In this document: positions 1 to 64,000 of the stretch, piece by piece
Position numbering within the stretch: position 1 is the stretch's first letter
Layout: the number at the start of each line of letters is the position of its first letter
DNA from: an uncultured delta proteobacterium
GTDB taxonomy: Bacteria > Myxococcota > Myxococcia > Myxococcales > 40CM-4-68-19
Direction of reading: 5' to 3'
DNA length: 64,000 nt
Assembly (NCBI GenBank): GCA_903911145.1
Contig: CAIWCD010000031.1
Coordinates: 62,001-126,000, forward strand
Position numbers and translations under genes: made by a program
Notes under the pieces: generated by a model
Database searches by the model: none
The model's input: only the letters and a program-made list of their open reading frames with translations
What the model was told of the DNA's origin: nothing

Positions 1-487
1 CATCCATGCGAAGCACGTCGTCGCCGAGCGGAATTCCGCCGAGTTGTGCACCGGCATGCTCGTGCTGCTCCCTCTTGCTCATGCGGCCGCGCGGCGTGAC
101 CCATGCACCCGAATCGCTCGCGACGATCTTGAGATCAGGCGCGACGCGGGCGAGCGCGCGAGAGAGATGTCCGTCGCCGGCTGCGACCTCGAGCACACGC
201 GTCACGCGAAGGGCGCGAATCTTCGCGGCGAGCGCGCGGAGAAATGGACGTGTCGGAAAGAGATAGAGCGGTCCCATCGGACTGAACTCGCTCATCCACG
301 CAAGCTCTCCAGCAGGCAGCGCGGTGAGCGCGCGCGCGAGCGTCGCCAGCGGCGGAACGCGTCGCGCGCCATGTGAATCCCAGAGCAGCCGCGCCAATCG
401 TGCGCGCGCTGCAATCGTGCGCGCGCTTCCTCCTCGCGCAGGGAAGCCCGCCCGCGCTGCAGCCACAGTCTCGCGCGTCGTGGACAT
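1..487 (-). CDS. Class I SAM-dependent methyltransferase, partial (C-terminus beyond window)
   Basis: This reading frame runs off the left edge; about 162 codons are visible from an ATG at 487. The key motif is VLEVAAGDGHLSRAL (around residues 98-112), a typical motif I of class I methyltransferases, followed by a strand ending in an acidic residue (LKIVASDSG, motif II region). Before it lies a helical region with an FSPMGPLYLFPTRPFL segment. Substrate cannot be told. The start is uncertain, because no strong ribosome-binding site precedes it. The gene diverges from the calpain-like gene, leaving a shared upstream region of about 150 bp. Confidence 0.7.
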   Translation of the reverse strand, partial: MSTTRETVAAARAGFPARGGSARTIAARARLARLLWDSHGARRVPPLATLARALTALPAGELAWMSEFSPMGPLYLFPTRPFLRALAAKIRALRVTRVLEVAAGDGHLSRALARVAPDLKIVASDSGAWVTPRGRMSKREQHEHAGAQLGGIPLGDDVLRMD

Positions 488-635
488 GGGCTCTGCATAC
501 CACTCCGCGTTCGGGCACTCTGCGGGACAGGCAAGGGGCATACGTCAACTCACCGTCGGTCGATCCGCGGGTTCTCGGGTGGGCGGATCTCAGGCACAAC
601 GCCCGCGTCGTTCACCAGCGCGAGAGGAGAAGGCC

Positions 636-1742
636 ATGCGGAACCTGCTTCCCATCGTCGTCCTGATGTCGCTTCTCGCAGCGTGCGGCACCGAAGCTCC
701 CGGTGCGTTCGACTCGGACACCGACGAGCTTTCTTCCGCGACCTACTCGATGGCGCAGGTCCGCGCCGATCCGTCGCTCGCTCCCGACGTCGTCGTTCCT
801 CCCGGCCGCCACGTCATCGGGCATGCGCGCCCGAGCAGCGCCGATCTGTTGAACCCCAACGATCTCGTGGTGCACCGCCCGAATCCCTGGGCCGATGCGA
901 CCTGGCTCTACGACGCAAACCAGCTCGGCCAGTTTCTCACCCTCACCGATCCGGCCGTCTATCCCAGCGACAAGAAGGACGCGACCTACTCGCGCAAGCC
1001 CGGCGATCTCTTTGCCGACGAAGGCAAGCTCGTCTGGGACAACATCGAGCAGGGCGCGCTCGGCGACTGCTACTTCATCGCTTCGTTCGTCTCGGTGATC
1101 TTCTCGGATCAGGGCGGGGCGCTGACGAAGAACCTGATCGTGCCGCACAAGTCGGGCACCAAAGTGGTCGCGTACGACGTGAACTTCTTCCAGGCCAACG
1201 GCCGCAAGGTCCGCATCGAGGTCGATCCCGATCTGCTCCACGACTCGAGCGACAATATCTATTACGCGCAGTCGACGAAGGATCAGCCGGGCGCGGAGGA
1301 GTGGGCGCCGTCGCTCGTCGAGAAGGCCTACGCGAGCTGGCACAAGACGTACAAGGCGATCGGTGACGGCGGCACCGCGGCCGATGCGATCTTTGCGCTC
1401 ACGGGGAAGAAGACGGTCGCTGCGCTCGCCACCGACGCGGATATCGTGACGAAGATCGAGAGCGCGGGAAAGAACCACAAGCCGCAGGTCGCCTGCACCT
1501 GGGGCGAGCACGATGGCGTCGATTACACGAACACCGGTATCTATGCGGACCACTGCTACACGCTGCGCGGGATCCGGCGCGCAGGCAGCAACGTCTTCGT
1601 GCTGCTGCGCAATCCGTGGGGCCCGACCACCTCGACGACCTTTCCATCGGAGCCGCCCACCGATGGCGTGCAGGACGGCATCTTCGAGCTGCCGCTCTCG
1701 ACGTTCCAGAAGCTCTACGACGACGTGACGATCGTTCCGTAG
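636..1742 (+). CDS. Calpain-like (family C2) cysteine protease lipoprotein
   Basis: Predicted 368-residue exported lipoprotein. The start at 636 follows a strong Shine-Dalgarno stretch (GAGAGGAGAAGG) and gives a short signal peptide with lipobox LAAC (Cys17). The body matches the calpain catalytic core: the active-site segment QGALGDCYF carries Cys145, the His segment is IYADHCYTLRG (His306), and RNPWG supplies Asn327. All three catalytic residues are present in the right order and spacing, so it is probably active. Classical calpains are cytosolic and calcium dependent, whereas this one should sit on the envelope. No EF-hand or C2 domain is visible. Target is unknown; extracellular proteolysis is inferred. 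It ends about 35 bp before the convergent aminotransferase. Confidence 0.85.
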   Translation: MRNLLPIVVLMSLLAACGTEAPGAFDSDTDELSSATYSMAQVRADPSLAPDVVVPPGRHVIGHARPSSADLLNPNDLVVHRPNPWADATWLYDANQLGQFLTLTDPAVYPSDKKDATYSRKPGDLFADEGKLVWDNIEQGALGDCYFIASFVSVIFSDQGGALTKNLIVPHKSGTKVVAYDVNFFQANGRKVRIEVDPDLLHDSSDNIYYAQSTKDQPGAEEWAPSLVEKAYASWHKTYKAIGDGGTAADAIFALTGKKTVAALATDADIVTKIESAGKNHKPQVACTWGEHDGVDYTNTGIYADHCYTLRGIRRAGSNVFVLLRNPWGPTTSTTFPSEPPTDGVQDGIFELPLSTFQKLYDDVTIVP

Positions 1743-1777
1743 AGCCTCCGGGCCGCGCCCAGCAAGGCTTTGCGGCG

Positions 1778-3097
1778 TTATCCTTCGAACGCCGCGTCGG
1801 TGATCTCGAGACCCCGATCGATGATCTCGAACCCCAGCTTCAGATCCGCCTCGCTGATATTCAGCGGCGGATTGCAGGTGAAGTTCGACCAGCGCACGAA
1901 GGTGAAGAGGCCGTTCTCGCGGAAGAACGTCGCGAGCTTGCCCATCGCGGGATGCGCGCCGTTGTAGGGCGCGAGCAGTGTGCCCTTCGAATTCTTCTGC
2001 AGATCGACCATCCCGAAGAGACCGATGTTGCGCCCCTCCTTGACGCTGCGGTGCTTGGCCTTGAGGCGATCCATCTCCGAGCGCATCACCTTGCCCATCT
2101 CGGCCGCGCGCTCGACGAGCTTCTCCTCCTGCATCACCTTGATGACCGCTTCTGCCGTCGCGAGACCGACCGGATGCGAGTTGTAGGTCAGGCCGCCGGA
2201 GAAGACGTTCTTGCGGAAGTGCTCCGCGATCGGATCGGAGACGCCCATCGCGCCGAGCGGGAAGTAGCTTGAGGTGAGCCCCTTCGCCATGGTGACGATG
2301 TCGGGGACGATGTCGAAATGCTCGAACGCGAGCCACTTCCCGGTGCGGCCGAAGCCGGCCATCACCTCGTCACAGATCATCAAGATGCCATGCGACTGGA
2401 GCAGCGCCTTGAGCTGCTTGAAGTGGCCCTTGGGCGGCACGAGCACGCCGTTGGTGCCCGTCACCGTCTCGACGATCATCGCCGCGATGTTCTTCGGCCC
2501 CTCATATTGAATGACCTCTTCGAGATAGGTCAGATAGTTCGCCGATACTTCCTCTTCGGTATCGCCGAACGAATAGTTGTACGGCGTCGGATCCATCACG
2601 TGGATGATTCCCGGCGAGGCCGGCTCGCTCGGCCAGCGGCGCGGATCGCCGGTGAGCGACATCGCGAGGTGCGTGCCTCCGTGATAGCTGCGATAGCGCG
2701 CGAGGATCTTGTGGCGGCCCGTATAGAGGCGCGCGGCACGAATGGCGTTCTCGTTCGCTTCGGCGCCGCCGAGCGTGAAGAAGAACGAATTGATATTGCC
2801 CGGCACCACCTCGGACATCAGCTTCCCGAGGCGCGCGCGCACGGCAGTCGCGGTCTGCGGATAGACGAAGATCAGCTCATCGAGCTGCGCCTTCATCGCG
2901 GCGATGACTTTCGGATGCGCGTGCCCGATCAGCACGCTCATCAGCTGCGCGTTGAAATCGAGGACCTTCTGCCCGTCCGTGGTGGTGAGCCACGAGCCCT
3001 GTGCGCTCGCGATGGGCAGCGGCGCGACCGCGTCCCCAGCGGTCCAGGTGTACATCGTGTGCTTCTTGCAAAGGTCGATCATCTCCTGCGTATTCAT
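1778..3097 (-). CDS. Class III (omega) PLP-dependent aminotransferase
   Basis: A 439-residue cytosolic enzyme of fold type I, subgroup III (the omega-aminotransferase, GABA aminotransferase and taurine-pyruvate aminotransferase group). The PLP-binding features are clear: LGGAEANENAIRAAR (phosphate loop), YHGGTHLA, Asp243 in ICDEVMAGFGRTG, which contacts the pyridine nitrogen, and the Schiff-base Lys272 in TMAKGLTSSYFPLGAM. Length is typical. It would move an amino group from an omega-amino donor to pyruvate or 2-oxoglutarate; the donor cannot be read from sequence, though the start (MYTWTAGD) recalls taurine-pyruvate type enzymes. It stands alone, divergent from the esterase lipoprotein. Confidence 0.88.
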   Translation of the reverse strand: MNTQEMIDLCKKHTMYTWTAGDAVAPLPIASAQGSWLTTTDGQKVLDFNAQLMSVLIGHAHPKVIAAMKAQLDELIFVYPQTATAVRARLGKLMSEVVPGNINSFFFTLGGAEANENAIRAARLYTGRHKILARYRSYHGGTHLAMSLTGDPRRWPSEPASPGIIHVMDPTPYNYSFGDTEEEVSANYLTYLEEVIQYEGPKNIAAMIVETVTGTNGVLVPPKGHFKQLKALLQSHGILMICDEVMAGFGRTGKWLAFEHFDIVPDIVTMAKGLTSSYFPLGAMGVSDPIAEHFRKNVFSGGLTYNSHPVGLATAEAVIKVMQEEKLVERAAEMGKVMRSEMDRLKAKHRSVKEGRNIGLFGMVDLQKNSKGTLLAPYNGAHPAMGKLATFFRENGLFTFVRWSNFTCNPPLNISEADLKLGFEIIDRGLEITDAAFEG

Positions 3098-3173
3098 GTG
3101 CAGTCTCCATACCGATGGTGGGCCGGCGCGCGGGATGGTAGCGCACTCGAGCCATTCAAGGTGCGGAGGTTGT

Positions 3174-4586
3174 ATGCGAGCTCATTTCATCGTCGCAGTG
3201 CTGGTTGCAGTCGCGGGATGTGGCGGCGCCAAAGGGCTGCCGGATGGCGGCAGCGGCGGCGGCTCCGCTGGCGGTGCGGGCGGCGGTTCAGCCGGTGGCG
3301 CGGCCGGAGGCTCGGGTGGCGGTTCGGCTGGTGGCGCGGGCGGTGGTATGGCCGGTGGCTCTGGTGGCGGCTCGGCCGGTGGCTCAGGCGACGGCGGCAT
3401 TGCCACCGATACCGCGGTGATTCGCGTTCACTATCCCGTCGGCAGCCACACGCTCACGCTGCGCGGCGCGCAGTCGCCATTGAGCTGGACCGCGGGCGCT
3501 TCGTTGACCGCAGGAAGCAACGATACCTGGAGCTATGAGCTCACCGGCGTCACGGCTCCAGTCGAATTCAAGCCGATGCTCGACAATACCAACTGGTCGC
3601 GGGGGCCGAACTATCACGCCGTTCCCGGGCGCGCTGTCGATATCTACCCCCATTTCACCTCGACCAAGGGCAGCGTCACGACTTTGATCAGCGGGTTTCA
3701 CTCGACTGTGCTGAACAACAATCGCGACGTCTATGCCTACTTCCCGGCGAGCTATGCAGAGAATACCGACGCGAACTATCCCGTCGTCTATATGCACGAC
3801 GGTCAGAATCTCTGGGCCGCGCTGCCGCAACTGGCCTTCGGTGCAACGTGGAATGTCGATACCGCCTTTGATTCCGCGTCGGAGACGGGTGTCTGCGCTG
3901 GCAACGGCCAGGTGGGCTGGGCCGCCGCTCCTCTTGGCGGCTCGCCGGCGACGTGCACTGGAGACGGCGATTGCGGTGCAGGTGGAAGCTGCCGCACATT
4001 TCCCGAGGCGATCGTGATCGCCCCGGGAAATACCTCGCAGCGTATCTATGAATATACCCCGACGCAGGATCAGGTCCCGCCCGACGGCGGCTCACCGACG
4101 CCTGGCGGTGGCGGCGGCGATCTCTATATCCAGATGCTCGTCAATGAGCTCAAGCCGAAGATCGAATCGATGACGCTCAATGGGCAGCCGCTGCGCGTGA
4201 AGACGGACGCTGCGCACACGGCGCTCTGCGGAAGCTCGCTCGGCGGACTGATCAGCGCATATGCGGGGACGACGCGCCCCGATATCTTCGGACTGATCGG
4301 CGCGGTATCGCCGTCGACGTGGTGGGATATGGACGTGATTATCGCGGACGTGCAGTCAACCCATGCGGCGACCGTTCGGCCGTTGCGCGTCTATGTCGAT
4401 TCGGGCGGCAACGGCCAGGACGACCAGGCCGATACCGATCTGCTCTCGGCCGCATATCTCCAGCTCGGATATATCGAGGGGATCAACTATCACCACGTGG
4501 TGCAGAACGGCGCCACCCACAGTGAGGTCTACTGGGCGCAGCGCTTCCCGGGAGCAATGCAGGTGCTGCTCGGCGAGCGGCCCTGA
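3174..4586 (+). CDS. Alpha/beta-hydrolase esterase lipoprotein (esterase D/enterochelin-esterase-like) with Gly-Ser linker
   Basis: A 470-residue secreted lipoprotein; the start at 3174 follows GCGGAGG and encodes a signal peptide with a Cys at residue 16 (VAGC). Residues 25-75 are a Gly/Ser/Ala linker. Residues 80-165 look like a beta-sandwich carbohydrate-binding or E-set domain. From about 170 comes an esterase fold of the PF00756 type: VVYMHDGQNLW, the nucleophile elbow CGSSLGG (Ser355), a candidate acid in YVDSGGNGQDDQ, and His in GATHSEVYW. A disulfide-rich insertion (residues 241-273) looks external. It probably cleaves an ester on a carbohydrate or siderophore outside the cell; the substrate is not known. 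Confidence 0.82.
   Translation: MRAHFIVAVLVAVAGCGGAKGLPDGGSGGGSAGGAGGGSAGGAAGGSGGGSAGGAGGGMAGGSGGGSAGGSGDGGIATDTAVIRVHYPVGSHTLTLRGAQSPLSWTAGASLTAGSNDTWSYELTGVTAPVEFKPMLDNTNWSRGPNYHAVPGRAVDIYPHFTSTKGSVTTLISGFHSTVLNNNRDVYAYFPASYAENTDANYPVVYMHDGQNLWAALPQLAFGATWNVDTAFDSASETGVCAGNGQVGWAAAPLGGSPATCTGDGDCGAGGSCRTFPEAIVIAPGNTSQRIYEYTPTQDQVPPDGGSPTPGGGGGDLYIQMLVNELKPKIESMTLNGQPLRVKTDAAHTALCGSSLGGLISAYAGTTRPDIFGLIGAVSPSTWWDMDVIIADVQSTHAATVRPLRVYVDSGGNGQDDQADTDLLSAAYLQLGYIEGINYHHVVQNGATHSEVYWAQRFPGAMQVLLGERP
3246..3398 (+). repeat. Low-complexity Gly/Ser/Ala linker-coding repeat
   Basis: An irregular tandem repeat of GGC/GGT-rich units coding for GGGSAGG-type blocks, residues 25-75 of the esterase lipoprotein. 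It separates the lipid anchor from the folded domains. Such tracts are common in myxobacterial surface lipoproteins and are likely to vary in length between strains. Confidence 0.8.
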
Positions 4587-4591
4587 CGCCG

Positions 4592-5182
4592 CTACTCGAT
4601 CCGGCAGGCGTCGTTGAAATCCAGCCGCGGATTGCGCGGGTGGAGCCTTGCCGGATCTCCATATCCGAGATTGATCAGCAGGCTCGACTTCAGTTTTCCC
4701 TCGGGAAAGAACTCCGCGTCGAGCCTGGCGGTATCAAAGCCGCTCATCGGTCCGCAATCGAATCCGAGCGCACGGGCCGCGAGAATCAGGTATCCCGCCT
4801 GCAGCGTCGCGCTCTGTCGCGCCATCTTGTCGAGCGCCTCGGGCGGCATCTTTGAAAGCCCGGTCTTCATATCGCGTGCGGGAAAGAGCTTCGGCATCTG
4901 CTCGTAGAATTCGAGGTCGTGCGCGATGATCGCCGTCACCGGCGCGCTCATGGTCTTGTCGACGTTGCCCGCGGCCAGCGTCGGACGCAGGCGCTCCTTT
5001 GCCGCCGCGCTCTTGACGAACACAACCCGCAGCGGCTGCGTATTTCCCCCGGTCGGGCCCATCTTGGTCAGGTCGTAGAGTTGCTGCAGCAGCGCATCCT
5101 CCACGCCTCGCGGGAGCCATGCGGTGTGCGTGCGCGCCTCGGTGAAGAGCAGCTTGAGATCGAATTCAGATGCGGTCGCCAT
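4592..5182 (-). CDS. rutE: Nitroreductase-family FMN reductase, RutE/HadB-like (malonic semialdehyde reductase family)
   Basis: A 196-residue cytosolic flavoprotein. It lines up end to end with E. coli RutE as recalled: LLFTEARTHTAW, the FMN-contact segment MGPTGGNTQPLRVVF, KERLRPTLAAGNVDKTMSAP, the C-terminal ALGFDCGPMSGFD and LLINLGYGDPARL. RutE reduces malonic semialdehyde to 3-hydroxypropionate with NAD(P)H at the end of pyrimidine breakdown. No other rut gene is nearby, so here it may instead detoxify short aldehydes or quinones. It is convergent with the esterase gene (5 bp apart) and divergent from the GT2 gene. Confidence 0.85.
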   Translation of the reverse strand: MATASEFDLKLLFTEARTHTAWLPRGVEDALLQQLYDLTKMGPTGGNTQPLRVVFVKSAAAKERLRPTLAAGNVDKTMSAPVTAIIAHDLEFYEQMPKLFPARDMKTGLSKMPPEALDKMARQSATLQAGYLILAARALGFDCGPMSGFDTARLDAEFFPEGKLKSSLLINLGYGDPARLHPRNPRLDFNDACRIE

Positions 5183-5283
5183 GAACGTGCCCCGGTTGTG
5201 GAATTCCGCGAATGCGTTCGTAGATGCCAGCCCCCGGGCTTTGATTCGCAGTGTGATTTCGTGCTAACCGCCGCGTCGCTCCC

Positions 5284-6258
5284 ATGCCCAGGCCCACGCT
5301 CAGTCTTATCCTTCCGATCTTCAACGAAGAGCGGGTCATCCCTGAACTGCACGCGCGCTTGCAGGAGTTTCTCTCCAAGCTCGGCGGCCAGGTCGAGGTG
5401 CTCTTCGTCGACGACGGCTCGCACGATGATTCGATGGCGCTGCTGCGCGGCATCGCCGCGAGTGAACCGCGCTATCGAATCCTCTCCTTCTCGCGCAACT
5501 TCGGCCACCAGGCGGCGATCACTGCGGGCCTCGACTATGCGCGCGGCGAGGCGGTGGTGGTGATGGACGCCGACCTCCAGGATCCTCCCGACGTCGTGCT
5601 CGAAATGGTCGCGAAATGGCGGGCCGGATATGACGTCGTCTATGGCAAGCGCCGCTCGCGCGAGGGTGAGACGTTCTTGAAGCTGCTCACCGCGAAGGGC
5701 TTCTATCGCATCTTCGCGCTGATGATTCCCATCGATGTTCCGCTCGATACCGGCGACTTCCGCTTGATGAGCCGACGCGTGGTGGTCGCGTTGCGGACGC
5801 TCGCGGAGACGCATCGTTTCGTGCGCGGAATGGTGGCCTGGATCGGCTTCAAGCAGACGGCCGTGCTCTATGACCGCCCCGGCCGATTCGCCGGGGAGAC
5901 GAAATTTCCCCTGCGCAAGATGATCGGCTTCGCCATCGACGGGATCACGTCCTTCAGCGTCCTGCCGCTTCGCTTTGCGACCTATCTGGGAATGACCATC
6001 AGTGTACTCAGCGTGCTCACGGGCTTCTGGGCTCTCTATGCGAAATATGTGCAGCACGTCACCGTCCAGGGCTGGACCACCGTCATCCTCCTGGTCTCGC
6101 TGCTCGCCTCGGTGCAACTGCTGATGATTGGAATCCTCGGCGAGTATATCGGGCGCATCTATGAGCAGGTGAAGGGTCGCCCGCTCTATATCGTCGGCGA
6201 GCGGCATAATCTCGCGCGCCGGCCCGATGATGATTCACTCGACGAAGACGCGAGCTGA
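5284..6258 (+). CDS. GT2 polyprenyl-phosphate glycosyltransferase (Dpm1/GtrB/ArnC type)
   Basis: A 324-residue inner-membrane enzyme. The N-terminal GT-A domain has LSLILPIFNEE, VLFVDDGSHDDS, FSRNFGHQAAI and the metal-binding DADLQDPPDVV. Two hydrophobic segments follow near residues 235-260 and 275-300, with the usual GEYIGRIYEQVKGRPLY ending of the GtrB/YkcC group. Such enzymes move a sugar from a nucleotide sugar to undecaprenyl (or other polyprenyl) phosphate on the cytoplasmic face. The neighbouring convergent gene encodes a GT-C mannosyltransferase that would need this kind of lipid-linked donor, so mannose is a reasonable but unproven guess. Confidence 0.88.
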   Translation: MPRPTLSLILPIFNEERVIPELHARLQEFLSKLGGQVEVLFVDDGSHDDSMALLRGIAASEPRYRILSFSRNFGHQAAITAGLDYARGEAVVVMDADLQDPPDVVLEMVAKWRAGYDVVYGKRRSREGETFLKLLTAKGFYRIFALMIPIDVPLDTGDFRLMSRRVVVALRTLAETHRFVRGMVAWIGFKQTAVLYDRPGRFAGETKFPLRKMIGFAIDGITSFSVLPLRFATYLGMTISVLSVLTGFWALYAKYVQHVTVQGWTTVILLVSLLASVQLLMIGILGEYIGRIYEQVKGRPLYIVGERHNLARRPDDDSLDEDAS

Positions 6259-6271
6259 ACTCCGCTCGCGC

Positions 6272-7477
6272 TTATACGATCTGATAGTTCTGCACGAAGA
6301 GCGCGAAGAACAGTCCCTGGAAGAGCGCAAATCCGAGCATGATCGGGATCTGCCAGCGCGGTCGGCGGGTCACGAGCAATCCGAGCGCAAGAAATGCCGG
6401 CCAGCAGGAAGCGGTATATCGCCCGAGCGACTCGGCGCCAATGCTCCAGATGGTGACGAGATAGAGCGCGCCGAGCGCGGCCAGTTCCCAGCGCTTCTCG
6501 AGGGCGAGCATGACCACGCCCGCCGCGGGAATGAGCGATATCAGCGGATAGATCCAATACCGGGCGTCGGTTGAGTGATCGAGGAAGGGCTGCACGATCG
6601 ACATCCACGCCTGCACCCAGCCCTGCGTGCGGACATGAACGAACGCGAGCGGATCGCCCGAGTAGTGCCAGAGCCAGAGCGGATATGCGGCGACGATCAG
6701 CCACGGAACGATTAAACCGAGGACTCCTCGTTCAACCAGGAGGCGCTTGATTCCACGCTCGCGCAGCTGCGCAATCAAGAGCGCGATCCCTGCGAGCATG
6801 CCCATATGGCGCGTCAACGCCGCAAATCCGAGCGATACACCGGCGCGGATCGGCTTGTTGGCCATCGCGAGTGAAACGGCGGTGATGCTGAAGAAGACCA
6901 TCATCGATTCGGGATAGGCCTCGGCCTGAAAAAAGGCGAACGGATAGGCCGCGAACAGCCCAAGCGACCAGCGCGCGACCTCTTCGCCCTCCAGCCTGGT
7001 GAAGAATCGATACATTGCGAGCCAGGCGCCGAGCGTGGCGAGATTGGCGACGCAGATGAGCGCGATGATGAGATTGGCGTGCGTGAGTTCGCCGAAGATC
7101 CGCGTCAGCAGCGGATAGAGAGGCCAGAACGCTGCGGACATTGGATCGCGATATCCATTGCTCGCGATCTTCAGATACCAGCCGCAATCCCAGCGGCAGA
7201 GGCCATCGATCCACGGATATGGCCGGAGAAATACTTCGTGCCACGGCGGATTGCGATAGGGCTTCGGCGCGAGCGTGAGAATCATCTCCGAGAACAGCAT
7301 GAGACCCGCGCGCGTGCAGAGCCAGAGAAGCAGCGGAAACCGCGCCCAGCCTGTAACTGCGGCTTTCACCGCACCGAACATGCTCGCCAGTCGCGAGAGG
7401 ACTCCTGCCGGCGGCGGCGGGACGGCCGCCCCCGATGGAGCGTTCGATTCTTCGGTTGATTGAAGCTGACTATCCAT
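6272..7477 (-). CDS. PIG-V-like GT-C mannosyltransferase, polytopic membrane protein
   Basis: A 401-residue protein with a Pro-rich cytosolic start and about nine hydrophobic segments. The signature WDCGWYLKIASNGY followed by AFWPLYPLL is characteristic of the PIG-V (GPI mannosyltransferase 2) family, including its bacterial members. In eukaryotes PIG-V uses dolichol-phosphate-mannose to add the second mannose to GPI; bacterial relatives are thought to use polyprenyl-phosphate sugars on the periplasmic side. Its start overlaps the end of the desaturase gene by 8 bp, so both are probably translated from one message. The adjacent Dpm1-like GT2 could supply the donor. Confidence 0.82.
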   Translation of the reverse strand: MDSQLQSTEESNAPSGAAVPPPPAGVLSRLASMFGAVKAAVTGWARFPLLLWLCTRAGLMLFSEMILTLAPKPYRNPPWHEVFLRPYPWIDGLCRWDCGWYLKIASNGYRDPMSAAFWPLYPLLTRIFGELTHANLIIALICVANLATLGAWLAMYRFFTRLEGEEVARWSLGLFAAYPFAFFQAEAYPESMMVFFSITAVSLAMANKPIRAGVSLGFAALTRHMGMLAGIALLIAQLRERGIKRLLVERGVLGLIVPWLIVAAYPLWLWHYSGDPLAFVHVRTQGWVQAWMSIVQPFLDHSTDARYWIYPLISLIPAAGVVMLALEKRWELAALGALYLVTIWSIGAESLGRYTASCWPAFLALGLLVTRRPRWQIPIMLGFALFQGLFFALFVQNYQIV

Positions 7478-8555
7478 TGCTGGTCATCGGCGCGGGGACC
7501 GACAGAATCGGCTCCGTGCGCGAGCGCAGGAGGGCGATGATTTCGTCGGTGCCGCGCTCGCGCTCATCGAGATTCACATAGCGCGCCGCGAGCCAATCAT
7601 AGCGGCGCAGCATCAGCATCAACCAGACGATGAAGAAGTCGATCCCCTCGAAGACGATCGCACCCTCGCTCGCATAGGTCGCGAGGTTCTTCTCGAAGTC
7701 GCTCGGCATCTCCGACCAGTGCCGGTTCGCCTTGACGTGGTGACCGATATGATAACCGTCATTAAAGCAGCGCTGGTTATATCGGGAGTTGATGCAGGTC
7801 AGGCTATTGACATAGGCGTTGCCGGGCCGCGCGGGATCAATAAACGCGTGCTGGCCCCAGTTGCCCGCCATCATTAGAAAACGCACGGTGACGAACGGGA
7901 CGATGAAGACCATCAAGGTCGCGCGCCAATTGACGCAGGAGAGCAGGGCGACCGACACGAGGAAGAGCAGCTCGCCGGTGAGCATTCGCCGCATTAATTG
8001 ACGGCGTCCCTTGCGGCCCAGGTACATCGATACTTCGACAATACCGAGGCAGAAGAAGCGCAGGAAGTAACGCATGAAGTGATCGAAGCGGTCGCGCTGG
8101 AAGCGCATCGTCGAGCTGAGATCATCAGGGAGATTGTTCTCCGGGTGATGCATGCCGACGTGGTGGCTGTAATAGGTCTCCGGTGATTCACCGAAGAACG
8201 GGCCGAGCACCCACGGGATGTAATGATTCATCGCGCGCAGGGCAGGCTTGAAGAGCGTGCGATGGCTCGTGTTGTGGAGCATGAGGATATAGCGGTCGAG
8301 GAAGCCGAGGAAATTGACCGCGAGATAGAGCGCCGCGAGCCACCAGCGGAAGCGGCCGGGGAGGAATAGATAGAACGCGAACGGGAAGAGAATTGCGCTC
8401 GCACTGGCGATGAGCTTGAGGAACGGCAGATCGCGCGGATCGACGATGAGGCCGAGCGCCCAGCGGGTGAGCGGGTTTTCGTTTGGCGCGGTGGGCGCGC
8501 CCGGATCGGTGATCTGGAGAGTCGCGGCAGTGGTCACGAGGCGGACCGTTAGCAC
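7470..8555 (-). CDS. Membrane fatty-acid desaturase-family protein
   Basis: A 361-residue membrane protein with the three His boxes of diiron desaturases: HNTSHRT, SHHVGMHH and, near the C-terminus, YHIGHHVKANRHW. Hydrophobic helices sit between the boxes. The family introduces double bonds or hydroxyls into acyl chains or carotenoids using O2; the substrate here is not readable. The GTG start at 8555 is weakly supported, and another GTG at 8537 is possible. It leads a two-gene unit with the PIG-V-like gene (8-bp overlap), suggesting it modifies the lipid part of a glycolipid. Confidence 0.85.
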   Translation of the reverse strand: MLTVRLVTTAATLQITDPGAPTAPNENPLTRWALGLIVDPRDLPFLKLIASASAILFPFAFYLFLPGRFRWWLAALYLAVNFLGFLDRYILMLHNTSHRTLFKPALRAMNHYIPWVLGPFFGESPETYYSHHVGMHHPENNLPDDLSSTMRFQRDRFDHFMRYFLRFFCLGIVEVSMYLGRKGRRQLMRRMLTGELLFLVSVALLSCVNWRATLMVFIVPFVTVRFLMMAGNWGQHAFIDPARPGNAYVNSLTCINSRYNQRCFNDGYHIGHHVKANRHWSEMPSDFEKNLATYASEGAIVFEGIDFFIVWLMLMLRRYDWLAARYVNLDERERGTDEIIALLRSRTEPILSVPAPMTSNG

Positions 8556-8596
8556 ACGGCGCCTGGCGCTACATCCGGAAGGCGGCGCGATCTTCT

Positions 8597-9463
8597 CTAC
8601 TGGCGATCAAGGCAGGCGAGGGAGTCGTTCGACCAGATCTGCTGGATGGCGAAACGCTGCCCGTTCCAGCTCTGCGCGAAGTTGTTCGCGGCGGTTTCGC
8701 AGCGGTCGCCGACCTCGTCGTTGGCGTGCATCGCTTCCCAGGCGTTGAAGAGCGGGTCGGTCGCTGCCTCGGCCAGCTCGTGGCTCATTGCCGAGGTCGC
8801 CGCGTCGAGGAGCGGGCCGTTGACGTGCAGGCTGCCGGTTCCACAGACGCTGTCGCAGTCGAGGTGCGGAATCGAGGCGTAGACGAGCTGCACGGTGCCG
8901 ATGCCAGCGAGCGTCGCCGGGTGATGCTCGTGATAGCCGCAGAAGTCGCTGCAGGATGCGGACCTGCCCAGATGCACGATGGTGCGCGGCGGCGTGTAGA
9001 CGAAGTAGATCGCCTCCGGGTTCCAATCGACACTGCCCGCGTTGATCTGCGCGGCGACGAAGTGGGCCATCGCGGTGTCGGTCAGCTCCGCGGGCGGGTC
9101 GTCGCTGATCGTGAGTGATGCTCCCTCGACCGACTCATTGATGACCGGGCCTTTCGCGTCGGCATACTGCGCGGCAATGGCGAACCAGGCGGTGCCGCCT
9201 GCGCGCTCTTTGAAGGCATCGAAGAGCGCCGTCTGCTTGCGGCCCGCGGCGGTGTTGAAATAGCTGCCCCAGTAGAGGTTGACCATCACCGGCCGATGCA
9301 TCACCGGACCGCCGTGGTACGGCACGGGGCGCGCAAGATCCGGGTGCACGCCAGCAATGAGGTGCACGCCCGACGTGAGATCGCTTCCCTCGGAATCGGT
9401 CGGGAGATCGGCCCCGCCGCAGGAGGCGGCGAGAGTGGCGAGCAGCACGGCGACAACGCGCAT
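8597..9463 (-). CDS. EXORDIUM-like (phosphate-induced protein 1 type) secreted lipoprotein
   Basis: A 288-residue lipoprotein; the ATG at 9463 follows a G-rich ribosome site and gives a signal peptide with a lipobox Cys (LAASC). The core resembles plant EXORDIUM/PHI-1 proteins as recalled: PVMVNLYWGSYF near the start, FCGYHEHH in the middle, then SHELAEAATDPLFNAWEA (His228-Glu229) and DEVGDRCE, ending in a Trp/Cys segment. The HELAE and downstream Asp/Glu suggest a metal site, but peptidase activity is not shown for the family. A larger paralogue lies at 60799-63279. It is divergent from the DUF2339 gene. Confidence 0.7.
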   Translation of the reverse strand: MRVVAVLLATLAASCGGADLPTDSEGSDLTSGVHLIAGVHPDLARPVPYHGGPVMHRPVMVNLYWGSYFNTAAGRKQTALFDAFKERAGGTAWFAIAAQYADAKGPVINESVEGASLTISDDPPAELTDTAMAHFVAAQINAGSVDWNPEAIYFVYTPPRTIVHLGRSASCSDFCGYHEHHPATLAGIGTVQLVYASIPHLDCDSVCGTGSLHVNGPLLDAATSAMSHELAEAATDPLFNAWEAMHANDEVGDRCETAANNFAQSWNGQRFAIQQIWSNDSLACLDRQ

Positions 9464-9584
9464 GTGACCCCCCGAAGAAACTCGCGCCTCTCCTCGCAGT
9501 TCGCGGCAAATCGTGGAATCGTCTCGCTGCCGGATGCCCTGTTTTCCACCGCCGCCTGCTGTTTGCGGGCCGCTGGAGCAACGC

Positions 9585-12500
9585 ATGGAACTGTTCGTCT
9601 TCCTCAGTTGTGTGGCCAGCATCGCCGCGTGGCTGAGCGCGCGCTCGACGCGAACGATGGCGCAGGAGCGGCTTGCGGCCGCCGATCGACGGATGGAGGC
9701 GATGCAGCGCACGCTCAATGCGCTGGCCAAGGCAGAGGCTGAGAGGGTTGCGGCCGCGTCGCTCCCGCTCGTGAAGTCCGCGGAGACTACGCCTCCGTCC
9801 TCGACCGCAGTGCCGCTGGCTCCTGTTCCGATCGCTGAACTCCTCCCCGTCGCGGAGAGCGCAACCGCCGCTGCGCCAGTCCCGATCGCAGAGCTGGTTT
9901 CTGCATCGCTCCCGAACGCAACGACGCTCGCAGCCGCTCCAGGCGCGGTCGAGAGCAGTGCACCGCGCGCCGCCGGAGGCCATTCACTCGAAGAGAAAGT
10001 CGCGCTCGTCTGGTTCACGCGCATCGGCGCGGCGGCGCTGCTCATCGGCGTTGCGTTCTTCTTCAAGTACGCCGTCGACAACGACTGGATCGGCCCACTC
10101 GGTCGCGTCGCGCTCGGGGCCTTGACTGGCGCGGGTTTGCTCGCCGCCGCCGAGATCACGCGCACGCGGACCAAAGCGATCTTCCTGCAGGTGCTGCTCG
10201 GCGTCGGCCTTTCGTTCCTCTATCTGTCGGTCTACGCGAGCCACGCCTTCTACGGAATCGTCCCGACCACGCCAGCGTTCGCCGCGCTGGTGGTCGTCTC
10301 GCTGCTCGGGGGCGCGCTCGCCGTGCGCCACCGCGGCGAGCCGATCCTCATCCTCTCGCTGCTCGCGGCGCTGCTTGCGCCCGTCCTGATCTCGACGCAC
10401 CAGAACCGTCCGCTCGCGCTCTTCAGCTACACGCTGCTCATTACGGGATTGTCGTTTCTCACCTCTGTGCGGATGGGCTTTCGCTACGCGAACTGGCTCG
10501 GCATCGGCGGCGCGTCGGTGCTCTTCGCAGGCTGGTACGGCACGTTCTTCCACGCTCGCATGCCCGAAGCGCAGGAACTCTTCGCCGACGGGAATGCGTT
10601 CGACGCTGCGCTGTACATCTTCCGTACGCTCAGGCCGCGCATCGTCCCGCTCGGCGCAGTTGCCGCCTTTCTTGCCGAGTGGATCGCTGTCGCGCGCTTC
10701 GCCCGCACGCGCGAACCTGGGCTTCAGGAGCGGCTGCAGCCAGTCCCCTTTCTCGTCGCGGCGCTGCTTCTCGCGCACGCGGGATTCGCAGTTCTGCTCT
10801 TTGACGCGCCCCCGTTTCTCGGGCTGATGCTCGCGTGTCTCGGACTGCTGTCGTCCTATCTGCTCGGGCTCGAGAATCGCCGCGATCTGCTTGGCCTGCC
10901 TCTTGTGACGACGTTCTGCGTGCTGCTCTTCACCGTGCATCGCGAACAGACCGATCCGACGGGCATGCTCGCCGTGCTCGGCCTCGTCGGCGTGATCTAT
11001 GGAGCCGGGCTGTTGCACGGCCAATTCGGCGCAGCGAAGAAGCCGGACCCGCTGCTGGTGATGCTCCTCTGCGCCGTCGGCGTTGCGCTCGCGCTCTGCT
11101 CGGCGGTGCTGCTCTTCGAGCTCCATCCGGCGACCTTCTCGTTCGTGCTCGCCGCGCTCTCGCTCTCGTTTGCGGCGCTGTCGTTGTTGCTCGGCGTGCC
11201 CGTGGTGGCTGCGGGCGCTGCGGCGCTCTCGGTCTGCGGACTGCTCGCCACCAGCACGCAGCACAGCGAGATCAGCACGCCGCTGCTCATCGCCGCCGCG
11301 CTCAATGCCGCGATCTATTTCGCCTCGGGTGCGTACGAGTTGCTCGTGCGCAAACTGGAAGCGACCCAGCCGCGCCTCTTCACCGTCTCCGCGGCCGGTC
11401 TCGGATTCGCGCTGCTGGTGGAGACGAGTGCGCCGCAGAGCCAGTGGCTTCTACGCTCGACGGCACCGGCGCTCGTCGGCGTTCTCGATCTTCTCCTCGG
11501 TGTCGCGCTTCTTCGTCGCAGCGCGCGCAAACCCGCCACGGTGCTGCTCGGGCAAGCGCTCGCGCTCTTTGCCGCCGCGGCTGCGATGCTCTTCTCTGGC
11601 GCGACCGTGACGGTGATCTGGGCCGCGCTCGCAGCCGTGGTCGCCGTGCTCGCGGCCGCCGATGAGGATCCCCGCTGGCTCGCGGGTGCCTCGCTGCTCT
11701 TCGTCGCGACCGTGCTGCGCGCGCTGTTCGTCGATTTCGAGATCCCCGAGCAGGAGCAGCAGAAGTTCTTCGCGACGCTCGGCGAAGAGGGCCGTCTGCG
11801 CGCGCATCTGATCTTCAATCCGCGCGCGGGAGCGTTCGCCGCGACCGCGCTCGCGCTGTTCGTGGCGGCGCGTTCGACAGCGCGCAGGACGGCCGACTGG
11901 TTTCGCCAGAGCTCGCTCGCGTTCGCTCTCTCAGCGCACGCGCTGCTGGTGCTGCTGGCGATCCTCGAGGCGCACAATCTCGCCCTGACCACACCGCTGC
12001 CAGACGCGATCCCGTTTGCGGAAGACAGCGGTTTCATCTCCGCGTTCAACGCCGCGGTCTACGCACAGGCCGAGGCGCTCTCGGTGGTGACGACGGTGGT
12101 GATGGCGCTCTACGCCTCGATGCTCGTCTCGATCGGCTTCGGCGCGCGCAGCCGCAACAGCCGCCTGTTGGGTTTAAGCCTCTTCGCGTTGACGCTGGGA
12201 AAGCTCGCGCGCTGGGACATCTGGCACCTCGCGCGCATCTATCAAATGGTCGTGCTGGTCGCGCTCGGCGCGCTGATGCTCGCGTCTTCGTATCTCTACG
12301 CGCGCTTCGGCAAGCGGCTCGTGACGCTCCTGCGAGATGGAGAGCTCCCGAGCGCAGGAGGCGCGGGAACGGGCGCGATGCTCATCTTCATTGCGCTGTC
12401 GCTGGCGTCCGGAACTGCGCGTGCGGCCGACGCGCAGAAGTTCGCGCGCTTCGAGCAGCAGCGCGCGATCGAGCACGTCTCCGACGAGAATTTCTACCGC

Positions 12501-13688
12501 GTCGAGATCGATCCGCCTCTGTATCGCGCGACGCGCGCGCAGTTCGACGACGTGCGGATCGAAAGCGTCAAGGGCGACGAGGCGCCGTTTCTCGTGCGCG
12601 ATATTCCTGCCGACGTCGCGATCGTCCGTCACGAAGCGACCGTGGTGGATGCGCTCGTTCTCCCCGACGGCTCCTCGCGCGCAGTGCTCGATCTCGGCCG
12701 CATGGGCCTCAAGCACAGCGAGGTCGCGCTCGAGATCGAGGGCAGCGATTTCCTGCGCCACACCCGCATCGAGATCTCGAACGACGAGCAGAAGTTCGAT
12801 CGGTTGACCGAGGGACAGCTCGTCTATCGGGTGGTGAGTGGCGAGCAGAGCGGGTCGAGCACGACGCTCACCTATCCTGTCTCCGATGCGCGCTATCTGC
12901 GCGTGACGCTCCTGCCGGGCGCGGACAAGGAGCGGCTGCGCATCACCGCGGCCCACCTCGCGCTCACCAGTGAGTCGTCGCGGCTCCTGCAGCGCAGCCT
13001 CGCGGCCGTGGTCTCGTCCCTGCCGCGCAAGAGCGATGCGCGGCAGAGCGCGTGGCTCCTCGATCTCGGCGCGCCGGGCGTGCCGATTGAATCTCTGCTG
13101 ATCGACGTGCAGACGACTCTCTTCGAGCGTCGCGTCTCGCTCTCGGCGAGCGACGATCAGCGCTCCTGGTCGTCGCTCGGTGGTGGGCTGCTCTACCGCG
13201 CAGCGAACGCGGAGGGTCTCACGCTCAGCTTCTCCTCGACGCGCGCGCGCTTTCTGCGCCTGGCCATCGACGACGGCGATGATCCACCGCTCCTGGTTCG
13301 CGCGGCGACGGCGAGCTATCGCGCGCAGGAGCTGGTCTTTCGCGCGGCGGCCGGCGGCGTCGATGGCCAGCTTGCACCGCGGCTCCTCGTCGGCCGCGCT
13401 GATGCCGCCCATCCCCTCTATGATCTTGCTTCGGTGATCGCCCGCTACGGCGATGCGCTCAGGCCCGCGCAGGCCGCGTTCGGGCCGCTCGAACCGAATC
13501 CAGATTTTCGTGCGCCCGTGCCGAAAGCGGCTCCTCTGCCGCCTGCGAGCGAGCGTCACAAGGGAGCGATCGTGGCCGCGCTCAGCCTGCTTCTGCTCGT
13601 CCTCGCGCTCTGGACGATCCGGCTGCTCAAGAGCTCGAACGACAACGAGAGCGCGAGCAACACCACGCCCCGCGCGGGTGAGAAATAG
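9585..13688 (+). CDS. DUF2339 polytopic membrane protein fused to a DUF3999-like C-terminal domain
   Basis: A 1367-residue protein of unknown function. The start at 9585 follows TGGAGCAA. An N-terminal helix and short coiled coil (residues 1-60) lead to an Ala/Pro-rich linker, then EEKVALVWFTRIGAAAL and FFFKYAVDND, the DUF2339 signature, followed by more than 20 hydrophobic segments up to about residue 960. After a signal-like hydrophobic stretch (residues 925-945) the rest is soluble, beginning FYRVEIDPPLYRATRAQFDDVRI, and resembles DUF3999, with a last helix near residue 1330. In many bacteria DUF2339 and DUF3999 are separate adjacent genes; here they are one chain. An envelope role is inferred. 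The next gene starts 1 nt after the stop. Confidence 0.82.
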   Translation: MELFVFLSCVASIAAWLSARSTRTMAQERLAAADRRMEAMQRTLNALAKAEAERVAAASLPLVKSAETTPPSSTAVPLAPVPIAELLPVAESATAAAPVPIAELVSASLPNATTLAAAPGAVESSAPRAAGGHSLEEKVALVWFTRIGAAALLIGVAFFFKYAVDNDWIGPLGRVALGALTGAGLLAAAEITRTRTKAIFLQVLLGVGLSFLYLSVYASHAFYGIVPTTPAFAALVVVSLLGGALAVRHRGEPILILSLLAALLAPVLISTHQNRPLALFSYTLLITGLSFLTSVRMGFRYANWLGIGGASVLFAGWYGTFFHARMPEAQELFADGNAFDAALYIFRTLRPRIVPLGAVAAFLAEWIAVARFARTREPGLQERLQPVPFLVAALLLAHAGFAVLLFDAPPFLGLMLACLGLLSSYLLGLENRRDLLGLPLVTTFCVLLFTVHREQTDPTGMLAVLGLVGVIYGAGLLHGQFGAAKKPDPLLVMLLCAVGVALALCSAVLLFELHPATFSFVLAALSLSFAALSLLLGVPVVAAGAAALSVCGLLATSTQHSEISTPLLIAAALNAAIYFASGAYELLVRKLEATQPRLFTVSAAGLGFALLVETSAPQSQWLLRSTAPALVGVLDLLLGVALLRRSARKPATVLLGQALALFAAAAAMLFSGATVTVIWAALAAVVAVLAAADEDPRWLAGASLLFVATVLRALFVDFEIPEQEQQKFFATLGEEGRLRAHLIFNPRAGAFAATALALFVAARSTARRTADWFRQSSLAFALSAHALLVLLAILEAHNLALTTPLPDAIPFAEDSGFISAFNAAVYAQAEALSVVTTVVMALYASMLVSIGFGARSRNSRLLGLSLFALTLGKLARWDIWHLARIYQMVVLVALGALMLASSYLYARFGKRLVTLLRDGELPSAGGAGTGAMLIFIALSLASGTARAADAQKFARFEQQRAIEHVSDENFYRVEIDPPLYRATRAQFDDVRIESVKGDEAPFLVRDIPADVAIVRHEATVVDALVLPDGSSRAVLDLGRMGLKHSEVALEIEGSDFLRHTRIEISNDEQKFDRLTEGQLVYRVVSGEQSGSSTTLTYPVSDARYLRVTLLPGADKERLRITAAHLALTSESSRLLQRSLAAVVSSLPRKSDARQSAWLLDLGAPGVPIESLLIDVQTTLFERRVSLSASDDQRSWSSLGGGLLYRAANAEGLTLSFSSTRARFLRLAIDDGDDPPLLVRAATASYRAQELVFRAAAGGVDGQLAPRLLVGRADAAHPLYDLASVIARYGDALRPAQAAFGPLEPNPDFRAPVPKAAPLPPASERHKGAIVAALSLLLLVLALWTIRLLKSSNDNESASNTTPRAGEK

Positions 13689-13689
13689 T

Positions 13690-14820
13690 ATGCACTCAAA
13701 CGATCTCGCACCGCTCACGTCGGGCAGCCGCGTCGTCGTCGCGCAGTTTGGCGAGACTCCGCTCGAAGCGATCGATCAGCACGCCTCGCTGCAGCCGATG
13801 CCCGCGCCCGATCCGGCAACGCTCTCTGCGCAAGACGTGATCGTCGCCATCAAGAGCGCCAGCGTCGGCTGGGTCGATCTCCTCATGACGAGCGGGCAGT
13901 ACCAGCACATGGCGAAGCCGCCCTACTGTCCGGGTCTCGAATACGCGGGCGTCGTCGTCTGGCGCGGCGCGGAGGTGAGCGACTTTTCCCTCGGCGATCG
14001 CGTGCTTGTCGACGGCCTGCTCGCCGGTCCGCGTTCGCTCGGCGACTATCAAGCCTATGGCGGATATGCCTCGTATGGAGTCGCGCCTGCGTCGGCGCTG
14101 CAGCCGATTCCGCCCGGCTATTCCTTCGACGAGGCGTGCAATCTCCTCGGCAACTACGAGACGGCCTATCACTGCCTGATCGCGCGCGGCCGCCTCCAGC
14201 GCGGGGAAACCGTGCTCATCCACGGCGCGTCGGGCTCGACGGGGCTCGCGGCAGTCCAGGTCGCAAAGCTCCTCGGAGCGACCGTGATCGCGACCGGCCG
14301 CTCCGACGAGAAGCTCGCTGTGGTGAAGAGTCTCGGCGCGGATCACGTGATCAACTGCAGGCCGACCGAGGGAGTGAGCGGCGTGCGGAAGTTTCGCGAC
14401 GAGGTCAAGGCGCTCACCGATGGCCGCGGCGTCGACGTGGTCTACGACGGCGTCGGCGGCGAGATCTCGCTCGAGAGTCTTCGCGCAGTCGCATTCGGCG
14501 CGCGCTATCTGATCGTCGGCTGGGCTTCGACGCCGTTCGTCGCGCAGGGCAAAGGCCAGCGCGGCGCACCGAATGCGAACGTGCTGCCGACGAATCTCAT
14601 CATGATGAAAGGGCTCGACGTGCTCGGCTGCCCGACGGTGATCTCGACCGTGAACGATCCGTCGATCCGCACCGCGCGCCTTGCGCAGGTGCTGGCGTGG
14701 TCGGAGAGCGGCGCGATCCGTCCGCACGTCTCGCACGTCTTTCCGCTCGCACAATTCAAGGAAGCGATGCGCGCGAAGTGGAACGGCGAGGTCATCGGCG
14801 GATGCGTTCTTCATCCATGA
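13690..14820 (+). CDS. Zinc-free MDR-family NADPH:quinone oxidoreductase-like dehydrogenase
   Basis: A 376-residue cytosolic enzyme of the medium-chain dehydrogenase/reductase superfamily. The N-terminal GroES-like domain (residues 20-130) contains PPYCPGLEYAGVV, and the Rossmann domain has HGASGSTGLAAVQVAK for NADPH, then LGADHVI and VVYDGVGG. The structural-zinc Cys cluster is missing, as in quinone oxidoreductases. It would reduce quinones or enones with NADPH. It begins 1 nt after the DUF2339 stop and its own stop overlaps the start of the Coq4-like gene (ATGA), so it is translationally linked to both sides. Confidence 0.85.
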   Translation: MHSNDLAPLTSGSRVVVAQFGETPLEAIDQHASLQPMPAPDPATLSAQDVIVAIKSASVGWVDLLMTSGQYQHMAKPPYCPGLEYAGVVVWRGAEVSDFSLGDRVLVDGLLAGPRSLGDYQAYGGYASYGVAPASALQPIPPGYSFDEACNLLGNYETAYHCLIARGRLQRGETVLIHGASGSTGLAAVQVAKLLGATVIATGRSDEKLAVVKSLGADHVINCRPTEGVSGVRKFRDEVKALTDGRGVDVVYDGVGGEISLESLRAVAFGARYLIVGWASTPFVAQGKGQRGAPNANVLPTNLIMMKGLDVLGCPTVISTVNDPSIRTARLAQVLAWSESGAIRPHVSHVFPLAQFKEAMRAKWNGEVIGGCVLHP

Positions 14821-15374
14821 ATCGTCATGCGCCGGACTGCTGCTGCACCGCGCACCCGCTCCCAGCCTGCTTGCGCGTGCGCGACGCGCTCGATATCTAC
14901 CTCGCGGAGAACGGCTTCACGCACGCGGAGTACGAGGCGAAGTGGACGCCCGCTTCATTTCTCGGCGTTGTGATTCCCGTCCCGAACACGGTGCCGCACC
15001 AGAGGGGAATCCGGCTCCACGATCTCCATCACCTCGCCACCGGGTTCGGCACCGACATCGCGGGCGAGGGAGAGATCTCGGCGTGGGAGATCCGCGGCGG
15101 CCTCGGCGATCTCAATCTCTACGTCTCGTCGCTCGTGATCTTTGGCACTGCAGTCGGCTCGCTCACCTCTCCGTGGCGCACGCTCAGCGCGGGCCGCGCG
15201 TCGAGGAAGAAGAATCTCTTTCGCGCCTGGAGCAGCTACGCTTCGCTGCTCGAACTCACGCTGGGTGAGCTGCGCGAGCGGGTGGGAATTCCCGTGCGAG
15301 GCATCGCAAACGGGCGCAAACTCCACTCGCGAGCGCCTCGCACGGAGGCGAATGCGTCGTCGGCTGCCAAGTGA
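14817..15374 (+). CDS. Coq4-like ubiquinone-biosynthesis family protein
   Basis: A 185-residue protein whose ATG overlaps the preceding stop (ATGA). The segment [17 protein letters not shown] continues to a Glu exactly 11 residues after the second metal His, matching the Coq4 zinc motif HDxxH-x11-E. In mitochondria and some bacteria Coq4 acts on ring modification during coenzyme Q synthesis (C1 decarboxylation and hydroxylation). The N-terminus carries CCC within [10 protein letters not shown], unusual for the family. Length is shorter than mitochondrial Coq4 (about 225-265). Coupling to a quinone-oxidoreductase-like gene fits a quinone role, but no other ubi gene is near. Confidence 0.68.
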
Positions 15375-15419
15375 AGTCATTGGTGTTGCGACGCTTTTAG
15401 ATAAATCGTACACAGCCGA

Positions 15420-15448
15420 TTGCATTTTCTTTTCAGATCCCCGATACA
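15420..15448 (+). promoter_or_regulatory. Candidate sigma70 promoter of the cold-shock gene
   Basis: TTGCAT at 15420-15425 and GATACA at 15443-15448 are separated by 17 bp, in an AT-rich island. Transcription would start near 15455, giving a leader of about 65 nt before the ATG at 15520, as is common for cold-shock genes with structured leaders. Confidence 0.4.
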
Positions 15449-15519
15449 CACGCTTCCTCGTGCCAATCCGCGCGGGGCTGGATGGGAGTGATTCCCGTCT
15501 CGATACACGAAAGAAGAGC

Positions 15520-15723
15520 ATGGCTACTGGCACCGTGAAGTGGTTCAACGATTCGAAGGGGTTCGGCTTCATCACGCAGGACGGCGGGGGCGAAGACGTT
15601 TTCTGCCACCACACTGCGATCAAGGCCGAAGGGTTCCGCACGCTGGCCGAAGGGCAGAAGGTTTCCTTCGAGGTCACCAAGGGCCCCAAGGGTCTCCAGG
15701 CCCAGAACGTCCAGCCGATCTAG
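15520..15723 (+). CDS. CspA-family cold-shock protein
   Basis: A 67-residue single cold-shock domain that binds single-stranded RNA or DNA and acts as an RNA chaperone. The start [14 protein letters not shown] contains RNP1, and DVFCHHTAI is RNP2 with Cys where most Csps have Val. [18 protein letters not shown] closes the barrel. Full length for the family. It has its own probable promoter (15420) and a textbook terminator (15748), so it is monocistronic. Confidence 0.95.
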
Positions 15724-15747
15724 TTTTCTAGATCGCTGAACAGCAAG

Positions 15748-15781
15748 AGGCCCGGGCTCAAAAGCCTGGGCCTTTTCTTTT
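15748..15781 (+). terminator. Rho-independent terminator after the cold-shock gene
   Basis: An 11-bp GC-rich stem (arms 15748-15758 and 15763-15773, one G-T pair) with a CAAA loop, followed directly by TTTTCTTTT. It sits 24 nt after the csp stop. Confidence 0.9.
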
Positions 15782-15793
15782 GTGCATCACCGC

Positions 15794-15800
15794 GGAGGGG
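15794..15800 (+). promoter_or_regulatory. Strong ribosome-binding site deciding a TTG start
   Basis: GGAGGGG ends 4 nt before a TTG at 15805. No ATG or GTG in the same frame is close by, so this site fixes the NfeD-like gene on a TTG codon. Confidence 0.65.
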
Positions 15801-15804
15801 GATC

Positions 15805-16356
15805 TTGCCGCTCGGTTATCTGCTCGCGACCATCCTGGGTGGAACGCTCCTCGTGGCCTCGCTGCTGACGGGCCACCACGGTGCATCGCATGAGCTGGAT
15901 CACGGGCACGCGCACGAGAGCGGCGATCAGGAGAATGCGATCGCGGCGCTCGTCTTCTCGGTGCGCTTCTGGACATACCTGCTCGCGATTGGCGGACTCA
16001 CCGGACTGCTGCTGCGCCTGATCGCAAAGACGGGCGAGCCGTGGTGCGCGCTCCTGGCTCTCTCGGTGGGGAGCGCGAGCGGACTCTTTGCGCAGCGGAT
16101 TCTCTCGGTGCTCGGCAAGCAGTCCGGCGGCGTCGTCGAATCGAGCGAACTCGCGCTGCGCCTGGGCAAGATGCTCTTGCCTGCTTCGCCGGGCGTGAGC
16201 AGCCGCGTGCGCCTCACCGTCAACAATCAGATTGTCGATCTCATCGCGGTCACCGAAGATCCGCAGATCGCCGCGCGTGAAGAAGTGCTCGTCCTCGAGG
16301 TAAAGGACGGCGTTGCCCACGTCACTCGCAACTTGAATCCAGGGGAGAAGTCATGA
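15805..16356 (+). CDS. NfeD/YqiJ-like membrane protein, flotillin partner
   Basis: A 183-residue inner-membrane protein started by TTG. Hydrophobic segments lie near residues 1-21, 45-70 and 82-100, with a His-rich loop (GHHGASHELDHGHAH) between the first two. The C-terminal 75 residues look like the OB-fold of NfeD/YqiJ proteins. In E. coli YqiJ is encoded next to the flotillin YqiK; here the stop overlaps the start of a flotillin by ATGA, which supports the same partnership. NfeD-type proteins are thought to organise flotillin microdomains. The His cluster could bind metal, but this is only a guess. Confidence 0.75.
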   Translation: MPLGYLLATILGGTLLVASLLTGHHGASHELDHGHAHESGDQENAIAALVFSVRFWTYLLAIGGLTGLLLRLIAKTGEPWCALLALSVGSASGLFAQRILSVLGKQSGGVVESSELALRLGKMLLPASPGVSSRVRLTVNNQIVDLIAVTEDPQIAAREEVLVLEVKDGVAHVTRNLNPGEKS

Positions 16357-17639
16357 ACGACGTCGATGGGTCGTCTTCACTTTCAATGGGCGGACTGATC
16401 TTGTTCGCCTTCCTGCTCGCGATCGGACTGACGATCGCGCTCTCGCTCTTCCGGCGCTTCCTCTACATCTGCCGGCCGAACGAGATGCTCGTCGTCTCGG
16501 GCAAGAAGACGAAACTCTCCTCGGGAGAGATGCTCAACTTCGCCGTGATTCTTGCGGGCCGCCACTGGCGCGTGCCGTTTGTGCAGACCGTCAGCCGGAT
16601 GGATCTGCGCCTCATCCCGATTGAGCTTCAAGTGACGAAGGTGCTCTCGAACGGCGGCATTCCGCTCGATGTGCACGCGATCGCGAACGTGAAGATCACC
16701 AGCGACGTGCGCTACGTGCACAACGCGGTCGAGCGGTTTCTCAACCTGCCGCCAGAGAACATCCGCCTCTCTGCGAAGCAGACGCTCGAAGGAGTTCTGC
16801 GCGGCGTGATCAGCCAGTTGACGCCCGAGCAGGTGAATGAGGATCGCATCGAGTTCGCCAACAAGCTGCTCGAGATGACCAGCGACGATTTCAACAAGAT
16901 GGGATTGCACCTCGATACCTTGAAAGTGCAGCGCGTCGAGGACGAGGCGAAGTATCTCGTCAACATTGCGCGCACGCAGATCGCGAATGCGATTCGCGAC
17001 GCGGAGAACGCGGAGAACCAGGCGGATCAGGAGGTCGCGCAGGAGCAGGCGGCGGCACGCCAGCAAGCGGAGGTCGCGAAGAAGCAGGCGGAGATCGGGA
17101 TCTCCACCAAGCGCAACCAGCTGCGCGCGTTGACCGGCAAGCTCGAGGGAGATGCGCAGTCGGTCGAGCGCGAGGCGCAGGCCGCGAGCGAGCAGGCGCG
17201 CGCCGAGGCGGAGCAGGAGTTGCAGTCGGTGCGCAAGGAGCTCGAGACCAAGCGGCTCTATGCCGAGATCGTTCTGCCGGCCGAGGCCGCGCGCGATGCG
17301 GCGACGCTCGAAGCGGAGGGCGATGCGGCCCCACGCAGAGAGCAGGGTGCAGCGGCGGCCGAGGTGATTCGCGCGATGGCAGAGGCGGTGAAGGCCGCGG
17401 GTCCTGAGGCACGCGAGATCTTCGTGCTCTCGCAGCTCGATACGCTCGTCGGCCAGGTCGCCGCGAAGGTGAAGGAGATGCAGATCGGTGAGGTGCAGGT
17501 GATCGACGCAGGCGACGGGCGCGCGCTGCCGGCGCTCGCGGCGAGCTTCCCGCAGACGGTGATCGCGGTGCTCGGCTCGCTCAAGGATCTCACTGGTGTG
17601 GATGTCGCGGCGATGCTCGCGGCCGGAGGTGCAAAGTGA
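16353..17639 (+). CDS. Flotillin/SPFH-domain protein (first of two)
   Basis: A 428-residue membrane-anchored SPFH protein. One N-terminal helix (about residues 10-32), then the SPFH domain from CRPNEMLVVSGKK to about residue 190, with the ENIRLSAKQTLEGVLRGVIS segment. Residues 205-330 form a long Ala/Glu coiled coil (EVAQEQAAARQQAEVAKK), followed by the flotillin end region LSQLDTLVGQVAAKV. Flotillins assemble cages in lipid microdomains and affect membrane fluidity and signalling. It overlaps its upstream partner (ATGA) and its downstream paralogue (GTGA). Confidence 0.88.
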   Translation: MNDVDGSSSLSMGGLILFAFLLAIGLTIALSLFRRFLYICRPNEMLVVSGKKTKLSSGEMLNFAVILAGRHWRVPFVQTVSRMDLRLIPIELQVTKVLSNGGIPLDVHAIANVKITSDVRYVHNAVERFLNLPPENIRLSAKQTLEGVLRGVISQLTPEQVNEDRIEFANKLLEMTSDDFNKMGLHLDTLKVQRVEDEAKYLVNIARTQIANAIRDAENAENQADQEVAQEQAAARQQAEVAKKQAEIGISTKRNQLRALTGKLEGDAQSVEREAQAASEQARAEAEQELQSVRKELETKRLYAEIVLPAEAARDAATLEAEGDAAPRREQGAAAAEVIRAMAEAVKAAGPEAREIFVLSQLDTLVGQVAAKVKEMQIGEVQVIDAGDGRALPALAASFPQTVIAVLGSLKDLTGVDVAAMLAAGGAK

Positions 17640-19015
17640 TTCCGTTCTCCATCCTCGTCGTCTGCCTGCTCGTCGGCGGCTTCTTCATTCTCTCGACCAT
17701 TCTGCGCAACACCTATGTCTGTTCGCCGAGCGAGGTGCTGATCTTCTCGGGACGCACCTGGACCACCGCCGAGGGGCGCGAAATCGGCTTTCGCTGCGTG
17801 CGCGGCGGACGCGCGATGCGCATGCCGTTCGTCGAAGTGGTCGATCGCATGCAGCTGACCAACATGGCGATCGAGCTCTCGGTGCAGAACGCGTTTTCGC
17901 GCGGCGGCGTCCCGCTCAATGTGGTCGCGGTCGCGAATATCAAAATCCCCAGCGCAGAGCCGCTGCTTCATGCAGCGCTCGAGCGGTTTCTCGGCGCGAC
18001 GCGCGAGCAGATCATCTTCGTCGCGAAGGACACGCTCGAGGGAAACCTGCGCGGCGTGATCGCGGAGCTCTCGCCCGAGGAGATCAATCAGAAGAAGGAT
18101 ATGTTCCAGCAGAAGCTGATTGAAGAGGCGCACCGGGATATGCAGCGACTCGGATTGGTCCTCGATAATCTTCAGATCCAGAATATCTCCGACGAGGTTG
18201 GATATCTCTCGTCGGTCGGCCGCGTGCGCGGTGCGCAGGTGCGCAAGAACGCGACGATTGGCGAAGTGCGCGCGAAGGCGAGCGCGCAGGTGCAGAAGGC
18301 GAACAACTTCATGGAATCGGAGATCTCGAAGATCGATGCCGACCTGCAGGTTGCGCGCAAAGAGAATGAGCGGCGCATCGTTGAGGCGACCACGCAGCGC
18401 GAAGCGCTGATCGCCGAGGCGAAGGGACAGGTCGCCGCTCAAGTCGCGCAGGCGAAGGCGCAGCTTCGCGCCTGGGATGCGCGCATCGAGCAGGTGCGGC
18501 GCAAGCTGGCGGCCGATGTGGTCGCGCCCGCGAACGCGAGCAAGCAGCAGCACGAAGCGGCGGCGAAGGGCGAAGCGGCAAGCCTTCTCGCGCATGGTCG
18601 CGCGGCGGCCGATGCATTGACGAGCCTCGCGCAGGCGCACAAGTCCTCGGGCGGCGCGGCGCGCGAATCTCTGCTGCTGCAGAAGCTGTTGCCGATCTTC
18701 GAGCAGCTCACGAGCACGATGAAGGACGTGCGCGTGGCGAAGCTGACGGTGCTCGGGCGCTCCGACGGCGCGGACAACAATCTCGGCGCGCTCGCGGTCT
18801 CGACGAACGAGCGCATCCGCGCGACCACGGGCGTCGATCTGCTCTCGTCGATCCAGCGCACGATATCCAAGTCGAGCGCTTCTCCGGCCTCGGCCTCGAC
18901 GGTCGTCACGTCTCCCGCGCCGTCTGCGGCGCCTTCCCTGTCTGTGCAGGCTGCGCCGCCCGTGCAGTCTGCGCGGCACTCGGGGAAGCAGCAGAATCCG
19001 CCGCGCAACGCGTAG
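17636..19015 (+). CDS. Second flotillin/SPFH-domain protein
   Basis: A 459-residue paralogue of the preceding flotillin, started by a GTG that overlaps its stop. N-terminal helix at residues 3-22, then NTYVCSPSEVLIFSGR and the SPFH body, EQIIFVAKDTLEGNLRGVIAE, and an Ala/Glu/Lys coiled coil (about residues 205-330). The tail beyond residue 400 is Ser/Ala/Pro-rich and disordered, unlike the first copy. Two different flotillins made together suggest a mixed cage or two cage types, as with FloA/FloT in Bacillus, though those genes are unlinked. Confidence 0.85.
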   Translation: MIPFSILVVCLLVGGFFILSTILRNTYVCSPSEVLIFSGRTWTTAEGREIGFRCVRGGRAMRMPFVEVVDRMQLTNMAIELSVQNAFSRGGVPLNVVAVANIKIPSAEPLLHAALERFLGATREQIIFVAKDTLEGNLRGVIAELSPEEINQKKDMFQQKLIEEAHRDMQRLGLVLDNLQIQNISDEVGYLSSVGRVRGAQVRKNATIGEVRAKASAQVQKANNFMESEISKIDADLQVARKENERRIVEATTQREALIAEAKGQVAAQVAQAKAQLRAWDARIEQVRRKLAADVVAPANASKQQHEAAAKGEAASLLAHGRAAADALTSLAQAHKSSGGAARESLLLQKLLPIFEQLTSTMKDVRVAKLTVLGRSDGADNNLGALAVSTNERIRATTGVDLLSSIQRTISKSSASPASASTVVTSPAPSAAPSLSVQAAPPVQSARHSGKQQNPPRNA

Positions 19016-19035
19016 TTCGATCCTGGAGCGCGACG

Positions 19036-19497
19036 ATGAGGAGACTCGCAATCATCGTCGCGCTCGCCCTGGGAGCGCTCATGCCCGCCATGCCAGCAGC
19101 GTCTTCAGCTCCAGGCGTTCTTGAAGGCCCCGACACCTACGACCGATTCCGCGCCACGGTGACGTCCGTGAAGAAAGTGAGTCTCCAGATCGCGGATAGC
19201 GATACCAGCACTCTTCCTCCCCGGGACTATTGGGAAGTGGAGATGAAGATCGTCACGATGGAGACGATCGATGTGGCGAAGGAAGCATCGCTGACGATTC
19301 AGGAGGCCAACGAGGAAAAGAAGCTGCCCACTCCCTCTGCGGCGGGTCGGGTGGTCAGCTATCACTTTCCAATCACGGATATCATCAAGGTTGGATTCAT
19401 CATCGACGGGACGACGAGGAGCCGGAGCCAGATGAACAACTCCTGGCACTCCCAGAACAGCTTCCTCGCGTCCTATAAGATTATCGAGAAGAAATAG
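19036..19497 (+). CDS. Small exported protein of unknown function, flotillin operon tail
   Basis: A 153-residue protein with a clear signal peptide (RRLAIIVALALGALMPAMPA, cleavage near AASSA). The mature part is predicted to be mostly beta: RFRATVTSVKKVSLQIAD, DYWEVEMKIVTMETIDV, GRVVSYHFPITDIIKVGF. It may be a periplasmic single-domain sandwich. It follows the second flotillin by 20 bp and is likely in the same message. No family is recognised. Confidence 0.7.
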   Translation: MRRLAIIVALALGALMPAMPAASSAPGVLEGPDTYDRFRATVTSVKKVSLQIADSDTSTLPPRDYWEVEMKIVTMETIDVAKEASLTIQEANEEKKLPTPSAAGRVVSYHFPITDIIKVGFIIDGTTRSRSQMNNSWHSQNSFLASYKIIEKK

Positions 19498-19498
19498 T

Positions 19499-19520
19499 CC
19501 GCGCGCCCCCCGACGCGCGG
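19499..19520. terminator. GC hairpin between convergent genes
   Basis: CCGCGCG and CGCGCGG arms with an 8-nt C-rich loop lie between the stop codons of the small exported protein and alpha-2-macroglobulin. There is no T-tract on either side, so a terminator role is only suggested by position. Confidence 0.35.
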
Positions 19521-19529
19521 TGCAGTTGA

Positions 19530-22500
19530 TTACTTCCGCTCGAGAACCTCGACGCGCAGTTCCGCCGAGTTCGCGCGAATCTCCGGCACGTACATCGCCT
19601 GCCCCATTAAAGGCAGCGCGTGGAACTTGCCCGGAACCTCGGCGCGCAGCTCGTAGCGCATCTCCCAGACGCCCTGCTTGAGGCTGTCCGCGAAGAGCGC
19701 CACTTTGCGATCGCGCCACTCGACATAGAGCGAACGCGACTCGCCCGTGTAATCGATCGCGTCGGTGGACGCGCCCAGCCCGTGCTTGCGCTTCTTCTCA
19801 TTCTCGAGCTTTCCATAGTTGCGCTCGAAGCTGGCCTGCAGCACCCGCCGCGCCTGCATCGGGGTTCCCGATTTCACCTCGACCGCTTCGAACCCTGCCG
19901 GCTTGATATCCTCGAAGAGCAGATAGTCGTAATCATTCTTCGTCTCGACCGCGACGACGACCTCGATGCGATCTCCACTCTGCACATCGCCGCCGTCGAG
20001 CAGCGGCACGGTGTCATAGACGGTCCCCTTGAGCAGCGTCTTGCGCGCAACCTTCTTGTAATAGCTGCGCCGCACGAAGAGTTCGTGCCCGGCCGGCGCG
20101 ATCGGCTCCTCGAGCGAGAAGAAGCGGGCCTCCGCGGAGAAATAGAGCGGCCCCGTTCCGGCTATCCGCGTCAGCTTGATCTCATTCTCTTCGTTCACCA
20201 GCGATGCATCGACGACGAAGCGACCTGGCGCGCCAAGCACGTCATCGCGCGTGAGCTTCTTGCGAGCGACCTCATGTCCATTCACGCTGAGCGCATATTC
20301 AGTCGGCCCGCTGAGTTCGCCCGAGCTCTTCAGATATTGCGAGAGCGCGAGCAGGCTGATCGCGGTGTCCTTGGTGTTGCTCCACTGAGCGCCGCGGCGG
20401 TTCTTCAATAACCAATTCACGGACGGTTCAATCAATTCGCTCCTGGGCTCGATGGTCAAGAGCGCCATCAGCACGAACGACGTCGTCTCGACGCCCGAGT
20501 CGCTCCAGCGCCACCAGAAACCCTCTTCGCCCCAATGGGCCGTCGCCATCACCGACGCATCGCTGGACTGCGCGCCTTCCATCACGACCGAAGTATCCGG
20601 CTTGGTATCCCGGATCACTCCATTCTCGAGATTGACCGCGAGCGTCTTCGCCTGCTCGAGATATCCCAATCGATGGGCAGCGAGAGCAAAGAGCGCGCGC
20701 GTATAGGCGTTCATCGACTTGTGTGTCGACCAGAGATGCTCGAAGGCCTTCTGCTCGAAGCTGCTCGGCTCCTTGCGCGCAATTGGCGCGTAATAGACAG
20801 AGAGCGCGTGCAATAGCCACGCCTGGCGATCGGCATTGACCTGCTCATTGACCAGCTCGTGATCGAGGTAATCAGCGGCGCGGCTGAGCACGTCGCTGCG
20901 CACTGCGATCCCCGCATCGCGCGCGAGCGAAAGTCCCCAGAGGACATAAGCGCTCATATATCGATCGCTCGAACTGCCCTCCTTCCACCAGCCCCAGCCG
21001 CCGTCGCTGCGCTGGAAATCATAGAGGCGCTTTAATCCCTCGCTGGTCATCGCGCCGAGTTCCTGCAGGTCGCGCTTTCCCTGCGGGTGCGTCTTGTCGG
21101 CGCTCTGCTGCTCAATTCCACCAAAGACGCGGTTCATCGCCTTCTTCGCGTCGAGGCCAGCATCGGAGAGCGTCTTCTGCACAATGGCCGCGGGGAGAAA
21201 GCGGGACATCGTCTGCTCTGTGCAGCCATAGGGATAATCAATCAGGTAGGGCAGCGCATCGAGCATCGTGACGGCGAGCGAGGGCGAGACCTGCACCGAA
21301 AGCTCGGTTGAGCCAGCGCGCCGCTCCTTGGGCAATGCGAGCTTCACGGCCACCGCGCTGCCGCGCATCTTTCCCGATCTGGCGATGAGCTTGTCGATCC
21401 CGTGCTCATAGACGGGGAATACCTTCTCCATTGCATCGGAGAACTCTCCTCCGCGGGCAACGACCTTGAGCTTGGCTTCACCCGCCTGCTCGACACGGAC
21501 GTTCCAATCGACGCGAGCCTCGCCCCCTGCGGGCACCGTGACACTCCGCTTGCCCTTCGAGCCGGTAACGACCAGCCCCTTCGCCTCGAGCTCTGCGCTC
21601 GCGGCGATCTCGTGGTTGGTATTGTTATTGATGACCGCCGATACCACGGTGGTATCGCCGACCAGATAGAAGCGCGGGCCCTGCAGCCGCACCAACAGCG
21701 GCATGCGCGTCTTCGCGGCCCCCGTGGAAATGCCGAACTGTGCGCTCTGCGAAACCGCCCGCGCGGTTGCACGCCAGCTGGTCAATGAGTCGGGATAGTT
21801 GAGGCTCACCTGCGCCCGCCCATCCGCGGCGGTCATTAAATGGGCATCCCAGAGCGCCGTCGCGCGGAAGTCACTTCGCACCACCACGGGCTGATCTCCG
21901 CCGCCTGCAGCAGCGACGCCTGCTGGAGGCGCTGGCGGAGGAGCGGCGCTCTCAGCGGATTTCTTCGACATGGAAGCCCGCATCGGCGCGGCGGCAACGG
22001 GCGAGGGTGAGCTCGTGGCAAGATCCCTTCGTGCGCCTGCGAACGATGCGGCCTGTTCGGGCATTGCTCCCTCCAGGTCATCGGGGCCTCGACTGCGTTC
22101 GGTATCAGCGGCCACCGTGCCAGGAGGGGGCGCAGCCACCGCGACAAGGCGCGTATAGCTCTTGGTGGAAAAGCTGCTCGCCGTGCTGACGTTGTTGCCC
22201 CGCTTGGTGCCGAAGAAGAACTGGCGCGGATCTCCGGCGAGATCGCTTTGAATCGCATAGACGCTCTCATCGACAACGCCGAGCGAAACCTCCGCCGAGA
22301 CGGGCTTGCCGTCGCTGTCGGTGGTGGTCACCGTCCAGATCCCGCGATCGCGCGCCTGGTATTCGCGCGCATTCGGCTCGACGGTGACGTTCAGGTAGTG
22401 CTTGAGCGGCGGAACCACGAGTTGCTTGGTATCCGTGAGGAGCTGCTGGTCGCGGACCATCTGCGCTTCGAGAAAGATGTTCGGGACATATTGATCGTCG

Positions 22501-25433
22501 ATGGGCAACTGCAGCAGCTTGACGGTTCCCGTGACGTGGACCACCTCGATGCGATTGAGGTCGTCGCTGCCGGTGGAGAAGAGCACCCAGCGATCGCTCT
22601 CGGGAACCGAGATCATCACAGGCGCGGTCTCGCCTGCGTGCACGGTATCTCGATCAACGAGGATCTCCAGCCCGCCCGACCGATAGCCAAGCTCCGACGT
22701 ACTCTCGCGGGATACCCAGACATAGGTATTGGCGGTGATTGAATTGCGCCCCTTCTCGACCGTGATCCAGGTCAACTGGTAATACCCGTCGCGATCCGGC
22801 GTGAATGAAAGCTCGGCGGTTCCATTGGCGTCGGTCTTGATGGTGCGGGTCTCGATCGCGTCGTGCTCGTATCCGCGCGATTTCAAGCGATAGCCGCTCA
22901 TGTCGAGGAGCGGAGTGCTGCGCCGAAGAGCCGCGAGTTGCGCGCCCGTGACCTCCTGCCCTTTCGGGTCGAGCCAACTCTCCGTCCAGCGCTCCCGCGT
23001 GATCGCGACCGTTCCGCCGGTTGCGACGGCCTCGTCATTGGCGTCGATCGTCTTGATATCGACGACCGCCTTTTCATTGGGCGCGACCAGCGTGTGGCGT
23101 GGCGTCAGATAGGCGGAGAAGCGCTGGCGCGTCACCCGCACCGATCCGCTTCCGGAAACCTCGCGGCGCGACGAGTCGGTGACGCGCGCTTCAATCCGAT
23201 ATTCGAAATCCTGGTTGGTCCCGCGCGGAGTATCGAACGTCACCTGCACGCGTCCATTGGCGTCGGTCTTCAAGGCCTCCTGCTTGATGATGTTATCGCC
23301 GCCATACCAGCCGCGCCGATTGGGAATCAGGTCTTGGTAGAACCAGGCATAGTCCCTCGTCGGGCGCCACGAGGGGTAATGAACGTCCTGGTGGACGAAC
23401 AACTGAACGTCGGCGTCGGCAACCGCGCCACCGAAGTAGTAATCAACCTGCACCTCGGCAGTCACCTTGTCGCCGACCCGGTAGGTCTTGCGGTGCCCAG
23501 CCTCGTCGAGCGGCGTCTTCACGGACACGGTGAACTCAGGCAGCTTGTACTCCTCGAGGCGCAGGAGCGTGGCGTTGCCAATCGTCCCATTTGATGCATC
23601 GTCGAATTGAATTCGATACTCACCCAGCGGCATCTTATCCGTGAGCGCAAGGTCGCCCCAGGCGCTGCCGAACGCATTGAGCGTCGCTTTCCCTTCCGCG
23701 ACCTTGGAGCCCTGCGGGTCGGTGATATTCCAGCCCAGCAATTGATTGGCAGGCGTTTGATAACTCGCGCCATCATAGGTGCGTGCAATCACCTTCCAAT
23801 GGGCCTGCTCTCCGGGTCGATATGCGGGCCGATCGGTCATCGCATAGATCTTCCACTGGTTGCTCTGGCTGCCGCGATTGCTTGAATAGCTCGCGCTATA
23901 GGCCTGCTCATCGCCAAGCCGGGCGGTTGCGAAGAGTTCGCTGGTATTGGCGCTCGACGAATCGGCTGGATAGATGGCGAGGCCGTTCTCGTCGGCGGTG
24001 ACGCTGCGGCTGGTCCAGACATAGGAGCCATTTTGATAGGCATGGCCGACCAGTCGCGTCTGCGCCCGGGGCTTCGGCGCGCCGGTCGTCGCGTCGCAGA
24101 CATAGAGAACAGTCTTGCTGGGCGCGCTCTTCATGACGATCGCCGTCTGCGTCACCAGCACTGCATCGCGCACCCGCATCGCCTTTCCATCGGGCCCGGT
24201 CGCGGTGCCTTCGAGGAGATAGGCGCCCGTCGGCAGCGGTTCGGCTGTCTCCTGGGCGCTCCCCTGCTGGTGTTTGCCGTCATCCTTGGTGTCGCGGGTC
24301 CAGCTCTTGAGCTTCGTCGCGCGCGAGAGATCGACGCTCTCCACCCAACCTGATGTCGAACTGGAGGTGCCGAACGCCAGTCCGTTGTTGAGGTCGATTT
24401 GATAGAGCGAGAGTTGAATCGCGCCGAGGTTGCGCCACGAGAGATAGTATTGAATCTGCGAGCCGGGGAGGAAGACGTTGGAGACGGCCAGAGAGAGCTG
24501 CGGCGTGACGATCGCCTCGGCCTGGCTCTTCGCCTGCTCCCAGAATCGACTCTCACCCCGCTTGAACTCACGCAGGAATCGTCGATAGAGCGCGAGCGCG
24601 CCGACATAGTCGCGGTCGCTCGTCCACCCGCCGTTGTCGAGTTGGCGCGGACGCCCGTTATCTTCGAGATATTGCGCCTCATTGAAGAGCGCTTCGTCAT
24701 ACCAGTCGGTCTTCTTGCCGAACGCGAGGGCGGCCTCGAACTCGTCGGTGATGCGGACCCGCTGCTCCCAATCGCTGCTCTGGTTCTTCAGCGTCATCGC
24801 GGTGAAGAAATGGGCCCGCGCCTTTTCCTCATCGCTGTTGGAAATCGAGAGAACGCCCTCGAGCACGTCGAGCGGCAGATAGTTCCCGTAATAGCCATAG
24901 CCACCGTAGGTATCGGTCGACGGCGGCCGGGCTGCGCGCCAGCAGATCGCGAGATATCGGCTCCGCGCGAGCTCGCGGTCGACGTTCGCGCCCGCCCACC
25001 AGTCGAGCGCGAGGTGATAGTTCTGCCAAGCCTGATACCAATATCGATACTCGGCGCGCAGCCAATAGGCGTCGCCGAGCGACTCCACCGCTTCGACCCA
25101 GGTCCGATCGTGATCTTCCTCTCGCGTCGCCTCGGAGAGGAGCTTCCCGAGCGCGGCGATGGCGGCCTGCTGGCGAGAGCCGTCGATGCTGCGCCCCGCG
25201 CTCGCTGCGCGCCAGTCGGTATCGGCAAGGCGGAACGCAATCCAGCGCCGCTCCTGCGCGTTGAGTCCCTGCTGGTCGATTGCGGCGTAGGCGTCGTGCG
25301 CCTTCTGATAGGCGCCGTCGGTGAAGAGCTTTTCGGCGGCCGCTTTCTCATGCGAATCATCAGCCATATGAACCCCCGGTGCGGCAATGGCCGCGGCGGC
25401 TACAAAGAACAGCAGAGCGGATCGTTTGAACAC
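19530..25433 (-). CDS. Bacterial alpha-2-macroglobulin family protein with thioester
   Basis: A 1967-residue periplasmic or secreted protease trap. A GTG at 25433 with AGGAGGG just upstream gives a Sec signal peptide (FFVAAAAIAAPG) with no lipobox. Residues 30-400 are mostly helical and may hold repeats; MG-type sandwiches follow. Residues 1105-1180 are a Pro/Ala/Gly-rich flexible stretch. The segment FRATALWDAHLMTAADGRA (near 1184) begins the central A2M domain. The reactive thioester CTEQ is intact, with Cys1404 in YPYGCTEQTMSRF, followed by the helical thioester domain (GGWGWWKEG). It would capture attacking proteases. Unlike E. coli YfhM, it lacks a lipid anchor and a PBP1c neighbour. Confidence 0.92.
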   Translation of the reverse strand: MFKRSALLFFVAAAAIAAPGVHMADDSHEKAAAEKLFTDGAYQKAHDAYAAIDQQGLNAQERRWIAFRLADTDWRAASAGRSIDGSRQQAAIAALGKLLSEATREEDHDRTWVEAVESLGDAYWLRAEYRYWYQAWQNYHLALDWWAGANVDRELARSRYLAICWRAARPPSTDTYGGYGYYGNYLPLDVLEGVLSISNSDEEKARAHFFTAMTLKNQSSDWEQRVRITDEFEAALAFGKKTDWYDEALFNEAQYLEDNGRPRQLDNGGWTSDRDYVGALALYRRFLREFKRGESRFWEQAKSQAEAIVTPQLSLAVSNVFLPGSQIQYYLSWRNLGAIQLSLYQIDLNNGLAFGTSSSTSGWVESVDLSRATKLKSWTRDTKDDGKHQQGSAQETAEPLPTGAYLLEGTATGPDGKAMRVRDAVLVTQTAIVMKSAPSKTVLYVCDATTGAPKPRAQTRLVGHAYQNGSYVWTSRSVTADENGLAIYPADSSSANTSELFATARLGDEQAYSASYSSNRGSQSNQWKIYAMTDRPAYRPGEQAHWKVIARTYDGASYQTPANQLLGWNITDPQGSKVAEGKATLNAFGSAWGDLALTDKMPLGEYRIQFDDASNGTIGNATLLRLEEYKLPEFTVSVKTPLDEAGHRKTYRVGDKVTAEVQVDYYFGGAVADADVQLFVHQDVHYPSWRPTRDYAWFYQDLIPNRRGWYGGDNIIKQEALKTDANGRVQVTFDTPRGTNQDFEYRIEARVTDSSRREVSGSGSVRVTRQRFSAYLTPRHTLVAPNEKAVVDIKTIDANDEAVATGGTVAITRERWTESWLDPKGQEVTGAQLAALRRSTPLLDMSGYRLKSRGYEHDAIETRTIKTDANGTAELSFTPDRDGYYQLTWITVEKGRNSITANTYVWVSRESTSELGYRSGGLEILVDRDTVHAGETAPVMISVPESDRWVLFSTGSDDLNRIEVVHVTGTVKLLQLPIDDQYVPNIFLEAQMVRDQQLLTDTKQLVVPPLKHYLNVTVEPNAREYQARDRGIWTVTTTDSDGKPVSAEVSLGVVDESVYAIQSDLAGDPRQFFFGTKRGNNVSTASSFSTKSYTRLVAVAAPPPGTVAADTERSRGPDDLEGAMPEQAASFAGARRDLATSSPSPVAAAPMRASMSKKSAESAAPPPAPPAGVAAAGGGDQPVVVRSDFRATALWDAHLMTAADGRAQVSLNYPDSLTSWRATARAVSQSAQFGISTGAAKTRMPLLVRLQGPRFYLVGDTTVVSAVINNNTNHEIAASAELEAKGLVVTGSKGKRSVTVPAGGEARVDWNVRVEQAGEAKLKVVARGGEFSDAMEKVFPVYEHGIDKLIARSGKMRGSAVAVKLALPKERRAGSTELSVQVSPSLAVTMLDALPYLIDYPYGCTEQTMSRFLPAAIVQKTLSDAGLDAKKAMNRVFGGIEQQSADKTHPQGKRDLQELGAMTSEGLKRLYDFQRSDGGWGWWKEGSSSDRYMSAYVLWGLSLARDAGIAVRSDVLSRAADYLDHELVNEQVNADRQAWLLHALSVYYAPIARKEPSSFEQKAFEHLWSTHKSMNAYTRALFALAAHRLGYLEQAKTLAVNLENGVIRDTKPDTSVVMEGAQSSDASVMATAHWGEEGFWWRWSDSGVETTSFVLMALLTIEPRSELIEPSVNWLLKNRRGAQWSNTKDTAISLLALSQYLKSSGELSGPTEYALSVNGHEVARKKLTRDDVLGAPGRFVVDASLVNEENEIKLTRIAGTGPLYFSAEARFFSLEEPIAPAGHELFVRRSYYKKVARKTLLKGTVYDTVPLLDGGDVQSGDRIEVVVAVETKNDYDYLLFEDIKPAGFEAVEVKSGTPMQARRVLQASFERNYGKLENEKKRKHGLGASTDAIDYTGESRSLYVEWRDRKVALFADSLKQGVWEMRYELRAEVPGKFHALPLMGQAMYVPEIRANSAELRVEVLERK

Positions 25434-25437
25434 GTGG

Positions 25438-25444
25438 CCCTCCT
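25438..25444 (-). promoter_or_regulatory. Ribosome-binding site fixing the GTG start of alpha-2-macroglobulin
   Basis: On the minus strand AGGAGGG ends 4 nt before GTG at 25433. The open frame runs far upstream, but this site and the signal peptide after it make GTG the real start. Confidence 0.75.
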
Positions 25445-25556
25445 GCGAGCGGCGGCAGCATAGCCGCAATGCGGACGCATCAACGCGCATGTGCACGAAA
25501 GGGTCTGGCGCAAAGAAGTCGCGCGCCGCGAGCTTCCGTCTACAGTTCGACGCTGC

Positions 25557-26255
25557 ATGCAGCCCTGGCTTGAGATCGCGCGCGCTCGCGCACCTGACGG
25601 AACGGAGCTTCGGCTCGATCGCCGCGGCGACGAGTGGGTCGTGCGCTGCGACGGACGCGTGCTGATGTCGACGCGGCAGCACGGCTCCGAAGAGGCGCTT
25701 GCTCTGCTGGCCTTCGCGCAGGCGCCGCATGCGCAGGACGTCTTCGTCGGTGGACTCGGACTGGGCTTCACGGCGCGCGCCGCTCTCGAGAAGTTGCCGC
25801 GAGAGGGCAGACTTCTCATCGCCGAGTTCACCCCGGAGATCGTCGAGTGGAATCGGCAGCACGTCGGTGAGTTCGCGCGCCGCCCTCTCGATGATCCGCG
25901 CACGCGCCTGCACGTTGGCGATGCGGTCGCGCATCTGCTCCGTGCGCACGAGCTCTACGATGCACTCCTGCTCGACATCGACAACGGGCCGTCTGCGCTC
26001 GTGCACGCGAGCAACGAAGCGCTCTATGGAGACAAGGGCGTCGCGGCCTGCTTCGCGGCCCTGCGCCCGGGTGGCGTGCTCACGGTCTGGTCGGCAAGCG
26101 GTGACGACGGCTACTTGATGCGGCTCGAACGCGCCGGCTTCATGGCGAGAGCGGAGTTCGCGGGGGCCCGCGCTGGGAGCGGCCGCGGCGTGCGTCATGT
26201 GATCTTCGTCGCGGTCCGTCCGCGCGCTCAATCCTCGAAGGCGCGCACCCGATGA
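25557..26255 (+). CDS. Spermidine-synthase-like Rossmann-fold protein
   Basis: A 232-residue protein with the polyamine-synthase/methyltransferase fold. Residues 15-45 form the N-terminal beta part (DGTELRLDRRGDEWVV), then VFVGGLGLGFTARAAL binds the nucleotide, LLIAEFTPEIVEWN follows, and DALLLDIDNGPSALV replaces the catalytic Asp region of true spermidine synthases. It is shorter than SpeE (about 280-300), so a different alkyl transfer or methylation is possible. Its stop overlaps the radical SAM start (ATGA), so the two are translated together and probably act in one pathway. Confidence 0.7.
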   Translation: MQPWLEIARARAPDGTELRLDRRGDEWVVRCDGRVLMSTRQHGSEEALALLAFAQAPHAQDVFVGGLGLGFTARAALEKLPREGRLLIAEFTPEIVEWNRQHVGEFARRPLDDPRTRLHVGDAVAHLLRAHELYDALLLDIDNGPSALVHASNEALYGDKGVAACFAALRPGGVLTVWSASGDDGYLMRLERAGFMARAEFAGARAGSGRGVRHVIFVAVRPRAQSSKARTR

Positions 26256-28177
26256 ATCGCTCCCTGCCCGTGCTGCGTCTGGTGCAGCTGCCTGTTCCTC
26301 CTCCGGCCGCGCTCGCGTCGACTGGAAATGTGCCGCTCGCAGCAGGAGCGCTCGGCGTCTCCGCGCGCGTGCACGGCCTTGATCGACGCCTCTTGATCGA
26401 CGTGGTCGCGCCTGCAATCACCGACGTGCTCGGCGACACGCTGCTCGCCGATCTGCTCGCACGCGACGAGCCCGCCTTCCTCGGCTTCTCGCTCTATCTC
26501 TGGAACGTCGAGCGCAGCCTGCATCTGGCGCGAGAGGTGAAGCGCCGCTCACCGCGCACGATCATCCTCGTCGGCGGACCCGAAGTCTCGAGCGACAACG
26601 GGTTCGTCCTCTCGCAGCGCGGCTTTGACATCGCAGTCACGGGCGAAGCCGAGGAGTCGTTCGCGCTGCTGCTCAACGCGCTGCTCGAGGGCAAAGACGG
26701 CGCGGGTCTCTCCAACGTCGCGGTGCGCCGTCCGCTCGGCCTGACTCCGTTCGGCCCTTCATGCGGCGCAGGCTTTCCCATCTCGACCTATCCGTCGCCC
26801 TATCTCGAGGGGCTCGTGCCGATCGATCCGCATCGCTCGACCTACGTCGAGACGGTGCGCGGCTGCCGCTCCCACTGCACCTTCTGCTTCTATCCGCGCT
26901 CGAGCAGCGTGCTGCGTCTGCTCGACATCGAATCGAGCGCGAGAATGGTCTCCCGGTTGCGCGAGGGCGGCGCACGCGAGGTCGTCTTTCTCGATCCGAC
27001 GTTCAATCATCGGCCCCAGTTCGAGGAGATGCTCGAAGCGCTCGCCCGCGCCAATCCTGGGCGGGCGCTCACCTTCTTCGGCGAGGTGCGCGCCGAGGGC
27101 CTGCAGGCGAAGCACGGCGAGGCGCTCAAACGAGCGGGCTTCGATCGCCTCGAGATCGGGCTGCAGTCGGTCAATGTGCAGACGCTCAAGCGGGTCAAGC
27201 GCGGCGGCAGTCCCGAGAAGGTCGCTGCGGCGACGCGCATGCTCCACGAGCACGGCATCGAGCTGCTGGTCGATCTGATCATCGGTCTGCCGGGAGACAC
27301 GCCCGACGACGTCGCGCGCGGCGTTGACTACCTGCTCGCGAACGGTCTGGGAAACGAGGCGCAGGTCTTTCCGCTCTCGCTGTTGCCCGGCACGTCGATG
27401 CGCGCGACCGCCGAGGCCGATGGCGTCGTCTTCGATCCCGCGCCGCCTTATCGCGTCGCGCGCACTGCAGGCTTCACGCAGGAGCAGCTCTTGCGTTCGC
27501 TCGAGGATGCCGAGGAGAAGCTCGGCCATCGACTCGACGAAGAGCCGCGTCCGCACCTCTGCGATGCGGGCGCGGGCCTGCTTGCTCCTGATGTCTTCAC
27601 GCTCGATCTCGACGCCGCGGATGATCGGGCGCGTACGGCGGCGGCTGCTCCTGGCGCGCGCCATGCTGCTCTCTGGCTCGGCGGCAGCGATCTCTGGACC
27701 GCGCGGGACGCGGCCGTGCGCGCTGTCGAGGCCCGCCTCGCTGTTGATCCCCACTGCACGCTCGACGTCGTCCTCGAGGCGCGCGCGCCGTTTCCGCTCG
27801 ATCTTCTCGACCTGCTCCGCGCGACGCTTTCCCGCGCGACGCCGGGATATCTCACGCGCGCGCTCGCGCACCGGGGCGAGGATGCGCAGCGACGCCTCGC
27901 GGTGGTCGTGCCTCGCAGTGCGCTCCTTCCGCGCGATTGGATTGATGCCGTGCGCGCGACTGTGCCCCTCTTCGTCGAGCAGTCGCTCGCGCAGGCTGCT
28001 CGCGACGCCGCTGAACTTGGCGTCGAGGTTGCGTCGGCACGCATCGTCGGCGCACTCGACGATCCGCGCGCGCTCGAGCGGCTGCGCCGGCATGCCGAGC
28101 CTTCGTGCGTCGCCTTCGCCGATCGCGCGATGGAGTCCCGCTGGACCCGGGAGGCGCTCACTTCTGGCGATGTGTAG
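26252..28177 (+). CDS. B12-binding-domain radical SAM protein
   Basis: A 641-residue protein. Residues 40-165 resemble a cobalamin-binding domain of the type found before many radical SAM cores (FLGFSLYLWNVERS, IILVGGPEVSS, GEAEESF). The cluster motif CRSHCTFC (Cys205, 209, 212) binds the SAM-linked 4Fe-4S centre, followed by GLQSVNVQTLKRVKRGG and DLIIGLPGDTPDDV as in the Elp3/MiaB-like core. Residues beyond about 440 form an extra C-terminal domain of unknown role. Substrate unknown. It is coupled to the upstream spermidine-synthase-like gene; the downstream ferredoxin is on the other strand but could give electrons. Confidence 0.82.
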   Translation: MNRSLPVLRLVQLPVPPPAALASTGNVPLAAGALGVSARVHGLDRRLLIDVVAPAITDVLGDTLLADLLARDEPAFLGFSLYLWNVERSLHLAREVKRRSPRTIILVGGPEVSSDNGFVLSQRGFDIAVTGEAEESFALLLNALLEGKDGAGLSNVAVRRPLGLTPFGPSCGAGFPISTYPSPYLEGLVPIDPHRSTYVETVRGCRSHCTFCFYPRSSSVLRLLDIESSARMVSRLREGGAREVVFLDPTFNHRPQFEEMLEALARANPGRALTFFGEVRAEGLQAKHGEALKRAGFDRLEIGLQSVNVQTLKRVKRGGSPEKVAAATRMLHEHGIELLVDLIIGLPGDTPDDVARGVDYLLANGLGNEAQVFPLSLLPGTSMRATAEADGVVFDPAPPYRVARTAGFTQEQLLRSLEDAEEKLGHRLDEEPRPHLCDAGAGLLAPDVFTLDLDAADDRARTAAAAPGARHAALWLGGSDLWTARDAAVRAVEARLAVDPHCTLDVVLEARAPFPLDLLDLLRATLSRATPGYLTRALAHRGEDAQRRLAVVVPRSALLPRDWIDAVRATVPLFVEQSLAQAARDAAELGVEVASARIVGALDDPRALERLRRHAEPSCVAFADRAMESRWTREALTSGDV

Positions 28178-28178
28178 A

Positions 28179-28197
28179 TGTTACAGTAGATGTAACA
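28179..28197. other. Short palindromic hairpin between convergent genes
   Basis: TGTTACA and TGTAACA flank GTAGA, 1 nt after the radical SAM stop and just past the ferredoxin stop. The half-sites also read as a near-direct repeat (GATGTTACAG, TAGATGTAACAG). It could be a weak bidirectional terminator or an operator-like site; there is no T-tract. Confidence 0.35.
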
Positions 28198-28200
28198 GTG

Positions 28201-28551
28201 TCACTTCGCTTCAGTCTGGACGAGCTGGATTGCTTCTTCCGGACAGGCCACGACGCACAATCCGCAAGCCTGGCAGGCATCGGCGTGTGGCGTGATCGCG
28301 ATCTTCTTCCCGTGCACGGCGAGCTTGAGCCGATTGAGGAAGGGCAGTGCGCGGTAGGTCGCCTCGTCGATCGGCGCGAGGGCGAAGACGTCATACGGAC
28401 AGACCGCGATGCAGTCGGCCTTGCCCTCGCAGCGCCGCAGATCGACGACTGGCTTCCACACGCCGGGTGCCGCGCGGCACTTCTCGCCCGGCCGATCCGG
28501 ATGCTCGGCTGCCCGCCGCGCCTTCTTCGCGTCTCGCTCGCTCTTGGCCAT
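28201..28551 (-). CDS. Dicluster ferredoxin with an unusual first Cys motif
   Basis: A 116-residue electron carrier. The second motif CQACGLCVVACP (Cys93, 96, 99, 103) is a standard 4Fe-4S site. The first, CEGKADCIAVCP (Cys41, 47, 51), has five residues between the first two Cys instead of two, which fits a 3Fe-4S or altered site; a further Cys25 lies upstream. A basic N-terminus (KSERDAKKARRA) and a 30-residue insert between the motifs (LNRLKLAVHGKKIAI) mark a known subgroup of larger ferredoxins. It is separated by 12 bp from the upstream GH38 gene on the same strand. The partner could be the radical SAM protein next door. Confidence 0.85.
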   Translation of the reverse strand: MAKSERDAKKARRAAEHPDRPGEKCRAAPGVWKPVVDLRRCEGKADCIAVCPYDVFALAPIDEATYRALPFLNRLKLAVHGKKIAITPHADACQACGLCVVACPEEAIQLVQTEAK

Positions 28552-28563
28552 CGCTGCCCTCGA

Positions 28564-31404
28564 TCAGTTCGCGGCAGCGGGACGAAGCAGCAGCGTCTCG
28601 ACTGGCCGCACCAGCTTGAGCGAGACGGTGTGCGGGTTGACCAGCGTCGGCGCAGGGACCGCCTCGGCGTCCACGGCCGAGGAGCGCAGCGCCGCGCCGC
28701 TTGCGTCGACGAGCGCCACCGACACGATCGGCGAGAGGTCGAGCGTCAACGTGATCTGCTTTGCGATGGTGCCCGGCCGGTAGAGGCGCACCAGCCAGCC
28801 CTTGCCGTCGCTCGCTTGCGCGACCGAGGTGACGAAGACATTGCTGGCGTCGACGCTCGCGAGACTTCTGGCGCGCCCGCTCGTGCCCGAGGGCTGCACG
28901 AGCGCGGCGGTGAGCGGGCGCACGGCGTCGGCGACGAGTGGATAGACCGCAGACGGATCGGCGAGCGGGCCGTGCGGCACCAGCGTGTAGCGCACGTCGA
29001 TCGCACCCATCGTGTCGTCCGAGCCGCCGCCCGTCGACGTCCCGCACTGGCCATCGAATCCGACGTTGCGCGCGATGATCAGGTCGACCTGGCCGCTGGT
29101 GGAGAAGCTGACGGCCGGGTTCGCCGACGCGGAAAGCGAGACGGAGAGCGGTCGCGCGCGATCGGTGAAGTCGATCCATTCGCCGACAGGATGGAACGTG
29201 GGCGTGTGCGCGTCACGGATCGAGGTGCGCGTGACGATGCCGAACGGCGCGTCCATTGTCGCGGTGTCGAAGGAGAGCGCGAGCGGGAAGCGCGCGGAGA
29301 TGCTCGTCTCGGTCGGCGGCGTGAGCTGCGTCTCGAACTCGATCGCGTCGCCATTGCCAAAGCGCACCGTCCGCGTCGCCGTGCCGCTCCCGAGCGGGCT
29401 CGTCACCACCACGGAGAGTTGCAAGGTGCTGTCGGCAACGAACGCGATCGTCGCGGACGTCGGATCTCCGCTCGAGCTGCGCGCCGTCTCGCCCCAGCCG
29501 CAGGAGGCGCCTGATTCGGAGCCGAACGAGTAGAGGCCGCCCTCGTCGGTGAAGGTCACCAGATCGTTCGCCGGTCCCGCGAGCAGCTCTGTAGCACCGC
29601 CGTCCGTGCCTTTCCAGACGAGCGAACTCATCGCGAAGCTCTTCGCGCGCGAGAAAGTCGCGGTGAGGCGATCGGTCTCGACGCGCGCGGTGGCGGCCTG
29701 CGCGCAGTCGATCGCGGCGCCATTTCCATCGAGGCAGGAGGTCGTGAAGGGGGCGCTCGCTCCGGCGTCGCTTGCGCCCGTGGCCAGGTCGTAGGCGCGA
29801 TATCCAAACGCAGGCACCGACGCGCGCAAGAGCAGCTTCCCGTCCGCCATCCGCGCGGTCTTCCGCGTTCCTCCGTCATCTGCGATCGCGCGCACCTCGC
29901 TCGCCGTTGTGAGGTTTCCGTCCTCGACCGCGACGAGCGCATCGCGCGCAAAGCTGCTCGCGTTCCAGACCACCACCGTGGCGTAGCGCCCCGAGGGATC
30001 GCCAGCATCGCTCACGCCGATCGGCAGCGCGCGCAGCGCGTCCGCGAGCAGGTTCGTTCCGCCATCGAAGAACGCGCGCGACTCGGGGATCTGCTCGGTC
30101 TCTGCGGTCGGCACCGGGCTCGTTCCGGTGATGTAATCGTGGTGATTCATCCGGCCAGCGGTCCACGAGAGCGAGGCGACGCGGCTGGCCGCATCGGGGA
30201 GCAGCGTCGCCGCACTGCTGCCGAGAGCCGCGAGAACTCCTTCCGCCGACGTGAGCAGATCCGCGCCGCGCCGCGCCCACTCCTTGAGCTGCGGGCGACT
30301 TCCATAGAAGCCCGTCCAATAGGTCGTGTAATCGCCTTTTCGCACCGGCAGGCGATCGATCTGGGTCAGCGCCAGCGAGGAGAAATCCGCGAACGTGAGA
30401 TCCGTCGCCCAGATCCCCGTCTTGGGATAACGCAGCCGATTCCAATCGCGCATGTATTGAGCGAGATTCGCCTTGGGTAGCTGGAAATCGCCGCCGACGG
30501 GAACGAACATGTAATCGGTCGCGGAGACCGGCTCGACGATATTTACGAACTCCTGGATATTGTCGTTAATGGCTTCCGGATCGGTCAGCACCGTCCCGAG
30601 CGGCGTGAGCGGGAAGCGCAGGAGGATATGTCCGTAATCGATATAATCACCGAATGAATAGGAGTATCGCAGCCAGTGCGCGAAGACGCGGCTGCCGCCT
30701 TCTCCCTCCCAGATGAAGTCGGTGACGCCCGCATCGGCCAGCTCTGCGGCGCTCGTTCCGGGCGTGGTTCCAATCGAGGCGAAGTCGCCGACGCCGGCGT
30801 CCTGCGAGGGCGTGTCGGGATTTCCATCGACTCGCCAGAAGGCGACGGAATCATATCCAGCCGCGCGAAGCAGATCGGGCGTCGTGGGACCGAGGCCGAA
30901 GTCGTCTGGGAGCCAGGCTGCGCGCGTGCGATCGCCGCCGAACGAGCGGACCCAGTTGGTGCCGGTGGAGAAATCGCGCAGCAGATTCTCTCCGCGCGGC
31001 AAGAGCACGTCAGGCGACGAGACGCCGCCGCCGACGATCTGCCAGCGGCCCTCTTTGATCAGCTGCGCGATGACCGCCTGCTTGTCGGGATTGGCGTTCC
31101 AATAGAGCTGCAGATAGGCCATCTCGGCGGTCGAGTAACGATAGTCGGGGTCGGCCTGCATCGCGGCGATCGCGCCGTCGAAGATTTTCGAGGCCTCGTC
31201 GTGGAAGTAGGCCGGCGTCGTCTCCAGCCAATCGACATCCATGTGCGCGTTCTGCCCGAAGACGATCACCTTCTTCGCGCCGTCGGGGATGCCGTAGGAG
31301 CGGCGCAGCGCGGTGGCGGGCGAGGGAGAGGACGAGCAGGCGGCAGCAGCGAGCACGAGCAGGGCGAGCGTTCGCCAACCGATGGGGAGTGAATCAGACC
31401 GCAT
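28564..31404 (-). CDS. Glycoside hydrolase family 38 (alpha-mannosidase-like) lipoprotein
   Basis: A 946-residue exported lipoprotein: GGAGG precedes the ATG, and the lipobox Cys is residue 23 (LAAAAC). The GH38 catalytic domain begins at about residue 45 with NAHMDVDWLETTPAYF (His54, Asp56 for zinc), TAEMAYLQLYW, and WLPDDFGLGPT, where Asp167 fits the nucleophile of the family WxxDxFG motif. The middle (residues 380-470) is the helical bundle with a His-His metal segment (MNHHDYITGT), and the rest is the beta super-sandwich. It should remove alpha-mannose from glycans outside the cell. The stretch around 30280-30860 uses noticeably more TAT/ATT/AAT codons than the rest. Confidence 0.85.
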   Translation of the reverse strand: MRSDSLPIGWRTLALLVLAAAACSSSPSPATALRRSYGIPDGAKKVIVFGQNAHMDVDWLETTPAYFHDEASKIFDGAIAAMQADPDYRYSTAEMAYLQLYWNANPDKQAVIAQLIKEGRWQIVGGGVSSPDVLLPRGENLLRDFSTGTNWVRSFGGDRTRAAWLPDDFGLGPTTPDLLRAAGYDSVAFWRVDGNPDTPSQDAGVGDFASIGTTPGTSAAELADAGVTDFIWEGEGGSRVFAHWLRYSYSFGDYIDYGHILLRFPLTPLGTVLTDPEAINDNIQEFVNIVEPVSATDYMFVPVGGDFQLPKANLAQYMRDWNRLRYPKTGIWATDLTFADFSSLALTQIDRLPVRKGDYTTYWTGFYGSRPQLKEWARRGADLLTSAEGVLAALGSSAATLLPDAASRVASLSWTAGRMNHHDYITGTSPVPTAETEQIPESRAFFDGGTNLLADALRALPIGVSDAGDPSGRYATVVVWNASSFARDALVAVEDGNLTTASEVRAIADDGGTRKTARMADGKLLLRASVPAFGYRAYDLATGASDAGASAPFTTSCLDGNGAAIDCAQAATARVETDRLTATFSRAKSFAMSSLVWKGTDGGATELLAGPANDLVTFTDEGGLYSFGSESGASCGWGETARSSSGDPTSATIAFVADSTLQLSVVVTSPLGSGTATRTVRFGNGDAIEFETQLTPPTETSISARFPLALSFDTATMDAPFGIVTRTSIRDAHTPTFHPVGEWIDFTDRARPLSVSLSASANPAVSFSTSGQVDLIIARNVGFDGQCGTSTGGGSDDTMGAIDVRYTLVPHGPLADPSAVYPLVADAVRPLTAALVQPSGTSGRARSLASVDASNVFVTSVAQASDGKGWLVRLYRPGTIAKQITLTLDLSPIVSVALVDASGAALRSSAVDAEAVPAPTLVNPHTVSLKLVRPVETLLLRPAAAN

Positions 31405-31497
31405 GCAGCCTCCGACGGCGCGTCGAGCAAGAGGCGGTGTTCTGCATGATCGGGCCAGCGAGATCCAGCGCGACTTCCGATCAGACCGCCGGTGCGT

Positions 31498-33102
31498 CTA
31501 TTCGCCGTCGGCCTTCGTCGCTTCTTCGCGAGACACCGCTCCATCGCTGTTGCTGTCGAGGGCGTGCATCACCAGGTCCGCAGCCAGAGCGGACGGGGCG
31601 CTCTTCTCTGCGCGGGCGAGCGCCGCCTCGATCTCGTCCGCGGTGACGACTCCGTCGTGATTGGCATCGACCAGATCGAAGCCGCCGAGCTGTCTCCAGA
31701 GTTCAACCGCGAACGCGTGCACCAGCACGCCCTTGATCTCGCGTCCGTTGTCGGCCGGCGGGACCTCCTCGGGATGAGTCTGCGCGAAGCGCAGGAGCGG
31801 CTCCTGGTGATCCATCCCGCCGAAGAGATCGCGCACCAGCGCAATGCGATATCCGCGCGCGGGATCGAGCGGCTCGCTGCCCACAGAGAGGAGCGTGTGC
31901 GTGTTTTCGTCGACGTGCAGTCGATCGTCGACCTGGAGAAAGCCGCCCGATTCGGCCGGCGCGTGCGCGCGCGAAGCGGCGATGGCATCGCGCAGGACCG
32001 CGCCAGGCAGGGTCGCGACGACGAGATCGTTGTCGAAGGGCAGCTCCGACTTCACGTCAGCGTAGGAGAAGTTGTGCTCGTAGATTCGGTTCGCGCGGAT
32101 GCCGCCGCCATTCACGAGGCAGCCCTCCGCGCCGAGCGCGTCGCGCAGGTGCGAACAGATCAGCGTGCCGAGGCTCGTCTGGCGCAAGCGCGTGCCGACC
32201 GACGAGAGCGTCTCTCCGGGCCGCAAACTCACGAGCGTCGCGCGTTCGAGATCATGCACGGGGGCCATGTGCCGGTTGACGCGCGCACGCAGCGGCTCGT
32301 CCTCCCGATAGTTCGCGACGTCCTCCCGCCGCACACGCACCGTCGGAGTTTCGATGCCGTCGACGCAAGACGCCGGCCGCGCCGCAGGCCACGAGAGATC
32401 GAGCACGATCGCGTGCTCGGCATCGGAGCCGGCCTTGACCAGCCAGGTCTGCCCAAGCTGTTCGAGGAAGACGGTGTGGTCGTGCCCGCCGAGGATGACC
32501 GGATACGCCGGAGCTTGCTGGGCGCGGGCGAGCGCGCGATCGTCCTCAACCGCCTGGTGGGTGAGCGGCAGCACGCAGGCGCATCCCTGCTCACGCAGAA
32601 GCATCTCGGTCGCGGCCATCGCAGTCGCATTCGGAGGCGTGAGCGTGGCCCCGCCAAACGGGGGCCGCCGGTAGGCCGAGCGATCGTCCATCACCACGCC
32701 GAGCAGACCGACCTTCACACGCCCGATCTCGATGATTTGAGTGCCAACCAATTTGTTGTCGAAGCCAACTAAATTTGTCGACAGCCACGTCCCACGAAAC
32801 TCGGCGATCCGCTCGTGCAGCGCGTCGGTGGCGATGTCGTCCTCGTGATTGCCCAGGCAGACGTGCGTGACGCCGACGGCGTTCATGCAGTCGATCATTC
32901 CGCGGCCGGCGTCGAGGCCCGAGAGCAGACTTGGCGCGACGAAATCACCTGCGAGCGTGACGAGCAGGCGGTCGGCCGGATCAACGCCAGCGTAGCGCTC
33001 CACCAGCGTGCGCAGCCGCGGCAGGTTCTCGAGCGAGTAGACGTCGTTGACGCAGACGATGCGGAGGGTCGGGCCGCGCGCGGCGCTGTCGTGGCTGTTC
33101 AT
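31498..33102 (-). CDS. 5'-nucleotidase/metallophosphatase with C-terminal EF-hands
   Basis: A 534-residue protein with no visible signal peptide. N-terminal metallophosphatase domain: IVCVNDVYSLENLP (the usual DxH is DxY), TLAGDFVAPSLL, THVCLGNHEDDI and VILGGHDHTVF. The C-terminal 5'-nucleotidase domain has VNGGGIRANR and LPFDNDLVVATLPG. Residues after about 480 carry two EF-hand loops, DANHDGVVTADE and DSNSDGAVSREE, both with good calcium ligands. The DVY variant occurs in eukaryotic-like members. It probably hydrolyses nucleotides or related phosphate esters under calcium control. The start is not well supported by a ribosome site. Confidence 0.82.
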   Translation of the reverse strand: MNSHDSAARGPTLRIVCVNDVYSLENLPRLRTLVERYAGVDPADRLLVTLAGDFVAPSLLSGLDAGRGMIDCMNAVGVTHVCLGNHEDDIATDALHERIAEFRGTWLSTNLVGFDNKLVGTQIIEIGRVKVGLLGVVMDDRSAYRRPPFGGATLTPPNATAMAATEMLLREQGCACVLPLTHQAVEDDRALARAQQAPAYPVILGGHDHTVFLEQLGQTWLVKAGSDAEHAIVLDLSWPAARPASCVDGIETPTVRVRREDVANYREDEPLRARVNRHMAPVHDLERATLVSLRPGETLSSVGTRLRQTSLGTLICSHLRDALGAEGCLVNGGGIRANRIYEHNFSYADVKSELPFDNDLVVATLPGAVLRDAIAASRAHAPAESGGFLQVDDRLHVDENTHTLLSVGSEPLDPARGYRIALVRDLFGGMDHQEPLLRFAQTHPEEVPPADNGREIKGVLVHAFAVELWRQLGGFDLVDANHDGVVTADEIEAALARAEKSAPSALAADLVMHALDSNSDGAVSREEATKADGE

Positions 33103-33159
33103 GGCGTCGCGCACGCTCGCACAAAACAGCGCGCAGGAATCGAAGGTAGAGTCCGCGCC

Positions 33160-34014
33160 ATGTCGATCCTCCGTCGAACCGCGCTCCCTCCCTCGCAGAG
33201 TTTTTCCTACGAAGGCCGTCGCATCGCCTACCGCGAGTATGGCGCGGGCCCGCGCACGATCGTGCTCACGCACGGCCTCTTGATGGACAACCGCATGTAC
33301 ACGGCGCTCGCGCCGATGCTCGCCGAGCGCGGGCACCGCGTGATCACGCCGGACATGCTCGGCCACGGCGACTCCGACAAACCGCACGACATGACCGCCT
33401 ACTCGATGACCCAGTTCGGTCGCGATCTGGGCGCGCTGCTCGAACATCTCCGGGCCGACGAAGCGGTGATCGGCGGAACCTCGCTGGGCGCGAACGTCGC
33501 GCTCGAGCTCGCGTGCGCGATGCCTGACCGGGTGCGCGCGCTGGTGCTCGAGATGCCGGTGCTCGAGCGCGGGATCACTGCTGCGGGCGCGGTCTTCGTG
33601 CCTCTCGCGCTTGCGCTGCGCCTCAACCAGCGCGGCATGGGCTTCATCGCGGCGATCACGAAGCACATTCCGCGCACGCACTTTCTCATCGACCTGATCA
33701 TCGATTTCGCCCGCCGCGATCCGGCCGCGTCACTCGCAGTGCTCGATGGCCTGACGTTCGGTCGCATCGCGCCGCCGGTCGACGAGCGCCGCCGCCTGCT
33801 GCATCCCGCGCTGGTGATCGGGCACCCCTCCGATCCTGTTCATCCCTTCGGTGATGCCGACACCACCGCGCGCGATCTCGCGGGCGCGCGCCTGCTGACC
33901 GCTCGTTCGATCTACGAGTGGCGGCTCGCGCCCCGCCGGCTCAACGACGAGCTCTGCGCCTTCCTCGACGAAGTCTGGACCGCGCCGCACGTCGCGCGCT
34001 CGGATGTTCACTGA
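33160..34014 (+). CDS. Alpha/beta-fold hydrolase
   Basis: A 284-residue cytosolic hydrolase. TIVLTHGLLMDNRMY forms the oxyanion region, GGTSLGANVALELA is the nucleophile elbow with Ser in GTSLG, and HPALVIGHPSDPVHPFGDA contains the likely acid and its loop; a catalytic His is less clear near the C-terminus. The lid region is helical (residues 145-205). Substrate unknown. It is divergent from the nucleotidase gene and 36 bp ahead of fhs. Confidence 0.82.
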   Translation: MSILRRTALPPSQSFSYEGRRIAYREYGAGPRTIVLTHGLLMDNRMYTALAPMLAERGHRVITPDMLGHGDSDKPHDMTAYSMTQFGRDLGALLEHLRADEAVIGGTSLGANVALELACAMPDRVRALVLEMPVLERGITAAGAVFVPLALALRLNQRGMGFIAAITKHIPRTHFLIDLIIDFARRDPAASLAVLDGLTFGRIAPPVDERRRLLHPALVIGHPSDPVHPFGDADTTARDLAGARLLTARSIYEWRLAPRRLNDELCAFLDEVWTAPHVARSDVH

Positions 34015-34037
34015 GCGCGACGCGACAACCTCTGCAT

Positions 34038-34041
34038 GGAG
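34038..34041 (+). promoter_or_regulatory. Ribosome-binding site placing the fhs start at 34051
   Basis: GGAG at 34038-34041 lies 9 nt before ATG 34051. An earlier in-frame ATG at 34036 has no such site, so the shorter form is preferred. Confidence 0.55.
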
Positions 34042-34050
34042 AATATTCGG

Positions 34051-35724
34051 ATGAGCGAATATAAGCCGCGGCCGATCGCCGAGGTGGCCCGGGAGCTTGG
34101 TCTCGAGAACGAGCTCGAGCTGTACGGGCGCGGCAAGGGGAAGATCGAGCTCGGCGCTGCGCTGCACGAGAAGCGGGGCGCGGGGCGGCTCATCCTCGTG
34201 ACGGCGATCAACCCGACGCCTGCGGGCGAGGGCAAGACGACCACCTCGATCGCGCTGGCGATGGGCATGCGCCGCCTGGGGATGAACGCGGTGCTGGCGC
34301 TGCGCGAGCCGTCGCTGGGCCCGGTCTTTGGTGTCAAGGGCGGCGGGACGGGTGGCGGCAAGGCCTCGCTGGTGCCGACTGACGACATCAATCTGCACTT
34401 CACTGGCGACCTGCACGCGATCACCAGCGCGCACAATCTCCTCTCGGCGCTCGCGGACAACGCGGCCTACCACCGCGAACAGCTCGGCGAATTGGGCGTG
34501 CTCGATCCGCGGCGCATCTCGTGGCCTCGCGCGCTCGACATGAACGATCGCTTTCTGCGCAACGTCATCGTCGGCCTCGGGGGTGCAAGCCAGGGAACTC
34601 CGCGCGAGACCCGCTTCGACATCACCGCCGCGAGCGAGGTGATGGCGATCCTCGCGCTCTCTACCGACTACGCGGATCTCGAGTCGCGGCTCGGACGCAT
34701 CGTCATCGGGACGACCTACGAGGGAAAAACCGTGACGGCGCACGACGTGGGCGCGGCGGGCGCGATGACAGCCCTCCTGCGCGATGCACTCAAGCCGAAC
34801 CTCGTGCAGACGGCGGAAGGCGGCCCCGCGTTCGTGCACTGCGGACCGTTCGCGAACATCGCGCATGGCTGCAACAGCATTCTCGCGACGCGGCTGGCGA
34901 TGGCGACGGGCGACTTCGCGATCACCGAGGCCGGCTTCGGCTTCGATCTCGGCGGCGAGAAGTTTCTCGACATCAAGTGCCGCGCGGCGGGGATCTGGCC
35001 GCGTGCGATCGTGCTGGTGGCCACGCTGCGCGCGCTCAAGATGCACGGTGGCGCGCCGCTGAAGGAGGCCGCGAATGCGAACCCTCCTGCACTCAATGCG
35101 GGGCTCGCCCACCTCGAGAAGCATCTGGAGACGGCGCGAGGATTCGGCCTGCAGGCGATCGTCGCGATCAACGTCTTCCCGCAGGACACCGAGAGCGAAC
35201 TCGCTCTGGTCGCAGCTGCCGCCGCGAAGCTCGGTGTTCAGGTGGTGCGCTCGGAGGGATTTTCTCGAGGAGGCGAGGGTGCTCTCGAGCTCGCCCGCAT
35301 CGTCGCGGAGGTCGCCTGCGCCACCGATGCTGCGCCGCCCGTCGCTCGCTACACCTACGAACTCGCTGACGCGCCGGAAGAGAAGATCCGCAAGATCGCG
35401 CAGGCGATCTATGGCGCGCGCGACGTCGCGTTCACTGCCGCCGCGCAGAAGGACCTCGCACGCATTCGCGCGCTGGGCGCGGAGCAGCTGCCGATCTGCA
35501 TGGCCAAGACGCAGCTTTCCCTCACCGACGATCCCAAGCAGCCCGGCCGCCCCCGCGATTTCATCATCACGGTCCGCGAAGTCCGGCTGAGCGCCGGCGC
35601 GGGATTTCTCGTCGCGCTCACCGGCGACGTGATGACGATGCCCGGCCTGCCGAAAAACCCGGCCGCGCGCGGAGTCAAGCTGGGCGAGGACGGGAGCATT
35701 CGCGGGCTGATGCAGGGAGGGTAG
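34051..35724 (+). CDS. fhs: Formate-tetrahydrofolate ligase (10-formyl-THF synthetase)
   Basis: A 557-residue cytosolic enzyme joining formate to tetrahydrofolate with ATP. Motifs agree with the Moorella enzyme as recalled: the P-loop NPTPAGEGKTTTSIALAMG, LREPSLGPVFGVKGGG, DINLHFTGDLHAITSAHNLL, PFANIAHGCNSI, TEAGFGFDLGGEKF and the C-terminal TVREVRLSAGAGFLV. Full length for the family. It supplies one-carbon units for purines or allows formate use; no other folate gene is adjacent. The stop is 3 nt from the first 130-bp hairpin element. Confidence 0.97.
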   Translation: MSEYKPRPIAEVARELGLENELELYGRGKGKIELGAALHEKRGAGRLILVTAINPTPAGEGKTTTSIALAMGMRRLGMNAVLALREPSLGPVFGVKGGGTGGGKASLVPTDDINLHFTGDLHAITSAHNLLSALADNAAYHREQLGELGVLDPRRISWPRALDMNDRFLRNVIVGLGGASQGTPRETRFDITAASEVMAILALSTDYADLESRLGRIVIGTTYEGKTVTAHDVGAAGAMTALLRDALKPNLVQTAEGGPAFVHCGPFANIAHGCNSILATRLAMATGDFAITEAGFGFDLGGEKFLDIKCRAAGIWPRAIVLVATLRALKMHGGAPLKEAANANPPALNAGLAHLEKHLETARGFGLQAIVAINVFPQDTESELALVAAAAAKLGVQVVRSEGFSRGGEGALELARIVAEVACATDAAPPVARYTYELADAPEEKIRKIAQAIYGARDVAFTAAAQKDLARIRALGAEQLPICMAKTQLSLTDDPKQPGRPRDFIITVREVRLSAGAGFLVALTGDVMTMPGLPKNPAARGVKLGEDGSIRGLMQGG

Positions 35725-35727
35725 AGC

Positions 35728-35857
35728 GCCGCGAGGTGGCGAGGGCTGCGTCCGTGCTCAAACATGCATGCGCGGCAGACGCAGAGAGTGCCGAGTTCGG
35801 AGCTTGATAAGGCCGCTCCTGAACTGCGCGCGGCCGCAGCCCTCGCCACCTCGCGGC
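35728..35857 (-). repeat. 130-bp hairpin-ended element, copy A
   Basis: Perfect 23-bp inverted repeats (35728-35750 and 35835-35857) close an 84-nt interior. Read on the minus strand, the interior matches copy B: a conserved 24-nt block at 35811-35834, which can fold as GGCCGC/GCGGCC, and an 18-nt block at 35752-35769 (ATGCATGTTTGAGCACGG on the minus strand). About 40 nt between them differ. The element lies just after fhs and has no plausible ORF. Candidate structured RNA or mobile palindromic repeat. Confidence 0.8.
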
Positions 35858-35947
35858 TTGGACAAGACGAAAAGAAGCGCGCGATTTGTCACGGAGGCGC
35901 GTCGTGATGCTCGAGCGCGCTCCCTCTTTCGCTGTTGATCGGTCATA
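35858..35947. other. Spacer between the two hairpin elements
   Basis: 90 bp lie between copies A and B. I see no gene, clear promoter or terminator here, apart from an A-rich patch (GACGAAAAGAAG) soon after copy A. Confidence 0.4.
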
Positions 35948-36077
35948 GCCGCGAGGCATGGATGGCTGCCGCCGCGCGCAGTTCAGGAGCGGCCGCACCC
36001 AACTCCGCAGGGAGCACGTTCTGGGTCAGCCGCGGATGCATGTTTGAGCACGGCGGCAGCCATCCGTGCCTCGCGGC
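35948..36077 (+). repeat. 130-bp hairpin-ended element, copy B
   Basis: Inverted arms of 26 bp (35948-35973 and 36052-36077) with one G-T pair. It is exactly as long as copy A and lies in the opposite orientation. The conserved interior blocks are at 35971-35994 and 36036-36053. In the outer stem five base pairs differ from copy A, yet four stay Watson-Crick and the fifth becomes a T-G pair, so pairing is kept while sequence changes. It sits about 68 bp upstream of the C25-like gene, possibly in its leader. Confidence 0.8.
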
Positions 36078-36144
36078 GCCCTCTGAATGATTGACGGACG
36101 TGCCGATCGCACAGCAACCTGACGGCTCTCGTTGGAGTCTACGC

Positions 36145-38016
36145 ATGCGTTCATGCTTGGCGATCGCCACGCTCGTGTTCCTCGGTGTCCTTACGGCTTG
36201 CGGCACGACCAGCACGTTGCAGACGTGCGTGCCGGCTTGCGGAGTTGGCGACTATTGCGGGACCGATTTCGTCTGCCATCCGAACCAGGGGGCTGTCGAC
36301 GCGGGCTGCACGAGCGACTCGCAATGCGGGAACGAGGTCTGCCAAGCCTCGACCCGGAACTGCGTTCCTTCCGATTGCAGTCCGGCCTGTCCTTCATTTG
36401 AGACGTGCAGCAAGCGGACCTGCGAGCTCAATGCGGGCCGCTGCAACAGCGCAAGCGACTGCCCGAGCAACCTGCCGATTTGCGACGCGAGCAATACCTG
36501 CGTTGCGCCTCAGACCAATCAGCCCGCGACGCTCACCTATGCGGCGCTGATCGTGACCAATCAGGACTATCTGGCCGACTTCCAGCAGCTCGCGCAGCTG
36601 CACACGCTGACGGGCGTGCCCACCAAAGTTGTGACGGTGGAGTCGATCTGCGCGGCGGCGGGCGCGGGGGCCTGCAGCCAGAGCGATAAGTGCAACGACA
36701 CGCCGAAGGCCATCAAGGACTACCTGATCGCGCAGCACGCGCAGGGCATTACACAGGTCGTGCTTGGCGGCGGCGAGCAGCAGGTCCCGTCGCGCTGGAC
36801 CCACTCAATCTTCAACTATCTATCCATCCTCGGCTTCGATTACGACGAGCAGTTCTATAGCGACTATTACTATTCCGACGTTTCCGAATGGGATACCAAC
36901 CACGACTGCCTCTACGGCGAGCCGACCACCGATACCCCGACCTATCTGCCGACGCTTGGCGTGACGCGCGTTTCGGTCTCGTCGCACGCTGAGATCCAGA
37001 CCTATATCGGCAAGGCGCAGGCATATCTCACGGCATATGACACGACCCGCTTGAATAAAGCGCTCTTTCTCTCGAATGTCGCTGCGGAGCTGCAGGTCCC
37101 GCGCACGAGCATCATTATTCCGATCGACTCCGCGCTCTATTTCGAGGCACCGCAGCGCACGCTCTCGCTGATGCCGAGCACGTTTACCAACAGCAAGCTC
37201 TATTCGAATCTCGGCAGCTGGCCGGGGGCGCAGCCGCTGACGATCGAATCTGAGACGACGGCCTTCGAGGCTGGATACAACATCGCGATCCATTCAGGCC
37301 ACGGCGGCGAGGACGATATTACCGTCGAGCAGGATGGTACGAATGATTACACGGGCGAGATGGCCTATGCGCTGCATAACTCCCAATATCCGCTCCTCCT
37401 CTCCTGCGCGTGCGAGGCGGCCACGTTCGCCGATGGCGATGCCTGCGCAGGGCAGCAGTTCATTACCTCGCCGACGGGCGGTGGCATCGGATATCTCGGC
37501 AATTCGACCATTGGCCTGGGTATCGCGGGCGGTATGCAGATGCTCGATGGGTTCCTGCGCTATGCCTTCAGCAAGACCAATCCGCTGATCGGCGAGGCGC
37601 TGATCGCCGGGCACGCGAACCTGCCGCACCAGGACGGGATCAATATCCCGAATATCCCGATTATCGGCTCATACTATCTGTCCGTGATGGATCCCACCTC
37701 GTGGGTCTGGACGCAGAAGGCCGTGACCTACCTCGGCGATGGATTATTGCCGGTCTATACCAACGCGACGATGAGCCACGCGCCCAGCTTCACCGCGCAC
37801 CGCGCGACGCTGGGGAATTTTACGAGCGTGACCTTCACGCCCTCGGCAGCCGCGATGGGAACGCTCGCGGTTGAGCTGAATAACAATATCTATGAGCTGC
37901 CCATTACCAGCCAGACGCCCGTGACGCTGACGATCGCGGGGACGGCGACGACGCTGACCTATGGATTCTCGTCGGCGACGACGCTGTCGGCCTATCAGCA
38001 GATTACGCTTCCATAA
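36145..38016 (+). CDS. Gingipain-like (family C25) cysteine peptidase lipoprotein
   Basis: A 623-residue lipoprotein (lipobox LTAC, TTGGAG before the start). Residues 25-125 are a Cys-rich module with repeated CxSDxxC-type patterns (TSDSQCGNEVC, NSASDCPSNLPIC), common in myxobacterial surface proteins. The caspase-like C25 domain follows: YAALIVTNQDYLADFQQL, an aromatic Asp-rich stretch (FDYDEQFYSDYYYSD), then the catalytic dyad candidates IHSGHGGEDDI (His386, less likely His383) and LLLSCACEAATF (Cys421 or Cys423). A beta domain ends the protein, as in gingipains. It would cleave proteins outside the cell; specificity is not readable. Confidence 0.78.
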   Translation: MRSCLAIATLVFLGVLTACGTTSTLQTCVPACGVGDYCGTDFVCHPNQGAVDAGCTSDSQCGNEVCQASTRNCVPSDCSPACPSFETCSKRTCELNAGRCNSASDCPSNLPICDASNTCVAPQTNQPATLTYAALIVTNQDYLADFQQLAQLHTLTGVPTKVVTVESICAAAGAGACSQSDKCNDTPKAIKDYLIAQHAQGITQVVLGGGEQQVPSRWTHSIFNYLSILGFDYDEQFYSDYYYSDVSEWDTNHDCLYGEPTTDTPTYLPTLGVTRVSVSSHAEIQTYIGKAQAYLTAYDTTRLNKALFLSNVAAELQVPRTSIIIPIDSALYFEAPQRTLSLMPSTFTNSKLYSNLGSWPGAQPLTIESETTAFEAGYNIAIHSGHGGEDDITVEQDGTNDYTGEMAYALHNSQYPLLLSCACEAATFADGDACAGQQFITSPTGGGIGYLGNSTIGLGIAGGMQMLDGFLRYAFSKTNPLIGEALIAGHANLPHQDGINIPNIPIIGSYYLSVMDPTSWVWTQKAVTYLGDGLLPVYTNATMSHAPSFTAHRATLGNFTSVTFTPSAAAMGTLAVELNNNIYELPITSQTPVTLTIAGTATTLTYGFSSATTLSAYQQITLP

Positions 38017-38137
38017 CGTGCGCGCCGACTTGCGCGCCCTGCATAAAGTGATCTGATCCATCAAGTCGCTCGCTGGAACGGAACGGTCGGCGAGCCGGTC
38101 TGATTTGCCGTGCGGGCGAAGTGGTAGCCTCGCGCCC

Positions 38138-38623
38138 ATGACGACGATCGCGGATGCCGACGCGCAGCTCCTCGAGGCGACCTACGCCGATGCAGTCCGG
38201 GGCATGACCGAGGCAACGCTGCTCGACAGCCGACGGTGGTACGAACACATTGTTTCCCTCCCGCCGCCGTTGCGCACGACCTACTGCGTTTTTGTTTTGC
38301 AGGTGCAGGTCGAGAATGGCGGGTTCCACCAATACTTCGCGAACAGCTACGGAATCTTTGCCCGTCTGACGGTTCCGATGCTGGTCGAGTTTGGCGCTGC
38401 AGATGCGGCGAACTTTCTGCAGGCGGCGATGACAACGCTGAAGCTCGATCGGCTCACCGACAACGAGCTGCACGATGTGGTTGGCAATCGACGGTACCCC
38501 GCCCGCTTCGAGGACGTGGACGAGTTTGGAGACGCACTGGACCTGATTGATACCGGCTACTACACGACGGTCTTTCTCGACGTCTGGACGAAGCTCGCGC
38601 AGTGGCTCCGAGCGGTGACGTGA
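38138..38623 (+). CDS. DUF4375 (DMP19-like) domain protein
   Basis: A 161-residue cytosolic protein. The family segment VENGGFHQYFANSYG is present, followed by helices and YPARFEDVDEFG. The function of DUF4375 is unsettled; family members are small, helical and sometimes linked to DNA-mimic protein DMP19. It is convergent with the Gly/His-rich gene and has no operon partner. Confidence 0.75.
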   Translation: MTTIADADAQLLEATYADAVRGMTEATLLDSRRWYEHIVSLPPPLRTTYCVFVLQVQVENGGFHQYFANSYGIFARLTVPMLVEFGAADAANFLQAAMTTLKLDRLTDNELHDVVGNRRYPARFEDVDEFGDALDLIDTGYYTTVFLDVWTKLAQWLRAVT

Positions 38624-38669
38624 ACGGCGTCAGCAAGTCGATCGCTGGTATGACGCGCTGCTGTCCCTG

Positions 38670-39395
38670 CTAGTGGTGCCCGCCGCCGTGCGAGCCGCCG
38701 CCGCCGTGCGAGCCGCCGCCGCCGTGTGACCCACCGCCGCCATGTGACCCGCCTGAATGCGCGCCCCCGCCACGCGAGCCGCCGCCGTGCACCGGTCCCG
38801 CGTGCGGCTGCGATCCCCCGCGCGAGCCGCCGCGATCGAATCCACCGTGGCTCAATCCGTTGTGGCCAGATCCGCCGTGGCCGAATCCGCCGTGGCCGCC
38901 ACCCTCGTGTCCGCCGCCGCGATATCCGCCCCAGGCGTGACCTGCGCGATGCAATCCGCGATACCAGCCGAATCCCCACGGGCCCCAGGCGCCGAAATAG
39001 GGATATGGACCCCAGCCCCAGAGCCAGGGCGCTGCAAACCAGCCCCAGCCTGAGCCGGGATAGTAGACATATTGATAGGGATTCTCGTCTCCATATTCCC
39101 CCTCGGAGACGTACTGGTTGCCATAGGGCATCCAGACCCAACCATATTGGCTGGTATGCACCCATTGCCCGGTCGCGCCGCGCGGAGGCATCGCGTGAGC
39201 AGCGCTCTCGTCCGCACTGGGCGCGGGTGAGAGCGATTCGGGCGGCGGAGGCGGCGGCTCGTTCGGCTCGTCCGAATCGGGCGCGTCGGCCTGCGGACTA
39301 TTGCGAGCCGCGGCGCTCTTGACGCTATCGGCGTCGGCCCACGAGGGGCCTGCAGCGAGAGCGAGCGCGAGAACCAGGCTGGAGAGCATCTTCAT
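38670..39395 (-). CDS. Exported Gly/His-rich protein with an aromatic middle
   Basis: A 241-residue secreted protein. The ATG at 39395 is chosen because GAGGTG lies 7 nt before it; a TTG at 39401 is too close to that site. A signal peptide (LSSLVLALALAAGPSWA) leads to a Pro-rich disordered part (residues 45-70), an aromatic section with repeated YGWVWMPYG and GWGWFAAPWLWGWG, and a C-terminal Gly/His tail ending in SHGGGG repeats. The tail could bind metal ions; the aromatic repeats recall envelope proteins with YxxGxW-type units. No enzyme family is recognised. Confidence 0.72.
   Translation of the reverse strand: MKMLSSLVLALALAAGPSWADADSVKSAAARNSPQADAPDSDEPNEPPPPPPESLSPAPSADESAAHAMPPRGATGQWVHTSQYGWVWMPYGNQYVSEGEYGDENPYQYVYYPGSGWGWFAAPWLWGWGPYPYFGAWGPWGFGWYRGLHRAGHAWGGYRGGGHEGGGHGGFGHGGSGHNGLSHGGFDRGGSRGGSQPHAGPVHGGGSRGGGAHSGGSHGGGGSHGGGGSHGGGGSHGGGHH
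38673..38753 (-). repeat. Tandem 18-bp repeat coding SHGGGG
   Basis: Near-identical units in GC-rich CCGCC/GTG pattern code SHGGGG about four times, at the extreme C-terminus of the Gly/His-rich protein. Slippage-prone, so copy number may vary. Confidence 0.75.
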
Positions 39396-39525
39396 GGTCA
39401 ATCACCTCTGCGCAACAGACGCGCGACAACCCGAGTCTATTCTCTGACGTCACACGCCGCTCGCTGAATGGTCGATTTGGGTGGCCGTTCCCAAAGCCCA
39501 AAGCCCAACCCCCAACGCCCCGCTT

Positions 39526-41199
39526 CTACTCCTGCGCCGCCTCGCTCTCGAGGCCGTAGCGCTTCGGATTGTTGCAGACGATTGCTGCCGCAATCACCTT
39601 GGGCACGTATTCGCGCGTCTCCTCCGGCAAGAGGTGCAGACGATAGAGATGCCAGAAGTCGCGCTTCTCCTTGCGGAAGCCGCCCGGCTGCTGCGCGATT
39701 TCGTGGAGCACGCGCCGCACGCCCGACTCGCCGCGGTTGTAGCTGGCCATCGCGAGCATGAATGAATCGCTGCCGAACTCGGCGAGCAGATTGGCGAGAT
39801 AACGGGCCGCCGCGTGCGTTTCCTTATTGGGATCGAATCGCTCATCGACCTTCTCGTCGACGCGCAGATCGAAGCTGCGCGCGGTCGAGGCGGTCAATTG
39901 CCAGAGCCCCGCCGCTCCCGCGGAGCTCTTCGCCGTGGGATCAAACTGCGTCTCGGCCCAGGCGATATAGGCCATCTCCTCAGGCAGCCCGAGCGCCTGG
40001 AACTGCTTGAGGATGATCGGCCAGTATTTCAATTTGCGCTTGTAGATGAACTTCAGATTGCTCGATTGCGAGAGCTCGTCGAGATGCCGCTGGAGCGCGT
40101 CCTTGAAGATCGGCGGCACTGCATATGTGCTCGCGTCGAACTTCACGAGGATGGCGCGGATGTCTCGATCGAGCTGATCGCCTTCGGCCGCCGCGGCCTT
40201 CTCCTTGTCAGCCTTGTCGAGCGCAGAGAGCGTGCTCTCGGCTTTCCCGGTGAGCGCCGCGAGCCGCAGCTCGAGCACAGCCAGCTTGTCGGGATCGGTC
40301 TCGTCCTGCATCTGCCGCTGCAGCGTCTCGATCTCCTTGTCGAGCTTCTTCTTCCGGCTCAGGAGTTCGGTGATCTGGTGATGCTGCTGGATGATCACGA
40401 CGCCCATGATGCTGGTCGCGATCGCTGCCGACGCGGCCACTGCGACCACGACCTTCACCCAGAGTTTCTTGGTGCGGCTCTTGGTGCCCTGCTGCACCTG
40501 CTTGAGCGCGTCGGCCATGATCATCATCGTCGCGCCCGACGAGCCGCCGCCTGCGTTCGCGCGCGCATCGGCCACCCGCTTGGCCGCGAGGCCCGCGAGA
40601 TTCGCCGTCTGCGTGTCGGCGCTCATCTTCAGCTCGCCCGCGATGTTCGCCATCTGCGTGGTGTTGTCGATGCGGCGCTCAGGTGCGTGCGCGCGCGGCG
40701 GCTCCACGGCCGGCTCCGCGGGCGCAGCAGGCGCGACGAGATTGGGCCGCGACGCAGGGCGCGGATGGCTGCGCGGCTGCTCGACGATCGTCGCGAGCGG
40801 CTGCTCAACGAGCGTCGCCGAGTCGGTCTTCATCATCTTCGCGAGCGAGACCGCCTCGGTCTTCAGCGGCTCCTCTCGCGCCTGCGTCTTCTTCGCCTCG
40901 CCGAACTCGACGCGGATCACCGGCCCGCCGAGGCCGATCTGGATCTCGTCGCCGCTGCGCAGCTTGCACTTCCTGATCTTGCGGCCCGCGACGAGCGTGC
41001 CGTTGGTGCTGCCGGCGTCGATGACAAACCAGCTGCCCGCGTCGAAGGAGAGCTCCGCGTGATAGCCGCTGACCTTGGTTTCGCGATCGCCCGCGAAGAG
41101 CACATCGCAGCTCGGGTCGCGGCCGATGCGCAGATGCGTCTCGTCGCAGGTGAGCGACTCGCCCGCCTGCGAACCCGAGACATGTTGGATGCGGATCAT
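39526..41199 (-). CDS. FHA-domain transmembrane lytic transglycosylase
   Basis: A 557-residue fusion. The start at 41199 follows AGAGAGG. Residues 1-100 are an FHA domain (LRIGRDPSCDVLF, VSGYHAEL, STNGTLVAGRKI) that would bind phosphothreonine in the cytosol. A disordered Pro/Ala linker follows to about 240, then one membrane helix (about residues 250-272) and a coiled coil with LSRKKKLDKEIETLQRQ. Residues 400-550 are an SLT lytic transglycosylase with catalytic Glu416 in AWAETQFDPTA and GAAGLWQLT. It would cut peptidoglycan in the periplasm in response to kinase signals on the inner side. It is divergent from the choice-of-anchor-D gene. Confidence 0.88.
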   Translation of the reverse strand: MIRIQHVSGSQAGESLTCDETHLRIGRDPSCDVLFAGDRETKVSGYHAELSFDAGSWFVIDAGSTNGTLVAGRKIRKCKLRSGDEIQIGLGGPVIRVEFGEAKKTQAREEPLKTEAVSLAKMMKTDSATLVEQPLATIVEQPRSHPRPASRPNLVAPAAPAEPAVEPPRAHAPERRIDNTTQMANIAGELKMSADTQTANLAGLAAKRVADARANAGGGSSGATMMIMADALKQVQQGTKSRTKKLWVKVVVAVAASAAIATSIMGVVIIQQHHQITELLSRKKKLDKEIETLQRQMQDETDPDKLAVLELRLAALTGKAESTLSALDKADKEKAAAAEGDQLDRDIRAILVKFDASTYAVPPIFKDALQRHLDELSQSSNLKFIYKRKLKYWPIILKQFQALGLPEEMAYIAWAETQFDPTAKSSAGAAGLWQLTASTARSFDLRVDEKVDERFDPNKETHAAARYLANLLAEFGSDSFMLAMASYNRGESGVRRVLHEIAQQPGGFRKEKRDFWHLYRLHLLPEETREYVPKVIAAAIVCNNPKRYGLESEAAQE

Positions 41200-41345
41200 C
41201 GCGACCTCTCTGGCGCACACTACCGTGGGGTCGCACCGTCCGCCGGATGACCGACGCCCGACCGTCTCGCCACAGCGCATCATTCCTGTTGCTGATCCAC
41301 TGTCTGCTCATGCCGGCGCACTTTCCGCCGGCCTGCCGAGGCTGC

Positions 41346-44300
41346 ATGAAATCGACCACGCTGCGCTTTCCGTTCGCGCTCGCCGCCGCTCTTCTCGCTC
41401 TCGGTGCCACCGGCTGCAAGGACAAGCTCGTCGGCATCTATCCCGTCATCGAAGTGAACCCGACCTCGCTCGCGTTCGGGCAGAGCGCCGTCGGCAGCGC
41501 GCAGCAGATCCGCGTCAGCATCACCAACGTCGGCAGCGCGCCGCTCCAGATCAGCAGCATCAAGGTCGCAAGCGATCCGAACAATGAGCTGAGCGTCCGC
41601 GACCTGCTCACCACCGACTGCAACAACCAGGCGATCTCGGGCGACACGACCCTTCTGCCCGCCGCCTGCGCGCGCTTCACGGTGCGCTGGTCGGCGAGCG
41701 GGCTGCACGCGGCCACCGGCGCCATCGAGATCGATTCGAACGATCCGCAGAACCCGGTCGTCACGCTGCCGGTGACGGGGGACGCGATTGCGCCGCAGCT
41801 GCGCTACTGCATCCTGACCGCTGCTGGCGCGGTCGATCCGAATGCCTGCTCCGATCTGGGCGCGTCGCCTGCGGTCATTCCAACGGTCGATTTTGGCACC
41901 AGCCTGCCCGGTGTCTCGACGACGCGGACCGTGCGCGTCTTCAACAAGGGGGGCGCCGCGCTGGTCTTCGCGCCGCAGCCGCAGATCTCCACCACCGGCT
42001 CGGCCGACTACTCGTTCACCGGCACCATCCCCGGCGGCCAGCTCGCGCCCAGCGCCAGCGCCGACTTCGCCATCACGGTGAATCCATCGACGAGCGGGAC
42101 CATCACCAGCGGACTCGACTTTGCCTCCAACGACTTCTCCGTGCCGCAGCTTGAGGTGCCGCTGACGATCAACGTGCCGACCTGGAAGCTCTGCATCGAT
42201 CCCGCGGGCGGTCTGAACTTCGGCATTCTTGCGGTTGGCCAGACGCTCACCAAGACGGTGACGTTCACCAACTGCGGAAATGCTGACTTTACGGTCAAGA
42301 CATTCCACTACGCACCCACCGCGCCGACGACGACGCAGTTCACCATCCCGCCTACCGATCTTCCCGCGCTCAACTCCACGTTCTCCGTCGGTGCCGCGAT
42401 CGCGCTGCCGGTGACCTTCACGCCGACGGTGCAGGAGAGCGACGCGGGCGAGATCACCTACGCGTTCACCATCGGCGCGCTCACGGTCTCCGGCACGGTT
42501 CCGATCATCGGCGGCTCCACGGGCCCGACCATCTCGGTGACGCCGATGACGCTCGCGTTCGGCTCGATCCTCATCGGCTCTCCGCAGCAGATTCGCGTCA
42601 GTGTCTCGAACATCGGCACCGCCCCGCTGCTTGTGAGCGCCATCAAGGTCGCGACCGATCCGAACAGCGAACTGTCGGTCACCGACCTGCTCACCACCGA
42701 CTGCAACAACGCCAGCCGCTCGGGCGGAACGACGCTCGCGCCCGGCGAGTGCGCGCGCTTCACCGTCGCCTGGGCGCCGCAGGCCGCGCACGCCGCGAGC
42801 GGCTCGATCGAGATCGACTCGAACGATCTGACGAACCCCGCCGTTACGCTGCCGGTCACGGGCTCCGCGACGACGCCGCCGCTCCTGCAAGTCTGCGTGC
42901 TCGATGCGACGGGCAACATCGTCCCGACGCAATGCTCGAGCCTCGCGAGCACGCCGCACATCATCCCGACGGTCGACTTCGGTCACGGCCTGCTCTCGGT
43001 GGCGAAGTCGCTCAAGGTGCGTCTGACCAACCAGGGCCAGAACGCGCTCAACTTCGCGCCGGTGCCAGCGCTCTCCGCGACCACTCCTGCCGACTTCGTC
43101 CTCACCGGCTCGGTGCCCGGCGCGACGCTCGCCGCCGGAGCCACGACGGACCTGACGGTCACGGTCACCCCCTCGAGCGCGGGCACGCTGACCGGAGCGC
43201 TCAACATCTCCTCCAACGATCTGCGCGCGCCGACGCTGGCCGTCCCGCTCCAGGTCGTGGTCGGCGGCTGGGCCCTCTGCGTTTCGCCAACCGCGGGACT
43301 CAACTTCGGCGCGCTCTCGATCGGCCAGACGCAGACGCAGACGGTGACGTTCACCAACTGTGGAAATGCTGACTTGACGGTCAGCACATTCTCCTTCGCG
43401 CCGACCTCCCCGACGACGACGCAGTTCGCGCTCCCGGTCAGCCCCACGCTTCCGCCGCCCGCGTCCATCTTCGCCGTGGGTGCCTCGCTCGCGCTGCCGA
43501 TCACCTACAAGCCCACCGTCGTGCAGAACGACGCCGCGGGGATCACCTACGCATTCACGGTCGGCGGCGCGACGCTGCAGGGCACGGTCCCCATCGTCGG
43601 CCAGGGCACGGTTCCCGCCTGCGGCTCGAGCGGCGCGGCCAATCCGACCGTCAACGTCGTCACCGGGTACAGCACCGATCAGACGGGCTCGGGTACGTTC
43701 ACGACGTTCAGTCCCGCGACGACCCCCTCGCCGGTGATCCCGCTCGATTGGGTCAAGCTCGACGCGTCGACCTCGGTCGTCTCGGCGGGAGCTGCAACCT
43801 ACTCGTGGACGCTGACGACGCAGCCGGCCGGCTCGACCACGACGTTGAGCGCCGCGACGGGCCCGGTCGTGCAGATGCAGACGCTCGTCTCCGGCACCTA
43901 CGTCGTCGCGGTGACGGTGAAGGACAAGTTCGGCTGCACGACGGCGAAGTCGATCACCATCCAGGTTGTTCCCGTGGGCGCGATCCACATCGAGCTGACG
44001 TGGGCCGAGGGCTGCGGCGATCTCGATATCCACTACGTCGCGCCGGGCGGCGCGGTCTGCGATGGCCGCGATCTCTTCTATGAGAACCTCGCGGCCTATG
44101 GCGGCACGCCTCCCGATTGGGGCTGCGCGGCAGGCAAGACCTGCAGCGGCGCGCCTTCCGAGCCCGGCGGCAATCACGCGGACCTGACTGCGGTCGACGA
44201 CGCGACGCTCGATCACGACAACGTGACTGGATATGGCCCGGAGAACGTGACGCAGAAGGCGCCGTTTGATTCCCCGGCATCAACTCCATATCAAGTCTGG

Positions 44301-44561
44301 GTCTACTATTATAACGACGGTGCCAGTGGCCTCGGCGGCGGCTGCGGTCTGACCCATCCGACCGTTCGCGTCTACGTCAATGGCGTCTATAACCTTGGTT
44401 TCGTCCTGACGAGCGGCATGAACTATCACAATCGCTGGCACGCGATTGATATCAACGTGGCCAATGCGGGGACGAAGATCACCGTCGCAGCTCCTCCGGG
44501 AACGACGGGCCAGAACTTCTTCACGACCCCCGGTGCCTGCTCTGGTGAGACGCCGCTGTAG
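41346..44561 (+). CDS. Choice-of-anchor-D (ASH-like) lipoprotein with an internal duplication and YfaP-like end
   Basis: A 1071-residue lipoprotein; MKSTTLRFPF starts the signal peptide and the lipobox Cys is in GATGCKDK. Two near-equal units (residues about 37-397 and 398-758) each contain an ASH/choice-of-anchor-D sandwich (VNPTSLAFGQ), a second sandwich (PTVDFGTSLPG) and a third (AGGLNFGILAVGQT, FTNCGNAD). A PKD-like region follows (to about 875), then IHIELTWAEGCGDLDIHYVAPGG, which resembles YfaP/DUF2135-type domains with several Cys. All parts look like binding or structural modules on the cell surface. Confidence 0.82.
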   Translation: MKSTTLRFPFALAAALLALGATGCKDKLVGIYPVIEVNPTSLAFGQSAVGSAQQIRVSITNVGSAPLQISSIKVASDPNNELSVRDLLTTDCNNQAISGDTTLLPAACARFTVRWSASGLHAATGAIEIDSNDPQNPVVTLPVTGDAIAPQLRYCILTAAGAVDPNACSDLGASPAVIPTVDFGTSLPGVSTTRTVRVFNKGGAALVFAPQPQISTTGSADYSFTGTIPGGQLAPSASADFAITVNPSTSGTITSGLDFASNDFSVPQLEVPLTINVPTWKLCIDPAGGLNFGILAVGQTLTKTVTFTNCGNADFTVKTFHYAPTAPTTTQFTIPPTDLPALNSTFSVGAAIALPVTFTPTVQESDAGEITYAFTIGALTVSGTVPIIGGSTGPTISVTPMTLAFGSILIGSPQQIRVSVSNIGTAPLLVSAIKVATDPNSELSVTDLLTTDCNNASRSGGTTLAPGECARFTVAWAPQAAHAASGSIEIDSNDLTNPAVTLPVTGSATTPPLLQVCVLDATGNIVPTQCSSLASTPHIIPTVDFGHGLLSVAKSLKVRLTNQGQNALNFAPVPALSATTPADFVLTGSVPGATLAAGATTDLTVTVTPSSAGTLTGALNISSNDLRAPTLAVPLQVVVGGWALCVSPTAGLNFGALSIGQTQTQTVTFTNCGNADLTVSTFSFAPTSPTTTQFALPVSPTLPPPASIFAVGASLALPITYKPTVVQNDAAGITYAFTVGGATLQGTVPIVGQGTVPACGSSGAANPTVNVVTGYSTDQTGSGTFTTFSPATTPSPVIPLDWVKLDASTSVVSAGAATYSWTLTTQPAGSTTTLSAATGPVVQMQTLVSGTYVVAVTVKDKFGCTTAKSITIQVVPVGAIHIELTWAEGCGDLDIHYVAPGGAVCDGRDLFYENLAAYGGTPPDWGCAAGKTCSGAPSEPGGNHADLTAVDDATLDHDNVTGYGPENVTQKAPFDSPASTPYQVWVYYYNDGASGLGGGCGLTHPTVRVYVNGVYNLGFVLTSGMNYHNRWHAIDINVANAGTKITVAAPPGTTGQNFFTTPGACSGETPL
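41454..43619 (+). repeat. Two-copy in-gene tandem duplication, about 1083 bp per unit
   Basis: Unit 1 (41454-42536) and unit 2 (42537-43619) share order and long stretches of near-identical DNA, for example CTGCTCACCACCGACTGC at offset 1083 bp and GACGGTGACGTTCACCAACTG at offset 1086 bp. The copies have diverged by substitutions and small in-frame changes. Confidence 0.8.
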
Positions 44562-44596
44562 GAACTCTGGCAACGCTCGCGCAAGCAGCGCCCCCT

Positions 44597-44624
44597 GCGG
44601 CTCGCGTACCTCTGCGCGAGCCGC
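44597..44624. terminator. Perfect 10-bp hairpin between convergent lipoprotein genes
   Basis: GCGGCTCGCG and CGCGAGCCGC arms flank an 8-nt loop between the two stop codons. No T-tract follows on either strand, so it may stop both transcripts weakly or protect 3' ends. Confidence 0.45.
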
Positions 44625-44628
44625 ACCG

Positions 44629-46638
44629 TCAGGGCGCACACGTATTGTTGGTGCCCAACGAGAACAGTGTGTTCAAGACGAGGCGGGAGCCGGCGGTGAC
44701 GCCCTCGGTGGGGTTGAGCGCGCCGCCGCCGCTGCTGGTCGCCCCGTTGTCCGCATATGAGTAATCGTGGCCGGCGAGATAGACGATCGTGCCGTGGCCC
44801 TGCGCGCGCTGGTCGAGCGAGGTCATCACGTTCGAATCGTGGCCGCCGGCGGTGCCGGTGATCTCCTGCACAACGCCGGGGCGATATGCCGATTGATTGG
44901 TCGTCGGGTGGTAATCATAGATGGCGCCGCTGAACCCGACGAAGGTGAAGTCGCCTCGCTGCGCGTAGGGGCTGGCGAGCCCGGCATAGTTGAAGGGACC
45001 ATCGACCGTGCCGCTGCCGGGATTGAAATCGAGTGTGTCGGCGGTAATGCCGTGGGTGGTCATCAAGGGTGCGGCCGCCACGCTGCTGCCCGAGAGACCT
45101 TCGAGCGTGCCAATGGCGGCGCATTCGGCGAACAGGTCGCCGCCGGAATTCACGTAATCGGCAATGGTCGCAAGCTCGGCGCTGGTATTCGCTGAACTCG
45201 AGCCTCCTTCCCAATGCGGGGCCCAGAGCAGCCGATATCCATTCGACTTGAGCTTGCTGCCTGCATAGTTCGGGAGAAAGTCGGATTCCTGCAGGATGTC
45301 GTAGATCGCTCCCGGCGCGTTGGCCGTCCCGCCGGCGCCAGCGAAATTGAGGCCGGCAGAGTCGAGATAGTTCACCAGGATCTGCTCGGCGCTCGCCAAT
45401 CCCGACGCAGTCGCGGGTGGCTGCAGGAGCGCAATTCGAGAGGGAACCGCCTTCAACGTCTGGACGATGGTCGATTGAAATCCAACGGTCGCGATGTGGA
45501 TATCGATCGTCGCGGCGTCGCGGAACTGCTGGAAATCGGGATCGTTCGCGAGCAGTGCCAGCACGCGGTCATGCTGGGAGGCATCGATGAGGAACGGCCC
45601 GCCTCGATAGTCGACGCGCGTCTGCGAGAGATCGCCGAGCGCAACCGCCTGGTGGCTGCTCCAGTCGTAGCGCTGCACTGGCGGCGCGGCGGCTGACACC
45701 AGCGAGAGATCGATCCCGTCAATGCTGGGCTTGGCCTCATCGATCGCGACAAAGACGGTGACCTTGTGGCGCAGCAGGAAATAGAGAAGTCCGTAGGCCT
45801 TGAGCGGCGCGTCGTCCTGGCTCACCTTGAAGTTGCGCGTGCAGTAACCGGGAATTGAATCGACCTCGATGCCGCGCTGCCAGCAGTAGTCCATCGGGAC
45901 GATGATGCTTCCCGCTGCGAAGTTGCTCGCGCCGGCCGGTGTGCATGGGCAGGCCCCGCCGCTGCCCGGCGCGGTGCAGATGTGATTGCAGCATGTCGCT
46001 GCACCGGAGCAGGGCGCTGTCTGATCGTCGCAGCCGCTCGAACTCTGCGGCGTCGTGCAGAGACCAGCGGTGCAGGTCTGTCCCTGCTCGCACGCAGCGC
46101 AGCCGCCGCAGTGCGCGGGGTCGCTCTGGGAATCAACGCACGCGAGGTTGCAGCAGGCCTGGCCTGCGCCGCAGACGGGATCGCACGTCGGCTCACTCGC
46201 CACGGTGCCAGTCACGGGGAGCAGAATCGCGGGATGCTGCGGGTCGTTCGAAGCGATCTCGACGGCGCCGGCCGCGGCGTGCATCGAGGTTGGCGTCCAG
46301 GTTGTGCCGATGACGACGCACTCGCCAGGCGACAGCGCCGTGCCGTTCGCGCGCGCCTGTCCGTTGCAGCCCTGCCGGAGATCGAGCCCCGTCAGTGCGA
46401 GGTCGCCGTTCGGATTGCTGGGAATCGTGATTGCCACGATGGTCAGCACGGTGCTCCCCGTGTTGCTGATCTGCACCGGGAGCGCTTTGGGCGTCCCCAC
46501 GGTCGTCGAGCCGAAATCGAGCCGCGTCGGATTCACCACGATCGCGCCGGTCACCGAGAGCAGCTTGTCGCTGCAGCCGCAGAGGCCCAACAGCAGCGCT
46601 GCAATCGAGAGCGCACGACAGGATTGCACGGGGGGCAT
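44629..46638 (-). CDS. ASH/STIG1-like lipoprotein with Rossmann-like C-terminal domain, copy 1
   Basis: A 669-residue lipoprotein (GGAGAGGGAG before ATG 46638; Cys in LCGCSDKLL). Residues 30-155 form an ASH/choice-of-anchor-D domain. Residues 160-235 are Cys-rich, with CCNLACVDSQSDPAHCGGC and EQGQTCTAGLC, like the plant STIG1 pattern. From about 255 comes a large alpha/beta part conserved with the copy at 58533: GLLYFLLRHKVTVFVAID, GGPFLIDASQHDRV, GLNFAGAGG, APHWEGGS and GGDLFAECAAIGTLEG, which resembles glutamine-amidotransferase-like or ThuA-like folds. Activity is unknown; the Cys in AECAA is the only nucleophile candidate I see. Confidence 0.75.
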   Translation of the reverse strand: MPPVQSCRALSIAALLLGLCGCSDKLLSVTGAIVVNPTRLDFGSTTVGTPKALPVQISNTGSTVLTIVAITIPSNPNGDLALTGLDLRQGCNGQARANGTALSPGECVVIGTTWTPTSMHAAAGAVEIASNDPQHPAILLPVTGTVASEPTCDPVCGAGQACCNLACVDSQSDPAHCGGCAACEQGQTCTAGLCTTPQSSSGCDDQTAPCSGAATCCNHICTAPGSGGACPCTPAGASNFAAGSIIVPMDYCWQRGIEVDSIPGYCTRNFKVSQDDAPLKAYGLLYFLLRHKVTVFVAIDEAKPSIDGIDLSLVSAAAPPVQRYDWSSHQAVALGDLSQTRVDYRGGPFLIDASQHDRVLALLANDPDFQQFRDAATIDIHIATVGFQSTIVQTLKAVPSRIALLQPPATASGLASAEQILVNYLDSAGLNFAGAGGTANAPGAIYDILQESDFLPNYAGSKLKSNGYRLLWAPHWEGGSSSANTSAELATIADYVNSGGDLFAECAAIGTLEGLSGSSVAAAPLMTTHGITADTLDFNPGSGTVDGPFNYAGLASPYAQRGDFTFVGFSGAIYDYHPTTNQSAYRPGVVQEITGTAGGHDSNVMTSLDQRAQGHGTIVYLAGHDYSYADNGATSSGGGALNPTEGVTAGSRLVLNTLFSLGTNNTCAP

Positions 46639-46747
46639 TGGATGGTCTCCCTCTCCACGGCGGCCGGCGCGGCACTCCGCGAGGTGACGCGCATACCGCA
46701 GCAGCGAAGGTCGCGGCCAGATAAACCATGACTGGACCGTCGCGCGT

Positions 46748-47884
46748 CTATGCCTCGGCCGGTCCGGCATAGACCCGCGTGCCCGCGCTGACGCGCAGCT
46801 TATGTCCGCGCCAGTGAATGGTGCTTAAGAAAGGCGCGGCCGCCCAGATGCCGATCATCAGGAGATCCTTGGGCACACCGAGCAGCGTGGCCGAGATTCC
46901 GGAAATGCCGCGCAGCCGCCACCAGTGCAGTCCATCGCGCACGACGGTGATCGCACAGGCCCACGCGAGCACCGTCACGTGCGCGCCCGCGAGCAGCGCA
47001 AAAAGCGCGACGGCGGTCGGGTTTAATAGGACTTCAAAGGGATAAAGCAGCGGCTTGATCTTGCTGCGCAGGAGCGACCAGCGCAGCTGGCGGGAGATGA
47101 ATCCCTTCACGCTCGTCTGCACGGTGATATTGCGCACCACGTCCGCGCAGACGCGCACTTCATATCCCGCCTCCTTGAACATCCGGCCCATCACGTAATC
47201 CTCGGCCAGCACGCTCGAGAGGCTCTCCATGCCGCCGAGGCGCTCGAAGACGGTGCGGCGAAACATCATCGATTTGCCGACCAGCACCGCGTGGCCGCCG
47301 CTCAGGATCTCCGACGAGGCGACGCCTCCTGCGATGGTGCCGTTGAGGTGAACCGACTCGAGCAGCGCGCCGAGCGTGCGCGCGCCCGCGCCAGCAAAGA
47401 GATTGGTGACGAGACCCGGCTCCGGATGGCCCGGAAGCGCCGTCGTGAACCGGCGCGCGAGCTGCCTGAGGTAATCGGGCGAGACGGCGATATTCGAATC
47501 CGAGACCACCACCAGATCGTGCGTGCCGGTGGCGAGGATGCCGCGCAGATTGGCGACCTTCGGATTCAATCCAAGGCGGCCATGAATCACGACGCGCGCG
47601 TGGATATTCGGGTAGCGGGATATCAATCTCCGCGCCACGGCCACGGCGGGATCGCTGCTCTTCTCGACGCCGAAGACCAGCTCGTAATCGGGATAGCGCT
47701 GATTAAAAAACGTCTCGAGATTTGCTTCCAGCGCGTCGTCGGCACCGCAGAGCGGCTTGAGCACCGAGATGGGGCCGGCATCGCCGTCGCCGAACTCGTT
47801 CCGATCGCGGGTAATCAACCAGATTGCGCTGATCGAGAGCAGTGCGGCAGCCGTGCAGAGGAGGAGGAGAGCGCTGATCAGCAT
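46748..47884 (-). CDS. Ceramide-glucosyltransferase-like GT21 enzyme (HpnI-like)
   Basis: A 378-residue membrane glycosyltransferase. An N-terminal helix (residues 1-22) precedes the GT-A domain. The GT21 motifs are all visible: VLKPLCGADDAL (D1), VVSDSNIAVSPDYL (D2), LAEDYVMGRMF (D3) and ISRQLRWS, the (Q/R)xxRW motif. Two or three C-terminal hydrophobic helices follow. Family members glucosylate ceramide, or in the case of bacterial HpnI add GlcNAc to hopanoid (bacteriohopanetetrol). It overlaps the end of the GtrA-like gene by 7 bp and belongs to a module with the MMPL exporter. Confidence 0.85.
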   Translation of the reverse strand: MLISALLLLCTAAALLSISAIWLITRDRNEFGDGDAGPISVLKPLCGADDALEANLETFFNQRYPDYELVFGVEKSSDPAVAVARRLISRYPNIHARVVIHGRLGLNPKVANLRGILATGTHDLVVVSDSNIAVSPDYLRQLARRFTTALPGHPEPGLVTNLFAGAGARTLGALLESVHLNGTIAGGVASSEILSGGHAVLVGKSMMFRRTVFERLGGMESLSSVLAEDYVMGRMFKEAGYEVRVCADVVRNITVQTSVKGFISRQLRWSLLRSKIKPLLYPFEVLLNPTAVALFALLAGAHVTVLAWACAITVVRDGLHWWRLRGISGISATLLGVPKDLLMIGIWAAAPFLSTIHWRGHKLRVSAGTRVYAGPAEA

Positions 47885-48303
47885 CGGGCCGGCTCCTGGC
47901 GGAAGATCCGCCCCCAGAGGGGAAAGCTGTAACCGAAGTAGACGAGCGCAGAGGCGACGAGGCGCGCGAGCAGATAGGGCGCGGGCGTGCGCGTGATGAG
48001 CAGTTGGAAGAGCAGGGCGTTGAGGGCGAGCGCGCCGAGTTCGACGAGCGCGAATTTTCCGCTCTGCGCGACGAGCGTGCGGCCGCGTGAGCGGTCCTCG
48101 AAGGCGTAGAGCTTGTTGCCGAGAAACTGCGCGGCGAGGCCGAGAAGCAGCGCAGGAATATTCGCCCCCGCGGGTGCGAGCCCTGCGCGATGCACGAGGA
48201 GAAACAGCGCGCCGAGATCGACCAGCGTCGCCGCTGCACCGACGCCCGAGCTGCGCAGAAGGCGGTGAAGCTGTCTTGCGGGAGGGAGCGAATCCGTTTG
48301 CAT
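47878..48303 (-). CDS. GtrA-like four-helix membrane protein
   Basis: A 141-residue protein with four hydrophobic segments. SGVGAAATLVDLGALFLL, FLGNKLYAFEDR and the final VYFGYSFPLWGRIF fit the GtrA family (PF04138). GtrA proteins are thought to flip polyprenyl-linked sugars across the inner membrane. It lies 72 bp after the MMPL gene and overlaps the GT21 gene by 7 bp, so it probably works on the same glycolipid route. Confidence 0.85.
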   Translation of the reverse strand: MQTDSLPPARQLHRLLRSSGVGAAATLVDLGALFLLVHRAGLAPAGANIPALLLGLAAQFLGNKLYAFEDRSRGRTLVAQSGKFALVELGALALNALLFQLLITRTPAPYLLARLVASALVYFGYSFPLWGRIFRQEPARC

Positions 48304-48375
48304 GGAGCCTCGCTTTCGTCTCTCGGTAGACCGACGAGTGCGAGGTTGTGACCGGCGCTGCGCGATTGAATCGCT

Positions 48376-50898
48376 TTACGTATCGCTGACGGCCTCGGCG
48401 GCGAGCGCGGCCTCCGGGTGCAGCCCGGCGCGGGCCTCGCGCAACACGAGCCACGCCGGGAGCGCCAGCAGCGCGGCCGACAGGCAGGTGACTTCACCGA
48501 GCGCGGCGAGCATTCCGAATCCCGCGAGCGCCTGGTTGTCGGCCACGAGCAGACTTCCGTAGCCGATGATCGTCGTCGCCGAGCAGAGCGCGACCGCCCC
48601 GCCCGTCTCGCGCAGCACGCGCCCGATCGAGCCCGGGCCATCCTGTCGATAGCGCTGGACGATGTTCGCTGCGTAGTCGACGCCGATGCCAAACGTGATC
48701 GGCAGCACGACGAAGTTGAGGAAGTTGATCCGCACTTGAGCCGCGGCCGCGAGACCAACGAGGCCGATGAGACCGAGCACCAGCGTGATGATCACGGTGA
48801 TGCTCGCGCGCAACTGGCGCATCACCAACAGCACCAGCACGCAGACCAGGACGAACGCGAGCAGCGTCGCGCGCGGGCCGTCGTGCCAGATCGCCTCGTC
48901 GATGTCCGAGAGCAGGAAGAGCGGATTGATCGCTTGCGCCTTGCCTTGCGCGTCGTCGATCGACGAGCGCACGAGCTGCTTGAGCTGCTCCGCCTCGTGC
49001 AGATCCATCAGGCCTGCCTTGCGCGGATAGGCGAGCGCGAGCGTGCCGATCGAGCCGTCGCGCTCGGTGAGCATGCGGCGCAGGGGAGACGGGAGATCGT
49101 CGAACGTCACAGCCTTCAGATCGGCCGGCGGGCGCAGGTCGAGAACGCGCGCGCGCTGGTCGGCGGGAAGATGATCGACGAGCTTGTCATCGAGCTGCGC
49201 GCGGATATCGCCGAGCAGCGCGAGCTTCTCGTTCTGCGCGGGAAGCGGCGGCACGAGCGTCGCGAGACTGCGCACCTCTCCGATCGGATCGGCCGCGCCC
49301 AGAGCGGCCCGGCGCTTCTCCAGTGCCGCAAGAGTGCGCGTGAGCTGCTCGGCGCTCTCGGCCCGGATCACCACCGGATTGAGATAGGCGTGAAACACCT
49401 CGTCGGCCTTGCCGCCCCAGAACTGCGCGCCGCTGGTGATGCTCTTCTTCGCGCGCAGTTGCGCCGTATCGACCTCGACGATCGGGCCCTTGTGCCGCGC
49501 GATCGCCACGGCCGCGGCCGACAGAGAGAGCGTCGTGATCAGCACCCACGCGATCGGGCGCGCTTCGATCCAGACCGCGATGCGCGCGAGCATGCGGCCC
49601 TTGCCGTGCGTCGGTCCAGGGTCGATCGGCCTCCATGCATTGATCGCCGAGAAGAGCGGCGGGAGCACGAGGTAGGTCGACAGCCAGCAGAAGGTCATCC
49701 CCACCGCGCCGATCACGCCGAACTGGCTGAAGCCGCGAAAGTCGGTCACCGCGAGCGAGAGATACGCGAGCGCCGCGCCGAACGAGGCGACGCAGGTCGA
49801 GAGCAAAGTGCCGCTCCACGCGAGCCGCAGCGCCTCGTCCATCGTCTTGCCGCGGCGGCGCTCCTCGAGTGTGCGCGCGGCGTAGATGATCGGCGCGTTG
49901 ATGCCGTTGCCGAGGACGATCGAGCCGAGGAAGGCCGTGTTGGCGTTGAGGTGGCCGATGAGAAACCAGTTGAGGCCGAAGCAGACGGCGCAGCCGACGC
50001 CGAGCGAGCCGAAGAGCGCGGCGAGCACGCTCCAGCGACGAAAGTAGAGCCAGAGCGCGAGCACCACGAAGAGCAGCACCACCACGGTCGAGGAGGCGAG
50101 ATCGGCCACCAGCGCGGCCTGCTCCTCGACGAGTTCGGCCACCTCGCCGCTGTAGCCGACGCGCAGAGCCGGATCGTAGCTGTGCGGATTGAGCCCGGCG
50201 ACAAGCGCCTGCACGGCCCCAAGCAGCCGCTGGTTGCGCCCCGCTTCCGTCGACGAGTCTGGAGGAGTTACTTGGAGTACCAACAGACGCCCGTCTGTTG
50301 TCTGCCAGCGGCCCTGGCGGAACGCCGTTGCGTCGGACCCTTCGGTCGGTAGCTCAACGGCGGGCGCGGCCTGCGGCTCATCCTCGAGACCGACCAGAAG
50401 CGGATTCGCCTGCTTCTTCTCCCAGAGCACGCGCGCCGCGAGCTGGTCGCGCAGGTGGCGCAGCTTCTCGAGCGGAAGGTAGAGGCCGCCGAAGCGGTGC
50501 GCGAAGCGATCCTGCTCGCCGGTCTGGTAGGCGACCGACTCGACCATGTTCGCCGGAAGCGTCTTGAGCTTGACCGCGAGATCGTCGGCGAAGCGTGCGA
50601 CCGCGTCGCCGTCCTGGCCCTCGAGCACCACCGAGAGGCGGCTGAAGCTGCGCAGTTTCCCACCCAGACTCTTCGCGGCCAGCACGCTCGGCGCCGTCTC
50701 GGGAAGCAGCTCCTCGATGCCCGAGCGCAGGTCCGAATAGAGCCGCACCGCGAAGATCGACGAGACGAGCGTGAGCAGCAGAGCCGCGCCCAGCACGGCC
50801 TTGCGCTTGCGCACAAGCCACGGGACGAGCCGTGCCGAGAGCTGCTCGACGTCGGCCTTCACTGCAGCGCCGCCTGTTTCTGGAGAGATTGCGTTCAT
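48376..50898 (-). CDS. MMPL/RND-family lipid transporter (HpnN-like)
   Basis: An 840-residue exporter with the RND double layout: helix, periplasmic domain (residues 55-250), helices 2-6 (about 255-430), then a second helix near 450, periplasmic domain and helices from about 705 to 830. GIGVDYAANIVQRYRQDG, near the end of the second half, is a typical MMPL segment; the first half has VLGNGINAPIIYAARTLEE. The ATG at 50898 is chosen, but a GTG at 50919 is possible. HpnN moves hopanoids to the outer membrane; proximity to an HpnI-like enzyme suggests glycolipid export. Confidence 0.85.
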   Translation of the reverse strand: MNAISPETGGAAVKADVEQLSARLVPWLVRKRKAVLGAALLLTLVSSIFAVRLYSDLRSGIEELLPETAPSVLAAKSLGGKLRSFSRLSVVLEGQDGDAVARFADDLAVKLKTLPANMVESVAYQTGEQDRFAHRFGGLYLPLEKLRHLRDQLAARVLWEKKQANPLLVGLEDEPQAAPAVELPTEGSDATAFRQGRWQTTDGRLLVLQVTPPDSSTEAGRNQRLLGAVQALVAGLNPHSYDPALRVGYSGEVAELVEEQAALVADLASSTVVVLLFVVLALWLYFRRWSVLAALFGSLGVGCAVCFGLNWFLIGHLNANTAFLGSIVLGNGINAPIIYAARTLEERRRGKTMDEALRLAWSGTLLSTCVASFGAALAYLSLAVTDFRGFSQFGVIGAVGMTFCWLSTYLVLPPLFSAINAWRPIDPGPTHGKGRMLARIAVWIEARPIAWVLITTLSLSAAAVAIARHKGPIVEVDTAQLRAKKSITSGAQFWGGKADEVFHAYLNPVVIRAESAEQLTRTLAALEKRRAALGAADPIGEVRSLATLVPPLPAQNEKLALLGDIRAQLDDKLVDHLPADQRARVLDLRPPADLKAVTFDDLPSPLRRMLTERDGSIGTLALAYPRKAGLMDLHEAEQLKQLVRSSIDDAQGKAQAINPLFLLSDIDEAIWHDGPRATLLAFVLVCVLVLLVMRQLRASITVIITLVLGLIGLVGLAAAAQVRINFLNFVVLPITFGIGVDYAANIVQRYRQDGPGSIGRVLRETGGAVALCSATTIIGYGSLLVADNQALAGFGMLAALGEVTCLSAALLALPAWLVLREARAGLHPEAALAAEAVSDT

Positions 50899-50975
50899 GT
50901 CAGGAAAGACTGCTCGCACCCTACGTTGTGACCGGCGAGAGCGCGAGTTTGCTCACGATCCAGCTCGCGCTCCCG

Positions 50976-52487
50976 CTATCTCCGGGTGTTTCCCGGCTTG
51001 CACTTTCCCGCGCTGCCCGCTGCTGCGATCGCCGCGATCTCGCTCTGCGTGAGCGCACGGTTGTAGATCGACAGCTCGTCGACCATCCCGGTGAGCCGAT
51101 CCACGCTCCCGTCGGGCGCCCGTCCGATGCCCCCGATCACCAGCTTCGAGTTCGCGGTCGTCTTGTCGGAGGGCGTTCCGCCGGCAACCTGCGCTCCATC
51201 GAGATAGAGCTTCACCGTGTTTCGCTCGCTGGTGACCGCGATGTGGTGCCAGACGTTGGCCGTGATCTCCGGCCCCGCGATGGTGCTGCCCCACGGCGAA
51301 AACATCAGCTGTCCCTGCTTTGCGAGCACGACGAACGCGCCGTCGTGAACGCCAAGCGAGCCGTACTGCGCGAAGACGTGCAGGCGCGCGTCCGCTGCTG
51401 GCGCGGTCTCGCGCATTCCCCAGAACTCGAGCGTCCGATCTTCGCCGCCCGTCGGCAGGCCCGTGCTCGGCGCGGTGACGTCGTGCAGGCCGTCGAACTG
51501 GAAGGCCTGCACGACGAGGCCCGGCGCGAGGGTCGTGCCGTTGAGCTCCCCGCTGTTGGGACCGACGATGTCGCGCGCGTCGGTGTCGCCCGGCCACCAG
51601 CTGATCATCCCCGACGGCGGCGCGACGCACTGGCCGTTTCCGCGCGCAACACTCTCGGTCCTCGAATGCCGCGCATCCGCTCCTGGCGCGGGCTGCAGCA
51701 CGATCGGTGCAGGCGTGGCGGGCCGTGGCGCGGAAGCGTCAGCGACGAGCGTCACGTCGACGCGAGTGCCGTCCTGCGCGTTGAGTTGCGCGTGCTGCGG
51801 CAGAGACCCCGCGCGCTGGAAGAGCACGTCGTGCGCGCCCCGCGTGACGAACTGAACGCACGGCGTGTCCGCGCAGAGCGGCGCGCCGTCGAGCGTCACC
51901 GACGCGCCCGACGGCACGCTGGCGAAAGGAACCATGACTTCCGCGCTCGGCTTCACGCTGCTCGGGGGAACGACTGGTGCGGGCTGCGGTGGGTTCATCT
52001 CAGCAGTCGAATCCACTGGTGCAAAGAGCCGCTCGATCGCGGCCCGCGCGGCCGCGATGAATTCGTCGGCCGTCTTCGCGCTCGCCTCTTCCGCGCCAAG
52101 CAGCGCGCCATCTCTGGTCGAGAAGAGCCGCACGGTGAGGAGCTGGTTCGAGCCGATCTTCGTGAGCCGCCCGCTGACGATGTAGTCGGCTCCCAGCTTG
52201 CGTCCGATCTCGATCTCGCAGTTGCCGGTGCAATCGGCGAGATGCTTCCCGTTCGCCTCCAGCAGCGCCTCGGTGCTCTCTCGCGTCATCACGAAGTAGC
52301 TGGTGCGCTTGGTCGCCACGCTGCGCGCCAGATCGCTGAAGTAGATGCGATCGGTCGTCGCGCCGTGGGCCACCTCGAACTCGAGAACCGCCAGCCGCTG
52401 CACCGCTGACCCGCTCTGGGCGCGGGCGGGAGCAGACGCCGCACCGAAGAGCCACAGCGACAACGCGAACGATAACGCGCGAATCAT
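50976..52487 (-). CDS. Exported CsgG-like/PEGA/LamG multidomain protein
   Basis: A 503-residue secreted protein. Signal peptide MIRALSFALSLWLFGAASAP follows GGGGGATCGC. Residues 28-165 look like the periplasmic CsgG/FlgO type (VLEFEVAHG, LGADYIVSGRL, LLTVRLFSTRDGALLG). Residues 195-250 are a PEGA-like domain (FASVPSGASVTLDGAP). Residues 290-500 are a LamG/concanavalin sandwich (ISWWPGDTDARDI, HHIAVTSERNTVKLYLDG, MVDELSIYNRALTQSEI), with one Cys early and one at the end. Such combinations are typical of myxobacterial surface proteins; the ligand is unknown. It follows the MFS gene by 55 bp. Confidence 0.8.
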   Translation of the reverse strand: MIRALSFALSLWLFGAASAPARAQSGSAVQRLAVLEFEVAHGATTDRIYFSDLARSVATKRTSYFVMTRESTEALLEANGKHLADCTGNCEIEIGRKLGADYIVSGRLTKIGSNQLLTVRLFSTRDGALLGAEEASAKTADEFIAAARAAIERLFAPVDSTAEMNPPQPAPVVPPSSVKPSAEVMVPFASVPSGASVTLDGAPLCADTPCVQFVTRGAHDVLFQRAGSLPQHAQLNAQDGTRVDVTLVADASAPRPATPAPIVLQPAPGADARHSRTESVARGNGQCVAPPSGMISWWPGDTDARDIVGPNSGELNGTTLAPGLVVQAFQFDGLHDVTAPSTGLPTGGEDRTLEFWGMRETAPAADARLHVFAQYGSLGVHDGAFVVLAKQGQLMFSPWGSTIAGPEITANVWHHIAVTSERNTVKLYLDGAQVAGGTPSDKTTANSKLVIGGIGRAPDGSVDRLTGMVDELSIYNRALTQSEIAAIAAAGSAGKCKPGNTRR

Positions 52488-52542
52488 GCGATCCCCCGTG
52501 ACTGCTCGAGCCGATTGAGTCGATGTCGGTTGGCCCGCGAGC

Positions 52543-53802
52543 CTACTCGATTCGGCGCGCTTGCCCGCTCTGCGCACGGTCTGCCCGATTCGCGCTGCCC
52601 AGCACGAGCGCGCCCGCAGCCTGCAGGCCTGCCGCTGCGATCAGCCCAATCGCCGGTCGGTCGGGAAACAGCGTCCAGAGCGCGCCGACCATTGCGCTGG
52701 AGATCAGATCGCCGACTCCATTCACGGCCGCGAGCACCCCCATCCCCGTGCCCTTCGCCTCCTTCGGCAGCAACTCGGCCGCATAGGCCTTCTCCGCGAC
52801 CTCCTTGCACGCCTCGCCGATCCCCGAACCGATGAAGAGCAGCGCGAGCAGGCTGGGCGTGGGCGGGAGCATCGCGAATCCGGTCGTCACGCCGGCCGCG
52901 AAGAGATATCCGGCGATGATCACCGGGCGTCGACCGATGCGATCGGTGAGCGCGCCGAGAGGGAATGCGCAGAGCGCGCTGACTGCGTTGTGCAGGACGT
53001 AGAGCGAGATCGAGAGCGTCGCGGCAGAGAAAGAGAAGAGCGTGCCGCGCACGTGCTGCACGACATAGAGGATGAGCAGCGTGCGGGCGAAATCGCCGCA
53101 GCCGAACGTGAAGACGCCCAGCAGCGTTCTCTGGAAGGGCCGGCCGGTGCCCACGAGGCTCGCGCGAAACGTTCTGGGCCGCTCTGGGAGCGGGTTTGGG
53201 CGCTCCTGCACCACCAGCGAGATGGAGAGGAAAGCAAGCAAGCCCGGTACGAGCGACCAGCGCATCACGTGCGCGGCGGGAGTTCCGAGCGAGATGAGCA
53301 GCAGCGCAAGCAGCGGCCCGAGCACAGCGCCGAGCGCATCGGCGGCCCGCTCCATTCCGAAGGCGCGTCCCTGCGCGTCGGCTGGAGCGGCTTCCGACAT
53401 CAGCACATCGCGCGCAGCGCTGCGGCTCCCGCGACCGATCCAGGCGGCGACGCGGCAGAGGAGCACCGTGGAGCTCTGGGTGCAGAGGCCGATCGCGGCG
53501 GTGCCGGTGGCGGTGACGAGATACCCGAAGGCGGCGAGCGGCTTGCGGCGACGGACCCGATCGGCGCGCAGGCCACCCCAGAGTTTTGCAATTGCCGAGA
53601 CGCCGTCAGCGCTCCCCTCGATGAGGCCCAGTGCGGCTCCGCCGGCGCCGAACGAGAGCAGCACGATCGGCAGCACCGCTGTCGCGAGCTCGTGCGAGAC
53701 GTCGGAGAAGAGGCTCGCGAGCGAGACGCCGACGGTCGAGCGGTTGAGCCACTTCGCGCTCGCTCGAGGGCTGCCTTCGCTGCTGGATGCGTTCGGGTCC
53801 AT
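52543..53802 (-). CDS. MFS transporter
   Basis: A 419-residue membrane protein with about 12 helices. The loop between helices 2 and 3 is GGLRADRVRRRKPLA and the matching one in the second half is GALTDRIGRRPVIIAG, the classic MFS signature. It resembles drug or small-molecule exporters. It starts 115 bp from, and divergent to, the five-gene operon at 53918, so it may export that operon's product, an inference from position alone. Confidence 0.88.
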   Translation of the reverse strand: MDPNASSSEGSPRASAKWLNRSTVGVSLASLFSDVSHELATAVLPIVLLSFGAGGAALGLIEGSADGVSAIAKLWGGLRADRVRRRKPLAAFGYLVTATGTAAIGLCTQSSTVLLCRVAAWIGRGSRSAARDVLMSEAAPADAQGRAFGMERAADALGAVLGPLLALLLISLGTPAAHVMRWSLVPGLLAFLSISLVVQERPNPLPERPRTFRASLVGTGRPFQRTLLGVFTFGCGDFARTLLILYVVQHVRGTLFSFSAATLSISLYVLHNAVSALCAFPLGALTDRIGRRPVIIAGYLFAAGVTTGFAMLPPTPSLLALLFIGSGIGEACKEVAEKAYAAELLPKEAKGTGMGVLAAVNGVGDLISSAMVGALWTLFPDRPAIGLIAAAGLQAAGALVLGSANRADRAQSGQARRIE

Positions 53803-53903
53803 CGATGCTCCTGCGCTTCACCGCGGGGGAACAGACAGTGTCAGTCGTTCCCGCTGCCACGCCAGTTGTCTTCCTGCGGTGGCAATCGGCCGGCCGGGCG
53901 ATG

Positions 53904-53910
53904 GGAGAGG
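53904..53910 (+). promoter_or_regulatory. Ribosome-binding site deciding the ATP-grasp start
   Basis: GGAGAGG ends 7 nt before ATG 53918. A later in-frame ATG at 53951 has no such site. Confidence 0.6.
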
Positions 53911-53917
53911 TTATGAG

Positions 53918-55057
53918 ATGCGCGCGAGTTCGGGCATTGTCCCGCGCCTCATGAATCTGGTCCTGCTTCACAACGACGACGCGAACGCGCTCGAGAATGA
54001 CCCCGGCCGGGAGGCGCGCGAGGATGTCGAGCGCGTCGCGCTGGCGCTGGCTGCGGCTTTGACGACGCGCGGGCATCGCGTGCGCGTGCTCGCGGCGGGC
54101 GCGAATCTTACGTTTCTGGGCGCGCTGAAATCGGAGCGGCCCGAGCTGGTCGTGAACCTCTGCGAGTCGCTCGAAGGAGATGCGCGTGGCGAAATGCTCG
54201 TGCCCAGCCTGCTCGAGCTGCTCGGCCTGCCGTACACCGGCTCTCCCGCGCTCGCGCTGGGCCTGGCCCTGCATAAGGATCGCGCCAAGCAGATTCTTCG
54301 CGGCGCGGGCATATCGACGCCTGGATTTGCGGTCGTGGAGCAGCTCGCCGATCTCGCCGCGGTCGATCTCGAATTCCCCCTCATCGTCAAGCCGGCGCGC
54401 GAGGACGCATCGACCGGCATCGATTTCGAGTCGGTCGTTTCCGACCGCGCCCAGCTTGAGCGCGCGGTCGTTCGCGTGTTGACCACGCTGCACCAGCCCG
54501 CGCTCATCGAGCAGTACATCGCGGGTCGCGAGATCTACGTCCCGATCTTCGGAAATGCTCCGCGGCGCGCACTGCCGCTGACCGAGATTGAATACGGGCC
54601 CTATTACGATGAGCGCCCGCGGATCGTCTCCTACAAGGCGAAGTGGGAACTCGAGAGCATTGAATGCATCCAGACCAATTCGGGTCCCGCGCTGCTCGAC
54701 CGTGAACTCGAGGAGCGCTGCATCCGCACGGCCTTCGCCGCGTTTGATGCGCTCGGCTGCCGCGATTATGGCCGCGTCGATCTGCGCGTGACCGCCGATG
54801 GTCGGCCGATGGTGATTGATATCAACCCCAATTGTGATCTCCACCCCGAGGCGGGATATGCCCGGACCGCGCGCAACGCGGGCCTGGGCTATGCCGAGCT
54901 TGCCGAATCTCTCGTGCAGATCGCACTCGATCGCAGCCGCATTGGAGCGCTGAATCATGAATATCCGTCCCATTCGACCTTCGGACCGGGAGCCGCTCTC
55001 GTCGCTGCTGAATCGGACGCCGGAGTTCACGCCGGACGAGATCAGCTGCGCGCTTGA
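53918..55057 (+). CDS. ATP-grasp ligase of the D-Ala-D-Ala ligase type
   Basis: A 379-residue cytosolic ligase. LVLLHNDDANALEN and LVVNLCESLEGDARGE mark the N-terminal domain, LPYTGSPALALGLALHKDRAK the next, PLIVKPAREDASTGI binds ATP, YIAGREIYVPIF follows, and VIDINPNCDLHPE carries the metal ligands. It should couple an amino acid or small acid to an amine with ATP. The last 33 codons lie inside the next gene's frame (101-bp overlap), giving an odd tail (SHSTFGPGAALVAAESDAG). First gene of a tight five-gene operon. It is not a housekeeping Ddl, since no cell-wall genes are near and the tail is unusual. Confidence 0.85.
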   Translation: MRASSGIVPRLMNLVLLHNDDANALENDPGREAREDVERVALALAAALTTRGHRVRVLAAGANLTFLGALKSERPELVVNLCESLEGDARGEMLVPSLLELLGLPYTGSPALALGLALHKDRAKQILRGAGISTPGFAVVEQLADLAAVDLEFPLIVKPAREDASTGIDFESVVSDRAQLERAVVRVLTTLHQPALIEQYIAGREIYVPIFGNAPRRALPLTEIEYGPYYDERPRIVSYKAKWELESIECIQTNSGPALLDRELEERCIRTAFAAFDALGCRDYGRVDLRVTADGRPMVIDINPNCDLHPEAGYARTARNAGLGYAELAESLVQIALDRSRIGALNHEYPSHSTFGPGAALVAAESDAGVHAGRDQLRA

Positions 55058-55448
55058 GTTGATTGATTGCGCAGTTGTTCCGCAGCATCCTGATTACCAG
55101 GCGTTGGTTGCCGAAACGCCGAACGGACTATCGGGATATATCTGCTATGGCCCGACGCCGATGACGCAAGGCTGCTTCGATCTCTATTGGATTGCGGCCG
55201 ATGCCGCTGCGCGCGGGCAGGGAACGGGCCGTTCTCTCGTCGCGGCCATGGAGCGCGTGTTGGTGTCCCGCGCGGGCCGCCTCGTGCGCGTCGAAACCTC
55301 CTCGCAGGAGGCCTATGGCGCGACGCGGAAGTTCTATCTCGCCATCGGATATATCGAGGAAGCGCGGCTGCGGGATTTCTATAAGCCCGGCGATGATCTG
55401 CTGATCTTCACGCGCCGCCTCGAGCAGAGCCAACAAGCGGAGCATTAG
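54957..55448 (+). CDS. GNAT-family N-acetyltransferase
   Basis: A 163-residue acyltransferase with the GNAT fold. FDLYWIAADAAARGQGTGRSL is the acetyl-CoA motif A (RGQGTG), followed by VRVETSSQEAYGATRKFYLAIGY (motif B). It would acetylate an amine with acetyl-CoA. Its start lies 101 bp inside the ATP-grasp gene in another frame, and it ends 2 bp before the S51-like gene, which argues for coupled translation and a shared pathway. Confidence 0.87.
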   Translation: MNIRPIRPSDREPLSSLLNRTPEFTPDEISCALELIDCAVVPQHPDYQALVAETPNGLSGYICYGPTPMTQGCFDLYWIAADAAARGQGTGRSLVAAMERVLVSRAGRLVRVETSSQEAYGATRKFYLAIGYIEEARLRDFYKPGDDLLIFTRRLEQSQQAEH

Positions 55449-55450
55449 AT

Positions 55451-56164
55451 ATGTCCTCGAGCATCATGTTGATCGCGGGTGGCACCATGCGCGGCAGCGA
55501 GCAGTTTCTCCGCGAGGCCTTGAAGCGCACTGGCGCAGCGCAGCCGACGCTGCTTTATATCGGCGCGGCAAGCGGCGAGAGCCGACCGTTCGGCATGATG
55601 ATGATCGCGACCGCCAAACTCGCGGGCGCGCATCGCGTGGAGTGGCCGAAGCTCGTCGGAAAGAAGAAGGACCCGGAAGGCATGCGCAAGCTGCTGCGCG
55701 AGGTTGACGCTGTGTTTGTCGGCGGCGGCGATGTCGAGGCGGGAATGGAATGTCTCAAGGCGGAGGGAATCGACGAGGCCATTCGCGAGGCCCACGCGCG
55801 CGGAGCTGTCTTCGCCGCGAGCTCCGCTGGCTCGATCATGCTCGGTGAACGCTGGATTCGCTGGCCCCACGCGGACGCGGGAGACGAGCACGCGGAGACG
55901 TTTCCGTGCCTGGGAATCGTTCCGTTCTCGCTCGATACCCACGCTGAAGGTGATGATTGGGTCGAGACAAAGGCCTTCGTTGAGGTCCGCGCGCGTGAGA
56001 CGGGCAAGGCGCAGACGGCATATGGAATCCCCAGCGGCGGAGCGCTGTTGGTCGCGGGAAAGTCCGCGCCGCATGCGCTCGGTGTACCTGCGATGCACTT
56101 TGAAGCGCAGCCGCAAGGTCGCGCGCGCGAGTTGGCGACATTAAAGGTCGCTGCGCATGATTAA
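55451..56164 (+). CDS. Peptidase S51/cyanophycinase-like protein
   Basis: A 237-residue protein of the class I glutamine-amidotransferase-like fold used by cyanophycinase and dipeptidase E. LLYIGAASGESR, VFVGGGDVEAGM, the nucleophile elbow FAASSAGSIML (Ser125) and VPFSLDTHAEGDDW are all family-like. It would cleave an isopeptide or dipeptide bond, perhaps to release or trim the product of the ATP-grasp enzyme. It starts 2 bp after the GNAT stop and overlaps the next gene by 8 bp. Confidence 0.82.
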   Translation: MSSSIMLIAGGTMRGSEQFLREALKRTGAAQPTLLYIGAASGESRPFGMMMIATAKLAGAHRVEWPKLVGKKKDPEGMRKLLREVDAVFVGGGDVEAGMECLKAEGIDEAIREAHARGAVFAASSAGSIMLGERWIRWPHADAGDEHAETFPCLGIVPFSLDTHAEGDDWVETKAFVEVRARETGKAQTAYGIPSGGALLVAGKSAPHALGVPAMHFEAQPQGRARELATLKVAAHD

Positions 56165-57368
56165 GCAGATAGAGACCAATCAACTGCGCTTGCGCGGCGA
56201 GATCGCCCGGATGATCGCGGAGGTTCCGCTCTATGCGGGCCGCGATTTGCCGGGGGAGGATCTCGCGGCGTGGTTATTGACCCAGCCGCTGATCGGCAAG
56301 CGTGAGCTGCGGCGGGGATTTCCGAAATCGCTCTTGCGCGCGGGGCAGGATCTCAATTCCTCGATGGAGGATGGAACCATCACGTTGCTCGCCACGTCGG
56401 GCACGACGAGCGATCGCCTTCAAGTCATCTGGGAGTGGACCTGGTGGGATCCGCAAGAGCGCGAAGCGATGCGGCTCAATGCCCGCGTGGCAGAGGCGAT
56501 GCTTCGCCCGGGATATCACGAGGCGGTGTTGACCACGCCCGCATGTGGAGCCGGCGCCTGCCATCTCGGCGACCAGTCGATGCAGGAGCGCACGATCGAT
56601 GGAATGCTTTTCTTCAATCAGAGCCCCGACCCCTCGTATTGGAGCGAGCGGGAAAGTGCGCGGATGATCGAAGAGTGGAATACCTTTGCCCCCGTCGGGA
56701 TTGAAGCGGATCCGGCATATCTCGCGATGCTCTGTCGCGCGGCGCGGCAGCAGCAGCGCACGCTCTCTTCGCCGGCGTTTATTACGTTGACCTATGAGAC
56801 GACTACCCGGGCGATGCGCCAGGAGATCTCACGAACGCTCGATGCGCCGGTCTATCAACTCTACGGCGCGACCGAAGCGGGCGTGCTCTTCATGGAGTGC
56901 GAAAAGGGAATGCTCCATATGAATGCGCAGCACGCGCATATCGAGTTGCTCCCGGTCGGTGAGGGACTCGCGCGCGTGGTGGTGACGACGCTGGGTCGCG
57001 AATGGATGCCGCTCTTGCGGTACGATATCGGGGATATCGTCCGGGTTGCGAATATCGCTGAATGCGCGTGCGGCCGTCCGGCCAATGGCGCGCTGGTTCA
57101 ACGCATGGAAGGGCGAGCCAGCGATTGCGTTGCGCGCGGCAATGAATTGATTACCCCACTGATGCTCGACGACGCGATGATGGAGCGCGCGCCGCAGATG
57201 TTTCAATGGCAACTGTCCGGCGATACGCTCTCTGTCGTCGGCCCAGGCGCGCGCGATGCTGCCGTGGCTGCGAGCGAACTGCTCGGACGTGCCGTTCGGG
57301 GCGAGACCGTTGCGGCGATCGCGCCCGAGGCGTCGGGTAAATATCGATTGGTGCGCAATGCGTCCTGA
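56157..57368 (+). CDS. Adenylate-forming enzyme of the phenylacetate-CoA ligase/LuxE-like group
   Basis: A 403-residue enzyme activating a carboxylic acid as its adenylate. LLATSGTTSDRLQV is the P-loop, LYGATEAGVLFMEC the A5 motif and LLRYDIGDIVRV the A7-A8 region; a CxC (ECACG) near residue 304 resembles the metal-binding CG.C of PaaK-like proteins. The C-terminal subdomain is short. Without a clear CoA partner it could pass the acyl group to a thiol or amine. It overlaps the previous gene by 8 bp and the SufS-like gene by 11 bp. Confidence 0.8.
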   Translation: MIKQIETNQLRLRGEIARMIAEVPLYAGRDLPGEDLAAWLLTQPLIGKRELRRGFPKSLLRAGQDLNSSMEDGTITLLATSGTTSDRLQVIWEWTWWDPQEREAMRLNARVAEAMLRPGYHEAVLTTPACGAGACHLGDQSMQERTIDGMLFFNQSPDPSYWSERESARMIEEWNTFAPVGIEADPAYLAMLCRAARQQQRTLSSPAFITLTYETTTRAMRQEISRTLDAPVYQLYGATEAGVLFMECEKGMLHMNAQHAHIELLPVGEGLARVVVTTLGREWMPLLRYDIGDIVRVANIAECACGRPANGALVQRMEGRASDCVARGNELITPLMLDDAMMERAPQMFQWQLSGDTLSVVGPGARDAAVAASELLGRAVRGETVAAIAPEASGKYRLVRNAS

Positions 57369-58536
57369 AGGATATCCGCTCCTCGAGCGCGGCCACGACG
57401 GCGAGCCGTTCATCTATCTCGACAGTGCGTCGACGACGCCCCGGCCGCGCACAGTGATTGAAGCGGTCAGCGGATATAGCGAGCGGCTCGGCGCCAATGT
57501 GCATCGCGGATTGCATCCTCTCGCGGAGGGCTCGACCGAAGCGTTTGAACGCGCGCGCCATCGCGTCGCGGCCTTCATCGGTGCACATCCGTCCGAGATC
57601 ATCTTCACGCGCAACGCCACCGAGTCGCTGAATCTTCTCGCGAAGGCAATGAATCTCGGGCCGGACGACGAGGTGATCTTTCCGGCCTCAGAACACCATT
57701 CAAACCAGCTGCCGTGGCGCGTGAACGCAAAGCCCGTGCTGGTTGATATCGACGATGAGGGCTTGCCGCGCTGGGAGCAGCTTGCCTCGCGCCTCACCGC
57801 GCGAACGCGGCTGGTGAGCGTTGCCCACGTCTCGAATGTGACTGGTGTGATTGCGCCGATTGAAGAGTGGATTCAGACTGCGCATGCTGCTGGAGTTCCC
57901 GTCGCCATCGATGCGGCGCAGTCGATCGCGCACCTGCCGATCGACGTGCGGGCGCTCGATTGCGATTACCTGGCGTTTTCCAGCCATAAGATGTTCGGGC
58001 CGCACGGCGTGGGTGTTCTCTATGTCCGCCGCGATCGATATGCGCAGCTTGGCCTCGGCAATGTCGGCGGGGGAATGGTCTCGCTGCTGCACGAAGAGCG
58101 ATTCGAAACGCGCGAGCCGCCGTTCAGATATGAGGCCGGGACGCCGAATATCGAGGGCGTGATTGGTCTCGGCGCAGCGATTGAGCATCTGCAGCGGATT
58201 GGAATGGGAAAGATCTTCGCGCACGCGCAGGCGCTCGGCGAACAGCTCATCACGGGCCTGCGCACGTTGCCACGCGCACGACTGCTTGGCGGCCGAGGAG
58301 CGCGAAGGATTGCGCTCACAAGTCTCGCTCTCACTCTGCCCAACATGAGCGCAACCGATCTCGCGCGCCTGCTCGCCGACGCGCACGGGATCTATCTATC
58401 GGGCGGTTATCACTGCGCGCATCTACTGCACGAGCGTCTTGAGCTTCCGGGCACGCTCCGCGCGTCGGCCCAGATCTTCAACGACGCGGGCGATATCGAC
58501 GCGCTCCTCCGCGCGCTGCACGAACTATCCCGTTAA
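57358..58536 (+). CDS. SufS-type (class II) cysteine desulfurase
   Basis: A 392-residue PLP enzyme. FIYLDSASTTPRP and RNATESLNL bind cofactor, IDAAQSIAHLPIDV follows, Lys211 in FSSHKMFGPHGVG is the Schiff base, and Cys353 in SGGYHCAHLL is the persulfide-forming residue. It releases sulfur from cysteine. No SufBCD or other iron-sulfur genes are nearby; instead it ends an operon with an adenylating enzyme, which suggests sulfur transfer onto an activated carboxyl, an inference. The stop overlaps that of the convergent lipoprotein gene by sharing a TTAA. Confidence 0.88.
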   Translation: MRPEGYPLLERGHDGEPFIYLDSASTTPRPRTVIEAVSGYSERLGANVHRGLHPLAEGSTEAFERARHRVAAFIGAHPSEIIFTRNATESLNLLAKAMNLGPDDEVIFPASEHHSNQLPWRVNAKPVLVDIDDEGLPRWEQLASRLTARTRLVSVAHVSNVTGVIAPIEEWIQTAHAAGVPVAIDAAQSIAHLPIDVRALDCDYLAFSSHKMFGPHGVGVLYVRRDRYAQLGLGNVGGGMVSLLHEERFETREPPFRYEAGTPNIEGVIGLGAAIEHLQRIGMGKIFAHAQALGEQLITGLRTLPRARLLGGRGARRIALTSLALTLPNMSATDLARLLADAHGIYLSGGYHCAHLLHERLELPGTLRASAQIFNDAGDIDALLRALHELSR

Positions 58537-60542
58537 GGCTGGCAGACGTTGTTCGTGCCGAGCGAGAAGAGGGTATTGAGCACCAGTCGCGAACCGGCGG
58601 TGATTCCCACCGGCGGCGAGCCAATCCCGGTATTGCCGCCATACGAGTAATCGTGGCCCGAGAGATAGACGACCGTTCCCTTGCCCGCTGCGTGCTGGTC
58701 GATGGAGGTAAACAGGTCGGAGTGCTTACCGCCGCTGTAGCTTCCGGTGACGTAACGAACGACGCCGGGATTATAGGCCGAACCATTTGACGTTCCCGGA
58801 GCGAAGTCGGCGATGACGCCATCGAATCCTGCGAACGGGAAATCGCCCCGCTGCGCGAACGGACTGCCGAGTCCGCCAAACGTAAATGGACCCGTGATGG
58901 TACCGGTGAGCAACCCGGGTGAGAGCGAATTGATGGTCACTCCTGCGGTGGTCATGAAGCGCGTCGCCGCGGAGCCTCCCGAGATGCTGCCGCTGTGGCT
59001 GCCGGCCGACCCTTCGAGCGTGCCGATTGCCGCGCATTCGGCGAAGAGGTCACCGCCTGAATTGACGTAATCGCCGATCGTCGCCAATTGCGCCGGGGTG
59101 TTGCTCGTCCCACCCTCCCAATGAGGAGACCAGAGCAGCTTGTAGCCATTCTTCTTCAGATTGCTGCTGGCAAAGTCGGGGAGGAAGTCCGACTCCTGAA
59201 GCACGTCGTAGATCGCGCCCGGTGCCGAGGGCGTGCCGCTCGCGCCGGAGAAATTAAGGCCGGCCGAATCAAGATAGTTGATGAGGATCTGCTCGTACGA
59301 AGTGTTGCCCCCGGCGGGAGCGAGGAGGGCCACGCGCGAGGGAACGACGTCGATCGACTTGGCGACGGCCGATTGAAACCCGACCGTGGCGACGTGGACG
59401 GTAATGGTCCCCGCGCTGCGAAACTGCGCGAAGTCGGGATCGTTCTTGAGCAACTGCATGACGCGGTCGTGCTGCGACGAATCGATCAGGAACGGGCCGC
59501 CGCGATATTGCACGGTGGTCTGCGTTGTATCGGTCAGCGGGACGGCCTGGCCGGTGCTCCAGTTGTAGCGCGTGACCGGCGGCCCATCGCTGAGCGATAC
59601 CAGCGCCATATCAACGGCATCAATGCTCGTCTTATTGGCGTCGATGGCCACATAGACCGTCACGTTGTGGCGGATGAGGAAGAAGATGAGGCCATAGGCC
59701 TTCAGCGGCGAGTCATCCGCGGTCTTCTTGCCATTGGCGCCGCAATAAGAAGGAAGCGTCGTGACGTCGAGGCCGCGCTGCCAGCATTCGTCCATCGGAA
59801 TGATGATGCTGCCCGCGCCGAAGTTGCTCGCGCCGCTCGCCGCGCAGGGGCAGACGCCCGAGCTGCCGACGGTGACGCAGGCGTGGTTGCAGCACTTCTG
59901 ATTGCCGCCGCAGGGAGCGGTGAGATCATCGCAGCCGGTCGGCGCCGCGGGAGTGATGCAGAGCCCGCCGTTGCAGGTCTGCCCTTGCGCGCACGCGCCG
60001 CAGCCACCGCAGTGTGAGGGATCGGTCTGGTTATCCACGCACGTCAGGTTGCAGCAGGATTGAGTCGAGGTGCAGGCCGGGCTGCAGCCGGGGACGGCGG
60101 TGACACTGCCGCTCACCGGGAGAGTGATCGCCGGGCTCAGCGCATCGCTCGAATCAATTTCAATCGCCCCGGCGGCGAGATGGTTCGAGGTCGGCGTCCA
60201 CGTGACCGAGAAGCTCGCGCACTCGCCTGGCGAGAGGGACGTGCTCGCCGTGCGCGGCGAATTGTTGCAATCGTGGGTTAATAGATTGGAGAGGGAGAGT
60301 TCGCTGTTCGGGTCGCTCGCGATGTTGATGCTGGCAATCACCAGCGCTGCGCTTCCCTGGTTCTGGATGGTCACCTGAAGCGTTGCGGGCGTCGCGACCG
60401 TCGTCTGCCCGAAATCGAGCTGCATCGGAGTGACCACGATGCTGCCGGCGACACCGAGGAGCTTATCGGAGCAGGCGGCAGAGAAGAGAGCGAGCGTGCC
60501 GATGGCGAGCGAGCGAGCGAGGCGGGGATTGAACGGAATCAT
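58533..60542 (-). CDS. ASH/STIG1-like lipoprotein with Rossmann-like C-terminal domain, copy 2
   Basis: A 669-residue paralogue of the gene at 44629, with exactly the same predicted length. Lipobox Cys in LFSAACSDKLL; ASH domain (TPMQLDFGQTTV) at residues 30-155; STIG1-like Cys module CCNLTCVDNQTDPSHCGGCG and AQGQTCNGGLC; then the conserved alpha/beta region with GLIFFLIRHNVTVYVAID, GGPFLIDSSQHDRV, LLWSPHWEGG and LFAECAAIGTLEG. Function unknown. The equal length and long matches imply duplication with constraint on the whole chain. Confidence 0.75.
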   Translation of the reverse strand: MIPFNPRLARSLAIGTLALFSAACSDKLLGVAGSIVVTPMQLDFGQTTVATPATLQVTIQNQGSAALVIASINIASDPNSELSLSNLLTHDCNNSPRTASTSLSPGECASFSVTWTPTSNHLAAGAIEIDSSDALSPAITLPVSGSVTAVPGCSPACTSTQSCCNLTCVDNQTDPSHCGGCGACAQGQTCNGGLCITPAAPTGCDDLTAPCGGNQKCCNHACVTVGSSGVCPCAASGASNFGAGSIIIPMDECWQRGLDVTTLPSYCGANGKKTADDSPLKAYGLIFFLIRHNVTVYVAIDANKTSIDAVDMALVSLSDGPPVTRYNWSTGQAVPLTDTTQTTVQYRGGPFLIDSSQHDRVMQLLKNDPDFAQFRSAGTITVHVATVGFQSAVAKSIDVVPSRVALLAPAGGNTSYEQILINYLDSAGLNFSGASGTPSAPGAIYDVLQESDFLPDFASSNLKKNGYKLLWSPHWEGGTSNTPAQLATIGDYVNSGGDLFAECAAIGTLEGSAGSHSGSISGGSAATRFMTTAGVTINSLSPGLLTGTITGPFTFGGLGSPFAQRGDFPFAGFDGVIADFAPGTSNGSAYNPGVVRYVTGSYSGGKHSDLFTSIDQHAAGKGTVVYLSGHDYSYGGNTGIGSPPVGITAGSRLVLNTLFSLGTNNVCQP

Positions 60543-60798
60543 CGGCGTTCCTCCGGGAGCGAACCTGTACGTCGGCGTTGAGCTGCAGGGATCGGTGACG
60601 GCGTTGGCAAGGAAGTCACTGGCGAGGTTGGCAGCGCACCGCGCGGGATGCATCAGTCATGGGGATGAGGTCAGGCAAACCGCCGATGGTTGGCGGATCC
60701 ATGCGACCAATACGGCAGCGCCCGCGGCGCATTGTCCGACATGTCACACAGGATCCCGACCGATGTTGTGCCCCGTGCCCGCCGTGTAGCAGAAATGG

Positions 60799-63279
60799 AT
60801 GACCCCTTCGTTTCTCGTGCGCGCAGCCGCCACTCTTGCCGTCGTCATTTCATTCTCCGCAGGCGCCGTTGATCTCCCGCGCGGCGTCTATCGGAAGCGG
60901 AACCCCAGCACGGCGATTACCGACCTGACGAGCTGGTCGCATCCCGTCTCCTGCAGCGGTGGCAGCTGCTCGGTCCAGATGCACTATTACGGCGGGCACG
61001 TCATCTCGAACCCCAAGGTCTATGCGGTCTATTGGGGCAGCTCGGTCGACAGCTCCGTGACGAGCGGTAACCCGGCCTTCTACAAGGCGATGACCAACTC
61101 GTCTCTCTTCGAGCAGCTCGCCGAATACAACACCAATACAAACGGCGGGACCAACCAGTTCATCGGCCGCGGCACCTTTGGAGGCTCGTTCACCATTACG
61201 CCGTCGAATACCAGCACGAGCATCGCCGATTCGGACATCTCCTCGGAGCTCGATGCGCAGATCACGGCCGGCAACCTGCCCGCGCCGGACGCCAATACCA
61301 TCTATATGACCTACTTCCCCGCGGGCGTGACGATCAGCCAGGGCAGCGGGACCTCCTGCCAGGATTTCTGCGCCTATCACGGCACCTGGACGCGCAATAA
61401 CCAGAGCGTCTATTACGGAGTGTTCCCTGACTTCAGTGGCAGCTGCAGCAGCGGCTGCGGCACTGGAACGCTCTTCCAGAATATGTGCTCGGCCTCGACG
61501 CACGAGCTGGCGGAGGCGACCACGGACGCAGAGATCGGAATCGCCACGGGCTCCGTTGGTGCGCCGATGGGCTGGTACGACTCGGAGAACAATTCCCAGG
61601 GCGAGATCGGCGATATGTGCAACACCGACTCGACGATTACCGGCCTCGACGGCCAGACCTATACGGTGCAGGAGGTCTATTCGCGCACGGATAACAACTG
61701 CGAGGACAATCGCCACGCGGCGCAGGATTTCCAGATCTATATGAACCCCAATACCGCGTCGGTCGCGACGGGCGGCTCGGTCTCCGTGCCGATCACGACC
61801 GTGACGAACGGGGGAAATGCGCAGACGCTCACGTTGACGGCGACGAATCTGCCCACCGGCGTGACGGCGACGTTCGACTCCGCGTCGATCAGCTCTACGG
61901 GCTCGACGCATCTGCATCTGGCGGCGAGCAACTCTGCAGCGCAGGCGAAGGATGTCGTCGTGGTCGTCAAGGCGACGGCGGGCTCGCTCGTGCACACCGC
62001 CTCGGTCCTCCTGCAGGTCGGCGGCGTCGTCGTCAACCAGCCGACGATTGCCATCACCGGCGTCACCAGCGGCGCGACCGTCGGCGGCACGGTCAGCTTG
62101 ACCGCGACGGGGACCGCGGGCGCTGGCAGCACGCTCTCGAACGTCACGCTCTCCATTGACGGCACGCAGGTCGCGACCGGCACCGCGGCGGCGACCTACC
62201 AGTGGAATGCGAGCTCGGCAACGCCGGGCAGCCACACCATCTCGGCGACCGCGACGGATGCAGACGGCGGCGCCAACTCGACCTCGCTCACCGTCACCTC
62301 GACTGCAACGCAGCCTCCGACGCTCACGCTCAACGCTCCTGCCGACGGCTCGAATGTCTCCGGCACCATCTCTCTCTCCGCGACCGCGACTCCGGCGTCT
62401 GGGCAGCAACTGCAGAGCGTGACGATCTCCGTCGACGGCACGCAGGTTGCGACCGGCGCCTCGTCGGCGAACAAATCCTGGGACAGCTCGGCGGCCGGCA
62501 ATGGCAGCCACACGATCAGCGCCACCGCCACCGATACCAATGGAGGCAGCGCATCCGCGCAGGTCACGGTGAATGTCGTGGTGCCGCCGACCGTCGCGGT
62601 CACGACGCCGTCGAACAATGCGACCGTCTCGTCGACCGTGAATCTCACCGCGACCGCCACAGCTGCGGGCGGGACGAGTCTGTCGAACCTGACGTTGTCG
62701 GTGAACGGAACCGATCTCGTCAGCGGCGCGAGCTCCCCGCAGAGCTTCTCCTGGGACACCACGCAGGTGACGAACGGGAACTACCAGGTGACCGCGACTG
62801 CCACCGACAGCGACGGCGCTTCTGCGACCAGCTCGATCGTGACGGTGAAGGTCTCCAATGACTTCACGCTCGCGCTCTCTCCCTCGAGCGCGACGGCGAC
62901 GATCGGTGGCGCGCCCGCGGTCTTCACCATCACCAGCACCAAGAGCGGCGCGCCCACGACGATCTCCCTGGCGGCGACCAACCTGCCCGCGGGCGTGCGC
63001 GCAGTCTTCTCCGCCACGACCATGTTGGCTGGCGGCAGCGCGACCCTCACGCTGACCGCGCCGGCGGGAACGCTCCCGGTTTCGGCCGCCGCGTTCCAGG
63101 TCTTCGGCAGCAGCACGCAGAGCCCGAACGGCCACTCGGCCTCGGGCCAACTCACGGTCCAGAATGCCTCATCGGGCTGCGCGAGCGGAAAATCGCCCCA
63201 GTGGGAGCCGCTCGCAGCGATTGGCCTCTGCTGGCTGATTTTGCGCCGCCGGTCGCCGCGCCTTGCGTCTGCGCGCTAA
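60799..63279 (+). CDS. EXORDIUM-like secreted protein with Ig-like repeats and MYXO-CTERM-like tail
   Basis: An 826-residue secreted protein. Signal peptide (LVRAAATLAVVISFSAGA), then an EXORDIUM-like domain to about residue 300: YYGGHVISNPKVYAVYWG, CQDFCAYHGTW, STHELAEATTD (His235) and GEIGDMCNTDS. Five Ig-like sandwiches follow (about residues 305-410, 414-500, 506-593, 594-688, 690-790) with repeated SHTISATATDADGG-type ends. The end GCASGKSPQW, a short hydrophobic stretch (LAAIGLCWLIL) and RRRSPR fit the MYXO-CTERM sorting tail. A paralogue of its first domain is at 8597. It ends at a strong terminator. Confidence 0.78.
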   Translation: MTPSFLVRAAATLAVVISFSAGAVDLPRGVYRKRNPSTAITDLTSWSHPVSCSGGSCSVQMHYYGGHVISNPKVYAVYWGSSVDSSVTSGNPAFYKAMTNSSLFEQLAEYNTNTNGGTNQFIGRGTFGGSFTITPSNTSTSIADSDISSELDAQITAGNLPAPDANTIYMTYFPAGVTISQGSGTSCQDFCAYHGTWTRNNQSVYYGVFPDFSGSCSSGCGTGTLFQNMCSASTHELAEATTDAEIGIATGSVGAPMGWYDSENNSQGEIGDMCNTDSTITGLDGQTYTVQEVYSRTDNNCEDNRHAAQDFQIYMNPNTASVATGGSVSVPITTVTNGGNAQTLTLTATNLPTGVTATFDSASISSTGSTHLHLAASNSAAQAKDVVVVVKATAGSLVHTASVLLQVGGVVVNQPTIAITGVTSGATVGGTVSLTATGTAGAGSTLSNVTLSIDGTQVATGTAAATYQWNASSATPGSHTISATATDADGGANSTSLTVTSTATQPPTLTLNAPADGSNVSGTISLSATATPASGQQLQSVTISVDGTQVATGASSANKSWDSSAAGNGSHTISATATDTNGGSASAQVTVNVVVPPTVAVTTPSNNATVSSTVNLTATATAAGGTSLSNLTLSVNGTDLVSGASSPQSFSWDTTQVTNGNYQVTATATDSDGASATSSIVTVKVSNDFTLALSPSSATATIGGAPAVFTITSTKSGAPTTISLAATNLPAGVRAVFSATTMLAGGSATLTLTAPAGTLPVSAAAFQVFGSSTQSPNGHSASGQLTVQNASSGCASGKSPQWEPLAAIGLCWLILRRRSPRLASAR

Positions 63280-63290
63280 CGTTGCGCTCT

Positions 63291-63333
63291 CGGCGATGAT
63301 TCACCTGCGCGCACGTGAATCATCGCCGCTTTT
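63291..63333 (+). terminator. Rho-independent terminator after the EXORDIUM-like gene
   Basis: A perfect 14-bp stem (CGGCGATGATTCAC at 63291-63304 with its complement at 63315-63328) and a 10-nt loop, followed by CTTTT. It starts 12 nt after the stop codon. Confidence 0.8.
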
Positions 63334-63494
63334 CGCGCACGAAGTGCGTCGCTGCGCATAATTAGCCAGAGTCGACGGTTGGGGCGCCATTCCTGCGCCA
63401 TGCAAACCTCGGATAATAGAGTAACGCGTCAACATGTCGCTACTCTGCGCGGCTGGTATGCGGTATGCAGCCGTCCCTCTTCAGGAGGCATTCC

Positions 63495-63875
63495 ATGCGC
63501 GTGTCGTCGTTCAAGTCGATGTTCCTTCTGGTTGGTGTCCTCTCCGTTTCCGCCGCGGCTTCTGCAGCCGATGCGAAGGGGCCCGCAGGCGATCCCAAGG
63601 CTGGCAAGGCGATCTTCGAGAACAGCTGCCTGCTCTGCCACGGCGCCACCGGCAAGGGTGACGGACCTGCGGCCGCGGCGTTCAATCCGAAGCCGATGGC
63701 CTTCGGAGACGCGGCGAAGATGTCGAAGATCAGCGATGAGACGCGCGTCAAGGCGGTCACCGAGGGCGGTGCGTCGGTCGGGGCCTCGCCACTGATGCCG
63801 GCCTTCAAGGATACGCTCTCCAAGCAGCAGATCCTCGACGTGCTTGCCTATATCCGCAAGACGTTCGGTCATTAA
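63495..63875 (+). CDS. Small periplasmic c-type cytochrome
   Basis: A 126-residue exported class I cytochrome c. AGGAGG lies 6 nt before the ATG. Signal peptide (FLLVGVLSVSAAASA), then the haem motif CLLCH (Cys45, Cys48, His49) in a short GKAIFENSCLLCHGATGKGDG start, and a likely distal Met in SPLMPAFKD. The end ILDVLAYIRKTF is the typical last helix. It carries electrons in the periplasm; no partner oxidase or reductase gene lies inside the window. Confidence 0.92.
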   Translation: MRVSSFKSMFLLVGVLSVSAAASAADAKGPAGDPKAGKAIFENSCLLCHGATGKGDGPAAAAFNPKPMAFGDAAKMSKISDETRVKAVTEGGASVGASPLMPAFKDTLSKQQILDVLAYIRKTFGH

Positions 63876-63907
63876 AAGCGCGTCGACGCGATAGTCCGTT
63901 GTTGGTC

Positions 63908-63941
63908 TGAGGCCGCTTCCCGCGGCCTCATCCATTTGTTG
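63908..63941 (+). terminator. Hairpin terminator after the cytochrome c gene
   Basis: TGAGGCCGC and GCGGCCTCA form a 9-bp stem with a TTCCC loop, followed by a mildly T-rich stretch (TCCATTTGTT). Confidence 0.65.
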
Positions 63942-63984
63942 CTTCCACCATTACAAACCTCTCATTGATCATTCGGAGTTGACG

Positions 63985-64000
63985 ATGCATTGCCGGGTAT
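63985..64000 (+). CDS. Possible start of a gene cut by the window edge
   Basis: ATG at 63985 has CGGAG 7 nt upstream and opens MHCRV before the edge. Too short to identify. Confidence 0.3.

Follow-up and report, generated by a model that had tools for sequence, protein, structure and literature searches.

A dispersed family of hairpin elements with a conserved internal neck, probably mobile palindromes, has two inverted copies behind a formate--tetrahydrofolate ligase gene

The window analysed here, a 64-kb stretch of the host genome (G000; 5.3 Mb, 53 contigs), contains a 432-bp gap between plus-strand genes for formate--tetrahydrofolate ligase (FTHFS) and a C25-family peptidase. The gap holds two hairpins, copies A and B, which are 130 bp long each, mutually inverted and 90 bp apart. 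The features of the locus are as follows.

34036..35724, plus strand: upstream gene, formate--tetrahydrofolate ligase (PF01268, full length); its TAG stop lies 3 nt 5' of copy A
35728..35857, plus strand: element copy A, locus L001, 130-bp hairpin (inverted-repeat analysis, folding, genome search)
35728..35753, plus strand: copy A outer arm 1, copy-specific sequence (alignment of copies)
35754..35831, plus strand: copy A core, GTGCTCAAACA ... AACTGCGCGC, neck and apical segment (pattern match G000:C31:97754-97831)
35832..35857, plus strand: copy A outer arm 2, reverse complement of arm 1 (alignment of copies)
35858..35877, plus strand: copy A 3' flank TTGGACAAGACGAAAAGAAG, similar to flank CTTGGACCGGACGAAAAG of other copies (flank comparison)
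35923..35947, minus strand: copy B 3' flank TATGACCGATCAACAGCGAAAGAGG, with the motif of the copy A flank (flank comparison)
35948..36077, minus strand: element copy B, locus L005, 130-bp hairpin in opposite orientation (inverted-repeat analysis, folding, genome search)
35948..35973, minus strand: copy B outer arm 2 (alignment of copies)
35974..36051, minus strand: copy B core, GTGCTCAAACA ... AACTGCGCGC (pattern match G000:C31:97974-98051)
36052..36077, minus strand: copy B outer arm 1 (alignment of copies)
36157..38016, plus strand: downstream gene for a C25-family peptidase (PF01364), with an uncertain start codon

An initial annotation had described two inverted copies of exactly this length and spacing, which coordinates and pairing confirm. 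It also reported five stem pairs that differ between the copies, with compensation at four and a T-G at the fifth, and this too is correct. It placed the copies in the only long non-coding stretch, which is wrong, since the window has other gaps of 386-921 bp. The arms of the window copies are 33 nt long and 91% complementary, the whole inverted pair spans 141 nt with 78% complementarity, and the 3' flank motif of copy A probably belongs to the element. Folding of both copies, as RNA and as single-stranded DNA, gave z-scores of -7.3 to -10.2 against 200 dinucleotide shuffles, none of which equalled the native sequence, and folding was better than in shuffles on either strand. The T-G pair, previously taken to favour a plus-strand RNA for copy B, is unusable for choosing a strand, because the copy B core reads on the minus strand, where this position is A.C, and because G-T is not favoured over other mismatches in 30 aligned copies.

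The initial annotation proposed looking for further copies in the host genome. A blastn search returned 39 matches. Thirty copies were used to build a covariance model, which identified 34 dispersed loci, 33 of them full length; two additional half-copies are decayed (a left half at G000:C46:49319-49367 and a right half at C14:145764-145798). A copy at C46:27305-27404 has an internal deletion, and its arms still pair. The elements are non-coding and approximately 80-180 bp long. Common to all copies is a neck, GTGCTCRRACA...AACTGCGCGC, beneath an apical segment that varies in length and sequence; its two strands, 5'-GTGCTCRRACA and 5'-AACTGCGCGC, hold fixed mismatches within the long hairpin, and the T-G and T.C positions are retained in nearly all copies. 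In an alignment of 30 host copies there is almost no variation in the neck and the inner parts, and the neck is kept across phyla. The outer arms (ca. 20-27 bp) are copy-specific, yet approximately 95% Watson-Crick paired. Copies differ by a mean pairwise distance of 0.06 in the core ends, as against 0.35 in the arms and 0.38 in the apical segment. The arms and 3' flank nevertheless have a consensus common to copies behind unrelated genes. No two host copies are near-identical, and recent movement within this genome is thus without support. It is virtually certain that these copies form one dispersed family sharing a universal neck.

One arm together with half a core is partly duplicated in tandem at L006 and L029 in the host genome and at L093, L127, L148, L160 and L165 in Coriobacteriia, the arm sequence being repeated each time, as slippage or a template switch inside the hairpin might produce. 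Separately, a 45-bp GC-rich sequence recurs about 73-120 nt from the start of host contigs C3, C16, C30, C43 and C44, and again at C53:3220-3264; its recurrence near contig ends points to an unassembled multi-copy element.

The position of the elements relative to genes was analysed for 29 host copies, using a codon-usage gene model. A gene in the same orientation precedes 21 of the 29, and in 19 of these the stop codon lies 2-9 nt from the stem; the remaining two carry a partial left-arm duplicate between stop and stem. L016 probably lies 5 nt behind a TGA. None of the 29 copies is located between divergent genes (P about 0.0002 against an expectation of one in four). The upstream genes, which include those for FTHFS, Rho, MreB, IF-1 and RecN, have normal C-termini and are thus left untruncated by the elements. 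The adjoining stops show a modest enrichment of TAG (16/22 versus 36/77 in the background, P about 0.012). In-frame insertion into coding sequence, the trait of Rickettsia-type palindromic elements, was seen in none of the called host genes; three provisional calls come from other genomes.

A sense-oriented hairpin placed directly behind stop codons, and never between divergent genes, is what would be expected of a structured RNA of mRNA 3' ends, such as a terminator, a 3'-end protector or a protein-binding hairpin, whose folding is selected and whose sites are gained and lost fast. The invariant neck amid variable paired stems and the very stable fold also fit such an RNA. Against it, the stem is not followed by a U-tract and no terminator was called on the element, and no Rfam 15 family matched the window or 19 homologous loci at gathering threshold. 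Weak Rfam matches to miRNA models (E from 0.0004, far below gathering scores) were set aside as generic long-hairpin matches.

The sites themselves were compared with those of relatives. In the congener G001, the element is missing behind the stop at 16 of 16 orthologues of the upstream genes, the region being only partly readable at two of these sites, which are no more than 100 nt from a contig end. The convergent gap between the genes for IF-1 and a GAF-domain protein holds two elements in the host; in G001 this gap is short and contains a plain hairpin. When the joined flanks of nine copies from Adlercreutzia hattorii were searched in that genus, five loci could be aligned, and the element was missing from all 20 congeneric sequences at these loci, with both flanks aligning; the empty sites are approximately 80% identical, too diverged to define exact ends or a target-site duplication. 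Absence at orthologous sites indicates insertions and not inherited 3' UTR structures, and we regard it as very likely that the copies are insertions; gain rather than loss is the simplest reading. The absence at all 16 sites read in the congener counts against the RNA reading. A conserved transcribed RNA is possible, though the sites are not inherited.

Relatives in other genomes were sought with the neck pattern GTGCTCRRACA-N51..81-AACTGCGCGCG. It matched at least 95 stretches in the genome collection; with congener loci included and wider spacing allowed, at least 75 matches at at least 69 loci have paired arms. Among the matches listed, carriers with paired arms are Myxococcota or 'Deltaproteobacteria' MAGs, Omnitrophota and Coriobacteriia, the last comprising A. 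hattorii (complete genome), other Coriobacteriaceae, Atopobiaceae and Eggerthellaceae. The minimum core length is 31 nt. The other matches, whose arms do not pair, appear to be random; they include sequences from Streptomyces, Pseudomonas and Burkholderia relatives. Viral contigs gave a single match, with unmatched arms. With the exact-neck pattern, carriers amounted to 2 of 195 genomes in the phylum, both of one genus, and to 3 of 150 in one Coriobacteriia order (G147, G148 and G244, with 11, 13 and 1 copies); these counts are minima, because exact necks and a single spacing range were required. The reversed-pattern control gave no match in either genome set. That nearly all relatives are without the element is a further point against an RNA function.

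The congener G001, apparently the MAG SZAS-2 (sequence is common to L043 and L097), has its own subfamily with different arms (CTGGGGGAGGGGTCC) and a single copy, L197, of the type found across phyla. Widely spaced pairs of neck halves (1.4 and 2.2 kb) in one Omnitrophota MAG were considered as a possible autonomous form carrying a gene between the halves; they look like neighbouring copies. A GTCCGG-like motif flanks the core on the right in the host and on the left in A. hattorii, which would fit an inversion of the core inside the palindrome. At A. hattorii L141, as at window positions 35722-35728, the element lies directly behind a formate--tetrahydrofolate ligase gene; this recurrence in two phyla is possibly a coincidence.

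Arm complementarity is maintained despite extensive divergence. Across a 37-pair consensus, 164 cells were changed on both sides, compared with 42.7 in shuffles, and 96.5% of cells pair. One-sided changes are rare in the variable outer arms, most of them being located at the two inner pairs that adjoin the neck. Counted copy by copy, the stems contain 755 Watson-Crick pairs, 7 G-T pairs and 25 other mismatches; the G-T share of mismatched pairs (22%) is within the 17-33% expected if G-T were tolerated no better than other mismatches. Where the inner arms of two copies are similar, double transversions are more frequent than double transitions (317 versus 132; for single changes in the apical loop, the comparison set, transversions and transitions number 421 and 250; all are pairwise, non-independent counts). 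The predominance of double transversions argues against a route through G-U intermediates, which would yield mostly double transitions. Finally, the distance between copies in their arms does not correlate with that in the apical segment (r = 0.02): L001 and L002 have common arms and differ in the loop, while L001 and L003 have near-identical cores and apical loops and unrelated arms. The earlier view that compensated changes signal selection on folding is therefore unsupported, and both the unfavoured G-T pairs and the transversions weigh against the RNA reading, which we consider unlikely overall.

Template switching during replication can create, repair and maintain perfect stems (PMC8794818) and is described as homogenising the arms of inverted repeats (PMC8604942). 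Such switching between the arms fits the compensated changes better than RNA selection does, and mirrored copying accounts for two-sided changes, unfavoured G-T and the transversion excess alike. We consider it somewhat more probable than otherwise that templated copying is what keeps the arms complementary. The uncorrelated arm and apical distances suggest that core exchange between copies, or arm rewriting, would also be needed. Since the T-G and T.C positions persist, the neck either escapes correction or is selected.

The same lack of correlation, and the L001/L003 pair, could be explained if the core alone were mobile and inserted into the tip of pre-existing palindromes behind genes, the arms being the target. 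This is quite improbable: the window holds no hairpin of 17 bp or more besides copies A and B, core-less outer arms are no commoner than the reversed-pattern control, the consensus of arm and 3' flank spans unrelated genes, and on inspection no such palindrome stands at the orthologous sites read in the congener.

A mobilising enzyme was searched for in the host and in other carriers. The initial annotation had suggested a RAYT transposase, and REP or REPIN sequences moved by a RAYT (Y1 HUH) enzyme since lost from the host would occupy the same genomic niche, adjoining the upstream ORF at its 3' end (PMC3733652); Y1_Tnp is moreover present in 13 of the 17 carrier genomes searched, a frequency taken from carriers alone. 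However, PF01797 has no match in the host, the genome with most copies, the element lies beside none of approximately 20 Y1 loci examined in other carriers, and a GTAG or CGTC tag is not consistent. A resident Y1_Tnp/RAYT mobiliser was accordingly rejected, and a former one appears doubtful. Three carriers (G152, G158 and G159) have 15 to 31 Y1_Tnp (RAYT-like) genes each, and the element flanks none of those examined. Reverse transcriptase was likewise rejected (RVT_1 in 10/17 carriers versus 6/15 non-carriers, and none in the congener G001). The neighbourhoods of 69 loci revealed no conserved ORF in or beside the elements and no common protein family, and these searches found no transposase for the element.

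Taken together, the data are probably best explained by a new family of non-autonomous, REP/MITE-like mobile palindromes whose movement depends on an enzyme acting in trans. Of the candidates named in the initial annotation, a REPIN- or MITE-like mobile palindrome is supported by the 34 scattered copies, the non-orthologous positions and the patchy cross-phylum spread; the link to RAYT is not. For a mobile palindrome, the neck would be the probable site at which the mobilising protein recognises folded single-stranded DNA or a cruciform, and most host copies would have inserted in sense, 2-9 nt past intact stop codons. The enzyme would act in trans and may be lost from the host, as the divergence among all its copies suggests. 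Template switching would then copy one arm onto the other, so that every mutation is mirrored and the arms stay complementary. Settled copies would leave mRNAs with a highly stable hairpin at the 3' end, as putative bidirectional terminators or 3'-end protectors. A point against mobility is that the cores are near-invariant while the apical loops are ca. 38% diverged, which could also mean selection on each copy in place. The full scenario, namely enzyme-driven, oriented insertion beside stops in at least three phyla, recognition of the mismatched neck, and arms rewritten on moving by arm-to-arm copying (complementarity being inherited and sequence not), is tentative and, taken whole, not likely to hold in every part.

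The family adds a mobile hairpin that crosses phyla and is conserved in an internal loop and not at its ends. It also carries a warning: strong stem covariation, usually taken to prove a functional RNA, can arise from inverted arms copying each other. Missing G-U intermediates and an excess of double transversions are simple tests applicable to other covariation-based RNA calls. The patchy occurrence of carriers alongside non-carrier congeners makes a search for the mobilising enzyme tractable.

Among the open-access papers covered by our search none prints the core sequence, the only matches being unrelated primers. REPs lie mostly behind genes or between convergent ones, close to the 3' ends of upstream ORFs; the GTAG type is ascribed to RAYT mobilisation, and the CGTC type is without a dedicated transposase (PMC3733652). 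Our element resembles REPs and REPINs in being extragenic, dispersed, palindromic and near ORF 3' ends, and never between divergent genes. It differs in its longer hairpin, in conserving an internal neck rather than the ends, in its copy-specific arms, and in having neither a consistent GTAG/CGTC tag nor a RAYT gene in the host; GTAG occurs in a minority of host copies, where its TAG is usually the host stop, and GACG at the opposite end in few. Like MITEs, the element is short, non-coding, multi-copy and missing from orthologous sites of relatives. MITE copies, however, share terminal inverted repeats, whereas the arms here differ in nearly every copy, and no parent IS was seen in the genomes analysed. 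ERIC/RU-1 (127 bp) and RU-2 (168 bp) are likewise short, non-coding, palindromic and multi-copy, of similar length. Mitochondrial double-hairpin elements are mobile, GC-rich hairpins with compensated stem changes between copies, both points of likeness to our element; they differ in being organellar. Integron attC sites have variable, structure-conserved stems near gene ends and fold as single-stranded DNA. Their conserved boxes are at the outer ends and they stand in cassette arrays, while our element is conserved internally and dispersed.

Follow-up and report, generated by a model that had tools for sequence, protein, structure and literature searches.

Gene Organisation in the Window

The window analysed here is a stretch of 64,000 nucleotides from an uncultured soil bacterium, a delta proteobacterium of the Myxococcota, corresponding to positions 62,001 to 126,000 of contig CAIWCD010000031.1. 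Its minus strand carries a gene, starting with an ATG codon, for a protein of 557 amino acids, here called P0001, which combines an FHA domain, a single membrane helix and a lytic transglycosylase (LT) domain. The coordinates of these features, and of related loci in other contigs, are collected in Table 1.

The divergently oriented neighbour (41247–44561, plus strand) codes for a large protein in which ASH/HYDIN-like Ig domains are repeated (Pfam E 4.6e-46); its lipoprotein-like start lies further downstream than the start codon given in the ORF list. Just downstream of the P0001 gene lies a minus-strand gene (38670–39401) for a small Gly/His/Ser-rich protein which is apparently secreted and has no match in Pfam, and beyond it a plus-strand gene (36091–38016) for a peptidase of family C25 (Pfam E 1.2e-41) whose N-terminus appears lipoprotein-like by eye.

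Table 1. Features of the P0001 gene and of related loci; window positions unless a locus is named.
Feature	Position	Strand	Basis
P0001 gene (FHA, membrane helix, lytic transglycosylase; 557 aa plus stop)	39526..41199	-	ORF; alignment of relatives starts at residue 1
FHA domain, residues 24–89; phosphate-site residues R27, S44, N66	40933..41130	-	Pfam PF00498, Foldseek, residue counts
Predicted cytoplasmic linker, residues 103–247; low confidence mostly to 178, then helical	40459..40893	-	AlphaFold pLDDT and secondary structure
Threonine motif S-G-x-T-[MV]-x-[ILV], residues 221–227, Thr224; candidate phospho-acceptor/FHA ligand	40519..40539	-	T in 25/26 type I rows with a letter
Single transmembrane helix, residues 252–270	40390..40446	-	Hydropathy; within long model helix 221–299
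Predicted periplasmic helical hairpin, residues 271–338	40186..40389	-	AlphaFold model secondary structure
MltD-like lytic transglycosylase region, residues 376–551; Pfam SLT 406–499	39547..40074	-	Pfam, NCBIfam, sequence and fold matches
Glu416 codon; catalytic Glu by homology	39952..39954	-	Alignment with MltD; type I residue counts
Clade B locus with contractile injection system baseplate genes	L178 = G000:C24:195500-215400		Gene content
Kinase, membrane segment, LT fusions	L074:1649-3538, L071:1826-3673		Cys/His-rich N-terminus, zinc-finger-like by eye

Domains and Conserved Residues

The original prediction, made from the sequence alone, that an FHA domain and a lytic transglycosylase are joined in this one gene is borne out by Pfam matches far above the cut-offs for both the FHA domain (E 6.4e-18; 65.4 bits against 20.7) and the SLT domain (E 1.7e-23; 82.9 bits against 21.3). 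The closest fold to the FHA domain found with Foldseek is GarA (6i2r), of the GarA/OdhI group, with a TM score of 0.94 at 1.2 Å; DgcB is also among the matches and YscD ranks lower. A Pfam match to Yop-YscD_cpl was obtained as well (E 3.6e-12). The phosphate-binding residues R27, S44 and N66 are all intact in P0001 and, counting rows with a letter at the site, they occur in 24/26, 24/26 and 24/27, respectively, of the type I proteins, while their equivalents in the divergent type II proteins described below are kept in 13, 14 and 13 of 14 rows.

For the C-terminal part (residues 376–551), the solved structure with the best sequence match is that of P. aeruginosa MltD (8rhe; 6.8e-20), and the fold, too, is nearest to MltD. 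The best C-terminal NCBIfam model is NF008050 (murein transglycosylase D; E 8e-27), although its score of 93.7 bits against a cut-off of 508 leaves P0001 outside the MltD equivalog, and a Pfam scan of the protein found no LysM repeats. Glu416, predicted earlier to be intact, aligns with a glutamate of Pseudomonas aeruginosa MltD that we take to be catalytic, and it is present in all 27 type I rows together with G431, Q434, A485, Y487 and N488. The motifs G-x-[WM]-Q and A-x-Y-N are those of family 1 (SLT) enzymes. Judged on its SLT score, putative catalytic glutamate and sequence motifs, P0001 is a family 1 lytic transglycosylase of the MltD kind, and the muramidase activity that the original prediction proposed to test is not supported as a description of it.

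An AlphaFold model built on a 24-row alignment (mean pLDDT 79.5, pTM 0.51) is confident for the FHA and LT domains, and its low pTM means that the placement of the domains relative to one another is not predicted. Residues 103–178 appear disordered and are followed by helices at 179–193, 196–216, 221–299, running through the membrane segment, and 303–338. In the model, the last two form a helical hairpin after the membrane. A coiled coil had been proposed between the domains: the helical stretch beyond the membrane is present in the model, and the coiled coil itself is putative.

Membrane Topology

P0001 has a single hydrophobic segment (Kyte-Doolittle mean 2.36), lying between the two domains where a membrane helix had been expected, and exactly one such segment was found in each of the 28 proteins examined, namely P0001, 24 type I relatives, one type II protein and two kinase forms. 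The failure of membrane-helix prediction that would have refuted the original prediction therefore did not occur. The helix is preceded by five K/R and no D/E residues and followed by four K/R and one D/E. Since this charge asymmetry is modest, the N-inside orientation that we infer rests mainly on the nature of both domains and on the FHA, which begins at residue 2 without a signal peptide. P0001 is very probably bitopic, with the phosphothreonine reader inside the cell and the LT outside.

The Protein Family and Its Distribution

The architecture, which was sought in other genomes as the original prediction had suggested, recurs in 27 type I proteins and, in the same layout of FHA, linker, one membrane helix, hairpin and LT, in 14 divergent type II frames, one of them a fragment, from genomes labelled as Myxococcota, Gemmatimonadota and Pseudomonadota. 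A scan of genome contigs yielded 16 loci, and Pfam detected both FHA and SLT in all relatives tested (five type II and four type I). The architecture is that of a conserved family rather than of a fusion by chance.

Some rows are partial or were omitted: residues are missing from the N-termini of L013 and L068, masked bases interrupt L151, and L025 and G011:C534 are fragments. The last of these (L127) is a broken second copy whose FHA portion ends in a deletion and whose LT portion is spread over several frames; it is either a pseudogene or an assembly error. A third, divergent protein, L177 (G037:C146), has an FHA domain that by eye lacks the Asn, a linker containing A-H-T-M-L-L-S, a membrane helix and an SLT-like domain; it was counted in neither type.

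A profile of the membrane segment and hairpin matched 17 of 195 genomes of the phylum, 14 of them strongly (E < 1e-20). Family f1, to which the window belongs, accounts for the strong matches together with a few members of f2, f3 and f4; the largest family of the order, f6, holds none of the 17. One of the matched genomes, G154, carries a true type II relative, and at the matched loci of two others, G178 and G181, no frame had recognisable FHA, LT or kinase motifs. Outside the phylum, and with L118 included in it, this profile matched 10 of 295 genomes from the class to which a Gemmatimonadota-labelled MAG belongs, 3 of them strongly, and 3 of 200 from the family of a Rubrivivax-labelled MAG, the one strong match being that MAG itself. 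A type II profile matched 8 of 295, 8 of 399 (3 strongly) and 7 of 189 genomes (2 strongly).

In a first tree, built without an outgroup and without L118, the Acidobacteriota-labelled L019 adjoins an Anaeromyxobacter-labelled row, which may reflect horizontal transfer or mis-binning, MAG labels being sometimes wrong. When other LTs were included, two of the rows intended as outgroup (L005 and L008) being themselves family members, type II grouped beside ordinary MltD-like LTs (93/94), a position where long branches meet. The two types may share a single origin or may stem from two separate fusions.

Kinase-Transglycosylase Fusions

In genomes G002 and G007 the hairpin-LT module is preceded by a protein kinase domain and a membrane segment in place of the FHA half (Pkinase E 2.7e-43 and 3.8e-40). 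Inspection by eye shows HRD, DFG and APE motifs, and the gene following each fusion encodes a stand-alone SLT protein. The tree without an outgroup places the kinase forms inside type I, with support of 100/97 for a 20-row fork and 100/99 for the fork uniting the kinase forms with the solo copies; in a shorter tree bearing an outgroup, the solo copies lie apart from the kinase forms and support is low. As the kinase forms are nested in type I, the wall-cutting module seems to have exchanged its cytoplasmic signalling half.

A Conserved Threonine in the Linker

The type I linker, which spans 145 columns in the alignment of 27 rows, shows strong drift, and its best conserved positions are R213, A205, G217 and T224. 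Ahead of the membrane helix a threonine with a hydrophobic residue at +3 is nearly invariant in both types (25/26 type I and 13/14 type II), and it lies 23–29 residues from the membrane segment in type I and 19–28 in type II. When the type II linker was aligned independently (14 rows), the best of its 123 columns were this threonine and an arginine four residues on, in 13/14 rows each; the remaining row, L176, has serine. At +3, each of the 26 type I rows that have a letter there carries I, L or V, and each of the 14 type II rows carries I, L, M or V. In a joint alignment the threonines of the two types do not fall in one column.

A T-x-x-hydrophobic string is common in itself and is notable here only for its fixed position. 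Among 28 FHA frames of the window's own genome, the motif S-G-x-T-[MV] before a membrane helix occurs only in the two FHA-LTs, and inspection by eye of the GltG linkers of five genomes revealed it in none. Look-alike strings occur elsewhere in the proteins L077 and L095.

FHA domains read phosphothreonine, with a preferred residue at +3. Known examples include ligands within the same protein: the tail of DgcB carries a conserved seven-residue pattern around T14 in which the +3 residue is V, and the same source (PMC6733907) cites GarA and OdhI as binding peptides of their own. The GarA phospho-motif ETTS is located outside its FHA domain (PMC5448819). The conserved threonine with its hydrophobic +3 residue, taken with these precedents, leads us to propose a self-ligand. 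By analogy, the threonine suggests the signature of an FHA ligand and a switch like those of GarA, OdhI and DgcB. The original prediction suggested a search for phosphorylated partners; binding of partner proteins is not the only option, since the conserved threonine in the linker of the same chain is just as good a candidate ligand.

The exceptional relatives point in different directions. In L146 and L147, type I proteins from genomes in the Gemmatimonadota class, the FHA R, S and N are all replaced while the LT residues are kept and the linker retains R-R-T-M-E-V, so that the threonine there must have a use without a working FHA domain. In L176, the type II protein with serine for threonine, the FHA R and N are also lost, and in L072 an absent linker goes together with N66 changed to Q. 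L023 has L in the T224 column and T one residue further on. T224 also lies near the start of the model helix 221–299, where it could act as a helix cap. Because of these mixed cases (L146 and L147 against; L176 and L072 for) and the possible helix cap, we rate a role of Thr224 as FHA ligand, in cis or in trans, at a little under an even chance.

The Clade B Paralogue and an Injection-System Locus

The window copy belongs to clade A of the family. The same genome carries a clade B paralogue at G000:C24:198494-199963, which is 44% identical to P0001. Among 26 family loci and the window, homologues of DUF2997 and DUF1257 are found in 10 and of an AAA protein in 9, all in clade B, where the gene order is AAA, DUF1257, DUF2997, FHA-LT. 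Downstream of the clade B FHA-LT gene of the window's genome are genes for an 863-residue FHA/coiled-coil protein, a Ser/Thr kinase and gp25 and, further on, for a TIGR02243 baseplate J protein and for Tail_P2_I/CIS12-like and CIS13-like proteins. Of five other clade B loci, two of which reach a contig end, four carry a kinase homologue and three a baseplate homologue. This gene content suggests a connection of contractile injection systems with phospho-signalling and with local opening of the wall.

For the clade A loci and the window, an all-against-all comparison of flanking frames yielded, among the matches listed, no common cluster beyond the gene and its antisense frames, and a kinase neighbour is not conserved. 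Given that P0001 is in clade A, the injection-system link bears on its nearest paralogues and not on the window gene itself.

Proposed Mechanism and Alternatives

Intact FHA residues, 35 Pkinase matches in the genome, the apparent exchange of kinase for FHA and the kinase of the clade B locus all point from Ser/Thr phosphorylation to wall remodelling. The direct link foreseen in the original prediction is therefore partly supported, and it is the best candidate reading of the sequences. Control by phosphorylation through the FHA domain is, in our view, probable; sequence cannot tell whether it would turn the enzyme on or off.

As the favoured explanation we propose an inner-membrane LT under phosphothreonine control, operated by a switch between Thr224 and the FHA domain, whose chances of being right and wrong we judge evenly balanced. 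In this model the FHA domain and linker would face the cytoplasm, and the hairpin and LT the periplasm. Thr224 (T-x-x-I), just inside the membrane, would be phosphorylated by a Hanks-type Ser/Thr kinase, and the phosphothreonine would be bound by the FHA domain of the same or a neighbouring chain, as in OdhI/GarA and DgcB. A change of spacing or dimer state would then pass along the continuous helix 221–299 to the hairpin and LT, altering the place or time of cutting. The sequences themselves show the order of the domains, the one membrane helix, the intact residues of the catalytic and FHA sites, the conserved threonine and the exchange of kinase for FHA, whereas the topology, the phosphorylation, the self-binding, the direction of control and the passage of the signal are predictions. 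The near absence of serine at the site, together with the preference of FHA domains for phosphothreonine, counts for this switch; the small net charge difference across the membrane and the lack of a conserved kinase neighbour in clade A count against it. The alternatives below are partly compatible with it and with one another, and the confidence placed in each need not add up to certainty.

The FHA domain might instead bind a phosphorylated partner, such as a kinase, a scaffold or a component of secretion or motility, and thereby position an LT that is always active, the linker threonine being structural or serving another reader. The genome has 29 FHA matches and 35 Pkinase matches, the clade B locus encodes both a kinase and a large FHA/coiled-coil protein, and L146 and L147 keep the threonine beside a broken FHA domain; what such recruitment leaves unexplained is why one threonine and its hydrophobic +3 residue should be kept in both types amid a drifting linker, and we consider it the less probable course, if a serious one. 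Rather unlikely, in our estimate, is that the protein is the dedicated LT of an envelope-spanning machine, in clade B a contractile injection system, which would open the wall locally and be tied by its FHA domain to the machine's control by threonine phosphorylation, clade A being a paralogue that has moved and does the same work at another place. The clade B gene order, with the kinase and injection-system genes that follow it in the window's genome and the recurrence of their homologues at other clade B loci, speaks for such an anchor, but the window copy has no neighbours conserved in its clade and no such machine adjoining it.

It is improbable that the FHA domain serves as a scaffold that binds no ligand, like that of YscD-type proteins, and that P0001 is simply a membrane-tethered LT free of phospho-control: the Yop-YscD_cpl match speaks for this, as do L146 and L147, in which the FHA residues have been lost, but the phosphate-site residues are retained in nearly all rows of both types and the nearest folds are phosphothreonine binders, with YscD lower. 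An assembly or frameshift fusion, or a chance pairing of domain matches, has a negligible likelihood even though the assemblies are MAGs and one copy is visibly broken, as it is ruled out by the relatives, which repeat the architecture in 27 type I frames and 13 complete frames of type II, drawn from many assemblies.

Comparison with Known Systems

Bacterial Ser/Thr kinases affect the cell wall mostly through synthesis enzymes and scaffolds and, to our knowledge, the control of wall-cutting LTs is largely open. A protein with reader and cutter in one chain may let kinases switch wall cutting directly, and Thr224, together with the natural swaps (a kinase for the FHA domain, and lost FHA sites), makes the question accessible to point mutation. 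Taken singly, the halves of P0001 are of known kinds and unremarkable. Searches of open-licence papers turned up no FHA-LT or kinase-LT fusion, and public domain-architecture listings may well show the combination. The available portion of a survey of autolysin architectures (PMC8051824) makes no mention of FHA or kinase domains, and in that of PMC12419801 the FHA domain is named in one reference only.

MltD is a periplasmic or outer-membrane LysM enzyme. P0001 shares the LT fold and catalytic region of P. aeruginosa MltD (8rhe/8rhf/8rhi), with 29–33% identity over about 200 columns, and differs in having an inner-membrane helix and a predicted cytoplasmic FHA domain and in showing no LysM repeats in the Pfam scan.

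Two FHA-led proteins of membrane systems, GltG (gliding) and TagH (type VI secretion), resemble P0001 through weak model matches which cover only the FHA domain and linker. An identity with either was rejected, the scores being 51.1 bits against a cut-off of 650 for GltG (NF033760) and 50.2 against 120.25 for TagH/VI_FHA (TIGR03354).

GarA and OdhI have the closest FHA folds and, as phospho-site, a threonine motif outside the FHA domain but in the same chain; unlike P0001, they are soluble metabolic regulators with the motif N-terminal to the FHA domain and with neither a catalytic domain nor a membrane helix. DgcB of Bdellovibrio resembles P0001 in that its FHA domain, also a fold match, is fused to an enzyme and binds a phosphothreonine with a hydrophobic +3 residue in its own tail. 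The output of DgcB is c-di-GMP synthesis in the cytoplasm, whereas that of P0001 is predicted to be peptidoglycan cutting across the membrane.

AgmT/MltG of Myxococcus xanthus (PMC11444678) is an inner-membrane LT in a myxobacterium; it belongs to a different LT family (YceG/MltG) and has no FHA domain. The paper calls inner-membrane localisation unique to the YceG/MltG family, which the FHA-LT proteins, if confirmed, would contradict. It also asks whether other LTs, once anchored in the inner membrane, could serve gliding, and the FHA-LTs appear to be naturally occurring inner-membrane LTs from another family. We tentatively suggest, at somewhat less than even confidence, that they form a new class of one-protein phospho-switch in which a protein's own FHA domain reads a membrane-side phosphothreonine to direct peptidoglycan cutting, the kinase-LT fusions being a 'writer' version and clade B connecting the switch to a contractile injection system.
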